A stretch of 64,000 nt of DNA from Archangium lipolyticum (GTDB taxonomy: Bacteria; Myxococcota; Myxococcia; Myxococcales; Myxococcaceae), in assembly GCF_024623785.1 (NCBI RefSeq), contig NZ_JANKBZ010000006.1, forward strand, positions 372,001 to 436,000, given 5' to 3'. The translations under genes were made by a program, and so were the position numbers. Shown piece after piece: positions 1-64,000 of the stretch (position 1 is its first letter; each line of letters starts with the position of its first letter). The notes below the pieces were generated by a model. That model did no database searches and was not told the origin of the DNA. It saw only the letters and a program-made list of their open reading frames with translations.

Positions 1-1
1 T

Positions 2-655
2 GCCGAGGCATGGAGGCGCGCCTTCCTGGAGTTCGGTCGGGACGTGCCCTTCGCGCACGTGCGCAGTCAGATTGGCAAGGGCTCGGACCAGCTGATGCCC
101 GTCTTCTTCACCGAGGACGAGCTGGAGAAGTTCGGCCAGGAGCTGAGCGACTACCGCTCCGCGCTCTTCAAGCGGGAGTTCATGCCCAAGCTGCGCCCCT
201 TCCCCAAGGTGCGAGAGCTGGTCCAGCGGCTGCGCCAGGACGGCCTGCGCATCGCGCTCGCCTCCAGCGCCAAGGGGGACGAGTTGGAGCACTACGTCCA
301 GCTGTGCGGCCTCGAGGGGCTGACGGACACGGAGACCTCCAAGGCCGACGCGGAGAAGTCCAAGCCGCACCCGGACATCTTCGAGGCGGCGCTGGAGAAG
401 CTCGGCCGGCCGGAGCCACACAGCGTGGTGGTGATCGGAGACACGCCCTACGACGCGCTGGCCGCGAGCAAGCTGAGCGTGCCCACGGTGGGCGTGCTGT
501 GCGGCGGCTTCCCCGAGGAGGATCTGCGCACGGCGGGCTGCCGCGCCATCTACAAGGACCCGGCGGACCTGCTGGCCCACTATGAGTCCTCGCGCGACAC
601 CTGGCCGTGGGCCGCGGACGCGGTGGCCGCCGCCAAGGACGAGGAGTCGCGCTGA
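2..655 (+). CDS. HAD-superfamily hydrolase, 5' end outside window
   Basis: The reading frame is open from the left edge, so the N-terminus with the nucleophile Asp (motif I) lies upstream. The visible part has the other marks of a phosphoglycolate-phosphatase/beta-phosphoglucomutase type HAD enzyme. These are motif II in LASSAKGDE, the motif III Lys in KSKPHPDIFE, and the acidic motif IV in VVVIGDTPYDAL. The region before motif II is largely helical, as expected for a cap domain of the small-molecule phosphatase type. Substrate cannot be told from sequence. The gene converges on the nucleotidyltransferase gene with only 3 bp between the stops. Confidence 0.85.
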   Translation, partial: AEAWRRAFLEFGRDVPFAHVRSQIGKGSDQLMPVFFTEDELEKFGQELSDYRSALFKREFMPKLRPFPKVRELVQRLRQDGLRIALASSAKGDELEHYVQLCGLEGLTDTETSKADAEKSKPHPDIFEAALEKLGRPEPHSVVVIGDTPYDALAASKLSVPTVGVLCGGFPEEDLRTAGCRAIYKDPADLLAHYESSRDTWPWAADAVAAAKDEESR

Positions 656-658
656 CGT

Positions 659-1264
659 CTACGCGAAGCCGAGCTCCTGAAGGAGGGGCTCCAGCGCCGC
701 GCCGAGCCCGTGGCGGTTGCATACGTCACGCAGCTCGGCGAGTTCCAGGTGGTCACGGTTGCGCTCGAGCAGTTCGATGACGTCGTTCGTTGACTTCCTG
801 CCCCCCGCGTAGAGCTTCAACGCGATGAGGTAGGGCAAACCGACGACTCGCAACGGACTCTCCGGGCTGAGCGGTATGCTGGCCTCACGCAAAGCTTCCC
901 TCGCCAGCACGGTGCAATCACGAGCCCCCGGCCATGGGTTCTGGAAGTTCACGACCTCTATCGGCTCGAAATCATCGCCCATCACGCGCAGGACACCTCC
1001 GAGCGCATCATCGGCGTCAGGAGCATCGAACCGCGCCTCGAAGCCCTCCCGCAAGAGGGCCTCTTCGACACGGCGGAGCGTGGGGAAGGGATTCGTGTTG
1101 ATCGCCAGATCGAAGTCTTCGGTGTAGCGAGGGTAGAGGTGGACAGCGAGTGCTACCGCACCAATGACCGCGGATGGGACCGCGTGCTGCGCCAGAACCT
1201 CCGCCACCCTCTCGGCCACTTCGATCGTACGTTCCTGACGGTTGCCGGTCCCAGGGTCACTCAC
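659..1264 (-). CDS. nucleotidyltransferase-family protein (AbiEii/MNT-like)
   Basis: This 201-residue protein has a nucleotidyltransferase core near the N-terminus: an IGAVAL segment followed by R46-x-T48-x-D50-x-D52, the arrangement that holds the metal-binding acidic pair in AbiEii/DUF6036-type enzymes. The motif YLIALKLYAGGRKSTNDV after the core is typical of the same group. It is preceded by a small gene whose stop overlaps this start (4 bp, ATGA), so the two are translationally coupled. Such pairs are often toxin-antitoxin modules, but which partner would be toxic is not evident. A solitary housekeeping or relic nucleotidyltransferase is the alternative. Confidence 0.75.
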   Translation of the reverse strand: MSDPGTGNRQERTIEVAERVAEVLAQHAVPSAVIGAVALAVHLYPRYTEDFDLAINTNPFPTLRRVEEALLREGFEARFDAPDADDALGGVLRVMGDDFEPIEVVNFQNPWPGARDCTVLAREALREASIPLSPESPLRVVGLPYLIALKLYAGGRKSTNDVIELLERNRDHLELAELRDVCNRHGLGAALEPLLQELGFA

Positions 1265-1485
1265 TTGCGCTCCGCCTCCCCATTCCGTAGGCGTTCGGCC
1301 CCCCCAATGAGGCGCATACGCTCCTTGAGCGAGAGCGCAAGCAACACACGTTGCCGAGGAGTCATCGCGGCGATCCGCTCGAACTCACGCCGCCGCGCGG
1401 TGTCCGCACTCTTGCTCGGCCTTTGGCCGTAGAGGCTTCGGTTTGCTGGAACGTCACTCAAGGAGCAACTCCCTTGCATCGCCAT
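1261..1485 (-). CDS. small hypothetical protein coupled to nucleotidyltransferase
   Basis: A 74-residue charged protein (81 residues if the GTG at 1506 is used) that I do not recognise. The C-terminal half, from TPRQRVLLALSLKERMRLI onward, is amphipathic and helical, like a small DNA- or partner-binding helix bundle. The start is uncertain: the ATG at 1485 has a GGGGAG about 12 bp upstream, and a TTG further in has AAGGGAG at better spacing. Its stop overlaps the start of the nucleotidyltransferase gene, which suggests a functional pair, possibly the antitoxin or a regulatory partner. Confidence 0.55.
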   Translation of the reverse strand: MAMQGSCSLSDVPANRSLYGQRPSKSADTARRREFERIAAMTPRQRVLLALSLKERMRLIGGAERLRNGEAERK

Positions 1486-1680
1486 CCGCGCGGCACTCCC
1501 CTGCACGACCCATGCAATGAAGTACGATACCGCGCAATCTAGTGAAGTAGGACATGCGGCGCCAATCGATGTGACAAGCCCTCGCCCTCCTGATGGTCCT
1601 AGCGAAGAACCGAGGGAGCCGACCGGGCGTCCTGGGCCATCCCTGGCCTCCCTGCCCGCCCGTGCGCATCTTCGACGACG

Positions 1681-2676
1681 ATGGCCGTCGACGCTCTTCC
1701 AGATGCCGCACTCACCGCACCGCCCAAGCGTGGCGCCCCCGATGAAGGGCCCGCGCTGCTGATCGTGAACAAGAAGTGCCGCATGGGAAGCGAGGCCTTC
1801 CCGGCCACGCTCGCGGCGCTCGAGTCACGCGGGATTCCCGTCGCCACCTGCTACCGGCTCTCCCGGCCCAAGCGCATGGAGCAGGTGCTGCGCGAGGCCC
1901 TGGACAGCGGTGTGCGGCGCGTCCTCATCGGCGGCGGGGATGGCACGCTGAACCACGCCGTACGCCTGTTGCTCGGACGCAACGTGACGCTGGGCGTGCT
2001 GCCGCTGGGCACCGGCAACGACTTCGCGCGCTCGCTCGGCATTCCCCCCACGCTGGAGGCCGCCTGCGACATCATCGCCGCCGGCTACACGGCGCGGGTG
2101 GACGTGGGGCTCGCCAATGGGCGGCCCTTCCTCAACGCGGCGAGCCTCGGCCTGGCCTCCGCCATCGCCCGGCGGCTGACACCCCAGCTCAAGCGCCGCG
2201 TGGGCAAGCTGGCCTACCCCGTGGCAGCCGTCGCCGAGCTCTGGGAACATCAGCCCTTCCACGTGCGGATGACGACCGACCGGGGAGACCTGGAGCGGGA
2301 CGTGCTCCAGCTCGTGGTGGGCAACGGGCGCTACCACGGCGCGGGCAACATGGTGACTCCCGATGCCACGCTCGACGACCACCGCCTGGACGCCTACACC
2401 ATCGCGGCGCCCTCGGCCGAGTCCGGACGCGAGGGCACCGGATTGGGCCACATGCAGGACCTGTCCACCCTGGCCCGCGTCGCGCTGTCCCTGCGCCGCG
2501 GCGAGCATGTCTCCCACCCGGCCGTCACCTCCGTGCGCACCGCGTACCTGTACGTGGATGCCCAGCCGCCCCAGGACATCAACGCGGACGGAGAGCTCAT
2601 CGGACACACCCCGATACGCTTCGAGCTCGCCCCAGCGGCCCTGCGCGTCTACGCGCCCGCTCCCGCCCCGCATTGA
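1681..2676 (+). CDS. diacylglycerol/lipid kinase family protein (YegS-like)
   Basis: A 331-residue protein of the DAGK-catalytic family, which phosphorylates lipid alcohols such as diacylglycerol or related membrane lipids. The nucleotide-binding GGGDGT lies at residues 84-89 and the family signature LPLGTGNDFAR at 108-117. The C-terminal half has the expected beta-sandwich pattern ending in DINADGELIG, where the final Asp-Gly-Glu is typical. No membrane segment is seen, so it probably acts at the inner face of the membrane. No ribosome binding site precedes the ATG, so the true start may lie slightly downstream. The exact lipid substrate is unknown. Confidence 0.88.
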   Translation: MAVDALPDAALTAPPKRGAPDEGPALLIVNKKCRMGSEAFPATLAALESRGIPVATCYRLSRPKRMEQVLREALDSGVRRVLIGGGDGTLNHAVRLLLGRNVTLGVLPLGTGNDFARSLGIPPTLEAACDIIAAGYTARVDVGLANGRPFLNAASLGLASAIARRLTPQLKRRVGKLAYPVAAVAELWEHQPFHVRMTTDRGDLERDVLQLVVGNGRYHGAGNMVTPDATLDDHRLDAYTIAAPSAESGREGTGLGHMQDLSTLARVALSLRRGEHVSHPAVTSVRTAYLYVDAQPPQDINADGELIGHTPIRFELAPAALRVYAPAPAPH

Positions 2677-2758
2677 GCCGGAATCTCGGCAACCGCCCCA
2701 TTTCCCACTAGGATTTCCCTCTCCAGGATGGCGACCGGCCATCCCCACGGAGGGGCCC

Positions 2759-2914
2759 GTGCGACACCGTTCTCTCGTCCCACTCTTGATCGCCGCCGCC
2801 CTGTGCATCGCGGCGTTCGTCTTGATGTGGCTCCGCCCCACCCAATGGGAGGCCACTGGAACCGTGTCACCGGCCGTCCAGGAGCCCGCTCGGCTCGAGC
2901 TTCGCCGCGAGTAG
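2759..2914 (+). CDS. small single-pass membrane protein
   Basis: A 51-residue frame starting at GTG behind a GGAGG ribosome binding site 5 bp upstream. Residues 5-23 (SLVPLLIAAALCIAAFVLM) form one hydrophobic helix followed by a short polar tail. No family is recognised. The stop codon abuts a dispersed palindromic repeat, and the gene converges on hrcA. The good ribosome binding site and clear membrane helix argue that it is real. Confidence 0.5.
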   Translation: MRHRSLVPLLIAAALCIAAFVLMWLRPTQWEATGTVSPAVQEPARLELRRE

Positions 2915-2950
2915 ACCCTCACCCCGGCCCTCTCCCAGAGGGAGAGGGGG
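2914..2950 (-). repeat. dispersed GC-rich palindromic repeat, copy A
   Basis: Read on the minus strand this copy has a 9-bp stem CCCTCTCCC / GGGAGAGGG with a 3-base loop, followed by a GGGGTGAGGGT arm. It begins 11 bp after the hrcA stop, in the orientation seen after several other genes here. It probably works as a transcript 3'-end hairpin, but there is no T tract. Confidence 0.8.
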
Positions 2951-2961
2951 AAAGGGAAGGC

Positions 2962-3993
2962 TCACGCCTTGTCCAGCGCGCTCGAGAGGGCCTGGGCGGT
3001 GAAGTTCACCAGCGGGATGATGCGCTGGTAGTTCATCCGCGTGGGCCCGATGACGCCCACCGTCCCCAGCACCTGCTCCCGGCTGCCGTAGGGGCTCGCG
3101 ATGACCGTCACGTCACCCGCCGAGGAGAACTCGCTCTCGGTGCCGATGAAGATCTGCATCTCGCGCGCCCGCTGCACCCGGTCCAGCAGCGCCAGCAGCT
3201 TGTGCTTCTCCCCGAGCGTCTTGAAGAGCGCGCGCATGCGCTCCACGTCGGCGAACTCGGGCTGCTCCAGGAACGAGCCCGTGCCCTCGATGAGCACGCG
3301 CTCCCCCGTCTGCAGGTCCGTGGCCGCCGCGCCCAGCTTGAGCGCCTTGGCCGTCAGCACGTTGTAGAGCGCCTGCTCCTGGTCCAGCTCGCCACGGATG
3401 CGCTCACGCGCCTCCTCCAGCGTCACCTCGTGCAGCAGCTCGGACAGGTAGTTGCTCGCCTTGAGCAGCTCGTCCGAGGTGACGGGGAAGTCCACCGACA
3501 GGAGCTTGTTGATGACCTGGCCGTTCTGCCCCACGAGGATGGCCAGCACGCGGTCCTCCCGCAGCCGGACGAACTCGATGCGGTGGAAGATGGCCACGTC
3601 CGGGCGCGGGGTGACGACGACTCCCGCGTGCCGGGTGAGCGAGTGCAGCAGGCGCGAGGCCTCGCCGAGCATCTCCTCCATGCCCGTCTCGTGCGAGAGC
3701 CCCGCGTGGATGAGCTCCCGGTCGCGCGGCCCCGGATCCCTCAGCTGCACCAGCGTGTCCACGTAGAAGCGATAGCCGCGGTCCGTGGGCACCCGGCCGG
3801 CCGAGGTGTGGGGTTTCTCCAGGAAGCCCAGCTCCTCCAGGTCCGCCAGCACGTTGCGCAGCGTGGCGGAGGACACGTCGAACTCCGGCTTGCGCGCCAG
3901 GTGCTGGCTCCCGACCGGACCACCCCGGGCGATGTATTCCTGCACGACGGCTCGGAGGACTTCCTTCTCGCGCTCACCCAACTCTTCGGACAT
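2962..3993 (-). CDS. hrcA: heat-inducible transcription repressor HrcA
   Basis: A 343-residue HrcA, the repressor that binds CIRCE operators upstream of class I heat-shock genes (groESL, dnaK operon) and depends on GroEL for folding. The N-terminal winged helix is clear: EVLRAVVQEYIARGGPVGS, then SSATLRNVLADLEELGFL, then KPHTSAGRVPTDRGYRFYV. The GAF-like core and the C-terminal GPTRMNYQRIIPLVNFTA signature follow. Length matches the family. It is not next to grpE, dnaK or dnaJ in this window, and I found no CIRCE inverted repeat upstream of it, so autoregulation through CIRCE is not evident. Confidence 0.96.
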   Translation of the reverse strand: MSEELGEREKEVLRAVVQEYIARGGPVGSQHLARKPEFDVSSATLRNVLADLEELGFLEKPHTSAGRVPTDRGYRFYVDTLVQLRDPGPRDRELIHAGLSHETGMEEMLGEASRLLHSLTRHAGVVVTPRPDVAIFHRIEFVRLREDRVLAILVGQNGQVINKLLSVDFPVTSDELLKASNYLSELLHEVTLEEARERIRGELDQEQALYNVLTAKALKLGAAATDLQTGERVLIEGTGSFLEQPEFADVERMRALFKTLGEKHKLLALLDRVQRAREMQIFIGTESEFSSAGDVTVIASPYGSREQVLGTVGVIGPTRMNYQRIIPLVNFTAQALSSALDKA

Positions 3994-4502
3994 CTCTGCT
4001 CACACTCCCCAACGGCGCTTCGGCACGGCCGACGAAAACAGCGAGAATGCCCTGAAAGATTAAGAAGATGGAGGGTACGGTTCAATCCCCCGCCCGCCTG
4101 GACGGAGTCCGGCCAGGGTACGAGCGGTGGAGGCCCATTCCACCACCTTTCCGGCCGCCGCGCGACCCAGGGCCGTGCCACGCGGCAGGTACGGTCCAGC
4201 TCACTGGTAAGCCTCGGCTCCAGGGCGCGCGTCGTCCTCGGGGACGATGCCCGGCGAGCACGCCCGGGTAACGTGAGGCGCCCGCGGGCAACCCCTCCCC
4301 GCCACCCTCGGGTATCCGCTGTCGGAGAACCGACGCCCCAGGCGTCAGATGTGAGCCACCGGGCAGAGCACTCGGCCTGGCGGGTATGCTGACGGAGTAC
4401 ATCGCGAGGAGTGGGGTCGGGCGTTAAAAGCGCGACGCCTTGTCCACCATTTCCTCCTCGATTCCCTCCGCCACGCTGCCGGCGGAGTCCACCACCGCGG
4501 AC
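3994..4502. other. intergenic stretch between hrcA and the yedA-like gene
   Basis: About 500 bp between divergent genes. Short open frames in it have no ribosome binding sites and no recognisable products. I see no CIRCE element (TTAGCACTC inverted repeat), no tRNA and no strong -10/-35 pair. If the TTG at 4440 were the exporter's start, the gap would shrink to about 446 bp. Confidence 0.5.
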
Positions 4503-5360
4503 ATGAGCCGCGGGACGCTCTACTTCTGCCTCTTCGCGCTCTACGCCATCTGGGGCTCGACGTACCTGGCCATCCACTGGGTGCTCCAGGGAGGCTTCCC
4601 GCCCTTCCTGATGGCGGGGGTGCGCTACGTGGTGGCAGGCGCCATCCTCTACCTCGTGTTGCGGCTGCGCGGGTACGCCAACCCCTCGGCGCGCCAGTGG
4701 GGAGCGGGTGCCCTCATCGGCTTCCTGCTGCTCGTCGTGGGCAACGGCGCCGTGGTCTTCGCGCAGCAGTGGGTGCCCTCGGGAGTGGTGGCCATCGTGG
4801 TGGGCAGCGTGCCCTTGTGGACCGCGCTCTTTAGCGGCCTGTTCGGCCAGTGGCCCGGGCGGGCCGAGCGCTGGGGCCTGGGCATCGGCTTCTGCGGCCT
4901 GCTGCTGCTCAACCTCGGCAGCGACATGAGCGGCAATCCATGGGCCGTGCTCGCGCTGCTGGTGGGCCCGCTGAGCTGGGCGTTCGGCTCCATCTGGACG
5001 CGCCGGCTGCCGATGGCGGAGGGGCTCATGTCCACCGCCACGCAGATGATCACCGGCGGAGCCATCTTCCTACTCTTCAGCTTCGGAGCGGGCGAGCACC
5101 TCACCACCCTGCCGACGCCGCGCGCCCTCCTGTCCCTGGGCTATCTGATCATCTTCGGCTCGCTGGTGGCCTTCAGCGCGTACGGCTACATGCTGCGCAA
5201 CGCCCGGCCCGCGCTCGCCACCAGCTATGCCTACGTCAACCCGATGGTGGCCGTGCTGCTCGGTACGTTCCTCGCGGGCGAATCGCTGAGCACCTGGGGC
5301 TTCGTCGCCATGGCAGCCATCCTCGGCTCGGTGGGCCTGCTCACGCGCGCGAAGCGCTGA
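4503..5360 (+). CDS. yedA: EamA-family drug/metabolite exporter, YedA-like
   Basis: A 285-residue inner-membrane transporter of the 10-TMS drug/metabolite superfamily with two EamA repeats. It resembles E. coli YedA closely: FALYAIWGSTYLAIHW in helix 1, VGNGAVVFAQQWVPSG, SGNPWAVLALLVGPLSWAFGS, and RPALATSYAYVNPMVAVLLG. The start at ATG 4503 aligns with the YedA N-terminus. A TTG at 4440 would add 21 polar residues but has no ribosome binding site. The exported metabolite is unknown. Confidence 0.88.
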   Translation: MSRGTLYFCLFALYAIWGSTYLAIHWVLQGGFPPFLMAGVRYVVAGAILYLVLRLRGYANPSARQWGAGALIGFLLLVVGNGAVVFAQQWVPSGVVAIVVGSVPLWTALFSGLFGQWPGRAERWGLGIGFCGLLLLNLGSDMSGNPWAVLALLVGPLSWAFGSIWTRRLPMAEGLMSTATQMITGGAIFLLFSFGAGEHLTTLPTPRALLSLGYLIIFGSLVAFSAYGYMLRNARPALATSYAYVNPMVAVLLGTFLAGESLSTWGFVAMAAILGSVGLLTRAKR

Positions 5361-5372
5361 GGTGCATCCCGG

Positions 5373-6158
5373 TCAGTGTAGAGGCTCGGTGAGAGGGTCG
5401 AGCACCGGGCAGCGGGTGGGCGGCACGTGGTGTGTGTGGTCGTAGAAGCACTCGGGCCCGAGGTGCGCGATGAGCTCGCGCTCCCGGGCCGCCCCCGCGT
5501 CAGTGCCTGCTTCGGTGGGAAGCACGTAGGGCTGCACGAGAACGAGCTCATCCCCGAGCGGCTTGCGGTACTCGGACGGTAGGGACGCGAGACGCTCGCC
5601 GAAGAGCCGGATGAAGGGCGGGCCGTAGAAGTTCCTCCAGAAGAGGCCGGCGAGGCCCTGGCTGTAGTCCCGTACGATCGAGGTCCAGATCTGGCCTCCT
5701 TTTTCATGAGGCACCCAGCGCCGGGTCTTGCGTTCGATGTCATCGTCCCTCGAGGAGAACGCGAAGGGAGAGCGCACGAGGCGCATGATCTCGATCACCT
5801 GCTGAAGGTGGGCCTCACGCCAGGAAACTTTCGACGCACACGTCACTGACGTCACCCAGGTAATGCCACCCGCGTAGGGGGGATCGCCGGGCTTCGATGG
5901 AAAGACGAGGAAGAAATCCCGATCCGTCCTGGCCGTGACGCAGAGGGTATCGCGCTGCTCATAGAAGCGCAGCAGTGCGTCGTAATCGATGTCGTCCGGG
6001 TTGAGCCTGCCGGTCAGGGAGGCCACCCCATACCTCACCGGCGAGAACCATCGGAATTTCTCGAAAGCAAGGTGGAGGAACTCGCTCATGACCTCGACTG
6101 ATGGGATGCCGGGGGGCAGGCAGACGCGTGTCGTCAGAGGCTTACGCATGAAGCTCAT
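5373..6158 (-). CDS. putative immunity protein of lipoprotein nuclease toxin (Imm52-like)
   Basis: A 261-residue soluble protein without a signal peptide, rich in aromatic residues and charge. Its ATG overlaps the toxin stop (TGATG), so it is translationally coupled and made in step with the toxin, as expected for an immunity factor that must neutralise it in the cytoplasm. From memory of the polymorphic-toxin literature, restriction-endonuclease-fold toxins of the Tox-REase-5 group are paired with Imm52 proteins. The length and position fit, but I cannot confirm family membership without a profile search. In a SitAI-type cassette this would be the SitI role. Confidence 0.6.
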   Translation of the reverse strand: MSFMRKPLTTRVCLPPGIPSVEVMSEFLHLAFEKFRWFSPVRYGVASLTGRLNPDDIDYDALLRFYEQRDTLCVTARTDRDFFLVFPSKPGDPPYAGGITWVTSVTCASKVSWREAHLQQVIEIMRLVRSPFAFSSRDDDIERKTRRWVPHEKGGQIWTSIVRDYSQGLAGLFWRNFYGPPFIRLFGERLASLPSEYRKPLGDELVLVQPYVLPTEAGTDAGAARERELIAHLGPECFYDHTHHVPPTRCPVLDPLTEPLH

Positions 6159-8122
6159 CAGGGGTGGGAGAGAAGCGTCACTCTGCCGAGATCTTGAAGC
6201 TCGTGCAGCACCTTCTGGAGAGGCGCGCTGAGCCGCGTTGCCCCATCCGGATGCAGAGTGGAACGGACCCAGAGTTCGACGTGACCTCCGTACTCGCGCA
6301 CGTAATCGAGCATGACCTTGAGGTTGCCGGTATGGGCCAGCTCGTTGCGCGCCTTGGCCTCGACGAAGTGGTAGGGCTTGCCCCACACCAGCTCGCCGGG
6401 GTTGCCGAGCACCGAGTCGGGGATGAAACCCGAGGCCATACCACCGGGTGGAGGCATCATCATCGCGGTGTTCTTCACATAGCCCTGCCGCGCGAGGATG
6501 GCGTTCTCGAAGGCATTGCCCACGGGCTTGTTGGCGAGAATGGAGCGGTAGAGGCGCTCCCACTCGGGGTCCATCCCGTATGAGAAGCGCGGGTACTTGC
6601 CGGGGTGGCGGAACTGGTAGTCCACCCAGCACTGGGCCAGGTGCCCGGGAGTCCCAGGCAACAGCCGCGAACCATCCGAAAGAGTCCGAACGCCCAGCAG
6701 GGGTAGCTTCTCTCCACGCCGAAATGACTCCGAAGCCTCGCGCACGGGCGTCTCCAGCCGGAGGGCCACGCGTTGGAGGAACTCCAAGTCCCCCTGGGTC
6801 AAAGCGCGCCCTTCCGCGGCGTTGCGCAACAGACGCTCGATTTCCCGCACGTCCTCGGGAGCGAGGTGGGAGGCGACACGCGAAAGCACCCGCACCTCGT
6901 CCAGGCCCTTGCCAGTCAGGAGCGCGACACGTTGCAGGGCCGCATCGCCTCCCTCCTTCAGCAGCTTGCCGTTCACGAAGGGCAGCAGTACCCCCACGGC
7001 GGACAAGAGGCGCTCGGGCTCGCTGAGACGGTGGCCGGTGAGGCTGAATCCAGTGAAGGCGGCATCCAGGTCCATCACCTCACCCACACCGGGCATGAAG
7101 CCCACCGCGAGCTCCAGCAGCAACTCCTCCGAGGTGTACGTGTCCTCGGGAGGTGGGGTGTAGTCGAGGTGAGGCGGTGCTCGCTTGCCCAGCTCGATCG
7201 CGGTGGCCAGGGCGGAGCGGCTGGCCAATAGGTAGAGGGCCACCTCTGAGGGGCTGCGGCGCAGGAAGTCCGGATCCTCGGTATGAGCGTAGGCCCAGGC
7301 CAGCGTGGCACTCACGAGGGCCGACAGCGACTTCTCACGCAGCGGGTGGTCGGTGAGACGGTGACCAGGAGCGATGTGGCGCAGGTGCGCGACATGCGTC
7401 TCCATCAACCGCAGGCCCCATTGCAGGTACTCCTCCAGCTTCGCTTCGACCGCCTTCCAGCGCTCGGCCTCCGCCCTCTTCGTCTCATCCAACCCGGGAA
7501 GAGAGATGTCCGGTCCATGGGCTCGCGAAGAAAGGACGGATTCAGGGGTGGAAGAGCCATGGGCCGACACGGCCGGCAGGCGGGCCGTTGGCCTGATGCC
7601 GCGCGTGGCGGAAGCCGCGGGGGCGGAGGAATCCGCGAGTTCCCAGCCCTCCAACGAACGCTGAAGCACCACCACCCCATCACCGCTCCAGCCCCAGACC
7701 TCCTGTAGCAACGCCCGCCTCAGCGCGAGACGGAAGGAGGCCTCTCGCACCGGCACGCCTTCGGGTCCCACTCCTGGCTCCACGACGCATTCCCGGAGGA
7801 CCAGGCTTCGCCCGTCCATCCTCAGGCGCAACACGAGCCGTCCCCCCACCCGAGCCTCGGCCCCGGCCTCCTCCCAGGCACGAGCGTGCACCGCCGCCAC
7901 CGCTGTTTCCAGGGCCTCGACCTCGCTCTTGCGTCGCCGCCGCGCCTCGGCCTCTGCCATCGCATGCAGGTCCTGCTGCTCCAGCGCACGCGGTGGCCCA
8001 GGGGGAGCCAAGGAGCGCACGCGAAGGGAGAAGGTCAGCAGCCCCGAGGGCGGCCCCCCCGTGGCGCAGCCGCACAAAAGGAGCAGGGCCGCCAGGACTG
8101 GCAGCCCGGGGAGCCTCCACAT
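6158..8122 (-). CDS. lipoprotein polymorphic toxin with C-terminal PD-(D/E)XK nuclease-like domain (SitA-like)
   Basis: A 654-residue protein. Residues 1-18 are a signal peptide ending in a lipobox L-C-G-C19, and Ala at +2 predicts the outer membrane. The middle contains a helix-rich segment with LAVGFMPGVGEVMDLDAAFTG (about 335-355), resembling pre-toxin (PT-TG-type) domains. The C-terminal 130 residues have a nuclease-like layout: GNAFENAILARQGY, then FIPDS, then HFVEAKAR, giving the D...E-x-K order of PD-(D/E)XK enzymes. The coupled downstream gene is the likely immunity protein. In Myxococcus xanthus, SitA lipoprotein toxins pass between kin by outer-membrane exchange, and this gene has the same architecture. 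Target (DNA or RNA) is inferred, not shown. Confidence 0.7.
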   Translation of the reverse strand: MWRLPGLPVLAALLLLCGCATGGPPSGLLTFSLRVRSLAPPGPPRALEQQDLHAMAEAEARRRRKSEVEALETAVAAVHARAWEEAGAEARVGGRLVLRLRMDGRSLVLRECVVEPGVGPEGVPVREASFRLALRRALLQEVWGWSGDGVVVLQRSLEGWELADSSAPAASATRGIRPTARLPAVSAHGSSTPESVLSSRAHGPDISLPGLDETKRAEAERWKAVEAKLEEYLQWGLRLMETHVAHLRHIAPGHRLTDHPLREKSLSALVSATLAWAYAHTEDPDFLRRSPSEVALYLLASRSALATAIELGKRAPPHLDYTPPPEDTYTSEELLLELAVGFMPGVGEVMDLDAAFTGFSLTGHRLSEPERLLSAVGVLLPFVNGKLLKEGGDAALQRVALLTGKGLDEVRVLSRVASHLAPEDVREIERLLRNAAEGRALTQGDLEFLQRVALRLETPVREASESFRRGEKLPLLGVRTLSDGSRLLPGTPGHLAQCWVDYQFRHPGKYPRFSYGMDPEWERLYRSILANKPVGNAFENAILARQGYVKNTAMMMPPPGGMASGFIPDSVLGNPGELVWGKPYHFVEAKARNELAHTGNLKVMLDYVREYGGHVELWVRSTLHPDGATRLSAPLQKVLHELQDLGRVTLLSHP

Positions 8123-8305
8123 CTCGCGATGCCGACCAACGGTGGACAGGGTGCTCTTCCAGGAAGTTTTCAGCTCAACAGCGCGCTCCCCTGTCGAGAG
8201 GCCAATACCCTCCTGCAAGTTCCTCTTTTCTCCGGAGGGTCTCGTCCCTAGTGTCCGCGACGCCCTGGGAGTACCCACCCGGCAGGGGAAAGGATTCGGA
8301 ACACC

Positions 8306-9727
8306 ATGACCACCAAGACGGCGAAGGACGTGCTTTCGTTCGCGAAGGAGCACGGCGCGCAGATGGTGAGCCTGCGCTTCATCGACTTCATCGGTCGCTG
8401 GCGCCACTTCGCGGTTCCGCTGCACGAGCTGAGCGAGGGCATCTTCGAGGAGGGCCTCGGCTTCGACGGCTCGTCCATCAAGGGTTGGCTGGAGATCCAC
8501 AACTCCGACATGCTGGTGATGCCGGACCCCAACACCGCGGTGATGGATCCGTTCACGCAGACGCCGACGCTGGCGCTGCTGTGCAACGTGAGCGATCCCA
8601 TCACCAAGGAGCAGTACATGAGGGATCCGCGCAACATCGCGGCGCGCGCGGAGAAGTACCTCAAGAGCACGGGCCTGGCGGACACGGCCTACTTCGGACC
8701 CGAGGCCGAGTTCTTCATCTTCGACGGGGTGCGCTACAGCACGGAACCGCACCACATGTTCTTCGAGATCGACTCCATCGAGGGCGCGTGGAACACGGGC
8801 CGCGAGGAGCCGGGCGGCAACCTGGGCTACAAGCCGAACTTCAAGGACGGCTACAACGCGTTGATGCCCACGGACGCGCACAACGACATGCGCGACGAGA
8901 TGTGCCGGATCCTCGGTGAGGTGGGGATCACCGTGGAGCGCCAGCACCACGAGGTGGCGACGGCGGGCCAGTCGGAGATCGACTTCCGCTTCGACACGCT
9001 GGTGAAGACGGCGGACAACCTGATGTGGTTCAAGTACGTGCTCAAGAACGTGGCCGCGCGGCATGGCAAGGCGGTGACGTTCATGCCCAAGCCCCTGTAC
9101 GGGGACAACGGCAGCGGCATGCACACGCACCAGTCGCTGTGGAAGGGCGGCAAGCCGCTGTTCGCCGGCGAGGGCTACGCGGGCATGAGCGAGATGGCGC
9201 TGCACTACATCGGCGGCATCCTCAAGCACGCGCGGGCGCTGGCGGCCATCTGCAACCCGACGAACAACTCGTACAAGCGGCTGGTGCCGGGCTACGAGGC
9301 GCCGGTGAACCTGGCGTACTCGAGCCGCAACCGCAGCGCGTCCATCCGCATCCCGATGTTCAGCGCGAGCCCCAAGGCCAAGCGCCTGGAGTTCCGCTCG
9401 CCGGACCCGAGCTGCAACCCGTACCTGGCGTTCGCCGCGCAGCTGATGGCGGGCCTGGACGGCATCGAGAACAAGATCGACCCGGGCGAGCCGCTGGACA
9501 AGGACATCTACGGGCTGTCGCCGGAGGAGCTCAAGGACGTGCCGAAGATGCCGGGCTCGCTGGACGAGGCGCTGGACTGCCTGAAGAAGGACCACAAGTT
9601 CCTGCTCAAGGGCGACGTCTTCAGCGAGGACGCGCTCAACAGCTGGATCGAGCAGAAGCAGAAGGAGGTGGACGCCATCCGCCTGCGTCCGCACCCGATG
9701 GAGTACCAGCTCTACTTCGACATCTGA
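8306..9727 (+). CDS. glnA: glutamine synthetase, type I
   Basis: A 473-residue GSI enzyme that makes glutamine from glutamate, ammonia and ATP in the cytoplasm as a dodecamer. Visible signatures are [10 protein letters not shown] near the N-terminus, the metal-site segment [12 protein letters not shown]-type YFGPEAEFF, the glutamate-binding [11 protein letters not shown], and NRSASIRIP. The C-terminal [13 protein letters not shown] carries tyrosines at the position where enterobacterial enzymes are adenylylated, so regulation of that kind is possible. Length is normal. The upstream 180 bp show no sigma-54 match. A palindromic repeat follows the stop. Confidence 0.97.
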
Positions 9728-9743
9728 GGCACCACCACCACCA

Positions 9744-9779
9744 CCCCTCTCCCTCCGGGAGAGGGACGGGGTGAGGGTA
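9744..9779 (+). repeat. dispersed GC-rich palindromic repeat, copy B
   Basis: Stem CCCTCTCCC / GGGAGAGGG (loop TCC) followed by GACGGGGTGAGGGT. It starts 16 bp after the glnA stop in the glnA direction, and sits between convergent genes. Same element as copies A, C, D, E and F. Confidence 0.8.
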
Positions 9780-9846
9780 GCGCGAGCCCAGGGTTCCACA
9801 CGGGGCGCTTCCAGGAGACCGGGGGCGCCCCGTCATCCATCCAGCC

Positions 9847-10350
9847 TCAGCGCGTCCAGTAACGGTCTCCGTACCACCACGCGAGCACGCCACCGATCAG
9901 GGCCGAGCCCCCGATGGCCGCGAGCGTCACCACCCCCGACGTGATTCCCCATTCGAACGCGAAGTAGAAGCCGGAGAAGCCACCCGCCACGGCTCCCACC
10001 GCGAAGCGGATCTTCTGCTCCATGGCATCGGGACGGATGCCGTCATTGGCCAGGGGTCCGGAGCGATGGCGCTCCACCTGGGAGGAAGTCCCCGGCGCGG
10101 ACTTGAGCTCCTTGCGAGCGCGCTCGAGCCGGGAGAGGGCATGCTGGAAGGCGGCATCCGCGTCGCGGGCCTTCGCGTCAGCCGCGGTACGCTCGGCCTC
10201 GGCCTTCACGCGATCCTGCTTCTCCCGGGTCGAGAGCCGCTCCAGACGCGCCATCTCGGTACGGCTGCGGGTCAGTTCGTCCTTCGCCGCGCGCAGCTCC
10301 GCCTGGAGTCGCTCCACGGTGTCTCGCAGTTCTCGTTCCTCGCCAGCCAT
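9847..10350 (-). CDS. coiled-coil membrane protein, hypothetical
   Basis: A 167-residue protein. Residues 1-75 form a long charged heptad-rich coiled coil (ELRDTVERLQAELRAAKDEL and onward). A polar linker follows, then two hydrophobic segments (IRFAVGAVAGGFSGFYFAF and ITSGVVTLAAIGGSALIGGVL), ending in WWYGDRYWTR. It is likely an inner-membrane protein with a cytoplasmic coiled coil. The ATG at 10350 is preferred because it begins the coiled coil. The gene is divergent from the gene at 10370, with starts 20 bp apart. No family assigned. Confidence 0.7.
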   Translation of the reverse strand: MAGEERELRDTVERLQAELRAAKDELTRSRTEMARLERLSTREKQDRVKAEAERTAADAKARDADAAFQHALSRLERARKELKSAPGTSSQVERHRSGPLANDGIRPDAMEQKIRFAVGAVAGGFSGFYFAFEWGITSGVVTLAAIGGSALIGGVLAWWYGDRYWTR

Positions 10351-10369
10351 GGGTGAGAAGGTTATCGCG

Positions 10370-10702
10370 ATGCCCCCCCGAACGGACAAGCGGCCCCCCA
10401 CGACACCGGATGGACGCTACCTCGTGGTGGAGGGGCGGCTCTGGCGGTGCTCCAATCCCGCGCTCGGGCCCCGGCAGCGCTCGCTCCTGGTGGAGGCGCT
10501 GATGCACGCGCGGCGGGACGTGGGCCGGGCGCTCCGGGCCAGGGACGCGAGGGCGGAGCGCGAGGCGCGAGCGCGGGTACACCGGGCGAAGGTGGCACTC
10601 GGAGAACGAGGGCCGCCGTGGTGGACCGACGGCGCTCCCGACTTCAACCGCCGGCTTGTCGAGAACACCCCGTACGCCGGGTGGTTCCACGCGCTCCGCT
10701 GA
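10370..10702 (+). CDS. conserved hypothetical protein
   Basis: A 110-residue basic soluble protein. Its pattern, GRYLVVEGRLWRCSNPAL near the N-terminus and WWTDGAPDFNRRLVENTPYA at the C-terminus, belongs to a widespread uncharacterised family that databases sometimes label, without basis, as a Tol biopolymer transporter. The middle is a highly charged Ala/Arg helix. An upstream in-frame ATG at 10349 overlaps the divergent gene's start; ATG 10370 matches the usual family start better. The stop is 3 bp from the convergent peptidase gene. Confidence 0.75.
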   Translation: MPPRTDKRPPTTPDGRYLVVEGRLWRCSNPALGPRQRSLLVEALMHARRDVGRALRARDARAEREARARVHRAKVALGERGPPWWTDGAPDFNRRLVENTPYAGWFHALR

Positions 10703-10705
10703 CGC

Positions 10706-12496
10706 CTACTCCCCCAGGGCCGAGTAGTGAACGATCCGGAAGCGGGCGCCCTGGGCCTCGCGGACGCGGGCGGCGAGAACTTCGTGCAGCTCGGGCTTCC
10801 ACGTGCCCCAGCGCTCGAAGAAGCGGGCGGCGGCGGCCTTGTCTCCCGCGTGCTGCACGGCGAGCACCTCCTTCAGCAGGGAGGTGACGACGTCCAGGTA
10901 GCGCTCGTAACGGACGGTGAGGCGCGCGGTCTTCGGGTCGGCTTCGAGCAGCCCATGCTCCAGGAACCAGTTGAACTGGATGAGCTGCATCGTCTGGTAG
11001 GGCTGGTCGCGGCGCGGCTTCGCGTTCTGCAGCGTGCGCCGGATGCCGGAGGCCCGCACCGCGCGCAGCGTGGCGTCACTCACCGTCCCGTCCTTGTTCA
11101 TCGCGTGCAGCGCGAACAGCGAGACGAGGTCCGCCTTCATCTCCTCGAGCGCGTCCGCGTAGTCCTCCAGCGCGACGTCGAGCAAGCGGCCCCGCGCGTC
11201 CCGGTCGACGCCCAGGTAGTGGCCGATCTCGTGCCAGAGCGTCCGCTGGAAGTTCCCCTCGGCGGCCAGATCGTTCGCATGCGCGTCCGCGGTGACGGCG
11301 CGCCAGACGCGATCATCGGCGGCGAAGAGGTCGGGGTTCTTCATGATGTTCTCGCGCAGCAGGATGGTGCGGCCATAGCGGCGCGCGAAGAGCGCATCAT
11401 TGGGGAGGATGGTCGCGGTGTTCGTGCCGCGCGCCTGTCCGAAGTCGGCGATGACATCGTAGATGCCGACCGGGATGTCCTCGCGGATCTGCTTGTGGTT
11501 CGCGTAGGGCAGCGCGTTCTCGATGGTCTGCAAGCCCCTCAGGGCCCGGCGCAGCTCGCGGGTCGCATCCTCGTTCACGAGGAGCAGGCTCACCCCGTGG
11601 AACGCCTTCACGCCGAAGAGCGCGTCGTCATACGTCTCGTAGGAGCCGATCTGCGCGTTGAGGCGCTGAAAGCGGCCCGTCACCCAGGACGCATCCCCGC
11701 TCTCGTAATCGTTCGAGAGCAGGTCGCGCGCGCGGTTGCGGAGGTAGCGCGCGAACTCCCCATCCCCCTTCTCCACCGAGTCCGCGGCGCTCATGAGCAG
11801 CTCGTACGCGCGTACGAAGTCGTCCGCGTACGCGACCGGGTAGGGCACGGCGTAGAGCGTCTTCGGGTCGGGCTTCTTCGCGAGCGACTTCAGGTACGGG
11901 ATGAGCCGGGGGTGCAGCAGCGCGAGCGCCGGATGCTTCGCGAGCGCGGCGAGATCTCCTCCCAGACTGGCCTTCGTCGCACGGCGGACGACGGTCCGCT
12001 CGCCGAGGAGCTCGTCACGCGCCTCCGGGTGCTGGGCCAGGAACGCCTCGACCTCCTCTCGCGTGAGGTCGGAGGGGTAGACATTGCGCGTGGGCAGCTC
12101 GGCGGCCACGGGGAGGAAGGCCTCCCGCTTGTTCTCAAGTGTCGTCGCGATGGGGCCCTGGGAGAGCCGGTAGAGGGTGAGCAGGTCTCGCGTCCGCTTC
12201 GGCCCCCCGAGCTGCTGGTCCAGCCGGACGAGGCGCGCGTGCGCCTCCAGGGCCTCGGGGTGCCGCGACTGCTCGTAGATGCGCTGGAAGATCTGCCCGA
12301 CCTCCAGGAGGGCCTTCACCGCGCGCTGCTCCTCGGGGGTGAGGCGCGAGAGGTCGGGCGCGAGGCGGATCGTCTCGGTCTTGGCGAGGAGCGCCTCGAC
12401 GCGGGGCTCGGGCCAGTAACCAGCGGGAACCTGGGGCTTGGGTGCGGCGGAGGCGGTCGTGGTGAACGCCAGGAGGAGGACGAGCGGCAATCTCAT
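10706..12496 (-). CDS. exported zinc peptidase, M49 (dipeptidyl-peptidase III)-like
   Basis: A 596-residue protein with a signal peptide (MRLPLVLLLAFTTTASA). The zinc site is visible as LWHEIGHYLG at about residue 422 (HExxH), with the downstream helix LEEMKADLVSLFAL supplying the third ligand Glu and the Asp found in M49 enzymes. Classical DPP III has HExxGH with one extra residue; here the motif is the shorter HExxH, as in some bacterial members. It probably releases peptides in the periplasm or outside. It lies 10 bp downstream of the E2-like gene on the same strand, so the two may be cotranscribed. Confidence 0.7.
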   Translation of the reverse strand: MRLPLVLLLAFTTTASAAPKPQVPAGYWPEPRVEALLAKTETIRLAPDLSRLTPEEQRAVKALLEVGQIFQRIYEQSRHPEALEAHARLVRLDQQLGGPKRTRDLLTLYRLSQGPIATTLENKREAFLPVAAELPTRNVYPSDLTREEVEAFLAQHPEARDELLGERTVVRRATKASLGGDLAALAKHPALALLHPRLIPYLKSLAKKPDPKTLYAVPYPVAYADDFVRAYELLMSAADSVEKGDGEFARYLRNRARDLLSNDYESGDASWVTGRFQRLNAQIGSYETYDDALFGVKAFHGVSLLLVNEDATRELRRALRGLQTIENALPYANHKQIREDIPVGIYDVIADFGQARGTNTATILPNDALFARRYGRTILLRENIMKNPDLFAADDRVWRAVTADAHANDLAAEGNFQRTLWHEIGHYLGVDRDARGRLLDVALEDYADALEEMKADLVSLFALHAMNKDGTVSDATLRAVRASGIRRTLQNAKPRRDQPYQTMQLIQFNWFLEHGLLEADPKTARLTVRYERYLDVVTSLLKEVLAVQHAGDKAAAARFFERWGTWKPELHEVLAARVREAQGARFRIVHYSALGE

Positions 12497-12506
12497 GCCC
12501 GCCAGC

Positions 12507-13310
12507 TTATCGCGGGACCTCGGGGGGGCCCCAGGCGGACGTGGGGTCCTCTAATGCATCTCCGATGTGGCGCAGGACGCGCGCGGCGAGCTCCTCGTCG
12601 ATGAGGCGCGCATCGAAGGTGCAGGAGAGGGTCATCCCCTTGCCGGCCACGAGCAAGTCCCCTTCGACCACGGGGACATCACGCACGGCGCCAGGGGCGA
12701 GGTAGAGGGCCACACGGGTGTAGGGCACCATGGCCAGCCAGGCCCGTTCGAGCCCCAGCGAGCCCACGTTGGAGACCGCAACGGAGCCAAAGGGGTCTCT
12801 CGGCATGCCCACCCAGGCGAGGTCCACGTTCAGCGTGAACCAGACGAAGGAGAGCAGGTCCAGGGCGGCGTTCATGAAGAGGCCAGGGATGCGGTAGGAG
12901 CGCCGCTTGCCGCGCTCGATGACGGCATCCCGGCGGTGGCGCACGGTCTGGACGCGCTCCTCCATGGCCGCGGCGAAGTCCTGGAGCGAGAGCGTGTCCG
13001 CGTCATGCACGGTGGCGGTGGTGAGGTCCACGCGGCCTTGGTGCTGCGGCTGCACCACGAGGACACAGACGCCCACGCGTTTGCGCAGCCACGGACGGTT
13101 CCAGCGAAGGATGACGTTGGCTTCCGGGTAGCGGCGCAGCGCATCCGCGGCGGCCTTGCCCACCAGGTGCGTCACCGTGAGGCGCTGACCCGAGCGGGCG
13201 CGGACCTCCTCCATGTACGCGAGCGCGCGCTCCATGCGCACGTCGATCGACGCGTAGGCACTCGGGTCCCTGGGAGCCTTGTAGTGCGCGGGGTGGAGGA
13301 AGGGTTTCAC
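12507..13310 (-). CDS. stand-alone 2-oxoacid dehydrogenase E2-type acyltransferase fold, active site lost
   Basis: A 267-residue protein with the fold of the E2 catalytic domain (chloramphenicol-acetyltransferase-like) but no lipoyl or subunit-binding domains. Family marks include the ALAYMEEVRARSGQRLTVTHLV opening, the central FGSVAVSNVGSLGL, and the final beta-helix TLSCTFDARLIDEELAARVL. In active enzymes that last motif reads DHRxxDG; here the catalytic His is Ala and Asp-Gly is Asp-Glu. It is therefore unlikely to transfer acyl groups by the usual mechanism. No E1 or E3 genes lie nearby. A binding or structural role is possible. Confidence 0.75.
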   Translation of the reverse strand: MKPFLHPAHYKAPRDPSAYASIDVRMERALAYMEEVRARSGQRLTVTHLVGKAAADALRRYPEANVILRWNRPWLRKRVGVCVLVVQPQHQGRVDLTTATVHDADTLSLQDFAAAMEERVQTVRHRRDAVIERGKRRSYRIPGLFMNAALDLLSFVWFTLNVDLAWVGMPRDPFGSVAVSNVGSLGLERAWLAMVPYTRVALYLAPGAVRDVPVVEGDLLVAGKGMTLSCTFDARLIDEELAARVLRHIGDALEDPTSAWGPPEVPR

Positions 13311-13371
13311 GGGCTCACGGGCCCTCTACCACGTCCACCTCCCGACGCGCGTCCCACGATATAGATGCGGC

Positions 13372-14529
13372 ATGCGCACCCGCCTCGTGCTCTCCGCCCT
13401 CCTGGTCCTCGCCGCTGGCTCCGGCTGCCGCAAGAGCCAGGCGAAGCTTCTGACCGCTCCCGACTGCATCCTCGTCGAGGACGACTTCGGCCCCAACGGT
13501 ACCGTGCCCATCACCGTCGACGTCGTCGCCGAGGGGCTCGAGGTCCCCTGGAGCATCGCCTGGCTCCCGGGGGGCGACGCCCTCGTCTCCGAGCGCCCCG
13601 GCCGCATCCGCCTGCTGCGCCAGGGCGTGCTCCAGCCCAACCCCGTTGCCACCGTGCGGATCGCCAGGAGCAGCGAGGGCGGCCTGCTCGGCATCGCCGC
13701 CCCTCCCGACTTCGCGAGCCACCGGCGCTTCTACCTCTACGTCACCCACGACGCGAACGGCGACACGCGCAACCGCGTGGAGCGCTGGACGCTCTCCGAG
13801 GACCATTCCACCGCCACCTTCGACCGCGTCATCCTCGGCGACATCCCCGCGAGCAAGTACCACGATGGCGGCCGCATCCGCTTCGGTCCCGACGGCATGC
13901 TCTACGTCGGTACGGGCGATGCGCGCGATCCGGACAACTCGCAGGCCATGGACACCCCTTCCGGCAAGCTGCTGCGCCTCACTCCCGAGGGCGAGGTGCC
14001 CGCCGACAACCCCTTCCCGGGCAAGGCGGCCTTCCTGCTCGGCGTCCGCAACGCCCAGGGCTTCGACTGGAAGGACCGGGACACCCTCTACTTCACCGAC
14101 CACGGGCCCAGCGGCGACACGCTCCGCCGCGGACACGACGAGGTCAACGTGGTGCGCAAGGGCGACAACCTGGGCTGGCCCACCCTCTACAGCTGCGAGT
14201 CCGGCGAGGGGCTCGTCACCCCGTCCCTCACCTGGGACGACGCGGTGCCCCCGGGCGGTGCCGCCATCTATACCGGCGAGGCCATCCCCGAATGGAAGGG
14301 CTCGCTGCTCGTCGGCTCGCTCGGCGCCAGGCACCTGCACCGCGTGGTCTTCTCCCCCGACAACCCCCGGCACGTCACCCGGCACGAGGTGTACCTGCGC
14401 AACGAGTGGGGCCGCCTGAGGGAGACCATCATGGGTCCGGACGGCCACCTCTACGTCACCACCAGCAACTGCGACGGCCGGGGAGACTGCGGGCCACGCA
14501 AGGACGTCATCCTGCGCATCCGCCGGTGA
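13372..14529 (+). CDS. PQQ-type sugar dehydrogenase / aldose dehydrogenase lipoprotein
   Basis: A 385-residue lipoprotein (signal peptide with lipobox G-S-G-C19) of the soluble GdhB/Yli beta-propeller family, which oxidises aldose sugars with PQQ. Family features are GLEVPWSIAWLPGGDALVSERPGRI, HDGGRIRFGPDGMLYVGTGDA (the catalytic-His region), NAQGFDW, and YFTDHGPSG. GDNLGWPTLY and the terminal GPDGHLYVTTSN complete the blades. The location is probably periplasmic or outer membrane. It converges on the carbohydrate-active lipoprotein gene across a shared hairpin, which fits a shared theme of extracellular sugar use, though the two are not an operon. Confidence 0.87.
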   Translation: MRTRLVLSALLVLAAGSGCRKSQAKLLTAPDCILVEDDFGPNGTVPITVDVVAEGLEVPWSIAWLPGGDALVSERPGRIRLLRQGVLQPNPVATVRIARSSEGGLLGIAAPPDFASHRRFYLYVTHDANGDTRNRVERWTLSEDHSTATFDRVILGDIPASKYHDGGRIRFGPDGMLYVGTGDARDPDNSQAMDTPSGKLLRLTPEGEVPADNPFPGKAAFLLGVRNAQGFDWKDRDTLYFTDHGPSGDTLRRGHDEVNVVRKGDNLGWPTLYSCESGEGLVTPSLTWDDAVPPGGAAIYTGEAIPEWKGSLLVGSLGARHLHRVVFSPDNPRHVTRHEVYLRNEWGRLRETIMGPDGHLYVTTSNCDGRGDCGPRKDVILRIRR

Positions 14530-14537
14530 AACGGAAC

Positions 14538-14571
14538 GGGGCCACGCGCCTGGACGAAGGCACGCGGCCCC
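14538..14571. terminator. bidirectional hairpin between convergent genes
   Basis: An inverted repeat of 13 bp (GGGGCC...GGCCCC ends, two mismatches) with an 8-base loop sits between the stops of the sugar dehydrogenase and the carbohydrate-active lipoprotein genes. It lacks a T tract but is well placed to end transcription from both sides. Confidence 0.5.
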
Positions 14572-14577
14572 TCGGAC

Positions 14578-16374
14578 TCACCAGCTCACCGAGTCCACAT
14601 GCACCGTGCCGGACCAGGCGGCATCGGTGAAGAGCTCGACACCGAGTTGGTGCAACGGCCCCACCGCGTTCGCGGGCACCTGCACGGTGACGGTGTTCCA
14701 CTCACCGGCCTTCAGCGCCGTGCCATCCGTCCACGAGCCCTTCCACGCCCAGCCCCCAGCCGCGCCCTGCTGCACATAGGGCTGCACGCCCGAGATGCGA
14801 TGGCCCGCGGGGACCCACACCCGGAAGGACACCGTCTTGCCCGCGGTCGCCGCGGGGTTGGCGACGGAGACCGGGGACTTCCCGGCCGCGGTACCGCCCA
14901 GCGTCACCGCGAGCGAGCCGCGTCCCGCCCAGGCCCGCGCGGTGGACGGGGACACGCCCGTGACGACGGGGCCCGTGAAGGTCCATCCCTGCGTCCCCGA
15001 CTCGAAGTTGTACGGCGCCGTGTCATTGCCGGGATTGCCGGGCGGGGGGGGCGGAGGCGGAGGTGGGGGGGTCGTGGTCGAGCCCGCGGGGATGGCCAGT
15101 CCACCCGCCTTCAGGAAGGCACCCGCGCGGCTCTTCAGATAGAGCTGGCCGTCCGTGTAGTAGTCGTTGGTGTGCGAGGCCTGCCGGCCCTCGCCCCGGC
15201 CGAAGAGCAGCGCGATGACACCACTGTTGGCGAACTTCTCGCGGTGCGCGGCGCCGTTGTCGCCGAAGAAGTACTCGGCGCGGTTGTCCTTGTAGCCCGC
15301 GTTCGACAGGTTCTTCGCCTCGTCCGCGTCCAGCGTGTTGTCCACGTTGGGGCTGTTAGAATTGCCCTCGGGCAGCTGCCACAACACCCAGCGCTTGCCC
15401 GAGGTCACGTTCCACAACCGCAGCCACTCGGCGTGCCGGTTGAAGCTCTTGGAATCGATGGATGCCGTGTCGCTCGGGTCCCACCAGCGGTCCTGCTTGA
15501 ACTCAGGCCGCGCGAAGAAGTCCGCGTCCCGATCGAGCGGGTCGGTCACCAGCACGTCATAGGTCGCCCCCGTCACGTTGGGCCCCAGACCGAGCGGCTT
15601 GAGGAAGTTGTAGACCTTGTCCACCTCCGGCTGCAGCGGGTCCGTCACGGAGAAGTGCGCGATGTCCTTGTCACTCGCCCACCCCGACACGTGGATGCCC
15701 AGGATGACGTTGTTGGCGCCCACCGCCTTGCGCAGCTGGAGGAAGGCGAGCCCCCACCCGGCCACCGTGTCTGGCAGCCCGGACAGCTCCGCCACGCCCG
15801 AGGACGCCACCGCCGCGGGCTTGTTGGGGTCACTCCCCGTCTGCTTCTGAAGGAACCCGAAGCCGTCCGTCTCCATGAGCACGAGCACGGGCTTGTTGAA
15901 CTCCTTCGCCCGCTGCATCAGCACCTTGAAGTCGTAGAAGTACTCCCCCATGGTGGTGGCGTTCTGCACCTTGGCGAGAAACTGGTCCTCGCCGCCGCCC
16001 GGCTCGGCGTTGACCTGGTAGTACTGGATGACCGGCAGGAAGCCCTGGGCGGCGGATTCATCCATGAACTGCTTGCCGAAGCTTCCATCCCTGGCGGACC
16101 AGCCCCAGTTGTCGACCCATCCCTTGGTGAAATAGCGGTAGCGCGCGTCCCAGGGCACTTTGCTGTCCTTCATCCAGGTCTGTCCGTTGTTCTCGAACAG
16201 GCCCACCATGAGGCGCGCCGGAAGTCCCGTGGGAATGGAGCCCGAGGGCTGAATCGCCAGGCGCGCCTCCTGGGTGTCCAGCGTCGAAGGGGAATCCGAG
16301 GAAGCCTCTCCGGGCGTCTCGGGGCCACAAGCCGCGACCGCCAGGAAGGCAAGGGATAGGAGGATGTGTTTCAT
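14578..16374 (-). CDS. secreted carbohydrate-active lipoprotein (glycoside-hydrolase-like domain plus C-terminal CBM)
   Basis: A 598-residue protein with a lipoprotein signal (LAVAAC16). The N-terminal 400 residues look like a TIM-barrel glycan-active domain (MVGLFENNGQTWMK, DARYRYFTKGWVDNWGW, VLVLMETDGFGF, NNVILGIHVSGWA). I cannot assign it to a numbered GH family. A proline-rich linker (TTTPPPP...) follows. The last 150 residues form a beta-sandwich like CBM4/9-type modules (YNFESGTQGW, VSFRVWVPAGH, WNTVTVQVPA). It probably binds and perhaps cleaves polysaccharide at the cell surface. ATG 16374 is chosen because it begins the signal peptide. Confidence 0.7.
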   Translation of the reverse strand: MKHILLSLAFLAVAACGPETPGEASSDSPSTLDTQEARLAIQPSGSIPTGLPARLMVGLFENNGQTWMKDSKVPWDARYRYFTKGWVDNWGWSARDGSFGKQFMDESAAQGFLPVIQYYQVNAEPGGGEDQFLAKVQNATTMGEYFYDFKVLMQRAKEFNKPVLVLMETDGFGFLQKQTGSDPNKPAAVASSGVAELSGLPDTVAGWGLAFLQLRKAVGANNVILGIHVSGWASDKDIAHFSVTDPLQPEVDKVYNFLKPLGLGPNVTGATYDVLVTDPLDRDADFFARPEFKQDRWWDPSDTASIDSKSFNRHAEWLRLWNVTSGKRWVLWQLPEGNSNSPNVDNTLDADEAKNLSNAGYKDNRAEYFFGDNGAAHREKFANSGVIALLFGRGEGRQASHTNDYYTDGQLYLKSRAGAFLKAGGLAIPAGSTTTPPPPPPPPPPGNPGNDTAPYNFESGTQGWTFTGPVVTGVSPSTARAWAGRGSLAVTLGGTAAGKSPVSVANPAATAGKTVSFRVWVPAGHRISGVQPYVQQGAAGGWAWKGSWTDGTALKAGEWNTVTVQVPANAVGPLHQLGVELFTDAAWSGTVHVDSVSW

Positions 16375-16535
16375 GGCCCCCCGAACCGGTTTGGGATTCC
16401 AAGCCCATCCCGCCCGCATGCCCTCGCTCCAGGCACCCGGCCAGGGGCTCGCCCGCGACCCGGTGCCCGGGAATGACGGTGGAAGTGCGGACAACCCGTG
16501 CATGAAGCCCGCGTATCTGCGAGTCTTGGCCCCGC

Positions 16536-18128
16536 GTGCACCTCGAGATGCCCCTCATCATCGGCCTGATGGTGGCCGCCAGCTCGCTCGCCATCGCCGC
16601 CAAGCGCGTCCGCATTCCGTACAACGTCGCGCTGGTGGTCGGTGGCCTGCTCATCTCCGTGGGGGGCATCCTCCCCGGCGTCCCCCCGCTCAACCCCGAG
16701 GTCGTCTTCCTCGTCTGCCTGCCGCTGCTCCTCTTCGAGGGTGGCATCACCGCGGACGTGGCCAACGTGCGCGCCAACCTCCTGCCCATCGCCACCCTGG
16801 CCACCCTGGGCATGGTGCTGGCCATCGCCGCCACCGGCACGGCGCTCCACTTCGCCCTGGAGCTCGCCTGGGGGCCCGCGCTGCTGCTCGGCGCCATGCT
16901 CGCCGTCACCGACACCGTCTCCATCCTCTACGCCTTCCGCCGCGCCCCCGTCCCCCGGCGCCTCTCCGGCATCATGCAGGGCGAGAGTCTCTTCAACGAC
17001 GGCACCGCGCTCGTGGCCTACGCGGCCATCGCCAGCATCGTGGCGGGAGGCCAGTCCTCCTTCTCCCTTCCCCTGCTCGGCGCCAAGGTGCTGGGCGCCA
17101 CCGCGGGCGGCCTCGTCATCGGCCTGGCCCTGGGGCTCGTGGCCGGCTTCGTCATCCGCCACACCGAGGATCCGCTCGCCGAAATCATGGTGACCACGGC
17201 GCTGGCCTTCGCCGCCTTCGTCATCGGCGAGCAGCTCCACCTGTCGGGCGCCATCGCCGCGGTGACGGCCGGGTTGAGCACCGGCATCAACCTGCGGCGC
17301 CACGTGTCCCCGCAGAGCCAGGTGGCCATCCACACCTTCTGGGAGTACGCCGCCTTCGGGGTGAACACCTTCCTCTTCCTCTCGGTGGGACTCACCACGC
17401 GGCCCGAGGCGCTGGTGGGCTACATGCCCCAGACGGTGCTCGCGGTGGCCTGTGTCTTCGCCGGGCGCGCGGTGGCCATCTACCTGCCCTTCCTGCTGCT
17501 GCGCCTGGTGCGCCCCTCCGAGGCCGTGCCCCTGCGCTGGCAGCACGTCTTCATCCTCGGCAACATCAAGGGCGCGCTCTCCATCGGTCTGGCCCTGGGT
17601 CTTCCGGAGGCCACGCCCTCGCGCGAGCTGCTGGTGGCCATCGCCTTCGGCGTCACCTTCGTGTCCCTCGTCATCCAGGGGCTCGCGCTCACCGGCATCC
17701 TCAAGCGGCTGGGCCTGTTCCACGAGGACCCCGTGGCCTACGCGGTGGCCGAGCAGCAGGCGCGGCTCATCTCCAGCCGAGCCGCGCGCCAGGAGCTGGA
17801 GGTGCTGCACGATCAGGGGCTCATCCCCCGCGCGGCCTACGAGCACCTGCGCAGCGACTACCAGGTGGGCATCGCCGGCGCCGAGCGGGAGCTGCGCCGG
17901 CTCAGCGAGCAGCACCTGGCGCAGGGAGCGCGCATCGTCCTGGTGACGCGCCGCCGCCTCATCGACGCGGAGCGCACCGCGCTGCTGTCGGCCCGGCGCG
18001 CCGGCCTCATCCCCGAGGCCACCGCCGAGGCGCAGCTGGCCAGGCTGGACGAGCGCACGCTGGAGCTGGAGCACGTGTTGTCGGGTGCCCCCGAGGGTGA
18101 GGCGGGCAGCGGGAGGAAGGCGTCATGA
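16536..18128 (+). CDS. CPA1-family cation:proton antiporter (NhaP-like)
   Basis: A 530-residue protein with about 12 membrane helices and a 120-residue cytoplasmic tail. CPA1 marks include LPLLLFEGG in helix 3, LAVTDTVSILYAF (Asp of the ion site), and GESLFNDGTALVAY. A late helix reads ILGNIKGALSIGLALGLP. It exchanges Na+ or K+ for protons across the inner membrane. The start is GTG 16536 or, 12 bp later, ATG 16548. The stop overlaps the start of the TrkA-cNMP gene (ATGA), so the antiporter and its nucleotide-sensing partner are made together. The tail is helical and charged, a plausible docking site. Confidence 0.9.
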   Translation: MHLEMPLIIGLMVAASSLAIAAKRVRIPYNVALVVGGLLISVGGILPGVPPLNPEVVFLVCLPLLLFEGGITADVANVRANLLPIATLATLGMVLAIAATGTALHFALELAWGPALLLGAMLAVTDTVSILYAFRRAPVPRRLSGIMQGESLFNDGTALVAYAAIASIVAGGQSSFSLPLLGAKVLGATAGGLVIGLALGLVAGFVIRHTEDPLAEIMVTTALAFAAFVIGEQLHLSGAIAAVTAGLSTGINLRRHVSPQSQVAIHTFWEYAAFGVNTFLFLSVGLTTRPEALVGYMPQTVLAVACVFAGRAVAIYLPFLLLRLVRPSEAVPLRWQHVFILGNIKGALSIGLALGLPEATPSRELLVAIAFGVTFVSLVIQGLALTGILKRLGLFHEDPVAYAVAEQQARLISSRAARQELEVLHDQGLIPRAAYEHLRSDYQVGIAGAERELRRLSEQHLAQGARIVLVTRRRLIDAERTALLSARRAGLIPEATAEAQLARLDERTLELEHVLSGAPEGEAGSGRKAS

Positions 18129-19258
18129 GGATCGTCATCGCGGGTGGTGGACGGGTCGGTGGAGCGCTGGCGGCACGGCTGGTGGCGGAGCGCCATCAGG
18201 TGACGGTGGTGGAGCGGGACGCGACCGCCTGCAACCGGCTCTTCGAGGACATCGGCGTGGTGACGGTGTGTGGGGACGCGACGGATCCGCAGGTGTTGGA
18301 GTCGGCGGGCATCTCCGGCGCGGACATCGCGGCCGGGGTGCTGGCGCGCGACGCGGAGAACCTGGCCTTCGCCACGCTGGTGCGCTCCATGAGCGGCGCC
18401 CGCGTCATGGTGCGCATGCTGGACAGCCGCTACCGCGAGGCCTACCGGCTCGCCGGAGTGAGCGAGCTGGTGGAGGAGGCCGAGGTGGTGGTGGCGAAGA
18501 TGACCACGGCCATCGACTTCCCCCAGGTGGCGGGCTCGCTGCCGCTGGCGGCCGGGGACGCCATCCTCTTCGAGCTGGAGGTGAGCCCCAAGGCGCTGGT
18601 GTCCGGCCGGACGGTGGCGCAGGTGCGCGCCCTGCCCAACTTCCCCCGCGAGTGCGTCTTCATCGGCCTGTTGGACCCGGAGGGCCGCATCACCCTGCCG
18701 GACGGCAATACGGTGCTGCGCGCCGAACACACCATCATCCTCGTGGCCCGCCGCGCCGAGCTGGCCCGGGCCGTGGAGTGCCTCACCGCCGAGCTCCAGG
18801 GCCACGCCGACACACCCCTGGCCGAGATGTTGCGCAAGGTGGACTTCCTCACGCCGCTGAGTGACGAGGAGCTGTCCACCGTGGCCCGCGGCGCCGAGTA
18901 CCTGCGCAAGGCGGCCGGCGAGGCCATCTTCAACAAGGGCGAGGCGGGAGAGACCTTCTACGTCGTCGTCTCCGGGGAGGTGAACCTGCTGGCCGAGGGC
19001 GGGCGCGTGGTGGAGACGGTGAAGCCCGGGGGCTTCTTCGGCGAGATTGCCCTCCTCACGGGCGAGCCCCGCTCCACCAGCGCCCAGGCCGCCACGCTGT
19101 GCGAGCTGGCCAGCGTGGGCCGCGACGACTTCCGCGGGGTGGTCATGGCCAACCCCGCCATGGCCCTGGAGATGAGCCGCATCCTCGGCCAGCGCCTGGC
19201 GAAGATGGCCCAGCAGGACCGGACGCCCCAGAAACGCAAGGGCCTGTTCGGGCGCTGA
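18125..19258 (+). CDS. TrkA-type RCK protein fused to a cyclic-nucleotide-binding domain
   Basis: A 377-residue cytoplasmic protein. Residues 1-120 are a TrkA-N (RCK) Rossmann domain starting IVIAGGGRVGGALAARL with acidic VVERD after strand 2, predicting NAD(H) binding. Residues about 140-220 form a TrkA-C domain. Residues about 235-360 are a cNMP-binding beta-roll (GEAIFNKGEAGETFYVVVSGEV, GGFFGEIALLTGEPRSTSAQA), with the phosphate-binding-cassette Glu and Arg in place. It overlaps the upstream antiporter gene by 4 bp, so it probably gates that antiporter in response to dinucleotide and cyclic nucleotide. Fusion of RCK with cNMP is uncommon. Confidence 0.88.
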   Translation: MRIVIAGGGRVGGALAARLVAERHQVTVVERDATACNRLFEDIGVVTVCGDATDPQVLESAGISGADIAAGVLARDAENLAFATLVRSMSGARVMVRMLDSRYREAYRLAGVSELVEEAEVVVAKMTTAIDFPQVAGSLPLAAGDAILFELEVSPKALVSGRTVAQVRALPNFPRECVFIGLLDPEGRITLPDGNTVLRAEHTIILVARRAELARAVECLTAELQGHADTPLAEMLRKVDFLTPLSDEELSTVARGAEYLRKAAGEAIFNKGEAGETFYVVVSGEVNLLAEGGRVVETVKPGGFFGEIALLTGEPRSTSAQAATLCELASVGRDDFRGVVMANPAMALEMSRILGQRLAKMAQQDRTPQKRKGLFGR

Positions 19259-19438
19259 GGGGGAGGAGCGGCCCTGATCCCACGAGCCGGGATGGCTTGT
19301 TCCCCGAGGAAGCCGTGGACTACGCTCCTCCGAGGAGGGGAAGTGCCCATCCATCGTGAGCACACCACACAGGTGAGCGGACTCCAAGCCAGGAGGTCAT
19401 CCCTGTAGGAGGGCCCTGCCCCCCTTCCAGCGACCACC

Positions 19439-21829
<2,391 letters not shown>

Positions 21830-21834
21830 GGCGC

Positions 21835-23271
21835 TCACGCCTCTCCGGTCTCGTTGGCGAGGACCTCGGCGGGGTCCGGCTTGGGCCCGGCCGCGGCGGG
21901 GCCCGCGTGCTCCTTCCTGAGCAGCGCCCGCTGCCAGCGGCCCGAGAAGTAGTAGGCCATGCTGCAGGCCAGCGAGACGAAGAAGCTGAAGGCGATGGCG
22001 TACCAGACGCCCTTCACGCTGTTCATCTGGCGTGAGAGCCAGTAGGCCCCGGGGACACGGATCACCCAGAGGCTGAGCAGGGAGATGAAGGTGGTGATCA
22101 TCGTCGCGCCAGCGCCATTGATGATGCCATTGCTCACGAACACGAGGCCGAACAGGACGTAGCAGGCGCCGACGATGTGCAGATACGAGGTGCCGAGCTC
22201 GATGACGACGGCATCCGTGGTGAACACCCGGAGGAGTGGCTCCGGAAAGAGCACGGCCGCCGCCGAGATGACCAGGGTGATGGCTCCGCTGAACAGACAG
22301 CCCCAGGTGAAGATCTCCCGCACGCGGCCATGGTGGCCCGCGCCCAGGTTCTGTCCGGCGAGCGTGGAGATGGCCATGCCGAAGTTGATGGCCGGCATGA
22401 AGGCGATCTGGTCGATGCGCGAGGCGGCGCCGAACGCCGCCGTGGAGATCTCCCCGAAGCCATTCACGATTCCGGTCACCAGCACCATCCCGAGCGACAC
22501 CAGGGACTGCTGAATGGAGGCGGGGATGCCAATCCGGAAGGTCTGCCGGGTCTCCAGGCCCAGGTGACGGAAGCGAGGCCATCCGGGAGCCACGGGAGAC
22601 TTCTGGTGACGCAGGTAGGCCATGAGCGCCACCAGCACCAGGGCCTGGGAGAAGATGGTGGCCCAGGCCGTCCCGTTCAGTCCCAGCTTCGGCAGTCCCA
22701 GCTTCCCGAAGATGAGGAGCGGATCCAACACCGTCGTGAGCAGGACGGAGACGAGCTGGAAGTACAGGGGCGTCTTCGAGTCCCCCATCCCCTGGAGCAT
22801 GCTGCGGATGGCGAACATGGCGAAGCTGAAGGGGAGCGACAGCAGGAAGATGCGCAGGTAGCTCACCGACGCATCGAAGATGTCGGCGGGGGTGTCCATC
22901 GCGCGAAGGATGTAGGGGGTGAAGAACTCACCCAGCAGGGTGAGGAGGATTCCCAGCCCGGGGATGAGCACGGTCGAGCTGTCCACGACCCTGCGCAGCT
23001 CGTCGAAGCGCTTCGCGCCGTAGCTCTGCGACACGAGGATGTTCGTCGCCAGCGTCATCCCCATGCCGATGCCAAAGAGGGTGAAGACGACGGGGAAGCT
23101 CACCGTGACGGTGGCCAGCGCCCCGGTGCCGAGGAACTGGCCGACCCAGATGGCGTTGATGAAGCTGTAGGCCGTCTGAAGGAAGCTGCCGATGAGCATG
23201 GGCAGCGAGAACGTCACGATGTGTCGGGGGATGCTGCCTACGGTCAGATCGGTTCCGAGCCTCGAAGCCAT
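21835..23271 (-). CDS. MATE-family efflux transporter
   Basis: A 478-residue inner-membrane protein with about 12 helices in two repeats. It opens LTVGSIPRHIVTFSLPMLIG, the usual MATE N-terminus, and has the family elements FINAIWVGQFLGTGALATVTVSFP, IRSMLQGMGDSKTPLYF and NFGMAISTLAGQNLGAGH. It exports cationic drugs or metabolites in exchange for Na+ or H+. The substrate is unknown. It converges on the sensor kinase with 5 bp between stops. The C-terminal tail (about 35 residues) is polar and Pro/Ala-rich. Confidence 0.92.
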   Translation of the reverse strand: MASRLGTDLTVGSIPRHIVTFSLPMLIGSFLQTAYSFINAIWVGQFLGTGALATVTVSFPVVFTLFGIGMGMTLATNILVSQSYGAKRFDELRRVVDSSTVLIPGLGILLTLLGEFFTPYILRAMDTPADIFDASVSYLRIFLLSLPFSFAMFAIRSMLQGMGDSKTPLYFQLVSVLLTTVLDPLLIFGKLGLPKLGLNGTAWATIFSQALVLVALMAYLRHQKSPVAPGWPRFRHLGLETRQTFRIGIPASIQQSLVSLGMVLVTGIVNGFGEISTAAFGAASRIDQIAFMPAINFGMAISTLAGQNLGAGHHGRVREIFTWGCLFSGAITLVISAAAVLFPEPLLRVFTTDAVVIELGTSYLHIVGACYVLFGLVFVSNGIINGAGATMITTFISLLSLWVIRVPGAYWLSRQMNSVKGVWYAIAFSFFVSLACSMAYYFSGRWQRALLRKEHAGPAAAGPKPDPAEVLANETGEA

Positions 23272-23302
23272 GGAGCCGTCTTCTCACTGGATGAACGGGG
23301 AT

Positions 23303-25366
23303 TCAATCACCCAGATTCACGGGCTCCATCTGCCGTCGAGGCGGCGCCGGATCGATCTCGATGGCGTCGATGTAGCACCACCCCCAGTGCTCGCCCGGCT
23401 CCAGGGAGCGCATCAGCGGGTGCCCGGTCACCTCGTAGTGCTTCGCGGCGTGCCGGCCGAAGGAGGCGTCGCAGCAGCCCACATGGCCACACGTCAGACA
23501 CATCCGCAGGTTGTGCCAGCGCAGGTGCAGCGCCAGGCACTCCTCGCAACCCAAGGTCCTCGGCACCACGCCCTCCCGCGACAGTTGCAGGTGCGAGCAC
23601 GTGGTGGCCGTGCCTCGCCGCAGCCCGCCCATCGTCCCCAGCATGCGCCGGGGTCCGGAGACGGGGCCGTGCTCGGGCACGCCCTCGTGGCGCAGCGCGG
23701 CCAGCAGCTCGTTCAGCACCTCCTCCGCCACGCCTCCTACGTGCAACACCCGCGTCACCGCCTCCAGCGCCGTCTCGAACTCGCCGGCCACGATGTCGCT
23801 CGCGCCCCGCTCGTGCAGATCCCCGATGTCCCGCAGCCTCGGCACCTTCACCAGGATGGGGATGTCCGGTGACAGCCGCCGCGCGGCCGATACCGCCCGC
23901 TGCGTCCCGTCCGGGTCGGAGATGAGCAGCACCAGCGCCCGCGCCCGGTGGATTCCCGCGCGCTCCAATATCTCCGGGCTGGAGATGTCCCCGTAGTACA
24001 TGAGCTCGCCGCGCCGCCGCGCCTCGGCCACCACGTGCGGATCCAACTCGATGACCACGTGCGGCAGGTTGCTGGCGCGCAGGGCCCTCACCACCATGCG
24101 CCCGGCCGTCCCCAGCCCCGCCACGATGAAGTGGTTGGACAGCTCCTCGTGCTCGTGCGCCAGCCGGTGCGGCCCGTGCGCGCCGAACAACACCTCCAAC
24201 GGCCGCAGGTGCGCCACGCCCGCCGCCAGCCTCGGCGCGAAGCTCAGCGCCACCGGTGTCACCGCCATGGTGAGGACGCTCATGCACACGAAGAGGTTGC
24301 GCTCCTCCACGTTCAGCAGCCCCTCTTGCAATCCCGCGTTGGCCAGCACGAAGGAGAACTCTCCAATCTGCGCCAGCCCCACGCCCGCCATCACCGCCAC
24401 CCGTGGCGGAAAGCGCATCACCAGCGCTCCCACCCCGCCCAGCACCGACTTGCCCATCAGCACGCCCACCCACAACGCCGCCACCAACACCGGGTGCTCC
24501 AGGACGACGCGCACGTCGAAGAGCATCCCGATGGAGATGAAGAAGAGGCTGGCGAACGTCTCGCGCAGCGGCAGCATGTCCGCCAACGCCTGGTAGCCGT
24601 AGTCGCTGTCCGCCAACGCCACCCCGGCCATGAAGGCTCCCAGCGCCAGGGACAGGCCCGCCAGCACGGCGAGCCACGCGATGCCCGCGCACAGCCCCAA
24701 CACCGCCAGCAGGAAGAGCTCGCGCCGGCGCGTGACGGCCACCGCCTGCAGCAGTGGCGGCACGACCACCCGGCCGAACACCACCGTCACCACCACCAGC
24801 AGCGCCGCCTTGGCCAACACCCAGGCGATGGCCCCCACGCCCAGCTCCTGCCCGGCCAGCAGCGGGATGGCCATCATCATCGGCACCACGCACAGGTCCT
24901 GGAAGATGAGCGCCCCCACGATGAGCCGCCCATGGGGTGCGTCCGTCTCCAGCCGCTCGCCGAGCGCGCGCAGCACGATGGCCGTGCTGGACAGCGCCAC
25001 CAGGAAGCCCAGGAAGACGCCCTTGCGGGCCGGGAAGCCCAGCGCCATGGCGAGCGCCACCACCGCCAGCAGGGTGAGCGCCACCTGGAGCCCCCCACCC
25101 AGGGTGAGCACCTTCCACAACCGCCTCAGCCGCTCGAGCGAGAACTCCAACCCGATGCCGAAGAGCAGCAGGCCCACGCCAATCTCGGCCAGCGCCTCCA
25201 GGCGCCAGGTGTCATGCACCCAGCCGAGGCCACTCGGGCCGATGAGCGCACCCGCGGCGATGAGGCCGGCGAGCGTGGGCAGGCGCAACCGGCTGAGCGC
25301 CAGGACCACCACCACCGCCACCCCGAAAACCACCACCAGTTCCTGGAGAAGCTCGGGAGCCTGCAT
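23303..25366 (-). CDS. Kef-type (CPA2) cation:proton antiporter with TrkA-N and C-terminal UBP zinc finger
   Basis: A 687-residue protein. Residues 1-385 form the CPA2 membrane domain (GLIAAGALIGPSGLGW, GLLLFGIGLEFSLERL, FLVALSSTAIVLRAL, GEFSFVLANAGL). Residues about 410-540 form a TrkA-N domain (HFIVAGLGTAGRMVVRAL). The last 90 residues carry Cys and His spaced as in UBP-type zinc fingers: CSH, CEEC, CLTCGHVGCC, GRHAAKHYEVTGHP. UBP fingers bind free C-termini such as that of ubiquitin in eukaryotes; what one does on a bacterial antiporter is unknown. ATG 25366 is preferred over the 14-residue longer form because it begins the helix-1 region. Confidence 0.88.
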   Translation of the reverse strand: MQAPELLQELVVVFGVAVVVVLALSRLRLPTLAGLIAAGALIGPSGLGWVHDTWRLEALAEIGVGLLLFGIGLEFSLERLRRLWKVLTLGGGLQVALTLLAVVALAMALGFPARKGVFLGFLVALSSTAIVLRALGERLETDAPHGRLIVGALIFQDLCVVPMMMAIPLLAGQELGVGAIAWVLAKAALLVVVTVVFGRVVVPPLLQAVAVTRRRELFLLAVLGLCAGIAWLAVLAGLSLALGAFMAGVALADSDYGYQALADMLPLRETFASLFFISIGMLFDVRVVLEHPVLVAALWVGVLMGKSVLGGVGALVMRFPPRVAVMAGVGLAQIGEFSFVLANAGLQEGLLNVEERNLFVCMSVLTMAVTPVALSFAPRLAAGVAHLRPLEVLFGAHGPHRLAHEHEELSNHFIVAGLGTAGRMVVRALRASNLPHVVIELDPHVVAEARRRGELMYYGDISSPEILERAGIHRARALVLLISDPDGTQRAVSAARRLSPDIPILVKVPRLRDIGDLHERGASDIVAGEFETALEAVTRVLHVGGVAEEVLNELLAALRHEGVPEHGPVSGPRRMLGTMGGLRRGTATTCSHLQLSREGVVPRTLGCEECLALHLRWHNLRMCLTCGHVGCCDASFGRHAAKHYEVTGHPLMRSLEPGEHWGWCYIDAIEIDPAPPRRQMEPVNLGD

Positions 25367-25436
25367 GGACGCGCCTCCGCGTCTCCAGGCTTGGGTAACG
25401 CACGGCACCGCCGCGCGCTTCGCCGAGCAACCCGGC

Positions 25437-26774
25437 TCAGCGCTCGAAGTCCACGCCGACCCCCAGGCCCGCCATGAAGCCGTGCCTCAGGCTCCCGTTG
25501 GCCTGCGGGAAGTGCTCCGTGCCGCCCATGAAGACGCCGTAGAGCGCGGGCACGAAGCGGTGACGCACCTCGGCCCCCACGGAGTAGCGCGGCTTGCCCG
25601 TGAGGTCCGTGAGGATGGCGCGCAGCTCCGCCATCGTCTTGCCTCCGGGCAGGTGCATCTGCAGCACCGCGTCCGCGTCCACCCGGCCGGTGGTGACGAA
25701 GTACTCGCCGGACGCGCTGACCAGCAGCTCCAGGTCCTCCTCGCTCCTCCGGCTCACCGTCGCCACCACCTCGCCGTAACCGGAGAACGTCGCCGGCAAC
25801 TGCTCCTGGGACAGCGGCAGCTCGCTCAGGCCCACGCCGGAGAAGCGCGACAGCTCGTACCCCGCGCCGAAGGCACCGAAGCGGAACAGGCCTCCCTGGC
25901 GCCGCCCCTCCAGCCGGCCGCTGATCTCCACGTTCTCCCGGGGCTTGCCCGCCACCACCAGGCCCACCGTCGCACCGTAGTCCGGCACCGACTCGGCCAG
26001 CGTGTCCGCCCGCGCACCCGCCGCGCCCTGCACCCAGAGCTGGAGCTTCTCGCTCCTCACCAGGCCCGCCTGCAGGCCGACGCTCGCCGCCGACAGCGCG
26101 GGTGACGTGCCCCCCGCCTCGCCGAAGTCGTGCGCCACATCCAACGAGAGGAGGAAGCGGTCGAAGGCCGTCTCCGTGTTGCTCAGGACGCGGCCGAGAT
26201 CCAACCGCACCTCGCCGGCGAAGAGGCGTCCGGCCAGCACGTCACTGGCGAAGAGCTCCACCCGCGTGGGCCCGAGGTACGCGGTGAAGTTGCCTCCCGC
26301 GGGGTGGTAGTCCGGCGAAATCCGGTTGTGGTAGCGGTTCACCAACCAGCCCGCCCCCAGCGAGTAGGAGGAGAAGGCGCCCGCGCGCAACTGGAAGCGG
26401 CCGTCGTCCCGGCCGATGCGCAGCGAGCGCAGCACCTGGGCGAAGTCACTGCGCTCGTCCCAGTCCTCGCGCCGCAGATAGCCGCCGTAGTCCGGCCGCG
26501 CCTGCACCGGCTCCTGGTCGAGCAGCCGCAGCCGCAGCGGCGCTCCCAGCTCGAATTCGAATTCCTCGCCGCCCCTCACGCCCAGGCGCGGGAACGCGAA
26601 GCCGAAGACATCCACCCCCGTGGCGTCTGTCCCCGCCGACAGGGCCAGCGCGCCCACCTCGAGGGCCGCGTGGAAGTGGACACCCTCCTCCGCGGGTGCT
26701 GCCGCCGCGGAGGAATCAACGAAGGCCCTTGGGGCCTGTTGGAGCACGGAGACGAGGACGAGGGCACCAATCAT
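25437..26774 (-). CDS. outer-membrane beta-barrel-like protein, hypothetical
   Basis: A 445-residue protein with a short hydrophobic N-terminus (MIGALVLVSVLQQAPRAF), then alternating hydrophobic/polar strands through to a final aromatic-containing strand (GLGVGVDFER). Segments such as FQLRAGAFSSYSLGAGWLVNRYH and VGAEVRHRFVPALYGVFMGG are typical of barrel strands with short periplasmic turns. I do not recognise a family; it resembles large uncharacterised myxobacterial barrels. The location is presumably outer membrane. It precedes the antiporter gene on the same strand by 70 bp. Confidence 0.6.
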   Translation of the reverse strand: MIGALVLVSVLQQAPRAFVDSSAAAAPAEEGVHFHAALEVGALALSAGTDATGVDVFGFAFPRLGVRGGEEFEFELGAPLRLRLLDQEPVQARPDYGGYLRREDWDERSDFAQVLRSLRIGRDDGRFQLRAGAFSSYSLGAGWLVNRYHNRISPDYHPAGGNFTAYLGPTRVELFASDVLAGRLFAGEVRLDLGRVLSNTETAFDRFLLSLDVAHDFGEAGGTSPALSAASVGLQAGLVRSEKLQLWVQGAAGARADTLAESVPDYGATVGLVVAGKPRENVEISGRLEGRRQGGLFRFGAFGAGYELSRFSGVGLSELPLSQEQLPATFSGYGEVVATVSRRSEEDLELLVSASGEYFVTTGRVDADAVLQMHLPGGKTMAELRAILTDLTGKPRYSVGAEVRHRFVPALYGVFMGGTEHFPQANGSLRHGFMAGLGVGVDFER

Positions 26775-26822
26775 GGCGCGTCACTCTACCCCGCTTCCCA
26801 CCCGGTGCCCGGTCACACGAAT

Positions 26823-26874
26823 GGAAACGCCAGGGGCACTCGCTTCCTCGGAAAACGAGCGGCCTGGCGTCTCC
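26823..26874 (-). terminator. interrupted hairpin upstream of the barrel gene
   Basis: Arms of 12 bases (GGAAACGCCAGG / CCTGGCGTCTCC, one mismatch) with a second inner pairing CTCG/CGAG. It lies downstream of the larger 26888-26954 hairpin in the minus direction, forming a tandem stop before the barrel gene. Confidence 0.45.
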
Positions 26875-26887
26875 ACATACAACCGGA

Positions 26888-26954
26888 CAACGGCCCGCGT
26901 CCGACCTCCCCCCGCCCCCCGACCCCCCAGTCCATGGACGAACGCGGGCCGTTG
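26888..26954 (-). terminator. long hairpin downstream of the small basic protein gene
   Basis: Arms of 16 bases (CAACGGCCCGCGTCCG at 26888-26903 and its near-perfect complement at 26939-26954, one mismatch) enclose a 35-base C-rich loop. It begins 21 bp after the stop at 26975 on the minus strand and is the most stable stem I see in the window. Confidence 0.6.
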
Positions 26955-26974
26955 CCCCCAACCCCGAGTCCGTC

Positions 26975-27211
26975 TCAGCCGACGAAGACGATCTGCTTGC
27001 CCGTGGCCGAGGCCATGGCACGCGAGGACACCAGCCGGGCGGCCGCGCCCGTCTCACCCGCCACGTCGAAGGCCGCGGCGATCAGATCTCCCAGCGTCAC
27101 CTGAACCTTGCGCGCGGGCTTGCTCGCCTTCGCCACCGCCCGCTTCGCCGTCCCCTTCACCTGACGCGCCACCCGATTCATCACCTGGCCACTCCGCTGG
27201 GTCTTCGCCAT
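26975..27211 (-). CDS. small basic protein, hypothetical
   Basis: A 78-residue protein. The first 35 residues are strongly basic (RQVKGTAKRAVAKASKPARK), followed by a neutral helix (LGDLIAAAFDVAGETGAAARLV) and a short strand. The Lys/Ala/Pro-rich N-terminus recalls nucleic-acid-binding or histone-H1-like tails, but no family is certain. An AAGGG ribosome binding site precedes the ATG at 8 bp spacing. The gene stands alone, followed by two large hairpins. Confidence 0.65.
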   Translation of the reverse strand: MAKTQRSGQVMNRVARQVKGTAKRAVAKASKPARKVQVTLGDLIAAAFDVAGETGAAARLVSSRAMASATGKQIVFVG

Positions 27212-27552
27212 GGTCCGCCCTTCCCTCAAGTCTGGGTTGTCTATCCGGTTGCCCACACGCCCCACGCCGCCGCCCCACGCTCAACCCTATGAGCAATCCG
27301 TGTGCCTGAACGCAACCCCTTGAAATCACGTATATCCCACAAGGTAGGCGGCCGGGCGGGCCCATGCCAGGGACTGTCTTTTCTACAGAAGGGGGGTTGC
27401 ACCCACTGGAACGAATGACCGGAACGGCACCCCGGACGGGAAAGGGAGCCGGGAGGGGAGAGAACCCCCTGCCCGGGAAGCCCTCGGGAGATCTACTGTT
27501 CATCGCTGGGTGGCAGCCATTCCGGCGAGGCCCACCCTACCCAGGGGTCGCA
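27212..27552. other. intergenic stretch between divergent small genes
   Basis: About 340 bp. An A/T-rich pocket at 27319-27341 (TTGAAATCACGTATATCC) is unusual in this sequence and is a plausible promoter region for either flanking gene, but I cannot pick a clear -10/-35 pair. A short CTGT...ACAG palindrome lies near 27378-27392. No gene is seen. Confidence 0.4.
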
Positions 27553-28095
27553 ATGCAGAAGCAGGTCGTTCCGGCCAACGTCGAGGTGGTGGGCCAATCG
27601 CTCATGGCCATCCTCAACGCACTGGAGCTCATCAAGACGCAGGCGCAGAAGCTGCTGGCCGACCATGGCATTCCGAACATCGAGCCGGAGGGCTGGTACT
27701 CCATGCGCAACGCCATCGCCGCCATCGAGGCCATCGAGCAGAAGATCGGCCCGGTCACCATGCGCGCGGTGGGCCGTAAGGTTCCGGACCACGCCCTCTT
27801 CCCGCCCGAGGTGCGCACGCTGCGCGAGGCCCTGCAGGTGCTCAACGTGGCCTACCAGATGAACCACCGCGGGCATCAGAACGGCAACATCGGTGGCTAC
27901 CACTTCGAGCCGATGGGAGAGCGCGGAGGCCGCATGGTCTGCGACACGCCCTACTCCTGCAACTTCGACCACGGCGTCATCGAGGCCATCTGCGAGCGCT
28001 TCCGGCCAAAGGACGCGACGTGGGTGCGCGTCGACCACGGCTCGGGCTGCCGGCAGAAGGGCAGCGTCGCCTGCATCTACCACATCCGTTGGTGA
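27553..28095 (+). CDS. V4R-like domain protein, hypothetical
   Basis: A 180-residue soluble protein. The N-terminal half is helical (LMAILNALELIKTQAQKLL). The C-terminal half reads NGNIGGYHFEP, DTPYSCNFDHGVIEAICERF, then DHGSGCRQKGSVACIYHIRW. The closing G-x-G-C...G...C-x-Y-x-I-x-W pattern is the usual end of V4R/HNOB-like ligand-sensing domains, where the two Cys lie near the ligand pocket. I suggest a small-molecule or metal sensor, without proof. No partner gene overlaps it; the convergent neighbour is the end of the ECF-sigma operon. Confidence 0.55.
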   Translation: MQKQVVPANVEVVGQSLMAILNALELIKTQAQKLLADHGIPNIEPEGWYSMRNAIAAIEAIEQKIGPVTMRAVGRKVPDHALFPPEVRTLREALQVLNVAYQMNHRGHQNGNIGGYHFEPMGERGGRMVCDTPYSCNFDHGVIEAICERFRPKDATWVRVDHGSGCRQKGSVACIYHIRW

Positions 28096-28107
28096 GGGGG
28101 CCCGCGG

Positions 28108-28569
28108 CTACTTCGCGGCGGGAGAGGAGAGCACGAGGATGAGCTCCCCGCCCACGTGCTTGCCGGCGCGCTGGTAGACGGAGCCCTCACGACCCAGCTC
28201 CACGTCCACGGCGGACAACTGAGGCACCTCCACGCGGAGGGTGGCGGTGTCGCCCTGCATGCGCAGCAGCCGCAGCGAGGCGTTCACCCCGTTGGGCAGC
28301 TTCACCTCGGTGGACTCCTTGCTGCCCACCTCGAGCGACTGCTGGGACAGGAGCTTGAAGGAGGTGAAGTTGAAGTTCTGACGCTGGAACGTCTCCTTCA
28401 TCTTCTGGAGCGAGGAGGGCTCCACCTCGGTGCCCTTGCGCGAGACGAGCACCACCTCCACCTGCACCTTGAGCTTCTGCTGCTCCTGGGCCTGGGCCAC
28501 CAGCGGAGTCAACAGCAGGCCCACCAGCGCGAGCACCAGCACGTTCATCGTCGAGTGCGTCGTCTTCAC
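28108..28569 (-). CDS. exported hypothetical protein of the ECF-sigma operon
   Basis: A 153-residue protein with a clear signal peptide (MNVLVLALVGLLLTPLVAQA|Q). The mature part is a small beta-rich domain (KLKVQVEVVLVSRKGTEVEP, TATLRVEVPQL, GKHVGGELILVL). Its start overlaps the anti-sigma stop by 4 bp (ATGA), so it is the third cistron of sigma, anti-sigma and exported protein. This position suggests a periplasmic sensor or effector of the same stress response. No family recognised. Confidence 0.75.
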   Translation of the reverse strand: MKTTHSTMNVLVLALVGLLLTPLVAQAQEQQKLKVQVEVVLVSRKGTEVEPSSLQKMKETFQRQNFNFTSFKLLSQQSLEVGSKESTEVKLPNGVNASLRLLRMQGDTATLRVEVPQLSAVDVELGREGSVYQRAGKHVGGELILVLSSPAAK

Positions 28570-29195
28570 AGCTCACCTCCCTTGGGCCGGGCATCCTTGG
28601 CGGGATCATCCTTCGGGTCCAGCTCGTCGTGCTTGCCCGCGTCCCGCGAACCCTGCGGCGAAACGGCCGAGGCGTCGTGCGGGGTGTCCTGATCCACCAC
28701 CCAGATGATGGTGTTGCCATCATCGGACTCGAGCACCACGGGGGCCACCTTGGCGCCCTCGGAGGCGCGAACCGCGCGCACCCGCATCCGGTCCCCGCCG
28801 TAGCCCATGGGCACCTCGTTCTGGGACATGAGCAGCGGCACGAGCACCAGCACGAGCACCGCCGCCGTGGCCAGCGAGGAGACCATGGCCGTGCGGTGGT
28901 AGAGGAAGAGCTCGGAGAGGGAGATGCGCAGCCGCTCCAGCAGGGGCGGACGCTCGGGCGTCACCCGGGCCATGACGCGCTGGGTGAAGTCCTTGAAGTC
29001 CACCTCGTCCACGGCCATCTCGAGCCCCACGCGCAACAGGGCGGACTCGGCGCGCAGGTCCGCCGCGCGGGTGGCGCAGTCGCGGCAGGCCGCCAGGTGG
29101 CGCTCCACGTTGACTCGCTCAGCGGGGGACACCTCCCCATCGATGTAGGGGGACAGCAGTGGGATGAAGCGCTCGCACGCGGGATTTCCGGCCAT
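28566..29195 (-). CDS. zinc-finger anti-sigma factor (zf-HC2)
   Basis: A 209-residue single-pass protein. The N-terminus has CERFIPLLSPYIDGEVSPAE then HLAACRDC, the H-x3-C-x2-C zinc motif of ECF anti-sigma domains. One membrane helix lies at about residues 100-122 (MVSSLATAAVLVLVLVPLL). The periplasmic tail is acidic and ends in a Lys/Asp-rich segment. It should hold the upstream-encoded sigma factor at the membrane until a signal releases it. ATG 29195 is chosen; a GTG nine bases upstream lacks a ribosome binding site. Confidence 0.88.
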   Translation of the reverse strand: MAGNPACERFIPLLSPYIDGEVSPAERVNVERHLAACRDCATRAADLRAESALLRVGLEMAVDEVDFKDFTQRVMARVTPERPPLLERLRISLSELFLYHRTAMVSSLATAAVLVLVLVPLLMSQNEVPMGYGGDRMRVRAVRASEGAKVAPVVLESDDGNTIIWVVDQDTPHDASAVSPQGSRDAGKHDELDPKDDPAKDARPKGGEL

Positions 29196-29264
29196 GTTCC
29201 TCACCCGGTGTAATGGGGGACTGGAGGGTTGGACGGCAGGTGGGGACCGATATTCCAGGTCCTT

Positions 29265-29885
29265 TCACTCACTGCCCACCCCGCTCTTGGCCTCGTCCAA
29301 CTCCAGGTATTCACTCAGGATTTTCTGCACCTTCGCCCGCGCGTGGAAGAGCCGGCTCATCACCGTGCCCTTGGGGATGTCCAACGTGCGGGAGAGGTCC
29401 TCATAGGACATTCCCTCGATTTCGCGCAGCAGGAGGATGGCGCGATGCTTCTCGGGAACGGCCGCGAGGGCCTCCTGGATTTTCTCCGCCAATTCGCGGC
29501 GCAGCGCGCTCTTCTGGGGGTTGGTCCCCAGGCGGCTGCCCAACGCGCCGATGCGGGCCTCGGACAGGTCGTTGTTGGCGACGGACTCGTCGAACTCCTC
29601 GGTCTCCCCACCGGCGGCGCCCTTCCGACGCATCACGTCGATACAGATGTTGACGGTGATGCGGTAGAGCCAGGTGTAGAAGGACGAGTCGCCCTTGAAG
29701 TGGTCCAGGTACTTGTAGACCTTGACGAACGCCTCCTGGGAGACGTCCATCGCCTCTTCCTTGTCCTTCAGCATGCCCAGCGCGACGGCGTACACCTTCC
29801 GCTGGTAGCGTTCGACCAGGAGCTTGAAGGCGCGTTGGTCTCCGCTGCGGACACGCTTGACGAGAGTGAGATCGTCGGTAGCCAA
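29265..29885 (-). CDS. rpoE1: ECF RNA polymerase sigma factor, RpoE-like
   Basis: A 206-residue sigma factor with region 2 (LLVERYQRKVYAVALGMLKDKEEAMDVSQEAFVKVYKYL) and region 4 (PEKHRAILLLREIEGMSYEDLSRTLDIPKGTVMSRLFHARAKV). It directs RNA polymerase to stress or envelope promoters and is presumably held by the zf-HC2 protein encoded 69 bp downstream. It resembles M. xanthus RpoE1, which is tied to motility, but the symbol is a similarity-based guess. Autoregulation is usual for this class; no certain ECF promoter was identified upstream. Confidence 0.88.
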   Translation of the reverse strand: MATDDLTLVKRVRSGDQRAFKLLVERYQRKVYAVALGMLKDKEEAMDVSQEAFVKVYKYLDHFKGDSSFYTWLYRITVNICIDVMRRKGAAGGETEEFDESVANNDLSEARIGALGSRLGTNPQKSALRRELAEKIQEALAAVPEKHRAILLLREIEGMSYEDLSRTLDIPKGTVMSRLFHARAKVQKILSEYLELDEAKSGVGSE

Positions 29886-29991
29886 GGGTGCGCCACCCTA
29901 GCATGAGCGCCCCGGGGCCCAAGCATTCCGTGTAACTGGCCGTTCACCGCCGGGCGGCTTCACGGCCCGGCGAGCGAAATCACCAACAGTG

Positions 29992-30020
29992 TTGACTGGG
30001 AAGCGGGCAGGCCCAGGCTA
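29992..30020 (+). promoter_or_regulatory. candidate promoter of the SMR gene
   Basis: TTGACT at 29992-29997 and AGGCTA at 30015-30020 with 17 bp between. The -35 matches well and the -10 only partly. Confidence 0.3.
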
Positions 30021-30064
30021 CGCCCCCCTTCCAGGGGACCCAGCCAACGGAGGAGCTCCAGACC

Positions 30065-30397
30065 ATGCCCGCCTACGTCTATCTCGGCATCGCCATCATC
30101 GCCGAGGTCATCGCCACCTCGGCCCTCAAGGCCACCGCGGAGTTCACCCGGCCCGGGCCCACCGCCCTGGTCGTCGTGGGCTATGGCATCGCCTTCTATT
30201 GTCTGAACCTGTCGCTGCGCTCGATTCCGGTCGGCATCGCCTACGCCATCTGGTCCGGCCTGGGCATCGTCCTGGTCGCGGTGGCCAGCTACGTGCTCTA
30301 CCAGCAGAAGCTCGACCTGGCCGCCATCCTCGGCATGGCGATGATTCTCGGGGGCTGCCTCGTCATCAACCTGTTCTCGAAGAGCGCCGCCCACTGA
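30065..30397 (+). CDS. small multidrug resistance (SMR) efflux protein, EmrE-like
   Basis: A 110-residue protein with four membrane helices, the normal SMR length. Helix 1 carries the essential Glu in IIAEVIATSALK, equivalent to EmrE Glu14, and the loop and helix 3 read SIPVGIAYAIWSGLGIVLVA, an SMR signature. It functions as an antiparallel dimer exporting cationic compounds against protons. It is a monocistronic gene, convergent with the pilin-like gene. Confidence 0.94.
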   Translation: MPAYVYLGIAIIAEVIATSALKATAEFTRPGPTALVVVGYGIAFYCLNLSLRSIPVGIAYAIWSGLGIVLVAVASYVLYQQKLDLAAILGMAMILGGCLVINLFSKSAAH

Positions 30398-30412
30398 GTC
30401 ACAGGCTCCCGG

Positions 30413-30916
30413 TTACTCCTCCTCCCGCTCCGCCGTCACCGGAGAGGTCATCCCGTTGGCGTCCAAGGTGACCCGGAAGACGGAGACCTGGCCGTCACCG
30501 TCGAGGTCCCCCCGCGCGTAGCAGGTGACCTCCGCCTCGCCCAGGGGCGTCTCCTGCACCAGCACCTGGTACTGGTAGCGGATGCGCTCGCCGGGGGCGA
30601 AGCCGATGAGCTTCAGGTTCTCATCCGGCTCGAAGGGCACCGCCCTGCCGCCCCGCGGCACCTCCTTCGGCACCGGGCCCGCGGCGAGGAAGACGCCGTG
30701 CTCATCCCGGTAGGACTGCACGTCACCACAGAGGCGGAGCACGTTGACACGCGCCTCCTGGTTGAGGGCCTGGTCCTGCACGGGGAACCTGCGGCTGATG
30801 AAGTAGAAGGCGCCGCCGGCCACCGCCATCAGGCACGGCACGGCGAGCACCGCCGCCCCCAGGGCCACCTTCTTCCACGTGGCCATGCGCGGCTTGTCGG
30901 GAACGGGGTTCTCCAC
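30413..30916 (-). CDS. single-pass protein with pilin-like layout, hypothetical
   Basis: A 167-residue protein: a short cytoplasmic head, one hydrophobic helix (VALGAAVLAVPCLMAVAGGAFYFI, about 17-40), then a soluble domain with NQEARVNVLRLCGDVQSYRDEHGVF. That segment and the calcium-like DLDGDGQVSVF loop recall minor pilins or pseudopilins, although no prepilin peptidase site (G/A-F-T-x4-E) is present. It follows hemF by 18 bp and may be cotranscribed. Function unknown. Confidence 0.6.
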   Translation of the reverse strand: MENPVPDKPRMATWKKVALGAAVLAVPCLMAVAGGAFYFISRRFPVQDQALNQEARVNVLRLCGDVQSYRDEHGVFLAAGPVPKEVPRGGRAVPFEPDENLKLIGFAPGERIRYQYQVLVQETPLGEAEVTCYARGDLDGDGQVSVFRVTLDANGMTSPVTAEREEE

Positions 30917-30934
30917 GGGGGACCCTCCTCCTCG

Positions 30935-31837
30935 TCAGCGAGCGCCCGCCCAGTCGCGGGGGTTGCGCAGCACCTCCACCAGCCTCGCCTCCTCGGTACC
31001 GGGAGCCGGATGGTGGTCGTAGCGCCAGCGCACCTGCGGGGGCAGCGACATGAGGATGGACTCGGTGCGCCCCTTCGTCTCCAGGCCGAAGGTGGTGCCC
31101 CGGTCCCACACGAGGTTGAACTCCACGTAGCGCCCGCGCCGCACCTCCTGCCAGAAGCGCTGCGCGTCCGAATAGGGCGTGTCCTTGCGCCGCTCGGCGA
31201 TGGGCAGGTACGCGGGGAGGAAGGCCCGGCCCGCGTCCTTCACGAAGGCGAACTCGCGCTCCAGGTCGCCTCCCACGTTCTCGAAGAAGATGCCGCCCAC
31301 CCCGCGCGTCTCCTCGCGGTGGCGCAGGTAGAAGTACTTGTCGCACGCCTCCTTGAAGCGCGGGTAGTACGCCGGGTCGTGCCTGTCACACACCTCCTTG
31401 TGGACCCGGTGGAAGTGCACCGCGTCCTCCTCGTGGAGGTAGTAGGGCGTCAGGTCTGCGCCGCCGCCGAACCAGGCCTTCCCGCCCTGGTGGATGAAGC
31501 GGTAGTTGGCGTGCACGGTGGGCACATACGGGTTGAGCGGGTGCAGCACGAGCGAGATGCCCGCGGCCCAGAAGGTGCGGCCCTCGCCCTGCAACTTCTT
31601 GGCGAAGGCCTCCTCCAGCTCGCCGAACACCACCGAGGTGCTCACGCCGCCCTTCTCCAGCACGGCCCCGTCCTCCAGCACGCGGCTGCGCCCACCACCG
31701 CCTCCCGGCCGCTGCCAGGGGTCCTCGCGGAACCGGGCCTTCCCATCCAGCCGCTCCAGGGCGCCGCAGATGTCGTCCTGCAACGCGTGGATGAACTCCA
31801 CCATCCCCTGCTTCAACTTCTCCACGTCCACCGTCAT
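30935..31837 (-). CDS. hemF: aerobic coproporphyrinogen-III oxidase
   Basis: A 300-residue enzyme of the oxygen-dependent HemF family, converting coproporphyrinogen III to protoporphyrinogen IX in haem synthesis. Hallmarks are GGGGGRSRVLEDG, GVSTSVVFGEL, PTVHANYRF, AWFGGGADLTPYYL, and GVGGIFFENVGG. Also present are ERRKDTPYSDAQRFWQEVRRGRYVEFNLVWDRGT-type C-terminal motifs split across 170-230, followed by SLPPQVRW. Length is normal. Its start overlaps the stop of the upstream exported-protein gene by 4 bp, so the two are translationally coupled. Confidence 0.96.
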   Translation of the reverse strand: MTVDVEKLKQGMVEFIHALQDDICGALERLDGKARFREDPWQRPGGGGGRSRVLEDGAVLEKGGVSTSVVFGELEEAFAKKLQGEGRTFWAAGISLVLHPLNPYVPTVHANYRFIHQGGKAWFGGGADLTPYYLHEEDAVHFHRVHKEVCDRHDPAYYPRFKEACDKYFYLRHREETRGVGGIFFENVGGDLEREFAFVKDAGRAFLPAYLPIAERRKDTPYSDAQRFWQEVRRGRYVEFNLVWDRGTTFGLETKGRTESILMSLPPQVRWRYDHHPAPGTEEARLVEVLRNPRDWAGAR

Positions 31838-32589
31838 GGGTTCTCCTGGGTCGCCACGGGCGCCTCGAACTGCACCGGGGGCACGGCGGGAGCCGTGTTG
31901 CCCGCCGCGTCGAAGACCTCCACCTTCGCGCGGTAGCTCTTGCCATCCTCCAGGGCGAAGGCGCCACTACAAGCCTCGTGCCCCACCAGGGCCACGCCAT
32001 CGTGCAGCGGGGTGACGTAGTGCTGGGCCGCCACGTCCTCGCCGCGGCGCGAGAGCGTCACCACCGCGTAGGCGGGACTGTCCTCGGCCAGCGACATGCG
32101 CAGCTTGACGAAGCGCTCGGAGCCGTCGCGGGTGCGGCGGAAGAGGCCCTCGCTCACGGCGGGCCGCTTGAGCCAGCGCGGACGCGACACGTCCTGGCCC
32201 CGGCCACTGTGCCACTCGGGGGACGGGGAGCCCCCTCCGTTGAGCACCTTCACGTCGGGCAGCACGTCGTCCAGGCGCAGCGTGTAGGAGAGGCCCGGCT
32301 TGAGCGGGCCCGAGGGCCGGAGCACCACGGCGGAGCGCCCCAGGGAGCTGATCCACCCGCGCTGGATGCGCACCTCCACCTCGTGGCCATCCGCCTGGAG
32401 CCGCAGGACGCGGCCAGGCAATTCGGCCACCCGGGAGCTGAAGGCGCCGAGGCCCTCGAGCAGGAAGCGGGTATTGGTGGGCACCACCGCGCCGGGAGCG
32501 GGGAACACCTGCACCCCATCGGGGCAGGCGGCGCGTGCGGCCGGAGCGGTCAGGAAGAGGAGGACGAGGAGCGGGACGACGGGTCGCAC
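31834..32589 (-). CDS. exported hypothetical protein coupled to hemF
   Basis: A 251-residue secreted protein from GTG 32589, chosen because it begins directly at a signal peptide (PVVPLLVLLFLTAPAARA). An upstream ATG would add 36 basic residues. The mature part has three or four beta-sandwich stretches (Ig-like), for example VQVFPAPGAVVPTNTRFLLEG and YRAKVEVFDAAGNTAPA, typical of cell-surface domains. The four-base overlap with hemF is unexpected for an exported protein. No family recognised. Confidence 0.6.
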   Translation of the reverse strand: MRPVVPLLVLLFLTAPAARAACPDGVQVFPAPGAVVPTNTRFLLEGLGAFSSRVAELPGRVLRLQADGHEVEVRIQRGWISSLGRSAVVLRPSGPLKPGLSYTLRLDDVLPDVKVLNGGGSPSPEWHSGRGQDVSRPRWLKRPAVSEGLFRRTRDGSERFVKLRMSLAEDSPAYAVVTLSRRGEDVAAQHYVTPLHDGVALVGHEACSGAFALEDGKSYRAKVEVFDAAGNTAPAVPPVQFEAPVATQENP

Positions 32590-32839
32590 GAGGCCAATGA
32601 GTCTGCGCTGACCCGGCGCCGGAGGCCAGTAATCCCGATGGCCTCCCCGCGGCTTTCCCCTGGCCAGGGACCTGGGAGTCATGACGCGGCCCGCCATCGG
32701 GGTCCGGAGAGGACCTCGGGAGTCCCGTGGTCGGCCCGCTCGTCACCGAGTCTTGGCCTGGCCGCCTGGTGGGCAGCTTCCCATCATGTTCCCCGTGCTC
32801 TCCCGCGACACCTGGTGAACACGGGCAGGCCGGACGCCC

Positions 32840-33127
32840 TCAGTGCATGGGACGGCCGTCGTCGGTGAGGACGATGGTGCCGTAGCGCGACTCGTAATTG
32901 GCGACGCCCTCCTGCAGCACCTTCAACAGGCGCTTGACGTGCTTGGGGTTCAGGATGACGCGCGAGAGCACCTTCGCGCGCACCGGATGCGGCTGGACGT
33001 GGATGAAGTCCAGGGTGAACTCCGTCTCCGTGTGGTTGACGAGGGCCATGTTCACGTACCGACCATTGGCCACATCGTCATCTATCTGAATCGGCAAGGG
33101 CTCGGGAGGCTTGGGTGTATCCGACAT
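32840..33127 (-). CDS. DUF3467-family protein
   Basis: A 95-residue soluble protein with the DUF3467 pattern: RYVNMALVNHTETEFTLDFI, then AKVLSRVILNPKHVKRLLKVLQEGVANYE, ending in a short beta-strand. This family is small, widespread in bacteria, and of unknown biochemical role. Length is typical. It is divergent from the esterase gene, with the two starts about 47 bp apart. Confidence 0.8.
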   Translation of the reverse strand: MSDTPKPPEPLPIQIDDDVANGRYVNMALVNHTETEFTLDFIHVQPHPVRAKVLSRVILNPKHVKRLLKVLQEGVANYESRYGTIVLTDDGRPMH

Positions 33128-33174
33128 GGGGGGGGCATACCGCCGTCCGCGGGCCGTGACTAGACTGAGTCACG

Positions 33175-33993
33175 GTGAGAGCACAGCGGATGGACCCGGA
33201 GAAGACGGCGCCGTTCGAGCTGGGGCGGGGAGAGGATGCCTGCCTTCTGCTGCATGGCTTCACCGGGAGCCCCTGGGACGTGCGCCCGCTGGGCGAGGCG
33301 CTGGCGGCACGAGGCCTGTACGTGCGCGCCATCCAACTGCCGGGCCACGGCACCACCCCCGAGGCCCTGCTGAGCGTGGGACACCGGGACTGGGAGCGCG
33401 CCGCGGCCGAGGCCCTGCTGTCGCTGCGCGACCACCGGCGGGTCTTCGTGGCGGGGCTGTCCATGGGCGCCCTGCTGTCGGTGATGCTCGCGGCGGACTA
33501 CCCGGAGCGCGTGCACGGGCTGGCGCTCATCGCCCCGGCGCTGCGCTTCAAGGGGCCGAAGATGTGGCTGCTCAAGCGCCTGCGCCACGCCGGCCTGCTG
33601 GAGCGGGTGAAGCCCTGGGTGGAGAAGACCGGAACGGACCTCTCCGATCCGGCGGTGCTCGCCGAGGCGCCCATCCTCCCGGCGTTCCCCTCGGCGCGGT
33701 TGCAGGACCTGTGGACGCTGCAGGACGCGGCGATGGAGGCCCTGCCCCGGGTGCGCTGCCCCGCGCTGGTGGCGGTCGCCGAGCAGGACCATGTGGTGGA
33801 CCCCGAGGGCGGCCGGTTCCTGGCTCGAGGCCTCACCGCGTCGCCCCAGGTGCGCCACATCTCGCTGCAGGACGGCTTCCACATCATCCCGCGAGACAGG
33901 GGCGGACCCCTGCTCGCCTCGGAGGTGGGCACCTTCTTCGACCGGCTGCGATTATCGGACAGCCCTACGCGCCCAGCGGCAGGGATACGGTGA
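33175..33993 (+). CDS. alpha/beta-hydrolase, carboxylesterase-like
   Basis: A 272-residue cytoplasmic hydrolase. The oxyanion region reads CLLLHGFTGSPWDVRPLG, the nucleophile elbow is AGLSMGAL (Ser), the acid is in AVAEQDHVVDP, and the catalytic His in QDGFHIIPRD. The pattern matches Est30-type carboxylesterases or monoacylglycerol lipases. The start is GTG 33175 or ATG 33190. The 3' end overlaps the convergent MEDS kinase gene by 29 bp, so the C-terminal residues after RLRLSD are encoded opposite the kinase end. Confidence 0.87.
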   Translation: MRAQRMDPEKTAPFELGRGEDACLLLHGFTGSPWDVRPLGEALAARGLYVRAIQLPGHGTTPEALLSVGHRDWERAAAEALLSLRDHRRVFVAGLSMGALLSVMLAADYPERVHGLALIAPALRFKGPKMWLLKRLRHAGLLERVKPWVEKTGTDLSDPAVLAEAPILPAFPSARLQDLWTLQDAAMEALPRVRCPALVAVAEQDHVVDPEGGRFLARGLTASPQVRHISLQDGFHIIPRDRGGPLLASEVGTFFDRLRLSDSPTRPAAGIR

Positions 33994-35329
33994 AGGTGGA
34001 GCCCTCCCCCAGCCGGCTCTCCACCGAGATGTCCCCGCCGTGCGCCTGGGCGATCTCCCGGGCGATGTAGAGCCCCAGTCCCAGGCCACTGGCCTCGTTG
34101 GCGCTGATGGCCCGCTCGAAGCGTTCGAAGACGCGGGAGCGGTCCTCCTCGCGCAGCCCGAGTCCCTCGTCCTTCACGGACAGGTGCGCCCATTGCCCGT
34201 CCGCCGTCACCTCGATGCGCACCGGCTTGCCCGCACCGTACTTGAGCGCGTTGGACAGGAGGTTGAGCAGGATCTGCTCGAGGCGGCCCCTGTCCCACAG
34301 ACCCGTCACCTCGTGGCCGCGGGAGACCTCGAGCCGCACGCCCGCGTTCGCGAACTCTCCCGACATGCGGTCCACCACGTCCTCGACGAGCCCGCGCAGC
34401 TCCACCTGGCCCAGGTCGAGCGTCAGCTTGTTCGCATGGACGCGCGAGACATCGAGCAGGTCGGACACGAGCCGCGACAGGCGGCGCAGTTGCCGGTCCG
34501 TGCGCTCGATGGTGCGCGCCACGTTCTCCGGCATGAGGGCCGACAGGTCTCCCCGCGCCAGGGCGCGCGTGAGGGACTGCACCTGCAGCTTGAGCGACGT
34601 CAGCGGCGTGTTGAGCTCGTGGCTGGCCACGGACAGGAACTCGTCACGCGCCTGGACGGCCCGCTCCAGCTTGCGCTCCGCGCCCCGGAAGCGCTGGAGC
34701 TGCTGAATCATCCAGTCCACGCGCTGCTCGGTGGAGCCCTGGCCCAGCACCATCGCGGGCGTCTCGTAATAGAGGTTGGGACACACCTGGTTGCCGACGA
34801 TGGCGACCGGGTGGGTGCGCAGCACGTCGCGGATGATGTCCGCGCCAAAGCGCTCGCGGTTGTACTGGCAGATGGCCGAGGCGCGGCTCCCCGGGAAGAA
34901 GTGGCTCAGACGGGCCTCGTACTCGATGAGCCCCTCACACCCGCACTCCTGGCCCAGGGCCCACGTCATCTCGCCCGTCACCCGGAAGCCGGTCCGGCCC
35001 GCGGCGACCGCTGCCTGCACGGTCTGGTCGAGGAAGGAGATCATCGCCGGCGGGTCGAACTTTCCGAAGCGCAGGTAGGCCTCGCGCTTGGTGGCGAACG
35101 TCAGCTGGCCCGAGCGCTCGTGCGCCTCGACATCCACCCCGTGGGTGCGAAAGGCCCGCCGGACTTCGTTCAGGCTCCGGTCGTCGATGACGTACAGGCA
35201 CGCCTCGTTGCGCGCCAGGCCCTCGGCCATGTAGGGCACCACCGCGTCCCACTGCTCCCTGGCGTTCTCGTACACCAGGCACAGGTGGTCGCCAGGGCCC
35301 ATTCGTTGAAGCTCTTTGTGGATCTCCAT
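33965..35329 (-). CDS. histidine kinase with MEDS sensory domain
   Basis: A 454-residue soluble kinase. Residues 1-170 are a MEDS domain (GDHLCLVYENAREQWDAVVPYMAEGLARNE, CLYVIDDRS), the sensory module first named from methanogens and methylotrophs (DcmR). HisKA follows with H237 in SVASHELNTPLTSL, then HATPase with NLLSNALKYGAG, VKDEGLGLREEDRSRVFERF, and GLGLYIAREIAQAHGG. No response regulator is adjacent. ATG 35329 begins directly at the MEDS domain. It is divergent from the ABC operon. Confidence 0.9.
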   Translation of the reverse strand: MEIHKELQRMGPGDHLCLVYENAREQWDAVVPYMAEGLARNEACLYVIDDRSLNEVRRAFRTHGVDVEAHERSGQLTFATKREAYLRFGKFDPPAMISFLDQTVQAAVAAGRTGFRVTGEMTWALGQECGCEGLIEYEARLSHFFPGSRASAICQYNRERFGADIIRDVLRTHPVAIVGNQVCPNLYYETPAMVLGQGSTEQRVDWMIQQLQRFRGAERKLERAVQARDEFLSVASHELNTPLTSLKLQVQSLTRALARGDLSALMPENVARTIERTDRQLRRLSRLVSDLLDVSRVHANKLTLDLGQVELRGLVEDVVDRMSGEFANAGVRLEVSRGHEVTGLWDRGRLEQILLNLLSNALKYGAGKPVRIEVTADGQWAHLSVKDEGLGLREEDRSRVFERFERAISANEASGLGLGLYIAREIAQAHGGDISVESRLGEGSTFTVSLPLGA

Positions 35330-35582
35330 CCGCTCGTGTTCTCTTGACCCTCGGTGTCGAGGAGTAGGTTCAAGTCGTTGGGGGACAGACAAGACACACC
35401 GGGAGTCCGGGGCATTCCATCCCGCCCGGGGCAGGACCCAACCAGGAAGCGGATGCCTCCTGGCTTGCCCCTCATGAGTGCGAAGAGGAAGGCGTGAGAA
35501 GGGCCCATCATCCACCCGTGAAGACGGCCATGCATCGAAACCATGCAGGAGTGTCACGAATCCATTAGGCACTCCCCCACGC

Positions 35583-36281
35583 ATGCCCCCCGCCCAGCCC
35601 GTTGTCGAGCTCCACGACGTCTCGAAGTCCTACGCCGAGGGCGATGCCGTCCGCGAGGTGCTCTCCAACGTGCGCCTCACCCTGCACGCGGGTGAGTTCG
35701 TCGTGCTGCTCGGCCGCAGCGGCTCGGGGAAGTCCACGCTGCTCAACCTCATCAGCGGCATCGACCTGCCTTCTCGCGGCACGGTGCGCATCGACGGCCG
35801 CGAGCTCGTCACCCTGAGCGAGCACCAGCGCACCCTGCTGCGCCGCGACCGCATCGGCTTCATCTTCCAGGCCTTCAACCTGCTGCCCACCCTCACCGTG
35901 GAGGAGAACATCCTCCTGCCCCTGGAGCTCACCGGGCGCGAGGGCCCGGCGTCACGCGGACGCGTGCGCGAGCTGCTCGACACGGTGGGCCTGGGCAACC
36001 GCGCCAGCAGCTTCCCCGACCGGCTCTCCGGTGGTGAGCAGCAGCGCGTGGCCGTGGCCCGCGCGCTCGCCCACGCCCCGCCCCTCCTGCTGGCCGACGA
36101 GCCCACCGGCAACCTCGACGAACAGACGGGGCGCAAGGTGTTGGACCTCCTGGAGGGCCTCACGCGCCGGGAGCGGGCCTGCGCGCTCATCGTCACCCAT
36201 GACCCGGGCCTCGTCTCGCGCGCGGACCGCGTGTTGCAGCTCGAGGCGGGCCAGCTCGTCGAGCGGGAGGCCCGCGCGTGA
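35583..36281 (+). CDS. ABC transporter ATP-binding protein (LolD/MacB type)
   Basis: A 232-residue ATPase: Walker A GRSGSGKST, Q-loop FIFQAFNLLPTLTVEEN, signature LSGGEQQRVAVARAL, Walker B LLLADEPTGNLDE, and H-switch VTHD. The FQxFNLLPxLTVxEN segment marks the lipoprotein/macrolide-type clade. It overlaps the permease gene by 4 bp. With the FtsX permease and the AttH-like gene it forms an export operon comparable to attEFGH-type systems. Confidence 0.94.
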   Translation: MPPAQPVVELHDVSKSYAEGDAVREVLSNVRLTLHAGEFVVLLGRSGSGKSTLLNLISGIDLPSRGTVRIDGRELVTLSEHQRTLLRRDRIGFIFQAFNLLPTLTVEENILLPLELTGREGPASRGRVRELLDTVGLGNRASSFPDRLSGGEQQRVAVARALAHAPPLLLADEPTGNLDEQTGRKVLDLLEGLTRRERACALIVTHDPGLVSRADRVLQLEAGQLVEREARA

Positions 36282-38830
36282 GACAGCGCCTCCTGGCCCG
36301 CGCCAGCCTGCGCCACCTGGGCAGCCACCCGTGGCTCACCGCCCTGTCCCTGCTGGGCATCGCGCTCGGCGTGGCGGTGGTGGTGTCCATCGACCTCGCC
36401 AACGCGAGCGCCATGCGCGCCTTCGAGCGCTCCACCGACACCGTGGCCGGCCGTGCCACGCATCAGCTCGTCGGCGGGCCCGCGGGGCTGCCGGAGTCGG
36501 TGTACCGGGACGTGCGCCTCCTGCCCGGCGCGCCCGTGTCCGCTCCCGTGGTGGAGGGCCACGTGCGCGCGACGAGCGGCGACAGGCGCACCCTCACCAT
36601 CCTGGGCGTGGACCCGTTCGCCGAGGCTCCCTTCCGCTCCTTCGTGCCCAGGGGTGGCGGCCCCGTGGACCTGGGCGCCTTCCTCACCTGGCCCGGCACC
36701 GCCCTCCTCACACGGCGTACCGCCCAGGCCCTGGGCGTCAGCACCGGAGACACCCTGGACGTGGTCATGGAGGGCGTGACGCGGCGGCTGCGCGTGACGG
36801 CCACCCTGGAGCCCGAGGACGAGGGCAGTGCCCGCGCCATGGAGAGCCTCGTGCTCACCGACATCTCCACCGCGCAGGAGGTGCTCGGACAGGTGGGGCG
36901 GCTCTCGCGCATCGACCTCCTGCTGCCAGCCGGTGACGCCGGAGAGGCTCAACTGGCGCGCCTGCGCCCGCTGCTGCCCGAGGGCGCCGAGGTGGTGCGG
37001 CCCCGCGCGCGCGGCAACGCGGTGGAGCAGATGACGCGGGCGTTCCGCACCAACCTCACCGCGCTGTCGCTGCTGGCGCTCGTGGTGGGCACGTTCCTCA
37101 TCTACAACACGATGACCTTCTCGGTGGTGCAGCGGCGCGAGCAGCTCGGACGGCTGCGCGCGGTGGGCATCACCCGGCGCGAGCTGTTCGCCCTCGTGCT
37201 CGTCGAGGCCACGGCCCTGGGCCTGGTGGGCACGGTGGCCGGGCTGCTCATGGGCATCATCATGGGCCGGGGGCTGGTGGAGCTCGTCACCCGGACGCTC
37301 AACGACCTGTACCTCGTGGTGAGCGTGCGGGGCCTCTCGCTGGAGTCGTTCACGCTGGCCAAGGGCGTGCTGCTCGGCCTGGGCGCGACGCTGGCCGCCG
37401 CGCTGCTGCCCGCGTGGGAGGCGGCGCGCTCGGCCCCCGCGGTGACGCTGCGCCGCTCCACGCTGGAGGACGTGGCCCGGCGGAGGGCTCCGCGGTTGGC
37501 CCTGCTGGGGCTGCTCGTGCTCGCGTTGGGCGTGGGGCTGCTGGCCCTGCCCACTCCCGAGCTGCTTCCGGCCTACGGTGGCCTCTTCTCCGTGCTGCTG
37601 GGCGCGGCGCTGCTGGTGCCCTGGTTGACGACGCTGCTCGCGGGCGCGGCGGCGGGTCCGCTGGGGCGTCCCTTCGGGCTGCTGGGGCGCATGGCCGCGC
37701 GCGGTGTGACGTCGAGCCTCAGCCGCACCGCCGTGGCCCTCGCCGCGCTCATGGTGGCCGTGGCCACTACGGTGGGCGTGGGGCTCATGGTGGCCAGCTT
37801 CCGCGGCACGGTGGCCGAGTGGCTGGAGGCCTCGCTGCAAGCGGACATCTTCGTCTCCCCGCCCGCGCTCGTCACCCGGCGCGGCGGAGCCACCTTCGCC
37901 CCGGGCCTCGCCGAGCACCTGCGCGAGACTCCCGGCGTGGCCCGCAGCACCACCATCCGCACGGTGCAGGTGCGCGTGGATGGCATGCCCACGGACCTGC
38001 GCTCCGTGGACTTCGGCACCGTCACCGTGCGGCCCTACCGCTTCAAGCAGGGAGACCCGGAGCGCGTGTGGAAGGAGCTGGAGGCGCCGGACACCCTGCT
38101 CGCCTCCGAGCCCTTCGCCTTCCACCGCCGCCTGGGCGTGGGCGACTCCGTGGAGCTGTCCACGGACAAGGGCCCGCGCCGCTTCCGTATCGTCGGCGTG
38201 TACTTCGACTATGGCTCGGACGCGGGCACGCTGCTGATGCCGCGCGCCACGTACCTGCACCACTTCGATGACCCGAGGGTGAGCGGCGTGGCCCTCTACG
38301 CCGCGCCCGGACAGGACGTGGACGCGCTGGTGGCCCGCGTGCGCGAGCGCGCCGGGAGCGTGCAGGCGCTCGACATCCGCTCCAACCGCGCGCTGCGGGA
38401 GACGTCCCTGGAGGTGTTCGACCGCACCTTCACCATCACCCACGTGCTGCGGCTGCTCGCGGTGGGCGTGGCCTTCGTCGGCGTGCTCAGCGCGCTCATG
38501 GCGCTGCAACTCGAGCGCGCGCGCGAGCTGGCCGTGCTGCGCGCCACCGGCCTCACGCCCCGCCAGCTCTGGGGCCTCGTGTCCCTCCAGACGGGACTGC
38601 TGGGCCTGCTCGCGGGACTCTTCTCGCTGCCGCTCGGCGTGGCGCTCGCGTACGTGCTCGTCCACGTCATCAACCAGCGCTCCTTCGGGTGGACGCTGCA
38701 ACTGCTGGTGGTGCCCGGCGTGCTCGTACAGGCGCTGGTGCTGGCCCTGCTGGCCGCGGCGCTCGCGGGCCTCTACCCGTCCTGGAAGATGTCGCGCGCC
38801 AACCCCGCGAACGCGCTGAGGGAGGAGTGA
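36278..38830 (+). CDS. FtsX-family ABC transporter permease (double module)
   Basis: An 850-residue permease starting at GTG inside the ATPase gene end. It has an N-terminal membrane helix followed by a large periplasmic domain. A first FtsX block follows (TALSLLALVVGTFLIYNTM, REQLGRLRAVGITRRELFALVLVEATALG), then a second half repeating the plan (TAVALAALMVAVATTVGVGLMVASF, VGVLSALMALQLERARELAVLRATGLTPRQL). Such large permeases move lipids, lipoproteins or hydrophobic compounds outward rather than into the cell. It is followed by the AttH-like gene after 5 bp. Confidence 0.92.
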   Translation: MRQRLLARASLRHLGSHPWLTALSLLGIALGVAVVVSIDLANASAMRAFERSTDTVAGRATHQLVGGPAGLPESVYRDVRLLPGAPVSAPVVEGHVRATSGDRRTLTILGVDPFAEAPFRSFVPRGGGPVDLGAFLTWPGTALLTRRTAQALGVSTGDTLDVVMEGVTRRLRVTATLEPEDEGSARAMESLVLTDISTAQEVLGQVGRLSRIDLLLPAGDAGEAQLARLRPLLPEGAEVVRPRARGNAVEQMTRAFRTNLTALSLLALVVGTFLIYNTMTFSVVQRREQLGRLRAVGITRRELFALVLVEATALGLVGTVAGLLMGIIMGRGLVELVTRTLNDLYLVVSVRGLSLESFTLAKGVLLGLGATLAAALLPAWEAARSAPAVTLRRSTLEDVARRRAPRLALLGLLVLALGVGLLALPTPELLPAYGGLFSVLLGAALLVPWLTTLLAGAAAGPLGRPFGLLGRMAARGVTSSLSRTAVALAALMVAVATTVGVGLMVASFRGTVAEWLEASLQADIFVSPPALVTRRGGATFAPGLAEHLRETPGVARSTTIRTVQVRVDGMPTDLRSVDFGTVTVRPYRFKQGDPERVWKELEAPDTLLASEPFAFHRRLGVGDSVELSTDKGPRRFRIVGVYFDYGSDAGTLLMPRATYLHHFDDPRVSGVALYAAPGQDVDALVARVRERAGSVQALDIRSNRALRETSLEVFDRTFTITHVLRLLAVGVAFVGVLSALMALQLERARELAVLRATGLTPRQLWGLVSLQTGLLGLLAGLFSLPLGVALAYVLVHVINQRSFGWTLQLLVVPGVLVQALVLALLAAALAGLYPSWKMSRANPANALREE

Positions 38831-38835
38831 GGACG

Positions 38836-40017
38836 ATGCGCGGACGCGGACTCGTCATCGGCGTGGCGGTGGTGCTCGTGGGGCTCGGGGCGGGAGCGGT
38901 CTGGGTGACGCGGGATGCGGCACCGGCCCCGAGCGGCGCGCCGACGCTGAAGGTGGCGGAGGCACTCGGAGGTGGAGCGGGCGGCGAGGCCGGTTACACG
39001 CGCGCCCTCGAGCCCCGGGAGTTCCACTTCCCCGAGGACCATGGTCCACACCCCGGCTTCCGCACCGAGTGGTGGTACTGGACGGGCAACCTCTCCACGG
39101 CGGACGGGCACGACTTCGGCTACCAGCTCACCCTCTTCCGCAGCGCGCTGGCCCCCGAGGACGCGCCGCGCGAGTCCGCGTGGGGCACGCGGCACGTCTA
39201 CATGGGACACCTGGCGCTCTCGGACATCAGCGGCGGGCGCTTCCACGCCACCGAGCGCTTCACCCGCGACGCGCTGGGACTCGCGGGCGCGCGGACCGAG
39301 CCCTTCCGCGTGTGGTTGGAGGACTGGAGCGCGGAGGCCCTCGCGGGCGGCGCCCTGCCGATGAAGCTCACCGCCCAGGGAGACGGGGTGTCGCTGTCGC
39401 TCGTGCTGGAGGAAGGCAAGCCCCCGGTGCTCCAGGGTGACCGGGGCCTCGCCCGGAAGGGAGCCGCACCGGGCAACGCCTCCTATTACTACTCGCTCAC
39501 CCGGATGCCCTCGCGCGGGCAGGTGATGGTGGACGGCCGTGTCCACGAGGTGACGGGCCAGAGCTGGATGGACCGCGAGTGGAGCACCCGCCCGCTCGGC
39601 GAGAACCAGGTGGGCTGGGACTGGTTCGCGCTCCAGCTCTCGGACGGCGGCGAGCTCATGTACTACCAGCTCCGTCAGAAGGACGGCTCGGTGGACCCGT
39701 TCAGCGCGGGCATGCTCGTCCCCGCCCGGGGCGAGCCCGTGCGGCTCTCTCGCGACGACGTGCGGCTGGAGGTGTTGGACACCTGGAAGAGCCCTCGCGG
39801 CGGCACGGTGTACCCGGCGCGTTGGCGTCTCTCCATTCCCTCACAACGTCTGGAATTGAACATCACCCCCGCCCTGGCCGACCAGGAGCTGCCGGTGAGT
39901 GTTCGCTACTGGGAGGGCTCCGTCCGCCTCTCGGGCACGCACGAGGGCCAGCCCCTCGAGGGCCGCGGCTACGTCGAATTGACGGGTTATGGAGACACGC
40001 CGCCGCGAGAGCGTTGA
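38836..40017 (+). CDS. AttH/CrtC-like lipocalin-domain protein
   Basis: A 393-residue exported or membrane-anchored protein with an N-terminal hydrophobic helix (LVIGVAVVLVGLGAGAVWV). Two lipocalin-like halves follow with the AttH/carotenoid-hydratase signatures HPGFRTEWWYWTGNL and TGQSWMDREWST. CrtC enzymes hydrate carotenoids, but next to an ABC-FtsX pair the AttH role (chaperone of an exported lipid-like molecule) is more likely. A GAGG ribosome binding site precedes ATG 38836. Confidence 0.88.
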   Translation: MRGRGLVIGVAVVLVGLGAGAVWVTRDAAPAPSGAPTLKVAEALGGGAGGEAGYTRALEPREFHFPEDHGPHPGFRTEWWYWTGNLSTADGHDFGYQLTLFRSALAPEDAPRESAWGTRHVYMGHLALSDISGGRFHATERFTRDALGLAGARTEPFRVWLEDWSAEALAGGALPMKLTAQGDGVSLSLVLEEGKPPVLQGDRGLARKGAAPGNASYYYSLTRMPSRGQVMVDGRVHEVTGQSWMDREWSTRPLGENQVGWDWFALQLSDGGELMYYQLRQKDGSVDPFSAGMLVPARGEPVRLSRDDVRLEVLDTWKSPRGGTVYPARWRLSIPSQRLELNITPALADQELPVSVRYWEGSVRLSGTHEGQPLEGRGYVELTGYGDTPPRER

Positions 40018-40110
40018 AAGACTGGACAGAAGCGACAAAACCCTTGCACTCCCGCTATTCTTCTACAATTACACGCGTAGGATGCGCGGCAAACGTCATG
40101 GGGGGGTCAC

Positions 40111-40527
40111 ATGGCCATCCGCCGCGAATGGAAGCTCGGGACGCATTCCGCCTACTTCGAGCAACCGGACATCCTCTGGGTGAGGATCGACGGTGAGACC
40201 ACGTTCCAGGATGCAGTCTGTCTGTCCGAAATCTATGGGGAGCTGGGCAACCACCGCCCCATCTTCGTGGTGACGGACCTCCGGGGGGCTACCACCGTCG
40301 ACTCCGAGGCGCGCAACTACGTCTCCCGGAACGTCAATCCCGCCTGGTTCCTCGGCTCCGTCTACATCGGCGCGGGCTTCGTGCAGAAGGCCGCGGCCAA
40401 GAGCCTCGCCTTCGTCCACTACCTCACGGGCCGGCTCACCTTCGATCTGCACTTCGTCGGCTCGGAGGAGGAGGCGCGCGAGCTCCTGGCCCGCGAGCGT
40501 GCTCACCGCCGCGCCCGGGTCGCCTGA
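40111..40527 (+). CDS. STAS/SpoIIAA-like small protein, paralogue 1
   Basis: A 138-residue soluble protein with an alternating beta/alpha pattern (WKLGTHSAYFEQPDILWVRIDGE, PIFVVTDLRGATTVDSEARNYV, VGSEEEARELLARERAH) like single-domain STAS/SpoIIAA relatives. It shares order and many residues with the next gene, so the two arose by tandem duplication. The upstream segment 40040-40090 is unusually A/T-rich and includes TACAAT, a possible -10. Function unknown; anti-anti-sigma or lipid-binding roles are possible in the family. Confidence 0.65.
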   Translation: MAIRREWKLGTHSAYFEQPDILWVRIDGETTFQDAVCLSEIYGELGNHRPIFVVTDLRGATTVDSEARNYVSRNVNPAWFLGSVYIGAGFVQKAAAKSLAFVHYLTGRLTFDLHFVGSEEEARELLARERAHRRARVA

Positions 40528-40644
40528 TCGCCTGCAACGGGCTCGTCCGGCCGGGCCCCGACATGACCGCTCCCGTCACGCCTTCCGGGTACCACCTACC
40601 GGATGGCCACGGACTGAGATACACCGGCAGTCACGAGGCTCCCC

Positions 40645-41061
40645 ATGACGGCTCCCCGCGAATGGTCCATCGGCACCCACTACATCCGCTTCGAGCAACC
40701 CGACACCCTGTTCATCAAGATCACGGGTGACATCGGTCTCGAGGAGGTCAAACAGCTCGTCGAGATCTGCCGCGAGCTGGCCGAGAAGAAGCCGTTCTAT
40801 CTCATCACCGACCTTGCGGAGATTGGCACCATCCCCTCCGAGGCCCGGGGCTACGCCTCCAAGAACATCCGCCAGGAGTGGTACCTGGGGGTCGCGTACA
40901 TCGGCGCCAACTTCGTGGCCAAGGCCGCCGCCAAGGGGCTCGCGCTGATGATGTATTTCACGGGCAAACCCTCGTTCGACCTGGAGTTCGTCCACGACGA
41001 GAACGAGGCGCGTGCCGCCATCTCCCGCCAGCGCCTCAAGCGCGCCACCAAGGTGGCCTGA
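40645..41061 (+). CDS. STAS/SpoIIAA-like small protein, paralogue 2
   Basis: A 138-residue protein of the same length and layout as the preceding one (EWSIGTHYIRFEQPDTLFIKITGD, PFYLITDLAEIGTIPSEARGY, GVAYIGANFVAKAAAKGLAL, DLEFVHDENEARAAI). The shared AYIGA-F-V-KAAAK core makes the relation certain by eye. It lies 117 bp after paralogue 1 on the same strand, with its own leader. Function unknown. Confidence 0.68.
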   Translation: MTAPREWSIGTHYIRFEQPDTLFIKITGDIGLEEVKQLVEICRELAEKKPFYLITDLAEIGTIPSEARGYASKNIRQEWYLGVAYIGANFVAKAAAKGLALMMYFTGKPSFDLEFVHDENEARAAISRQRLKRATKVA

Positions 41062-41090
41062 CGCACCGGGCCCGAGTCCCCGCCCTCCAC

Positions 41091-41798
41091 CTACAGCATG
41101 AATGACTGCTCGGCCGGCGCGTCGTGCGCGTCGAGCGGGCGCGTGTTGTAGGCGAGCGCCTCGGCCAGCCGCGCGGGCTTCTCGTTGCGCGGGGACGTCA
41201 TCAACTGGATGAACGCGTCGTGGTCCAGGCGCAGACGCGGGTTGGTGAGGCGCTCGTGGCCGATGGTGCTGAACGTGCGCCCGCCGTAGTCGTGGGCGGG
41301 GTACACGAGCGTGTCCTCCGGCAGTGACAGCAGCCGCTGGAGGCTGCGGTACTCGGCCTCGGCGTCACCGGTGGGCAGGTCCGTGCGGCCCGTGGCGCCG
41401 ATGAGCAGCGTGTCGCCGCTGAGCACCCGGTCCTCCATCACCAGCACCAGGCCGTCCGACGTGTGCCCCGGGGACTCCCAGACGGTGAGGCGCACCTCCC
41501 CCACCTCCAGCACCTCCCCGTCGCTCAGCACCCGGTGCACCGAGCCCTCGGGAGCCCCGGCGATGACGGCGCCCGTCATCCGCGCCAGCTCGCGGCACCC
41601 GGACAGGTGGTCCGCGTGCGTATGGGTGTCCACCACCAGCTTCAGCCGGAGCTGGTCCTTCGCCAACCGCTGCATGTAGCCCGGCAACAGCTCCAGCACC
41701 GGGTCCACGATGAGCGCCTCGCGTGTCCGCGGGCTGACGATGAGGTAGGTGCGGCAGCTCGCCCCGCCGTTCAACTCCTCGAAGATGAAGCCCTTCAT
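41091..41798 (-). CDS. MBL-fold persulfide dioxygenase (ETHE1-like)
   Basis: A 235-residue metallo-beta-lactamase-fold enzyme. The metal motif VVDTHTHADHLSG is the ETHE1/glyoxalase II form, with ESPGHTSDGLV, LSGDTLLIGATGRTDL, and VYPAHDYGGRTFSTIGHE supplying the remaining ligands. The DLPTGD and YPAHDY(G) features fit persulfide dioxygenase, which oxidises glutathione persulfide to sulfite, better than a generic glyoxalase II. Length is typical. No rhodanese gene lies beside it in this window. Confidence 0.87.
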   Translation of the reverse strand: MKGFIFEELNGGASCRTYLIVSPRTREALIVDPVLELLPGYMQRLAKDQLRLKLVVDTHTHADHLSGCRELARMTGAVIAGAPEGSVHRVLSDGEVLEVGEVRLTVWESPGHTSDGLVLVMEDRVLSGDTLLIGATGRTDLPTGDAEAEYRSLQRLLSLPEDTLVYPAHDYGGRTFSTIGHERLTNPRLRLDHDAFIQLMTSPRNEKPARLAEALAYNTRPLDAHDAPAEQSFML

Positions 41799-41920
41799 CC
41801 CCTGCCTCCCCTCCCCGGATGCACCCTCACGCCCGGGACGGGAAGCAAGTTAGGCACTGTTGGCCGCTGGCACGTCCGGAGGGAGACCCCGGGGCATCGA
41901 GACGCCCAACAGTGGACGGT

Positions 41921-42454
41921 TCAGCGGGCCACGGAGGGGATGGCGGCGCACAGGTGCGCGTGCAGCGTCTCGGTGCGCACGTAGAGGAACTGCGCGTCGC
42001 CGAAGGCCAGCCCGTCCCCGTCGAACAGCTGCTGCTCCTGGTCTCCCAGGGCGATGGCGTTGACGAACGTGCCGTTCATCGAGCCCGCGTCACGCACGTA
42101 GCAGCTGCCGTCCCCCGCGCTCCAGCGGATGAAGGCGTGGAACTTGGAGACGGACGGGTCGTGCACCACCAGGGAGCTCGTCTCCAGCCGCCCCACGGCG
42201 AACACCTCACCGTCCATCTTCGGCTTGAGGAAGAGGACCTGCAGGTGCTCGAAGCCCTGCAGCATCGCCATCAGCCGGTCCGCCAGCCGGGAGCGGTGCG
42301 CCATGAACACCGTGCGCGCCTCGCCCATCTGCTGGGCCACCCGCTGGAAGACGGGCGCGGGTGGCTGCTGGATGAGCGCCACCGGGCCATGCTGGTCCTG
42401 GAACGTCTTCACGTCCGTCTGTACCAGCGCTCGCAATTCCCTCACGGATGGCAT
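41921..42454 (-). CDS. FHA-domain protein
   Basis: A 177-residue protein from ATG 42454. The first 75 residues are a helical segment I cannot assign. The C-terminal half is a forkhead-associated domain: FAVGRLETSSLVVHDPSVSKFHAFIRW then DAGSMNGTFVNAIALGDQEQQLFDGDGLAFGD. FHA domains bind phosphothreonine, so the protein is likely a reader of Ser/Thr kinases such as the one at 52920-56852. It lies upstream of the persulfide dioxygenase gene on the same strand, 122 bp away. Confidence 0.86.
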   Translation of the reverse strand: MPSVRELRALVQTDVKTFQDQHGPVALIQQPPAPVFQRVAQQMGEARTVFMAHRSRLADRLMAMLQGFEHLQVLFLKPKMDGEVFAVGRLETSSLVVHDPSVSKFHAFIRWSAGDGSCYVRDAGSMNGTFVNAIALGDQEQQLFDGDGLAFGDAQFLYVRTETLHAHLCAAIPSVAR

Positions 42455-42554
42455 GGCGCGCAAGGGTAGGCGTGTACGCGGCGCGTGCCAAGAGCCCTGG
42501 CTCGGTTATGGTTCGCCCGGACACCACGCAGGCAGCCGCAGGAGGCTCCATCTC

Positions 42555-44039
42555 ATGGCGAAGGCGAAGTACGTGCTGGCAGTGGACCAGGGCACCACCG
42601 GGACGCACGTCTCCATCCTGGACGACAAGCTCCGGGTGGTGGGCAGCGGCTACCGCGAGTTCACCCAGTACTTCCCCAAGCCCTCCTGGGTGGAGCATGA
42701 CCTGGAGGAGATCTGGGCCAGCGTCGAGTACTGCGTCCGCCAGGCCCTGAAGAACGCGGGGCTGGCGGGCAAGGACATCTCCGCGGTGGGCATCACCAAC
42801 CAGCGCGAGACGACGGGCCTGTGGCTGCGCGACGGGGGCAAGCCCCTGGCCCATGCCATCGTGTGGCAGGACCGGCGCACCTCGGAGCACTGCGCGAAGC
42901 TGCGCGAGCAGGGCGAGGAGGCCCGGGTGCGCAAGACGACGGGCCTGGTGTTGGACCCGTACTTCTCGGGCACCAAGCTGAGCTGGATGATGGAGCACGT
43001 GAAGGGGGCCCGGAAGCGCGCCGAGAAGGGGGATGCGTGCTTCGGCACCATCGACACCTGGCTCGTCTACAAGATGACCGGGGGCCAGACGCACGTCACC
43101 GACGTGTCCAACGCCAGCCGCACCCTGCTCATGGACGTGTCCCTGCTCAAGTGGGACGAGGCCATGCTGTCCCTCTTCAAGGTGCCGTCCGCGTGCCTGC
43201 CGGAGATTCGCGGCTCGGCCGAGGTGTATGGCACCACGAAGGGCATGCGCGGCCTGCCGGACGGCATCCCCATCAGCGGCATGGCGGGAGACCAGCAGTC
43301 GGCCCTCTTCGGGCAGGCGTGCTTCAGCCCTGGAGAGGCCAAGTGCACCTACGGCACCGGCGCCTTCCTGCTGATGAACACGGGCGAGGCCCCCGTGTAC
43401 TCGAGCGCGGGGCTGCTCACCACGGTGGCCTGGCGCATCGGGGACAAGACGGCGTACGCGCTGGAGGGCAGCTCCTTCATCGCCGGCGCCGCGGTGCAGT
43501 GGCTGCGCGACGGGCTGAAGGTCATCAAGAAGGCCGGGGACGTGGAGCCGCTGGCCGCCAGTGTGAAGGAGAGCGGGGACGTGGTGTTCGTCCCGGCGCT
43601 CGCGGGGCTCGGGGCTCCGCACTGGCGTCCCGAGGCGCGCGGCCTCTTCGCCGGCATCGACCGCTCCACCACGGTGGCCCACCTGGCGCGCGCGGCGCTG
43701 GAGGGCGTGGCGATGCAGATCAACGACCTGGCCGATGCCATGCGGCGCGACACCGGCCGGGAGATTCCGGCCTTCAAGGTGGACGGAGGCGCCTCGGCCA
43801 ACAACCTGATGATGCAGTTCCAGGCGGACATGCTCGGCACCGAGGTGGTGCGCCCGCAGAACCTGCAGACGACCAGCCTGGGAGCGGCCTTCCTGGCGGG
43901 CCTGGGAGCGGGGGTGTGGAGCGGCACGGACGCCATCCGCCGCGCCTGGAAGGTGGGCAAGGTCTTCAAGCCGAAGATGAAGGCGGAGGTGCGTGAGCGG
44001 CACCTGACGAAGTGGCGGCGCGCGGTGGAGCGCGCCTGA
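42555..44039 (+). CDS. glpK: glycerol kinase
   Basis: A 494-residue FGGY kinase making glycerol 3-phosphate from glycerol and ATP. It opens YVLAVDQGTTGTHVSILDD and contains QYFPKPSWVEHD, GITNQRETTGLW, VWQDRRTSEHC, and SGMAGDQQSALFGQ. It ends in DGGASANNLMMQFQADMLG. The GGAGG ribosome binding site lies 9 bp before ATG 42555. Neither glpF nor glpD is next to it. The pterin dehydratase gene follows 37 bp later. Confidence 0.96.
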   Translation: MAKAKYVLAVDQGTTGTHVSILDDKLRVVGSGYREFTQYFPKPSWVEHDLEEIWASVEYCVRQALKNAGLAGKDISAVGITNQRETTGLWLRDGGKPLAHAIVWQDRRTSEHCAKLREQGEEARVRKTTGLVLDPYFSGTKLSWMMEHVKGARKRAEKGDACFGTIDTWLVYKMTGGQTHVTDVSNASRTLLMDVSLLKWDEAMLSLFKVPSACLPEIRGSAEVYGTTKGMRGLPDGIPISGMAGDQQSALFGQACFSPGEAKCTYGTGAFLLMNTGEAPVYSSAGLLTTVAWRIGDKTAYALEGSSFIAGAAVQWLRDGLKVIKKAGDVEPLAASVKESGDVVFVPALAGLGAPHWRPEARGLFAGIDRSTTVAHLARAALEGVAMQINDLADAMRRDTGREIPAFKVDGGASANNLMMQFQADMLGTEVVRPQNLQTTSLGAAFLAGLGAGVWSGTDAIRRAWKVGKVFKPKMKAEVRERHLTKWRRAVERA

Positions 44040-44076
44040 GACAGCCTCCCCCGATTCACGATAGGAGAAAGCGCCC

Positions 44077-44388
44077 ATGGCCTACGACAAGACGCAGCTG
44101 GCCCCCGAGGCCCTGAAGCAGTTCCTCACCGAGCACCCCGAGTGGAAGCACGAGGGCGGGATGCTCCGCCGTACGTATGAAGCGCCGAGCTTCCTGGCGG
44201 GCATCGAGTTCGTGAGCCGGGTGGCGAAGGCGGCCGAGGCCGCGGACCACCACCCGGACATCGACATCCGGTGGCGCAAGGTGACGCTGGCGCTGGTGAC
44301 GCACGACGCGGGCGGCCTGACGTGGCGGGACACGAAGCTGGCGGCCGAGTCGGACACGCTGTTCACCCAGGTGGTGAAGCAGGGCTGA
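44077..44388 (+). CDS. phhB: pterin-4a-carbinolamine dehydratase
   Basis: A 103-residue enzyme that recycles 4a-hydroxytetrahydropterin, formed by aromatic amino-acid hydroxylases. The family signature AADHHPDIDIRWRKV is visible, with the WRDTKLAA end. No phenylalanine hydroxylase gene is in the window, so another hydroxylase partner is expected elsewhere. A GGAG ribosome binding site lies upstream. Its stop overlaps the start of the outer-membrane protein gene (TGATG). Confidence 0.93.
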   Translation: MAYDKTQLAPEALKQFLTEHPEWKHEGGMLRRTYEAPSFLAGIEFVSRVAKAAEAADHHPDIDIRWRKVTLALVTHDAGGLTWRDTKLAAESDTLFTQVVKQG

Positions 44389-45620
44389 TGCGAGCCGTCC
44401 TCTTTCTCTGGGTGGTGCTGCTGGCGGCTCCGGCGGCGTGGGCGCAGGACGAGGTCCCCGAGGCCACGCGGCCGGAGCGGCTGTACCTCAACTCCGGCGT
44501 GCTGATGGGCTCGTCGCGGGTGGTGGCGATGGGCGGTGCCTACGTGGGCATCGCCGAGGGCGTGGCGGGCTTCACCAACAACCTGGCCGCGCTCGCCCAC
44601 CGCTCGCCGCAGCTGGACCGGGACTGGGACGTGGGCGTGACGCTGTCCTGGATGGACCTGCCGCTGGCCAAGGCCAAGGGCAAGGACCTGGACAACGACG
44701 GCTTCGCCGACGACGCGCCCACCACGCTCCAGCTGCTGGGCGCGGTGCTGCTGCAGTACCGCAACTTCGGCATGGGCTTCTCACTGCGCAGCTACCAGGT
44801 GGGCTACTGCAACACCGTCCACTGCGACCGGAGCGACCTCATCCGCGTGTCTCTCATCCAGACGGCGCTGGCGGGGGCGCTGGCGCTGGGGCGGGACGAC
44901 TTCATCCTCGGCTTCGGCATCTACAGCGCGCAGGCGGTCCTCAGCCACAAACCGGAGGGGGACTGGCGGTACGGGAACACGGGCATCGCGCTGGACATGC
45001 TCTACCGGCCGCAGGGCAGGCCGTACCGGTTGGGGGTGTCGGTGAGGCCGGAGGTGGTGGGGCAGTGGCGGCGGGACGTGGGACAGGTGCCCTTCATCGC
45101 GGGCCGGCAGCTGTACTCGGCGGTGGTGTCACCGGCGGTGCTGTCGCTGGGAGTGAGCTGGCGGCTGGGAGAGGGGGCCGAGCACTACAACCGGCTCTCG
45201 CCCGCGGCGCGCAGACAGATGCTGGAGGGGGAGCACTTCGCGGAGGTGCCGCCGGAGGACGAGGGAGGGCTGGCGGGCCGGTGGCTGCTCAGCGCGCAGG
45301 CGGACTTCATCTCTCCGGCGGAGAACGCGGTGTCGATCCACTCCTTCACGGCCCTGACGGATCCGGTGAAGGTGGGGGCGTCGGGGATGCTGCAACCGAG
45401 GCTGGGGGTAGAGCACGAGACCTGGCCTGGGCGGCTGCGCACGAGGCTGGGGGTGTTCGTGGAACCCTCGCCCTTCGCGGACCACCTGCCGAGACCGCAC
45501 CTGACGGGAGGCTTCGAGCTGTTCCTGTTCCGCTACCTGGAGGACTGGGCGCTGACAGCCTCCTTCGATGCCTCGAGGCGTTACTCGAACTTCGGTATTT
45601 CGGTGGGCTTCTGGCGTTAA
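44388..45620 (+). CDS. outer-membrane protein, FadL/PorV-like barrel
   Basis: A 410-residue protein with a signal peptide (VLFLWVVLLAAPAAWA). The region SSRVVAMGGAYVGIAEGVAGFTNNLAALAHRS, split over residues 42-75, matches the opening of FadL- and PorV-type barrels. Long alternating strands follow, ending in NFGISVGFWR, an aromatic-terminal strand. It is probably an outer-membrane channel or secretion-related barrel. Coupling to a pterin dehydratase gene by overlap is odd and probably reflects operon packing rather than function. Confidence 0.72.
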   Translation: MRAVLFLWVVLLAAPAAWAQDEVPEATRPERLYLNSGVLMGSSRVVAMGGAYVGIAEGVAGFTNNLAALAHRSPQLDRDWDVGVTLSWMDLPLAKAKGKDLDNDGFADDAPTTLQLLGAVLLQYRNFGMGFSLRSYQVGYCNTVHCDRSDLIRVSLIQTALAGALALGRDDFILGFGIYSAQAVLSHKPEGDWRYGNTGIALDMLYRPQGRPYRLGVSVRPEVVGQWRRDVGQVPFIAGRQLYSAVVSPAVLSLGVSWRLGEGAEHYNRLSPAARRQMLEGEHFAEVPPEDEGGLAGRWLLSAQADFISPAENAVSIHSFTALTDPVKVGASGMLQPRLGVEHETWPGRLRTRLGVFVEPSPFADHLPRPHLTGGFELFLFRYLEDWALTASFDASRRYSNFGISVGFWR

Positions 45621-45640
45621 TGTCCCCGTCCCCAACTCCT

Positions 45641-45675
45641 CCCTCTCCCTCTGGGAGAGGGTCGGGGTGAGGGTA
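45641..45675 (+). repeat. dispersed GC-rich palindromic repeat, copy C
   Basis: Stem CCCTCTCCC / GGGAGAGGG (loop TCT) followed by TCGGGGTGAGGGT, 20 bp after the barrel-gene stop in the gene direction. The next gene begins 22 bp beyond it, so it also lies close upstream of a start. Confidence 0.8.
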
Positions 45676-45697
45676 TAAGAGCCCCCAGGTTGCCCCC

Positions 45698-46564
45698 GTG
45701 TTGAAGACCGCGCTCCTCACCGTCCTGGCCCTGATCGGATTCGCGGCCAACTCGCTGCTGTGCCGGGCCGCCCTGGAGAACGGAGCCTGGCGGATCGACG
45801 CGGCGAGCTTCACCAGCATCCGGCTCATCTCAGGAGCGCTGGTGCTCTGGCTGCTCCTGCGAGCACGAGGCGGCAGCGAACGCCGGGGCTCATGGGGCTC
45901 GGCGCTGGCGCTATTCACCTACGCGGCGGGCTTCTCGCTGGCGTACGTGCGAATCCCGGCGGGAGTGGGCGCGCTGCTCCTCTTCGGATGCGTGCAGGCG
46001 ACGATGCTGGGCGTGGGCCTGTTCCGGGGCGAGCGCCCGCGGGTGCTCGAGTGGGTGGGGCTGGCGATGGCGCTCGGAGGGCTGCTGGTGCTGCGGCTGC
46101 CGGGAGCCACGGCGCCGGACGCGCTCGGGGCCACGCTGATGGCGGGAGCGGGCGTGGCGTGGGGCGTGTACTCGCTGCGAGGCCGAGGCAACGCGGATCC
46201 ACTGGCGGCCACGGCGGACAACTTCCTGCGCTCCGTGCCGATGACGCTGGGGCTCTCCGCGTTGGCGCTGCTCGTCCAGGGAGCGCCGCGGGCGACTCCG
46301 GCGGGCGTGGGGCTCGCGGTGGCCTCGGGCGCGCTGGCGTCGGGCGTGGGCTACAGCCTGTGGTACGCGGCGCTGCCGCACCTGACGGCGCTGCGAGCGG
46401 CGGTGGTACAGCTCGCGGTGCCGGTGGTGGCGGCGGCGGGCGGCGTGCTGCTGCTCGGTGAGGCGCTGACGCCGCGGCTGGTGGGCGCGGGCAGTGCCTT
46501 GCTGTGTGGCGTGCTCCTGGCCCTCACCGCGCGCCAGCGGAAGGCTCCCGTGCCCTCACGGTGA
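45698..46564 (+). CDS. EamA-family transporter
   Basis: A 288-residue membrane protein starting at GTG, with about ten helices in two EamA repeats (LIGFAANSLLCRAALENG in helix 1, then SFTSIRLISGALVLWLLLRA). The second repeat ends in RAAVVQLAVPVVAAAGGVLLLGEAL, the usual C-terminal EamA pattern. It exports an unknown metabolite. It is less similar to YedA than the transporter at 4503. It converges on a small membrane-protein gene. Confidence 0.86.
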   Translation: MLKTALLTVLALIGFAANSLLCRAALENGAWRIDAASFTSIRLISGALVLWLLLRARGGSERRGSWGSALALFTYAAGFSLAYVRIPAGVGALLLFGCVQATMLGVGLFRGERPRVLEWVGLAMALGGLLVLRLPGATAPDALGATLMAGAGVAWGVYSLRGRGNADPLAATADNFLRSVPMTLGLSALALLVQGAPRATPAGVGLAVASGALASGVGYSLWYAALPHLTALRAAVVQLAVPVVAAAGGVLLLGEALTPRLVGAGSALLCGVLLALTARQRKAPVPSR

Positions 46565-46579
46565 GAACTCTTGTCCGGC

Positions 46580-46858
46580 TCAGCCTCGCCGGCCCGGACG
46601 ACGCCTCGCCGACTGGCGCGGACCGGGCAGTCGACGGGGAAATGCCTCCAGGTGCGCCGAGTGCAGCGGCCTCGCGGCCTGGGTTCCTACCTCACTCCCG
46701 TCCTCGGGCAGGGACCCGTCGGACTCCCGCCGCTGCGCTGGCGCGCTGAGCAGACGAGCGTCCGGCTCCCAGTGGAAGAGCAGGATGGCGATCAGCACCA
46801 TCAGCACCACCATGCGCCGGAACGACGCGGACTCCTGGAAGAGCAGCTGCGAGTTCAT
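46580..46858 (-). CDS. small single-pass membrane protein, hypothetical
   Basis: A 92-residue frame with one hydrophobic helix (MVVLMVLIAILLFHW, about 16-30) and an Arg/Pro-rich tail. No family is recognised. It lies between convergent and downstream genes without overlapping either, so it may be real, but the tail composition is that of unconstrained GC-rich DNA. Confidence 0.4.
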   Translation of the reverse strand: MNSQLLFQESASFRRMVVLMVLIAILLFHWEPDARLLSAPAQRRESDGSLPEDGSEVGTQAARPLHSAHLEAFPRRLPGPRQSARRRPGRRG

Positions 46859-46947
46859 CTGAGTCTCTCAACACCCGGATGCCGCTCATTCTTGCACGGT
46901 GGCGCGGGCTCGGGGTGTCTCCGTGGTGGAACGAGACGGGGCGGAAG

Positions 46948-46982
46948 ACCCTCACCCCAGCCCTCTCCCAGAGGGAGAGGGA
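46948..46982 (-). repeat. dispersed GC-rich palindromic repeat, copy D
   Basis: On the minus strand, the same stem CCCTCTCCC / GGGAGAGGG followed by a GGGGTGAGGGT arm. It begins 12 bp after the dapE stop, in the dapE direction. Confidence 0.8.
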
Positions 46983-46994
46983 GCACACACGGGT

Positions 46995-48071
46995 TCACCG
47001 TGCTCCCTTGAGGAACGTCGCCAGCTTCTCGTACGCCACCGCCAGCGCCGGAATCGGTGCGCTCTCGTTCGCCTGGTGCGCCTGCGCCGTCTCCCCTGGC
47101 CCGAAGTTCACCGCGTCCACTCCGAGCTCCGAGAAGCGCGCCACGTCCGTCCACGCCTGCTTCGACGCCGCTGGCAGCCCCGTCAGCTTCATCAGCTCCT
47201 GGAACAGCGGGTTGTCCGCGCACACACGCCCGCTCGGCGCCAGGTCCGTGAACTCCAGCTCCGCCGCGTCCCCCACCAGCTCCCGCACGTCCCGCTGCGC
47301 CTGCTCCACCGTCTTCCCCGGCGCGAACCGGTAGTTCAGGTTCAGCTCGAACCCCTCCGGTATCACGTTGCGCGCACGCCCTCCCGACGCCTTCGTGATG
47401 TTCATCACCTCGTAGAAGGCGAACTCCCCGTACTGCACCTCGCGCCTCGGCATCGCCAGCAGCCGCGCCAACAACGGCCCCGCCTTGTGGATGGCGTTCT
47501 CCCCCTGCCATGGCCTCGCCGAGTGCGCGCTCCGCCCCTTGAACCGCAGCGTCACGTGCAGGCTCCCCACGCACCCCACCTGCACCACCCCGTCCGTCGG
47601 CTCCATCGCGATGCCGAACTTCACCCGCTTCAGCTCCGGCCTCGTGTCGAACAGCGGCCCCAGCCCGCTCTCCAGGTACGGACCCTCCTCCCGCTCGTAG
47701 AGCACCACCACCAGGTTCACCGGTAGTTGCTCGCGCGGCAGGTCCTCCGCCAACGCCATCATCACCGCCAGCCCGCCCTTCATGTCCGACGACCCCAGGC
47801 CGAAGACCCGCTCGCCTTCGATTCGCGGCTCCAGGTCGTTCGGGTGCGCCGGCACCGTGTCCAGGTGCCCCACCAGCGCCACCGTGGGCCTCGGGTCCTG
47901 CAGGCTCCCCAGCACCAGCGAGTGCCCCTGACGGAACACCTCGCGCTGCGGGAAGTGCGCCCGCGCCCAGCGCTCCACGTGGTCGGCGATGAGCCGCTCC
48001 TCTCCAATGGGACTGGGGATGCGGCACAGGGCCAGGGTGGACTGCGCGAGACGCGTGGCGAGGTCGGTCAT
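46995..48071 (-). CDS. dapE: succinyl-diaminopimelate desuccinylase (M20 family)
   Basis: A 358-residue zinc hydrolase of the actinobacterial/DapE-type-2 clade. Metal and catalytic motifs are ALVGHLDTVPAH, GLGSSDMKGGLAVM, and the general base pair in YEREEGPYLESGLG. RSAHSARPWQGENAIHKA is the dimerisation domain edge, and the last metal His is in ETAQAHQANESAPI. It releases succinate in DAP/lysine and cell-wall synthesis. The pathway partner dapD is in the same window at 56996-57820. A sigma-54 promoter match lies about 400 bp upstream. Confidence 0.88.
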   Translation of the reverse strand: MTDLATRLAQSTLALCRIPSPIGEERLIADHVERWARAHFPQREVFRQGHSLVLGSLQDPRPTVALVGHLDTVPAHPNDLEPRIEGERVFGLGSSDMKGGLAVMMALAEDLPREQLPVNLVVVLYEREEGPYLESGLGPLFDTRPELKRVKFGIAMEPTDGVVQVGCVGSLHVTLRFKGRSAHSARPWQGENAIHKAGPLLARLLAMPRREVQYGEFAFYEVMNITKASGGRARNVIPEGFELNLNYRFAPGKTVEQAQRDVRELVGDAAELEFTDLAPSGRVCADNPLFQELMKLTGLPAASKQAWTDVARFSELGVDAVNFGPGETAQAHQANESAPIPALAVAYEKLATFLKGAR

Positions 48072-48573
48072 GGGTCTGCTCCCAGAAACTCCGGCTCCCC
48101 TCTCCCAGAGAGAACGGGGTTCCGTCCAGTCCGCCCGCTCGGTGCGAGAGGTCCGTCTTCCCAGGCCCCGAAAAACAATCGGGGAGGAGCCGCCCCCCGG
48201 CGACTCCCCCCCGACGAACTTCCCCTCACTACCCCCGAAGACTCCCTACCCACAGCCCCTGCTCAACCCACCCCCACCAACCCGCCCAGAAAACTCCCAA
48301 CCCTTCGGTCCCTACCCAACCCCCCCGACCGCCCCGCCCTACCCAACCCCAACCCGCCAACCCCGACCTACCCGCCCAACCCCAACCCAACCCCAACCAC
48401 CCGACCCCAACCGCCCCGCCCTGCCCCGACCGCCTCAACCGTCCTGCCCGACCGACTTCTCGTGGAAGCCATGGAGCATCCAACGTGCCAACAGGCTCCG
48501 GGGGTCAAACGCTTGTAATTTCGAGACTTTGGCGAACCCCTGGGGGTGGCACCCGTACAGAAATCGGTAAGAC
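48072..48573. other. C-rich (G-rich on minus strand) leader region of dapE
   Basis: No gene is supported. From about 48190 to 48440 the plus strand is nearly G-free, made of irregular CCCAACCCC-type units, so transcripts toward dapE would be G-rich with many GGG runs able to form G-quadruplexes. A diverged palindromic-repeat copy may lie at 48096-48122. The segment 48455-48573 has lower GC and contains a sigma-54 promoter match. Minus-strand frames here give only Gly/Trp-rich simple sequence. Confidence 0.6.
48475..48490 (-). promoter_or_regulatory. sigma-54 (-24/-12) promoter match upstream of dapE
   Basis: On the minus strand the sequence is TGGCACGTTGGATGCT. It matches TGGCACG-N4-TTGCT at all but one position and has the required GG and GC at correct spacing. 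Transcription would start near 48463 and run through about 390 bp of G-rich leader to dapE. Not tested. Confidence 0.55.
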
Positions 48574-49668
48574 TTACGGCCGCGAGGGACCGAGTCCGTA
48601 GAGAGTGGTGACCTCGCGGGAGCGCGCCGCGTGGAGGGGGTCGGACCGGTCCTTCGCCTTCGAGTGGCGCGCCGGCGTCGACCGCTTCCACTTCACGACG
48701 AGCCCGTTGCGCGCGAGCTGCTCGTCGAGCCACCCGGCGGAGCGCAGCCCGAGCAGCACCGCCAGGTCGGAGAGCAGCAGCAGTCCCTCCCCGCCCGGGT
48801 TGAGGTGCCCGGTCAGTCCTTCCAGGAAACCACGAAGGAAGCGGTCATCCTCGTCGAACACCGCGCGGTCCACCCGGTTCTTCGGCGGCTCGGGGATCCA
48901 CGGGGGATTGCTCACCACGAGGTCGGCCTTGCCGGGCGGGAAGAGGTCGCCCTCCATGACCTCGAAGCGCTTGGAGAGACCGAGCCGCTCGGCGTTCTCC
49001 CGGGCACAGGCCACGGCGCGCGAGTCACAGTCGGTCGCGACGACGGAGGCCGCTCCGCGCTGCAGGAGCAGGAACGAGAGCACGCCGGTCCCCGTGCCCA
49101 CGTCGAACACCTTCTTTCCCTTCACCTCGGTGACGGAGAGGAGCAGCTCGACGTAGTCGGTGCGCGTGGGCAGGTAGACGCCGTAGTGCGGGTGGATCTT
49201 CCCCTCGAGGCCGGGCACCGCAAGGCCCTTGCGGCGCCACTCCGCCGCGCCGAGCATGCCGAGCAGCGTCTTCAAGGAGACCACCGTGGTGTCGGCCTCG
49301 GGCTCGCCCCACACCCAGCGGCAGGCCTCGGCGACGTCGGGAGCGCGCTTGAGCTCGAGCCGGTAGGAGCGGTCCAGGGCCACCACGATGCGCGAGAGCG
49401 TCTCGTGCTCGAGCTGACGCGCGCGGCGCTCCGCCCGGAAGGCCTCCAGGGGCGAGCGCGCCGAGGGGGGCTCGGGGAGGCGGCGCCCCATGGCCCCGAG
49501 GAGCTGCTTCGCGTTGTGGAAATCGCCGGTGTACAGCAGGTGCTCGCCGCGCCGGACCCGCCGCAGCGCCGCGTCCGCCGTGAGGCGGTCATCGACAGGA
49601 GAGAGTTTCGACGGAGCGGGCTCGTCGCTCTCCGAACGCCAGTTGAATGAGCTCACGGCGGGCACCAT
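48574..49668 (-). CDS. class I SAM-dependent methyltransferase (NPPW-type)
   Basis: A 364-residue protein. The first 170 residues are a helical domain without known match. Then come HYGVYLPTRTDYVELLL, motif I FDVGTGTGVLSFLLL, the acidic ATDCDSRAVACARENA, and motif IV LVVSNPPWIPEPP. NPPW/NPPY marks enzymes that methylate amide or amino nitrogens (PrmC/HemK, rRNA guanine). The target is unknown. It lies 16 bp after the PAS kinase gene on the same strand. Confidence 0.85.
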   Translation of the reverse strand: MVPAVSSFNWRSESDEPAPSKLSPVDDRLTADAALRRVRRGEHLLYTGDFHNAKQLLGAMGRRLPEPPSARSPLEAFRAERRARQLEHETLSRIVVALDRSYRLELKRAPDVAEACRWVWGEPEADTTVVSLKTLLGMLGAAEWRRKGLAVPGLEGKIHPHYGVYLPTRTDYVELLLSVTEVKGKKVFDVGTGTGVLSFLLLQRGAASVVATDCDSRAVACARENAERLGLSKRFEVMEGDLFPPGKADLVVSNPPWIPEPPKNRVDRAVFDEDDRFLRGFLEGLTGHLNPGGEGLLLLSDLAVLLGLRSAGWLDEQLARNGLVVKWKRSTPARHSKAKDRSDPLHAARSREVTTLYGLGPSRP

Positions 49669-49684
49669 ACCCTCCTTCCTCCCC

Positions 49685-52600
49685 TCATCCCTGAAGGAGG
49701 AGCTCCCGCTCGGAACCGGACGAGGAAAGGTGCGCCTCGGCCGAAGCCTCCGCCAGGGGGACGCTGAAGGAGAACGTCGAGCCCTTCCCCGGAGAGCTCG
49801 TCAGCCAGATGTGTCCCCCATGTGCCTCGATGATCTGCCGGCTCAGGTACAGCCCGAGCCCCGCCACCCCCGTGTAGCCCGGCGCCCCGGGTGGCAGCGG
49901 CTCGTAGAGGGGCTCGAAGACATGGGGCTGGCGCTCCGGCGGAATGCCCGGGCCCTGGTCGTGCACGGAGACCACGGCCTCGCCTCCCTGACTCCGGGCC
50001 TCGAGCTCGATGGCCGCACCGGACTGCGAGTACCGCGTGGCGTTCTCCAGCAGGTGGGACAGCACCTCGCCCAGCAGATAGCCGTCGCCATCGACGATGA
50101 GCGGGCCCGGGGCCTCGACATGAATCGGGCTCTCCGTGGTGCCCTCGGCCTTCTCCACCCGCTCTTGAATCAGGGCGAGGAGATCGAACGGCTGGCGCTT
50201 CAGCTTCGGCACACCGGGAGCCATCTTCACGGCCGCGAACAGGTGCTCCACCAGCCGGGTGATCCGCCGGGTGTTGCGTGCGATGGCGGTGAGCCCCTTC
50301 TGCTGGCGTGGAGTGGGTGCCTCCTTCTCCAGCAACACCTCCGCCCAGGTCTGGATGGCGGTGACGGGGGTCTTCAGCTCGTGGGCCGCGGCCGCCATGA
50401 ACTCCTCGCGCAGCCGCAGCGCCTCGCGCACCTGCTGGAACAGGCAGGCCTTGTCGATGGCCACGGCGAACAACTGGCCCAGCGTGGAGTGGAACTCCAG
50501 CTCGCGTGAGGAGAAGGCGCGGGGGGCGTAGGTGCCATAGGTCATCACCCCCACCAGGCGCCCGCGCGAGCGCAGCGGAAACGCCGCCACTCCGCGCACT
50601 CCCTCTTCCGCCCAGATGCACGAGGCGCCCTGCCGCCCTTCCGCCTGGATGTCCTCGACGACCTGGACGAGCTCCGTCCGGGCCGCTTGCGCCGTGAGCA
50701 CGGGGGCATCGAAGGAGAGGTGCCCCAGGCTCTCATCCTTGGGAAGCTGGTGCGCGGCGAGCAGGGTGAGCTCCCGGCGCTCCGGCTCGGCCAGCCAGAG
50801 CCCGACGATATCGGCGCGCAGGCTGTGAAGGCTCTGCTCGATGACCACTTGGGCGATGCGCTCGAGCTCCACCTCGCTCACCAGCGCCTGGCCTACCCGG
50901 GCCAGCGCCAGCTCCTGGTCGAGCAGCCGCGCCAGCTCGTCCTCCACCCGCTTGTGCTCGGTGATGTCCTGCACCGTCCCCACGATGCGCACCGGGTGGC
51001 CGTGCTCCTCCTGGAGCACCTCCACCTCCTGGTGGACGATGCGCTCCGTGCCGTCCCGGCGGAGGATGCGATGGTCCAGGCGGAAGGGCTCCAGCTTCTC
51101 CCGGGCCGCCTCCATCGCCTTCTCGATTCCCTGCCGCTCCTCGGGCGGGACGAGGGAGAGGAGCGTCTCGTAGGAGAGCGCGCGGGACTGGGGAGACAGG
51201 CCCAGGATGCGGCGGACCTCCTCCGAGACACGGAACTGATTGCTCGCCAGGTCCCAATCCCAGTTGCCCAGGTGCGCGATGCGCTGCGCCTGGGCGAGGC
51301 TCTCCTCGCTCCTGCGCAGGGCCTCCTCCTCCTGCCGGCGCCGGGTGATGTCCCGGAGGACGATCTCCCCGAGGATGATCTGCCCGGACGCATCCCGGAC
51401 GGGGGCGCCGTTGACGCTGAGCAGGAGCTCCCTCCCATCCAGGCTGCGCAGGAGCATCTCCACGTCGGTGAAGGTCTCGCCCTTCAACGCACGGGCGAGC
51501 GGTGTCTCATTCTGCGCCAGCGGGCGTCCATCCGGGTGCCGGAGGTCGTAGAGCAGGAGGCTCTCGGACAAGGGCATGTCGGTGAACGCGGCCAGGCCCT
51601 TCAGCCCCACCAGACGCGCGCCCGCGGGATTGGTGCCGATCAGCCGCCCCTCCGGGCTGGCGAGGAAGATGGCATCCGGCACGCTGTTGATGATGGCCGC
51701 GAGCTCCAGGGCCTGATGCTCGGCCTCCTTGTGCAGGGCGTTCACCTCCGCCTCGCGCCGCGCGACCTCGGCCGCCATGGTGTTGAAGGCCTTGCCCAGC
51801 TCCTCCATCTCATCTCCCGTATGGATGTTCACACGGGCCTCCCGATCGCCCCGTCCCAGCGCCAGGGCGGCCGCCCGGAGTTGCCGCACCGGGCGGGCAT
51901 AGAAGCGGGTCAGCCCCAGGGCCAGCAGGAGGCTCAGCACGAGGATGCCCCCGAAGACGCCGAGCTTCAGGCGCATCTGCGCGTAGATGGGGGCCAGGGC
52001 CAGGTCGCGCTCGACCGACACCCCCACGGCCCAGGGATACCGGGGGACCGGGGTGAAGGCCCCCAGGTGCTCGTCTCCCAGGAAGGGGCTCTGGAACCGG
52101 GCCAGCCGGCTCGGGAGACCTCTCAGCGCCTCCTGGACGGCGGCGAAGTCCAGGTAGGAACCACTCTGCCGGTAGGGGAGGTAGGCGGCGCCGGTGTGGA
52201 AGGCCAGCCTGCCACCGGGGTCGACCAGGAGGAGGACCTGCCGCTGCTGGAAGCGGGCATTCAGGAAGCGCTCCGCGAGCTGCTCCGCCCTGAGCCGGAT
52301 GGTGACGACCCCGATGGGCCGTTCTCTGGCGTCACGGATGGGAATGCTGGCGATCAACCCCGCGCGCCGGGTGTGCTCCAACTCCTGCACGTCGGAGATG
52401 AGGGGGGAATTGCTCGCCATCACCTGTTGGAAGTACGTGCGGTCGTGGATGTCGGGTCCGGGTTCGGCGAAGCCGGCCGGGCCTCCCCAACCCCGCTGGA
52501 TGCCCCGCGCGTCGTAGACCCCGATGGACTCGTAGAGGGGGCTGCGCCCGACCAGCTTCCTCAAGTGCGAGTCCAGCGCGCCGGGGTCCAGGGACCGTAT

Positions 52601-52840
52601 CAGGGGATCCTGCGCCACGGCCCAGCCGAGCCCGATGGCGCCATCGAAGACCTCGGTGACCTGCACGGCGACGGACTGGGCCGTCATCGCCTGGGCGTCC
52701 AGGATGAACGCCTGGGTCCTTCGCAGGTCGGAGAGGAAGCCGGCGATCAGCAGCCCCAGGACCGGGAGGAGGACCAGGACGAACGCCACGAGCAACTTGC
52801 CGTGGAAGAACAGACGGAACCTGGTCGCTCGGGGATTCAT
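49685..52840 (-). CDS. membrane sensor histidine kinase: dCACHE, HAMP, two PAS, GAF
   Basis: A 1051-residue kinase. TM1 (about 14-33) and TM2 (about 295-313) flank a large periplasmic double-Cache domain (IYDARGIQRGW-like, DRTYFQQVMASNSPLISD). HAMP follows (about 316-370), then PAS (about 385-500), PAS with PAC (about 525-640, RILGLSPQSRALSYE), and GAF (about 650-790). HisKA has H820 in AAAAHELKTPVTAIQTW, and the ATPase has VHDQGPGIPPERQPHVFEPL and GLGLYLSRQIIEAHGG. It senses extracellular small molecules through Cache. The neighbouring giant kinase gene lies 79 bp upstream. Confidence 0.9.
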   Translation of the reverse strand: MNPRATRFRLFFHGKLLVAFVLVLLPVLGLLIAGFLSDLRRTQAFILDAQAMTAQSVAVQVTEVFDGAIGLGWAVAQDPLIRSLDPGALDSHLRKLVGRSPLYESIGVYDARGIQRGWGGPAGFAEPGPDIHDRTYFQQVMASNSPLISDVQELEHTRRAGLIASIPIRDARERPIGVVTIRLRAEQLAERFLNARFQQRQVLLLVDPGGRLAFHTGAAYLPYRQSGSYLDFAAVQEALRGLPSRLARFQSPFLGDEHLGAFTPVPRYPWAVGVSVERDLALAPIYAQMRLKLGVFGGILVLSLLLALGLTRFYARPVRQLRAAALALGRGDREARVNIHTGDEMEELGKAFNTMAAEVARREAEVNALHKEAEHQALELAAIINSVPDAIFLASPEGRLIGTNPAGARLVGLKGLAAFTDMPLSESLLLYDLRHPDGRPLAQNETPLARALKGETFTDVEMLLRSLDGRELLLSVNGAPVRDASGQIILGEIVLRDITRRRQEEEALRRSEESLAQAQRIAHLGNWDWDLASNQFRVSEEVRRILGLSPQSRALSYETLLSLVPPEERQGIEKAMEAAREKLEPFRLDHRILRRDGTERIVHQEVEVLQEEHGHPVRIVGTVQDITEHKRVEDELARLLDQELALARVGQALVSEVELERIAQVVIEQSLHSLRADIVGLWLAEPERRELTLLAAHQLPKDESLGHLSFDAPVLTAQAARTELVQVVEDIQAEGRQGASCIWAEEGVRGVAAFPLRSRGRLVGVMTYGTYAPRAFSSRELEFHSTLGQLFAVAIDKACLFQQVREALRLREEFMAAAAHELKTPVTAIQTWAEVLLEKEAPTPRQQKGLTAIARNTRRITRLVEHLFAAVKMAPGVPKLKRQPFDLLALIQERVEKAEGTTESPIHVEAPGPLIVDGDGYLLGEVLSHLLENATRYSQSGAAIELEARSQGGEAVVSVHDQGPGIPPERQPHVFEPLYEPLPPGAPGYTGVAGLGLYLSRQIIEAHGGHIWLTSSPGKGSTFSFSVPLAEASAEAHLSSSGSERELLLQG

Positions 52841-52919
52841 ACGCGGTCTTCACCTCATGGAGCACGCCCCCTCGAAAGAGGGAGCCGTGAAGCAACTTTC
52901 GTGATGAGCGGAGCGCACC

Positions 52920-55900
52920 TCAAGGCTCGCGCCGCTGCCTCGCGAGACGCTCGAGGGTGAGGGCCCCCTGCTCACGGGCCACCGCGAGCGCCGACCGGAA
53001 GCTGGCCTCGGCCTCCTGCTCACGGCCGAGCCTGCGCAGGCTCTCGCCCCGCAGCCGGTACAGTGCCGAGACGTAGAAGCGCTCCTCGTCAGGCTCGGCC
53101 ATCACCTGGTCCAGCACCTCCAGCGCCTGCTGGGGTTGCCGCCGCAACAGGTGGATCTCCGCCAGCATGCCGAAGTAGTAGCCCTGGCTGGCCCGGATAC
53201 CGGAGGCGCGCAGCTGATCGATCCCCTGGCGCATGAGCGCCAGTCCCTGCGGGGCCCATCCCAGCCCGGCCAGGGCCCAGCTGCGCAGGAGCGCCGCTCC
53301 GCCCCGCCACACGCGGAAGCCGTGCTCGCCCGAGAGCGCCAGGCACCGCTCCGCCAGCTCCAGGGTACTGGCGACATCCCCCCGGAACTGGGAGCCCATG
53401 GCCACGGAGTAGAGGGCGAAGGCGGAGGTGTGCAGGTGACCGATCCGTCCAGCCAGCGCCAGCGCCTCCTGGGCCCAGGAGCGAGCCAGCTCCTGCTCGC
53501 CCACCCAGGAGTAGATGACCGAGCCGGAGGCCAGCGCCGCCACCCGCGGATCCACCCAGTGCCGGAGTGCCAGCACCCGGTGCTCCTCCAAGGTGAAGCT
53601 CGAGCACTCCTGCGCGAGCTCCGCATGCTTCCGCGCGATGCGGCCCTCCCCACGGGCGAAGGCCACCATGCACACCATCCAATGCCCCAGGGCGAGCAGC
53701 TCCCGGAGGTGCTGGCGTTGGCCCAGGGCCACCAGCCGCTCCGCCAGCTCCCGCGCCAGGGGCAGCTCACCGCGCACCATGCGGAAGGAGAAGACCCACC
53801 AGTAGGACAGCTCCAGCCGGGGCAGCTCCTCACCCACCGCATCGAGCAGCACCCGCACGCGCGCGAAGGTCTCCTCCGCCTCGGGGGAGCGGTAGCCCCG
53901 CGCCTGCACCAGGGGAATGCCCAGCGCGACCAGGAGCCGCAGCTCCTCGCCCTGACGCTGGCCCGCGTCCGGCAGGGCCCGCAGCAGCTCCAGCGCCCGT
54001 GTGAGGTGTTCGATCGCCTCCTGGTTGGCCGAGCGCTGGCTGGCGAGCGCTCCGGCGCGAGCCCACCAATCGATGGCCGGCGCCGGTTGGTCGGCCTCCG
54101 TATAATGATGCGCCAGCAGCTCCGGATGCGACTCCGCCACCTCGGGGAAGGACTCCTCCAGCACCTCGGCGATGCGCTGGTGGTACTCGCGCCGGGTGCC
54201 ACGCAGCAGCGACTGGCAGGCCGCGTCCTGGATGAGGGCGTGCCGGAAGCGGTACTCCGTCGGCCCCACGTCCGGCCCCTCCTGCTCCAGGATGCCCGCG
54301 GCGACCAGTCCCTCCAGATCCCTGCGCCTCGCGGCCTCGGACTGCTCGGTGAGGGCGGCCACCAGGGCACTCGAGAAGCTCCGTCCCATCACGGAGCAGA
54401 GCTGCGCCAGCGTCTTCTGCCGTGGAGGCAGCGCATCCAGGCGGGCGAGGAGCAGCTCGTGCAGGCTCAGGGGAATGGTGGCGGACGGATCTCCAGCGGC
54501 CTGCCGCTCCAACATCATGCGCGTCAGCTCCTCGGCGAAGAGCGGAACGCCCTCCGTCCTCTTCACGAGCTGCCGCACCACGTCCGAGGCCAGGGACCGG
54601 TCCCGGACCATCTCCCGCACCAGCGCCTGGGTGTGCGCCTCGGACAGCCGCTCCAGCGAGAGGACGTGGAGGCCGGGCCACCGGGGGGTGGTGTCGCGCG
54701 ACTCGGGGCGGGAGCTGAGCAGCAGCAACACCCGGGACTGCGTCACCGGCTCGTGCAGCGAGGCCAGGAGCTCCAGGGTGGAGGGGTCCGCCCAGTGCAG
54801 ATCCTCCACCACGGCCAGCACCGGGCGCTCGCGGGCCAGGCCCCGCAGCAGGAGGCCCAGGGCCTCGAAGACCAGGGATTTCCGCCGCTCCGGCGTGAGC
54901 TGGATGGAGGGCAGCGTCTCCACCGGAGGAAGGGACAGGAGCGAGACGAGCGCCTGCAGGTTCTCGACGGGGACGCCGAGCGCGAGCAGCCGCTGCGCCA
55001 CACCTCGAAGCGAGAGGGGCGAGGAGCCATCCGTCCGGGCGTCCTCGAGCAGGCGCTGGAGCAGCTCGATGATGGGGTACAGCGCGCTGCTGGAGAACGA
55101 GGCGCCACACTGGGCACTCAGGCGGCGGTCCGCATCGGGAGCCACCCGGACGCGCACCTCGTGGATGAGGCGGGACTTGCCCAGACCGGCCTCCCCGCGG
55201 AGCAGGAGCGCGGCCCCCCATCCCCGCCGGACCCGCTCCCACAGGCCGAGCACCTCTCGCAGCTCCCGCTCCCGCCCGACCAGCGGGGTCAGCCCGAAGG
55301 TCTCGCGCGTCCGCTCGAAGCGGGAGCCCGCCATGCGCTCGCTCAGCGCCTGGAACACCCGCACCGGGTGGTGGCCCGGCGGCGCCGTGGGGACGCGGGT
55401 CCCGAGCGGCTCCAGCTCGAAGGTGGTGCGCACCAGGACCCGGGTGGTCTCGCTGAGGAGCACCGTGCCGGGTTGGGCCTGCCGGGCCAGCCAGGCGGTC
55501 ACGTCGGGGGCTTCTCCCGACAGGACGGGCACGCCCGCGCTCTCGTGCAGGGCCACCGTGTCCGTGTGGACGCCGGCCGCCACGGAGAGCCCTCGTGTGA
55601 ACGGGCGTGGCAGCTTGCGCTGGAGCACCCGGGGGAGCTCGCGGGTCAGGAGCATGGCCGCATGCACGGCATGCTTGGAGTCCTCCTCCTGGACGTGGGG
55701 GTAGCCGAAGCAGGCCAGCACCTGGGAGCCCATGGCGGGAGTGACCGAGCCACCGTGCTGGCGGAGCAGCTCCGCGCAGCTCTCGTGGAAGGCGGTCTCC
55801 AGCTCACCGAGGTCCTCGGGGTCGAGCGTCGCCGGAAGGCTGGTCAACACACAGCACACCAGCGTCACCTGCCGGCGCTGGGGAAGGGAGCTCTGCCCCT

Positions 55901-56852
55901 GCTCGCGGTGCAGCCCGAGGTGCTCGCTCACCTCTCGGAGCTCCTCCAACAGCTCCTGCCCCGAGGGGATGCGCCGGGCCGGATCCTTGGCCAGCGCCGA
56001 GGCGAGCAGCTGCTCCACCTCCGGCGACAACTCGGGGCGGAGCGCGCGCACCGAGGGCAACGGCTCCGGCGAGGTCACCCGGGCGCGGAGCTCCTCGGCA
56101 CGCAGGGAGGGGAAGGGCCGCACGCCGGTCAGCAGCTCGTAGAACAGCAACCCCGCGGCCCACACATCGGTCCGCTCGTCCTGGGGCCCGCCCAACCATT
56201 GCTCCGGCGCCATGTACAGGGGGGTGCCCGCAGTGGACATCTCCGGCACGGGCAGGGCGCTGGCCACCAGATGGGCCAGGCCAAAGTCCAGGAGCTTCAC
56301 CGTCCCCTCGCGGGTGAGGAAGACGTTGGCGGGCTTCAAGTCCCGGTGGATGAGATGTCTCCGGTGGGCGTGGGCCAGGCCGGCCGCTACGCCCTCCATG
56401 AGCACCATCGCCTGCTTCAGCTCCAGCCGGCCCTTGTGCAACAGCTCCGCCAGCGACTGCCCCTCCAGGTACTCCATCACCAGGAAGGGAAGCCGCTGTC
56501 CCCCGTGCTCGACGCGCCACTCGGACACGTCGAAGAGGCGGACGATGTTCTCGTGGTTCAGCCGGGCGATGGCCCGGGCCTCGCGCTGGAGCAGCTCGGT
56601 GGCCCGGCTCCCGAGTGACGCGGAGCGGGACACCAGGAACTTGAGCGCCACCTCGCGTTGCAGCTCCGAGTCCCACGCCCGGAACACCTCGCCCATGGAG
56701 CCGTGGCCCAGGGCGAGCTGAATCTCGAAGCGCCGGCCGTTGGAGCCGCCCAGCTTCTCTCCGGGCACGGGACTGGGAAGCCAGGGCTCGGCATGCACCA
56801 TCTCCTCCAACAAGGAGTCGCCGAAGTCCGTGTCTTCCTGAAGCGAGTCCAT
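52920..56852 (-). CDS. Ser/Thr kinase fused to cyclase-like, AAA ATPase and TPR domains
   Basis: A 1310-residue soluble protein. The kinase domain has GHGSMGEVFRA (49-59), K71 in VALKFL, catalytic LIHRDLKPANVFL (D171), DFGLAH and TPLYMAPEQW. A degenerate class III cyclase-like domain follows at about 325-500 (RRQVTLVCCVLTSLPATLD), with the metal Asp absent. The AAA/STAND ATPase has Walker A GEAGLGKSR near 557 and VVEDLHWADP near 680. The C-terminal 400 residues are TPR-like helical repeats. Such kinases in myxobacteria integrate signals and phosphorylate FHA-type partners. Confidence 0.9.
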   Translation of the reverse strand: MDSLQEDTDFGDSLLEEMVHAEPWLPSPVPGEKLGGSNGRRFEIQLALGHGSMGEVFRAWDSELQREVALKFLVSRSASLGSRATELLQREARAIARLNHENIVRLFDVSEWRVEHGGQRLPFLVMEYLEGQSLAELLHKGRLELKQAMVLMEGVAAGLAHAHRRHLIHRDLKPANVFLTREGTVKLLDFGLAHLVASALPVPEMSTAGTPLYMAPEQWLGGPQDERTDVWAAGLLFYELLTGVRPFPSLRAEELRARVTSPEPLPSVRALRPELSPEVEQLLASALAKDPARRIPSGQELLEELREVSEHLGLHREQGQSSLPQRRQVTLVCCVLTSLPATLDPEDLGELETAFHESCAELLRQHGGSVTPAMGSQVLACFGYPHVQEEDSKHAVHAAMLLTRELPRVLQRKLPRPFTRGLSVAAGVHTDTVALHESAGVPVLSGEAPDVTAWLARQAQPGTVLLSETTRVLVRTTFELEPLGTRVPTAPPGHHPVRVFQALSERMAGSRFERTRETFGLTPLVGRERELREVLGLWERVRRGWGAALLLRGEAGLGKSRLIHEVRVRVAPDADRRLSAQCGASFSSSALYPIIELLQRLLEDARTDGSSPLSLRGVAQRLLALGVPVENLQALVSLLSLPPVETLPSIQLTPERRKSLVFEALGLLLRGLARERPVLAVVEDLHWADPSTLELLASLHEPVTQSRVLLLLSSRPESRDTTPRWPGLHVLSLERLSEAHTQALVREMVRDRSLASDVVRQLVKRTEGVPLFAEELTRMMLERQAAGDPSATIPLSLHELLLARLDALPPRQKTLAQLCSVMGRSFSSALVAALTEQSEAARRRDLEGLVAAGILEQEGPDVGPTEYRFRHALIQDAACQSLLRGTRREYHQRIAEVLEESFPEVAESHPELLAHHYTEADQPAPAIDWWARAGALASQRSANQEAIEHLTRALELLRALPDAGQRQGEELRLLVALGIPLVQARGYRSPEAEETFARVRVLLDAVGEELPRLELSYWWVFSFRMVRGELPLARELAERLVALGQRQHLRELLALGHWMVCMVAFARGEGRIARKHAELAQECSSFTLEEHRVLALRHWVDPRVAALASGSVIYSWVGEQELARSWAQEALALAGRIGHLHTSAFALYSVAMGSQFRGDVASTLELAERCLALSGEHGFRVWRGGAALLRSWALAGLGWAPQGLALMRQGIDQLRASGIRASQGYYFGMLAEIHLLRRQPQQALEVLDQVMAEPDEERFYVSALYRLRGESLRRLGREQEAEASFRSALAVAREQGALTLERLARQRREP

Positions 56853-56995
56853 CCGAGGCTGCCTCCGGACGGGCTCGCGCCACCCCTCCCGCCCGTCCGG
56901 GGATTCGCCCCATCCCCTCTGGACATGTGCATGGCCTCACCCCGGGGCAACACAGCGGGCGGGCGAGGCCTGAGAGGGGGGCCCTGCGACGGGGC

Positions 56996-57820
56996 CTATA
57001 CCGGCACGGCGAAGTCGCGCAGGGCCGCGTTGAGGCTCGTCTTCTTGTCCGTGCTCTCCTTGCGCTGCCCGATGATGAGCGCGCACGGCACCATGTAGCG
57101 GCCGGCGGGGAACTGCTTCTCCTTCATGCCGGGAATCACCACGCTGCGCGCCGGCACCCGGCCCTTGTAGACCTTCTCCTCGGGGCCGGTGACGTCGATG
57201 ATGGGCGTGGAGGCCGTGAGCACCACGTTGGCGCCGAGCACCGCCTCCTCCTCCACCACCACGCCCTCCACCACGATGCAGCGGCTGCCGATGAAGGCCC
57301 GGTCCTCGATGATGACGGGCGAGGCGGTGGGTGGCTCGAGCACCCCGCCCAGTCCGACGCCGCCGGACAGGTGCACGTCACGCCCCACCTGCGCGCAGCT
57401 GCCCACCGTGGCCCAGGTGTCCACCATGGTCCCCGCCCCCACCCGCGCGCCGATGTTCACGTAGCCGGGCATCACCACCGCCCCGCGCTCCACGAAGGCC
57501 CCGTAGCGCACCACGCCCGGCGGCACCACCCGCACGCCCGCTCCCTCCAGCCCCTTCTTCAACGGAATCTTGTCGAAGAACTCGAAGGGCTCCACCTCCA
57601 TCACCTTCATGTCGGAGATGGCGAAGAACAGGAGGATGGCCTCCTTCACCCAGGCGTTCACCTTCCAGCCCTCGGGTCCCTTCTCGGCCACCCGCAGCTC
57701 GCCCGCGTCCAGCAGCGCCAGCGTCTCGCGCACCGCCGCGGCGTACTCCGCTTCCTTCAGCTTCGCCCGGTCCGCGAAGGCCGCGGACACCCTCTGGGAA
57801 AGACTCTCGATGGAGGACAT
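56996..57820 (-). CDS. dapD: tetrahydrodipicolinate N-succinyltransferase
   Basis: A 274-residue left-handed beta-helix enzyme of the DAP pathway, transferring succinate to tetrahydrodipicolinate. It contains GWKVNAWVKEAILLFF, DKIPLKKG, VVMPGYVNIGARVGAGTMVDTWATVGSCAQVG split over 115-147, GVGLGGVLEP, and the hexapeptide repeats. ATG 57820 is preferred to the 6-residue longer form. Next gene upstream on the same strand ends 42 bp away. Its pathway partner dapE is 9 kb off. Confidence 0.95.
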   Translation of the reverse strand: MSSIESLSQRVSAAFADRAKLKEAEYAAAVRETLALLDAGELRVAEKGPEGWKVNAWVKEAILLFFAISDMKVMEVEPFEFFDKIPLKKGLEGAGVRVVPPGVVRYGAFVERGAVVMPGYVNIGARVGAGTMVDTWATVGSCAQVGRDVHLSGGVGLGGVLEPPTASPVIIEDRAFIGSRCIVVEGVVVEEEAVLGANVVLTASTPIIDVTGPEEKVYKGRVPARSVVIPGMKEKQFPAGRYMVPCALIIGQRKESTDKKTSLNAALRDFAVPV

Positions 57821-57862
57821 GGGCGCTCCTTCAAGCACGAAACCCCGCCCGGCGCACCATCC

Positions 57863-58171
57863 TCATGCGTGCGTCCGCGCGGGCTCCGCCAACGGGTGGA
57901 CGGCCGTGATGATCTCCGTGCGAAGCCGGTCTCCCACCGGCTCCACCGCCGCGTGCTCTCGGCCCGAAACGTACACGCCCTGTCCCGTCACCCGCTCCAC
58001 GTGGGACAGGGGCACCGCCCAGAGCTGGCGGGAGAAGCGCCGGCGCACGAACAGGACCGTCTGCCCGATACATGCCACCTTCCCCAGCACCTTCCCGTCC
58101 TGATCGCGCACCTTCATCGCGTGCTGAATCGAGCGCCGCTCGAAGGGGGATTCCATCCAGGCTGCACCCAT
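57863..58171 (-). CDS. PRC-barrel-like small protein, hypothetical
   Basis: A 102-residue protein, mostly beta (AMKVRDQDGKVLGKVACIGQTVLFVRRRFSRQLWAVPLSHVERV), resembling PRC-barrel or DUF2171-type modules that bind partners or membrane surfaces. ATG 58171 begins the likely domain; a start at 58204 would add 11 residues. It may be cotranscribed with dapD and the selenoprotein gene, since spacings are 42 and 94 bp on one strand. Function unknown. Confidence 0.6.
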   Translation of the reverse strand: MGAAWMESPFERRSIQHAMKVRDQDGKVLGKVACIGQTVLFVRRRFSRQLWAVPLSHVERVTGQGVYVSGREHAAVEPVGDRLRTEIITAVHPLAEPARTHA

Positions 58172-58265
58172 GGCCTCACCTCCACTCGCACAAGGTGGGG
58201 CCATGGGCCGCGGCTGAGGAGCGTGGCGCCGGGAAGCGAGCCCCCGGCCGCCCGCATGCCAGGGG

Positions 58266-58520
58266 TCAGGAGCTGGCTGGAGGCGCCTGGCCGCCGAGGA
58301 CCTTGGACACGGCCTCGACGATCTGCTGCTCGGTGGGGAAGGCGAGCGATTCCTTCTTCACCACGGGTCTACCATCCACTTCCACGATGAAGCTGCCGGA
58401 GGGACCGGGTTTCAAATCCGCGTCCAGGTTCAGCTCCTTCTTCAGCACGGCCGCCGCACGGGCGGCCCGAGGCTTGTAGCCTCAGGAATTGCAGTACGTG
58501 ATGGTGATGCGGGCGGCCAT
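58266..58520 (-). CDS. SelW/Rdx-family selenoprotein (UGA-encoded selenocysteine at residue 13)
   Basis: An 84-residue thioredoxin-fold Rdx protein that simple gene callers split at an in-frame UGA (58482-58484). Read through as selenocysteine, the N-terminus is MAARITITYCNS-Sec-GYKPRA, the SelW C-x-x-U redox motif (Cys10, Sec13) after the first beta-strand. The remainder (AAVLKKEL, GSFIVEVDGRPVVKKE, FPTEQQIVEAV) matches the family pattern. A near-perfect AAAGGAGG ribosome binding site lies 6 bp before ATG 58520. A SECIS-like hairpin follows the UGA. Rdx proteins take part in thiol redox control. Insertion requires selA, selB, selC and selD, which are not in this window. Confidence 0.82.
58449..58467 (-). 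promoter_or_regulatory. SECIS-like hairpin after the selenocysteine codon
   Basis: In the mRNA, arms GGCCGCC and GGCGGCC pair perfectly over 7 bp around a 5-base loop CGUGC. The loop begins 21 nt after the UGA, inside the usual bacterial SECIS distance, and has G as its second base, as described for bacterial SECIS loops. GC-rich coding DNA can form hairpins by chance, so SelB binding needs testing. Confidence 0.65.
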
Positions 58521-58655
58521 GGAGGGCCTCCTTTCACGGTGTGGATGGCGACTGAAACCACGCGTGGCGACCAGGGTGCAAGCAGGAGACCCCCTCCCCG
58601 TCCCAGGGGCCACGAACCCATTGACGCCCGGGCGCCATGGGGCCATGCAGGCCCC

Positions 58656-60086
58656 ATGTCTTCTTCCCGCCTCACCGCTGCCTACGACCCCGAGCACTTC
58701 CGCCAGCTCGGGCACCAGCTGGTGGACCAGCTCGCCGACCATCTCGCGCGGACCCTCCGGCGCGAGGGGCCGGTGCTGCCCTGGGCCCCGCCCGCCACCC
58801 ACGTCGAGCGCTTCCCGGCGGACTTCCCGGAGGAGCCCACCGGCGACCTCACGGCCCTGCTCTCGCGGGTCATCGAGGGCTCGCACCACCTGCACCACCC
58901 GCGCTACGTGGGCCACCAGGTGTCGGCCCCCCTGCCGCTGTCGGCGCTCTGCGACCTGGCCTCCTCGCTCCTCAACAACGGCATGGCCGTCTACGAGATG
59001 GGGCCCGTCTCCACGGCCATGGAGCACAACGTGCTGCGGTGGATGGCCGGGGTGCTCGGCCTGCCCGAGGGCGCGCGAGGCGTGCTCACCTCGGGGGGCT
59101 CCGCCGGCAACCTCACCGCCCTGCTGGCCGCGCGCCAGGCGAAGGCGGGCTTCGACGCGTGGAACGGTGGCGCCACGGCCGGGCCTCCGCTCACGGTGCT
59201 CGTTCCCGAATCGGCCCACTACTGCATTTCGCGCTCCATCAAGGTGATGGGCTGGGGCACGGGGGGCGTCACGCCCGTGCCCGTGGACGCGCGCTACCGG
59301 CTGCGCCCAGAGACCCTGGAGGACACGCTCGCCGCCGCGAAGCGCGCGGGCCGCCGCCCCATCGCCGTGGTGGCGAGCGCGGGCTCCACCGCCACGGGCG
59401 CGTTCGATCCCCTCGAGGCCGTGGCCGACTTCTGCGAGAAACACGGCCTGTGGTTCCACGTGGACGGAGCGCATGGAGCCTCGACGGCGCTCAGCCCCAC
59501 GTACCGCCACCAGGTGAAGGGAATCGAGCGCGCGGACTCGGTGGTGTGGGACGCGCACAAGCTGATGATGATGCCGGCGCTCACCACCGCCGTGCTCTTC
59601 CGCGAGGGCAACCGCTCCTTCGAGGCCTTCGCACAGGAGGCCTCCTACCTCTTCACGGGCCAGGACACGCGCCCGTGGAGCGACGTGGGGCTGCGCACGC
59701 TGGAGTGCACCAAGGAGATGATGGCGCTCAAGCTGTACGCGAGCCTGAGCGTGCTGGGCACGAAGCTCTTCGCGGACTCCGTCACCAGCACCTTCGACCT
59801 GTCGCGCCGCTTCGCCGAGCGCCTCCAGGCCGCCGGGGACTTCGAGCTGGCCGTGCCCCCGGACTGCAACATCGTCTGCTTCCGGCACACGCCCCAGGGG
59901 GTGCCCGCCTCGGAGCTGGACGCGCTCCAGGTGCGCTTGCGCGAGTCGCTCGTCACGAGCGGGGACTTCTACCTGGTGCAGACGACGCTCGGCGGGCGCG
60001 TGTGGCTGCGCACCACGATCATCAACCCGCTCACCACGGACGGAGACCTGGACGCGCTGCTGGAGGCGCTGCGCCGGGCGGCGTGA
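58656..60086 (+). CDS. PLP-dependent decarboxylase (aromatic amino acid / group II)
   Basis: A 476-residue group II decarboxylase. HHPRYVGHQ and the substrate-side region occur early; LTSGGSAGNLTALLAAR and LWFHVDGAHGA (cofactor Asp) are in the middle. The PLP lysine is in VVWDAHKLMMMPA. The C-terminal domain includes CNIVCFRHTP and WLRTTIINP. Similar proteins decarboxylate aromatic amino acids, glutamate or diaminobutyrate; the substrate cannot be set from sequence. ATG 58656 fits the family start. It is divergent from the selenoprotein gene. Confidence 0.88.
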   Translation: MSSSRLTAAYDPEHFRQLGHQLVDQLADHLARTLRREGPVLPWAPPATHVERFPADFPEEPTGDLTALLSRVIEGSHHLHHPRYVGHQVSAPLPLSALCDLASSLLNNGMAVYEMGPVSTAMEHNVLRWMAGVLGLPEGARGVLTSGGSAGNLTALLAARQAKAGFDAWNGGATAGPPLTVLVPESAHYCISRSIKVMGWGTGGVTPVPVDARYRLRPETLEDTLAAAKRAGRRPIAVVASAGSTATGAFDPLEAVADFCEKHGLWFHVDGAHGASTALSPTYRHQVKGIERADSVVWDAHKLMMMPALTTAVLFREGNRSFEAFAQEASYLFTGQDTRPWSDVGLRTLECTKEMMALKLYASLSVLGTKLFADSVTSTFDLSRRFAERLQAAGDFELAVPPDCNIVCFRHTPQGVPASELDALQVRLRESLVTSGDFYLVQTTLGGRVWLRTTIINPLTTDGDLDALLEALRRAA

Positions 60087-60096
60087 AGCCCGCTGC

Positions 60097-60127
60097 CGGA
60101 GGCTCTCGGCTGGTGGGGGAGCCTCCG
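60097..60127 (+). terminator. hairpin after the PLP decarboxylase gene
   Basis: Perfect 8-bp stem CGGAGGCT / AGCCTCCG with a 15-base loop, starting 10 bp after the stop. There is no T run beyond a few bases, so it is likely but not certain as a terminator. Confidence 0.5.
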
Positions 60128-60316
60128 AACGTCTGCTCACCGATAAAGTTCCACCGCGTGACCGCCGCGGAGTCCGAACGTGTTACGAAGGTGCCACCTG
60201 CACCATCCGGCGTTCTCGCGGTTCGTCGAGGAGACATGAGAGCGTGGGCGCGGCGTTGGGGAGCCACGTGCGATGCTCGAGCGAATGGGACGGCCAGAGG
60301 ACATGGAGGCGGTAGG

Positions 60317-60688
60317 ATGAGCGACGAGAATGCGGAGAAGGTCCGCTTCGGGCGGGCGCAGAAGTTCCGGCTCTCCCCGAAGGGCAACGAGGCCGTGTCG
60401 GCGTACACCCTCATGGTGGAGAAGGCGCGGGCCGGGGCGGGACGCGCCCAGTTCGACGCGGCCCGTGAGGCCTGGAGCACCCCCCGAGGGCTCACCTCCG
60501 AGGATGGACTCTTCCTCGTGGAGTTCGGGATGGGGGAGAGGACCATCTCGGAGGCGGCGCGCAGCCTGGAGGACTGCGCCTCCTCGAAGGAGGTCAAGAC
60601 GGCGGTGGATCGCCTCCTGGGGTGCGGCATGCTCGAGCCGGTGCCCGCGCCGGCCCCTCCGCCCCCTCCGCAGCGCCGGTACTGGTAG
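60317..60688 (+). CDS. hypothetical protein, possible winged-helix
   Basis: A 123-residue protein behind a GGAGG ribosome binding site. The core (LTSEDGLFLVEFGMGERTISEAARSLEDCASSKEVKTAVDRLLGCGMLEPV) has a helix-turn-helix-like spacing ending in a short strand, as in winged-helix modules, and the tail is Pro-rich. No family is certain. It lies upstream of the glycosyltransferase gene by 80 bp on the same strand. Confidence 0.6.
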   Translation: MSDENAEKVRFGRAQKFRLSPKGNEAVSAYTLMVEKARAGAGRAQFDAAREAWSTPRGLTSEDGLFLVEFGMGERTISEAARSLEDCASSKEVKTAVDRLLGCGMLEPVPAPAPPPPPQRRYW

Positions 60689-60768
60689 GAGGGGCGCCCC
60701 CGTTTCCAGGGGCTCTCCCTACCGAAGAGTCGCGCGGGGCACCGAAATCGGGTAGAGCCCCACCCGCC

Positions 60769-61488
60769 ATGCTCGTCTCGGTCGTCATCCCCGTCTACAA
60801 CGAGATTGCCACCCTCGCCGAAATCCTCCGCCGCGTGACCGCGGTGGACTTCCCCAAGGAGCTCGTCATCGTGGACGACTGCTCCCGGGATGGGAGCCGC
60901 GAGTTCCTCCAGCAGCTCGCCGACAAGGGCCTGTCCGTCCTCGACGGCACCCCGAAGAACCGCAACGAGCTGCGCATCCTCTTCCAGGAGAAGAACCAGG
61001 GGAAGGGCGCCGCCCTGCGCCGCGGCTTCTCCGAGTCCTCCGGGGACATCGTCATCATCCAGGACGCGGACCTCGAGTACGACCCGCGTGAAATCCCCCG
61101 CGTCATCCAGCCCATCATGGATGGCGACGCGGACGTCGTCTTCGGCAGCCGCTTCACCGGCACGCCCCGGCGCGTCCTCTACTTCTGGCACTCGGTGCTC
61201 AACCACTTCCTCACCATGCTGTCCAACATGACCAGCAACCTGAACCTCACGGACATGGAGACCTGCTACAAGGCCTTCCGCGCCGAGGTCATCCGGTCGG
61301 TCGACATCGAGGAGGACCGCTTCGGCATCGAGCCGGAAATCACCGCCAAGGTGGCTCGCGGGGGCTGGCGCGTCTTCGAGGTGCCCATCAGCTACCACGG
61401 GCGCACCTACGAGGAGGGCAAGAAGATCGGCTGGAAGGACGGCGTCCGGGCCCTCTACGCCATCGGCAAGTACGCCATCAAACGCTGA
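60769..61488 (+). CDS. family-2 glycosyltransferase, polyprenyl-phosphate mannosyltransferase-like
   Basis: A 239-residue GT-A enzyme without membrane helices. It opens VSVVIPVYNEIATLAEIL and has LVIVDDCSRDGSREFL, NQGKGAALRRGF, IVIIQDADLEYDPREIP (the DxD-type metal site), and TDMETCYKAFRAEVI. The pattern matches DPM1-type enzymes that charge polyprenyl phosphate with a sugar. The acceptor is probably undecaprenyl phosphate. ATG 60769 is chosen because the fold begins at once. A double hairpin follows the stop. Confidence 0.9.
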   Translation: MLVSVVIPVYNEIATLAEILRRVTAVDFPKELVIVDDCSRDGSREFLQQLADKGLSVLDGTPKNRNELRILFQEKNQGKGAALRRGFSESSGDIVIIQDADLEYDPREIPRVIQPIMDGDADVVFGSRFTGTPRRVLYFWHSVLNHFLTMLSNMTSNLNLTDMETCYKAFRAEVIRSVDIEEDRFGIEPEITAKVARGGWRVFEVPISYHGRTYEEGKKIGWKDGVRALYAIGKYAIKR

Positions 61489-61490
61489 GC

Positions 61491-61520
61491 GCCCCTTCGG
61501 GGTGTCCAGCGGCGGACACC
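61491..61520 (+). terminator. tandem hairpins after the glycosyltransferase gene
   Basis: A short GCCCC/GGGGT hairpin at 61491-61503 runs into a perfect 7-bp stem GGTGTCC / GGACACC with a 6-base loop at 61501-61520. The first starts 2 bp after the stop. Since three bases are shared, the two are partly alternative. Confidence 0.55.
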
Positions 61521-61613
61521 GGCCGGCCCCTCGCGGGCCCGCTCGTCCGCCTGGCAACTCACTGACCTCCCGTTCCAGGTGCCCCTCCGGAATCCGGTTC
61601 CTAGGTTCCGAGA

Positions 61614-62177
61614 GTGCTACCGCGATTCCTGCTGTACGGGTGTACTGGCTGGGTGATGGAGGTGTGCTTCACCGGCATGGGGGCGGCCCTCTTCGACCGG
61701 GACAGGAACGCCACGGCGACGACGTACCTCTGGATGCACCCCATCTACGGCGCCACGGCGCTGGGGATGGAGCTGCTCCATGACCGGCTGCGCTTCCTGC
61801 CCCGGCCGGTGCGTGCCCTCGCCTACACCGCCGTCATCTTCGGCGCCGAGTTCACCACGGGTTGGCTGCTGCGCAAGGCGCTCGGCCGCTGCCCGTGGGA
61901 CTACGAGAAGCGGGGCTGGAGCGTGAAGGGCCTCATCCGCCTGGACTACGCCCCCTTCTGGTACGCCGCGGGCCTGCTCTTCGAGCCCGTGCGCGAGGCC
62001 CTCCTGCGCATCACCAGCGAGGCCCTGCGCCAGACGCCCGAGTACCGCCATGCGGTGGAGACCGGCGCGGTGGCCGAGCCCTTCCACCTCGGCCCCGTCT
62101 CCATCGAGCAGGAGGCCGGGGAGGCGGCGGACACCTTCCTCCTGGCCGAGGAGACCGAGCCCCACCCGCTCCACTGA
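61614..62177 (+). CDS. CmpB-family putative ABC transporter type IV membrane protein
   Basis: A 187-residue membrane protein from a GTG start with about four helices (FLLYGCTGWVMEVCFTGMG, LAYTAVIFGAEFTTGWLL, LDYAPFWYAAGLLFEPV). The CmpB pattern, with GWLL followed by CPWDYEKRGWSVKGLIRLDY, identifies the family, whose function is not established. The C-terminal 45 residues are acidic and cytoplasmic. It is upstream of mreB by 240 bp, but with an intervening repeat and no evidence of cotranscription. Confidence 0.78.
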   Translation: MLPRFLLYGCTGWVMEVCFTGMGAALFDRDRNATATTYLWMHPIYGATALGMELLHDRLRFLPRPVRALAYTAVIFGAEFTTGWLLRKALGRCPWDYEKRGWSVKGLIRLDYAPFWYAAGLLFEPVREALLRITSEALRQTPEYRHAVETGAVAEPFHLGPVSIEQEAGEAADTFLLAEETEPHPLH

Positions 62178-62211
62178 GAGGAGCCGAGCAGGCCACGGGA
62201 GTGTGGGGGAA

Positions 62212-62249
62212 ACCCCTCACCCCGGACCATCTGTCAGAGGGAGGAAGGG
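62212..62249 (-). repeat. degenerate copy of the palindromic repeat (G)
   Basis: A diverged copy (CCCCTCACCCCGGACC... GAGGGAGGAAGG) 34 bp after the CmpB-family stop. It is reversed relative to the upstream gene, unlike copies A-F, and its central stem has decayed (CATCTGTC in place of CTCTCCC), so it may be inactive. Confidence 0.5.
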
Positions 62250-62364
62250 CGCGTGGAGGGGAAGGACGGGGGGCCCCGAGGCCCGGACGCTCTCCGGCCG
62301 GGCCCTGGCCTTGACAGTTGCCTTTTCTTCCTGCTGGAGGCCCCGCGTAGTAGGTTGCCGCGCG

Positions 62365-62384
62365 TTCCCTGAAAGTGCAGGGAA
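62365..62384. promoter_or_regulatory. inverted repeat upstream of mreB
   Basis: A perfect 7-bp inverted repeat TTCCCTG / CAGGGAA with a 6-base spacer lies 34 bp before the mreB start and about 48 bp after a TTGACA hexamer (62311-62316). It could be an operator or an RNA hairpin. No matching regulator is evident here. Confidence 0.45.
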
Positions 62385-62388
62385 ATGA

Positions 62389-63453
<1,065 letters not shown>

Positions 63454-63466
63454 GCCGTCGTCGTCT

Positions 63467-63503
63467 CCCCTCTCCCTCTGGGAGAGGGGCGGGGGTGAGG
63501 GTC
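63467..63503 (+). repeat. dispersed GC-rich palindromic repeat, copy E
   Basis: Stem CCCTCTCCC / GGGAGAGGG, then GGCGGGGGTGAGGGTC, starting 13 bp after the mreB stop in the mreB direction. With copy F it forms an inverted pair separated by 35 bp. Confidence 0.82.
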
Positions 63504-63538
63504 TTGCCTCCAGAGAGAGCACCGGGTCACCGTGTGTA

Positions 63539-63574
63539 GACCCTCACCCTGACCCTCTCCCAGAGGGAGAGGGA
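63539..63574 (-). repeat. dispersed GC-rich palindromic repeat, copy F
   Basis: Same element on the minus strand, starting 12 bp after the permease stop in that gene's direction. It faces copy E, so each of the two convergent genes has its own copy. Confidence 0.82.
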
Positions 63575-63586
63575 AGAGATGGGAAG

Positions 63587-64000
63587 CTAGGCTCTCAGTG
63601 CATCCAGGATGGACAGCCGTGAGGCGCGCAGGGCGGGCAGCATCCCGCCCAGTGTGCCCATGAGTGTCCCGAACACGAGCGCCGCCACCACGATGCTTGG
63701 TGTCGGCGTGAAGCCGAACCGCACCTCGGCGAACGTCTGGAAGTTCAGGGTGCGGATCTCCATCCACCGCGTGGCCAGCGCCCCCAGCGCGCCCAGCACC
63801 CCTCCGGCCGCGCCCAGCACCGCCGACTCGATGAGGATGCTCGCGAGCACACTCCGGCGCCGGTAGCCCACCGCCCGCAGCATGCCCAGCTCGGTGATCC
63901 GCGCCGACACCTGCGCGTACATGGTGATCATCGCGCCCAGCACCGCGCCCACGCTGAAGATGAAGGACACGAAGAGCCCGAGCACCCGGATGAAGGTGGC
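63587..64000 (-). CDS. MacB/FtsX-family ABC permease, N-terminal part outside window
   Basis: Only the last 137 codons are in the window; the frame is open to the right edge. It shows the typical FtsX C-terminal module: ATFIRVLGLFVSFIFSVGAVLGAMITM, then ELGMLRAVGYRRRSVLASILIESAVLGAAGGVLG split over two helices, ending in LGGMLPALRASRLSILDALRA. This is the permease half of a MacB/LolCE-type exporter. The ATPase partner is presumably beyond the window. Confidence 0.9.
   Translation of the reverse strand, partial: ATFIRVLGLFVSFIFSVGAVLGAMITMYAQVSARITELGMLRAVGYRRRSVLASILIESAVLGAAGGVLGALGALATRWMEIRTLNFQTFAEVRFGFTPTPSIVVAALVFGTLMGTLGGMLPALRASRLSILDALRA

Follow-up and report, generated by a model that had tools for sequence, protein, structure and literature searches.

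A putative SelW-family selenoprotein gene with a bacterial SECIS-like hairpin in Archangium lipolyticum, and its relatives in Myxococcota

The window analysed here, a 64,000-nucleotide stretch of the Archangium lipolyticum genome, carries on its minus strand a gene, selW, that is predicted to encode a true selenoprotein of the bacterial SELENOW-like (Rdx) family, in which the UGA at codon 13 would be read as selenocysteine (Sec) by means of a bacterial SECIS element (bSECIS), yielding a product with a CxxU redox centre; we put the probability of this reading at roughly 0.96. An initial annotation had already proposed a true selenoprotein at this place, and the full Sec machinery of the genome, the conserved UGA and a hairpin with a covarying stem all argue for that proposal.

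Gene structure and family membership

Read along its own strand, selW opens with an ATG and runs through 12 codons to an in-frame TGA, and then through 71 further codons to a TGA stop (Table 1), with the motif CNS-U-GYKPRA around the predicted Sec and the full sequence MAARITITYCNSUGYKPRAARAAAVLKKELNLDADLKPGPSGSFIVEVDGRPVVKKESLAFPTEQQIVEAVSKVLGGQAPPASS. The plus-strand reading of the same stretch is meaningless. All of the features described by the initial annotation (ATG, TGA, open frame, CNS-Sec-GYKPRA and hairpin) are present, the minus strand being the one point that it had left unstated. It had also expected standard gene calling to drop the gene or truncate it to a 60-residue fragment, and a GTG-started frame of exactly this length is found at 58448-58266; for annotation this means that the standard reading drops the first 24 residues, including the CxxU centre. 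The description of the gene as unannotatable by default was nevertheless too strong, since the family is catalogued and, according to the accessible part of PMC13188914, NCBI carries annotated selenoproteins in substantial numbers. A scan for promoters and terminators returned none on the selW strand.

Table 1. Features of the selW locus (positions refer to the window)
Feature	Position	Strand	Evidence
selW, predicted 84-residue Rdx/SelW-family selenoprotein	58520 (ATG) to 58266 (TGA stop 58268-58266)	minus	translation, TIGR02174, PF10262, model
Shine-Dalgarno sequence AAAGGAGG	58534-58527	minus	sequence; 6 nt ahead of the selW ATG
selW start codon ATG	58520-58518	minus	sequence
Predicted Sec TGA, in frame, residue 13 (U of CNSU)	58484-58482	minus	TGA at 85 of the order's 87 homologous places
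Putative bSECIS hairpin, 7-bp stem with 5-nt loop CGUGC (58460-58456)	58467-58449	minus	pairing, covariation, loop conservation
ORF, 113 aa, weak DUF2171 match below cut-off	57863..58204	minus	downstream of selW; similar ORF in 22 of 86 selW loci
dapD (tetrahydrodipicolinate N-succinyltransferase)	56996..57838	minus	downstream neighbour; in 20 of 86 selW loci

In profile searches with the U given as C, SelW scores 48.1 bits against PF10262 (Rdx; cut-off 22.6) and 46.4 bits against TIGR02174 (cut-off 34.2), and a single Rdx match covers residues 4-72, that is, both sides of the UGA. Its score against the equivalog NF041051 (SelTWH_Campy) lies below the cut-off (64.6 vs 88 bits), and it is therefore not filed under that name. 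The CxxU motif is formed by CNSU at residues 10-13, of which positions 10 and 13 are invariant in a 13-row alignment (U as C). An AlphaFold2 model built from 13 sequences, again with U given as C, has the order of elements E-H-E-E-E-H and a mean pLDDT of 84.6; its best PDB matches in a Foldseek comparison are 3dex, 2oka, 2ojl, 2obk, 2fa8, 2p0g, MIEN1 and mouse SelW, while thioredoxins rank behind these SelW-related chains with weaker scores. The solved structures that come closest in sequence are 2ljk and 3dex. On this model, the protein is predicted to have the thioredoxin-like fold of the SelW family.

Conservation of the in-frame UGA

A protein search recovered SelW in 86 of the 145 genomes of the order, at 87 places, and the codon at the Sec position is TGA in 85 of them. 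The remaining two both have TGC, one in the sole copy of genome G038 and the other in a second copy of G086; this Cys paralogue (L088) is encoded on the same strand as the Sec copy and follows it at a distance of about 370 bases. By the initial annotation, an ordinary stop or a frameshift at this position in closely related strains would have refuted the reading; all five same-genus genomes, among them G044 with SelW at C1:12126617, keep the TGA at the Sec position in an open frame. A separate search with only the part after the Sec gave 28 loci, all 28 with TGA at this position, with named carriers that include Archangium lansinium (NZ_JAPNKA010000001.1), Pyxidicoccus, Hyalangium, Myxococcus and Corallococcus. 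Three of these loci stand under ill-fitting titles (Comamonas, a Chloroflexi MAG and a Bifidobacterium breve MAG), which are perhaps mislabelled or contaminated entries.

Across the phylum, TIGR02174 matches occur in 99 of 195 genomes at 101 places, a count that includes four below the family cut-off (G006, G039 and the second copies of G086 and G087, the last a weak one of 22.4 bits); 97 have one TGA inside and four have none. Nine of the 12 TGA places beyond those already read in the search of the order were inspected (eight outside the order plus G028; G160, G187 and G190 lie outside the inspected set), and in all nine the TGA falls on the U of CxxU. G159 has TGT at the Sec position. A scan of viral_contigs turned up no relative.

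The codons downstream of the UGA are under purifying selection: over codons 12-39 after it, comparison of the window gene with its five congeners gives a dN/dS of 0.07-0.28, and the 17 pairs examined altogether span 0.02-0.46. Ahead of the TGA, where nine codons were compared, the values are noisy and range from 0 to 1.5.

Evidence for a SECIS element

The hairpin GGCCGCC-CGUGC-GGCGGCC, with a perfect 7-bp stem and a 5-nt loop, starts 14 nt past the Sec TGA, and the lone 19-nt element folds with -14.5 kcal/mol. The bacterial SECIS model given in the accessible part of PMC13188914 has a loop of 3-9 nt, an upper stem of 4-16 bp, a G within the first two loop positions, a distance of 16-37 nt from UGA to loop and a free energy of at most -7.5 kcal/mol. 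On all five of these points the window hairpin agrees, with a 5-nt loop on a 7-bp stem, G as the second base of CGUGC, 21 nt from UGA to loop and an energy of -14.5 kcal/mol; the SECIS-like hairpin of the initial annotation holds up both in its form and, as set out below, in its covarying stem. The N1-N2 pair across the loop, which the same source describes as present in most bacterial SECIS elements and not required, is absent here (C and C in CGUGC, the commonest loop); some distant rows have GGUCU loops, where the two bases are G and U.

Stability as such does not single the hairpin out. Folded as a single sequence, the region is only moderately unusual, both at 59 nt (z -1.91, equalled by 11 of 200 shuffles) and at 45 nt (z -2.58, equalled by one of 200). 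Averaged over 77 distinct sequences, the free energy of the hairpin (-14.49) lies within the synonymous null (-13.97, sd 0.37; lowest null -14.93), since any stretch rich in Ala and Arg will fold when the DNA is GC-rich, and the hairpin was thus rejected as a free-energy outlier. The nulls drew their codon usage from codons 17-39 of these genes, which hold only 37 Arg codons, none of them CGT. Synonymous entropy, by comparison, falls at codons 6-11 after the UGA to between 0 and 0.9 bits, where Ala/Arg would be expected to show 1.5-2.0, and is about as expected at codon 12 and most later codons, with further dips at Ser 28 and 30. Merging of identical rows had reduced the 85 rows to 77 for the entropy and energy set and to 68 for the fixed-register set, from which L101, L103 and L104 were left out, as their sequence or register differs; all three are restored in the 80-row set described below.

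In the 65 distinct sequences of the order, stem nucleotides 15-21 pair with 27-33 in 97.4% of cells, and all seven pairs are formed in 55 rows. Synonymous resampling of the same sequences gives 74.3% (sd 1.6) and 4.9 full rows (highest 12), and codon shuffling within columns 94.2% (sd 0.4) and 42 full rows (highest 48). Double-change cells in the stem number 19 in this fixed-register set, by the pair counter, against 4.8 after shuffling. When 15 divergent rows are added (80 rows), 94.1% of cells are paired vs 85.8% shuffled, and 35 double-change cells stand against 5.2, with five of the seven pairs changed on both sides, a comparison that relatedness among rows can inflate. Sliding the partner by one or two columns lowers pairing to 23-41%, with two to nine double-change cells; after a slide of three columns, 64-70% of cells still pair, with 20 double-change cells at -3, which is what repeated Ala codons would lead one to expect of a slide by one codon. 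The best uninterrupted stem lies off the expected register in 10 of the 65 order rows and in four of the 15 divergent ones (L129, L137, L141 and L146), most of both kinds having one mismatch at the expected place. Other divergent rows arrive at this hairpin with a different set of bases, for instance GGCGGCG-AGUCU-CGCCGCC (L101), GGCCGCA-AGUCU-UGCGGCC (L150) and CGCCGCA-GGUCU-UGCGGCG (L153).

The loop is conserved as well. Its second base is G in all 80 distinct rows, followed by U in 66 and by G in 14. This G-U or G-G takes up the second and third positions of codon 8, a codon for Arg in 49, Ser in six and Gly in six of 61 distinct rows; that the dinucleotide is kept while the residue changes points to a constraint on the RNA rather than on the protein, and a loop codon switching between Arg, Ser and Gly under this restriction illustrates clearly how a SECIS can constrain protein sequence. 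Altogether, the reading of the hairpin as a putative SECIS element is supported by covariation. Rfam matches up to an E-value of 5 include no SECIS family and one chance match. An alternative hairpin with the UGA inside the stem (UGAGGCU-ACA-AGCCUCG) was set aside, being broken, as judged by eye, in rows with CCC for CCT or with other codons 3-4.

Selenocysteine machinery and its co-occurrence with selW

The genome of the window (12.6 Mb in 75 contigs, 100% complete, 3.78% contamination) was searched for the components of Sec decoding, as suggested by the initial annotation, for which a lack of selB or selC would have refuted the selenoprotein. Since the searches for tRNA-Sec, SelB and SelD gave weak matches in all 14 control genomes too, only matches over the cut-off were counted. 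By this measure the genome holds all four of selA, selB, selC and selD: tRNA-Sec at C11:77955 (73.2 bits, cut-off 47; the sole one of eight matches to exceed it), SelB at C5:60004 (320.4 bits, cut-off 242.25), SelA at C1:531746 (574.8 bits, cut-off 267.9) and SelD at C47:22215 (378.8 bits, cut-off 125). A second tRNA-Sec-like match, of 59.5 bits, was seen about 22 kb from the first in the same-genus genome G047 (C1:5182915-5183007).

The SelD of the window's genome has an in-frame TGA of its own at HCAG-U-AAKI (L106 1531-1533, G000:C47), and a formate-dehydrogenase-like protein has one at ARI-U-HSSTVP (L169 79-3651, G000:C40), each at the position where SelD and FdhA, respectively, usually carry Sec. 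The latter protein matches TIGR01591 in pieces below the cut-off, its start is uncertain and the listed frame crosses another TGA upstream. To judge from these sites, the two are likely to be further selenoproteins of this genome.

In the 145 genomes of the order, with tRNA-Sec counted from 61 bits upwards (118 genomes), 80 have both Sec-SelW and tRNA-Sec, five SelW alone, 38 tRNA-Sec alone and 22 neither (Fisher p 5e-6, uncorrected for kinship). The Rfam cut-off is passed by tRNA-Sec in 124 of the 145, and six genomes at about 48 to 53 bits were left out of the co-occurrence. The five genomes with SelW alone are all drafts, and four of them have SelA over the cut-off; G124, a carrier of Sec-SelW (87% complete, 900 contigs), has neither SelA nor tRNA-Sec over it. 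The 38 genomes with tRNA-Sec alone show that Sec is also kept for reasons other than SelW.

G038, the only genome of the order whose SelW is of the Cys form alone, is without SelA and without tRNA-Sec over the cut-off. At its SECIS loop position (L102/L147) GGTCT is kept, and the hairpin is absent from the predicted best fold; this loop sequence is possibly a fossil SECIS left by a change from Sec to Cys. Another genome, G076, is 100% complete and has no SelW, and no SelA or tRNA-Sec over the cut-off, although tRNA-Sec is present in the six other members of its genus (g7); this is probably a recent loss of the Sec trait.

Genomic neighbourhood

Within the genus, the 113-aa ORF and dapD stand beside selW in all six loci, and a pyridoxal-dependent decarboxylase, encoded on the other strand and divergent from selW, accompanies it in 41 of 86 loci. 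The flanks scanned spanned about 1.5 kb for 30 loci and at most about 2.5 kb for the others, with shorter ones at contig ends, and more distant copies are missed in these counts. Of the possible linkage to dapD raised by the initial annotation, local synteny in some lineages stands, and a functional tie finds no evidence: dapD, found within these short flanks in only 20 of 86 loci, was rejected as a functional partner and is a neighbour of selW by lineage-specific synteny.

Interpretation and alternative explanations

In the proposed mechanism, the hairpin just past UGA13 would act as a bacterial SECIS, whose apical loop would be bound by SelB with GTP and Sec-tRNA-Sec, so that selenocysteine would be delivered at UGA13 in place of termination. 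The product would be an 84-residue thioredoxin-like protein with a CxxU centre, presumably redox-active, and most likely a small thiol/selenol-disulfide exchange protein.

Three other explanations can be weighed against this one. As the standard reading halts after 12 codons, selW could be taken for a pseudogene whose TGA arose by ordinary nonsense mutation or by sequencing error; yet a TGA kept at this very position in 85 of the order's 87 places and at the nine further loci inspected in the phylum search, followed by codons under purifying selection, already refutes this by conservation, and its probability is negligible. Hardly more credible, if very slightly less remote, is that the UGA is a true stop and that a separate 60-residue product is made from the GTG at 58448. 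Such an ORF does exist; its product, however, would by the model be missing the opening strand of the fold together with the CxxU centre, and residues on both sides of the UGA fall into one and the same Rdx match (residues 4-72).

The sequence taken alone would also be compatible with near-cognate suppression, in which Trp or Cys rather than Sec is inserted at the UGA. The presence of the full Sec machinery in the genome, the covariation of the putative SECIS with its conserved loop G-U or G-G, and the replacement of Sec by Cys in a genome without SelA and tRNA-Sec over the cut-off (G038) make this extremely improbable, and Sec insertion through the bSECIS remains the preferred reading of selW.

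A more doubtful proposal concerns the role of the protein. SelW of Myxococcota, being almost only of the Sec form, may not be easily replaced by a Cys form, and might have a specific selenol-dependent role in myxobacteria rather than reflect a casual Cys-to-Sec swap. That the Cys-only G038 has also lost the Sec machinery points towards such a role; the Cys copy beside the Sec copy in G086 and the Cys form of G159 make it less certain. SelW is in any case dispensable, given that 59 of the 145 genomes of the order have none in the protein search. The role of SelW would be open to genetic tests in culturable myxobacteria that have a single Sec-SelW gene along with the complete Sec machinery.

Comparison with known selenoproteins

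In the accessible text of the sources cited here, a SELENOW-like protein (PF10262, CxxU) is listed among the bacterial selenoproteins predicted with high confidence, SelW being one of the few selenoprotein families common to bacteria and animals (PMC13188914), and the SELENOW-like family also appears in the bacterial list of PMC9312934. SelW was represented by 48 sequences in the Sargasso Sea set (PMC1088965) and has been reported from Desulfotalea, Alkaliphilus, Desulfotomaculum and Symbiobacterium; for Anaeromyxobacter dehalogenans, a table of the same paper gives eleven selenoproteins, SelW not among them (PMC1794560). Among the open-access papers searched for selenoproteins or selenocysteine of myxobacteria or deltaproteobacteria, none has a myxobacterial SelW as its subject, to judge by titles and abstract beginnings, and the string "Myxo" is absent from the accessible text of PMC13188914, PMC9312934 and PMC12013277.

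With mouse selenoprotein W (2npb) and the bacterial structures 3dex, 2oka, 2ojl, 2obk, 2fa8 and 2p0g, the SelW model has its fold in common (Foldseek E-values from 7e-7 to 9e-4, query-normalised TM 0.68-0.83), at just 23-35% sequence identity in those alignments. The SECIS of the mouse SelW gene is of the eukaryotic type. The bSECIS of E. coli fdhF is, like the selW hairpin, a short hairpin after the UGA with G-U in its loop; unlike the latter it has a bulged U in the stem, and the loop of selW lies about one codon further from the UGA. With the bacterial SELENOW-like family, selW shares the family itself, the CxxU motif, the in-frame UGA and a predicted bacterial SECIS after the UGA. The gene thus belongs to an already known family of bacterial selenoproteins, in which Sec forms are in general rare relative to Cys forms, as stated in the accessible part of PMC1088965, whereas in Myxococcota Sec is dominant, with one TGA in 97 of 101 matches, and it is this Sec-dominated distribution that is unusual.
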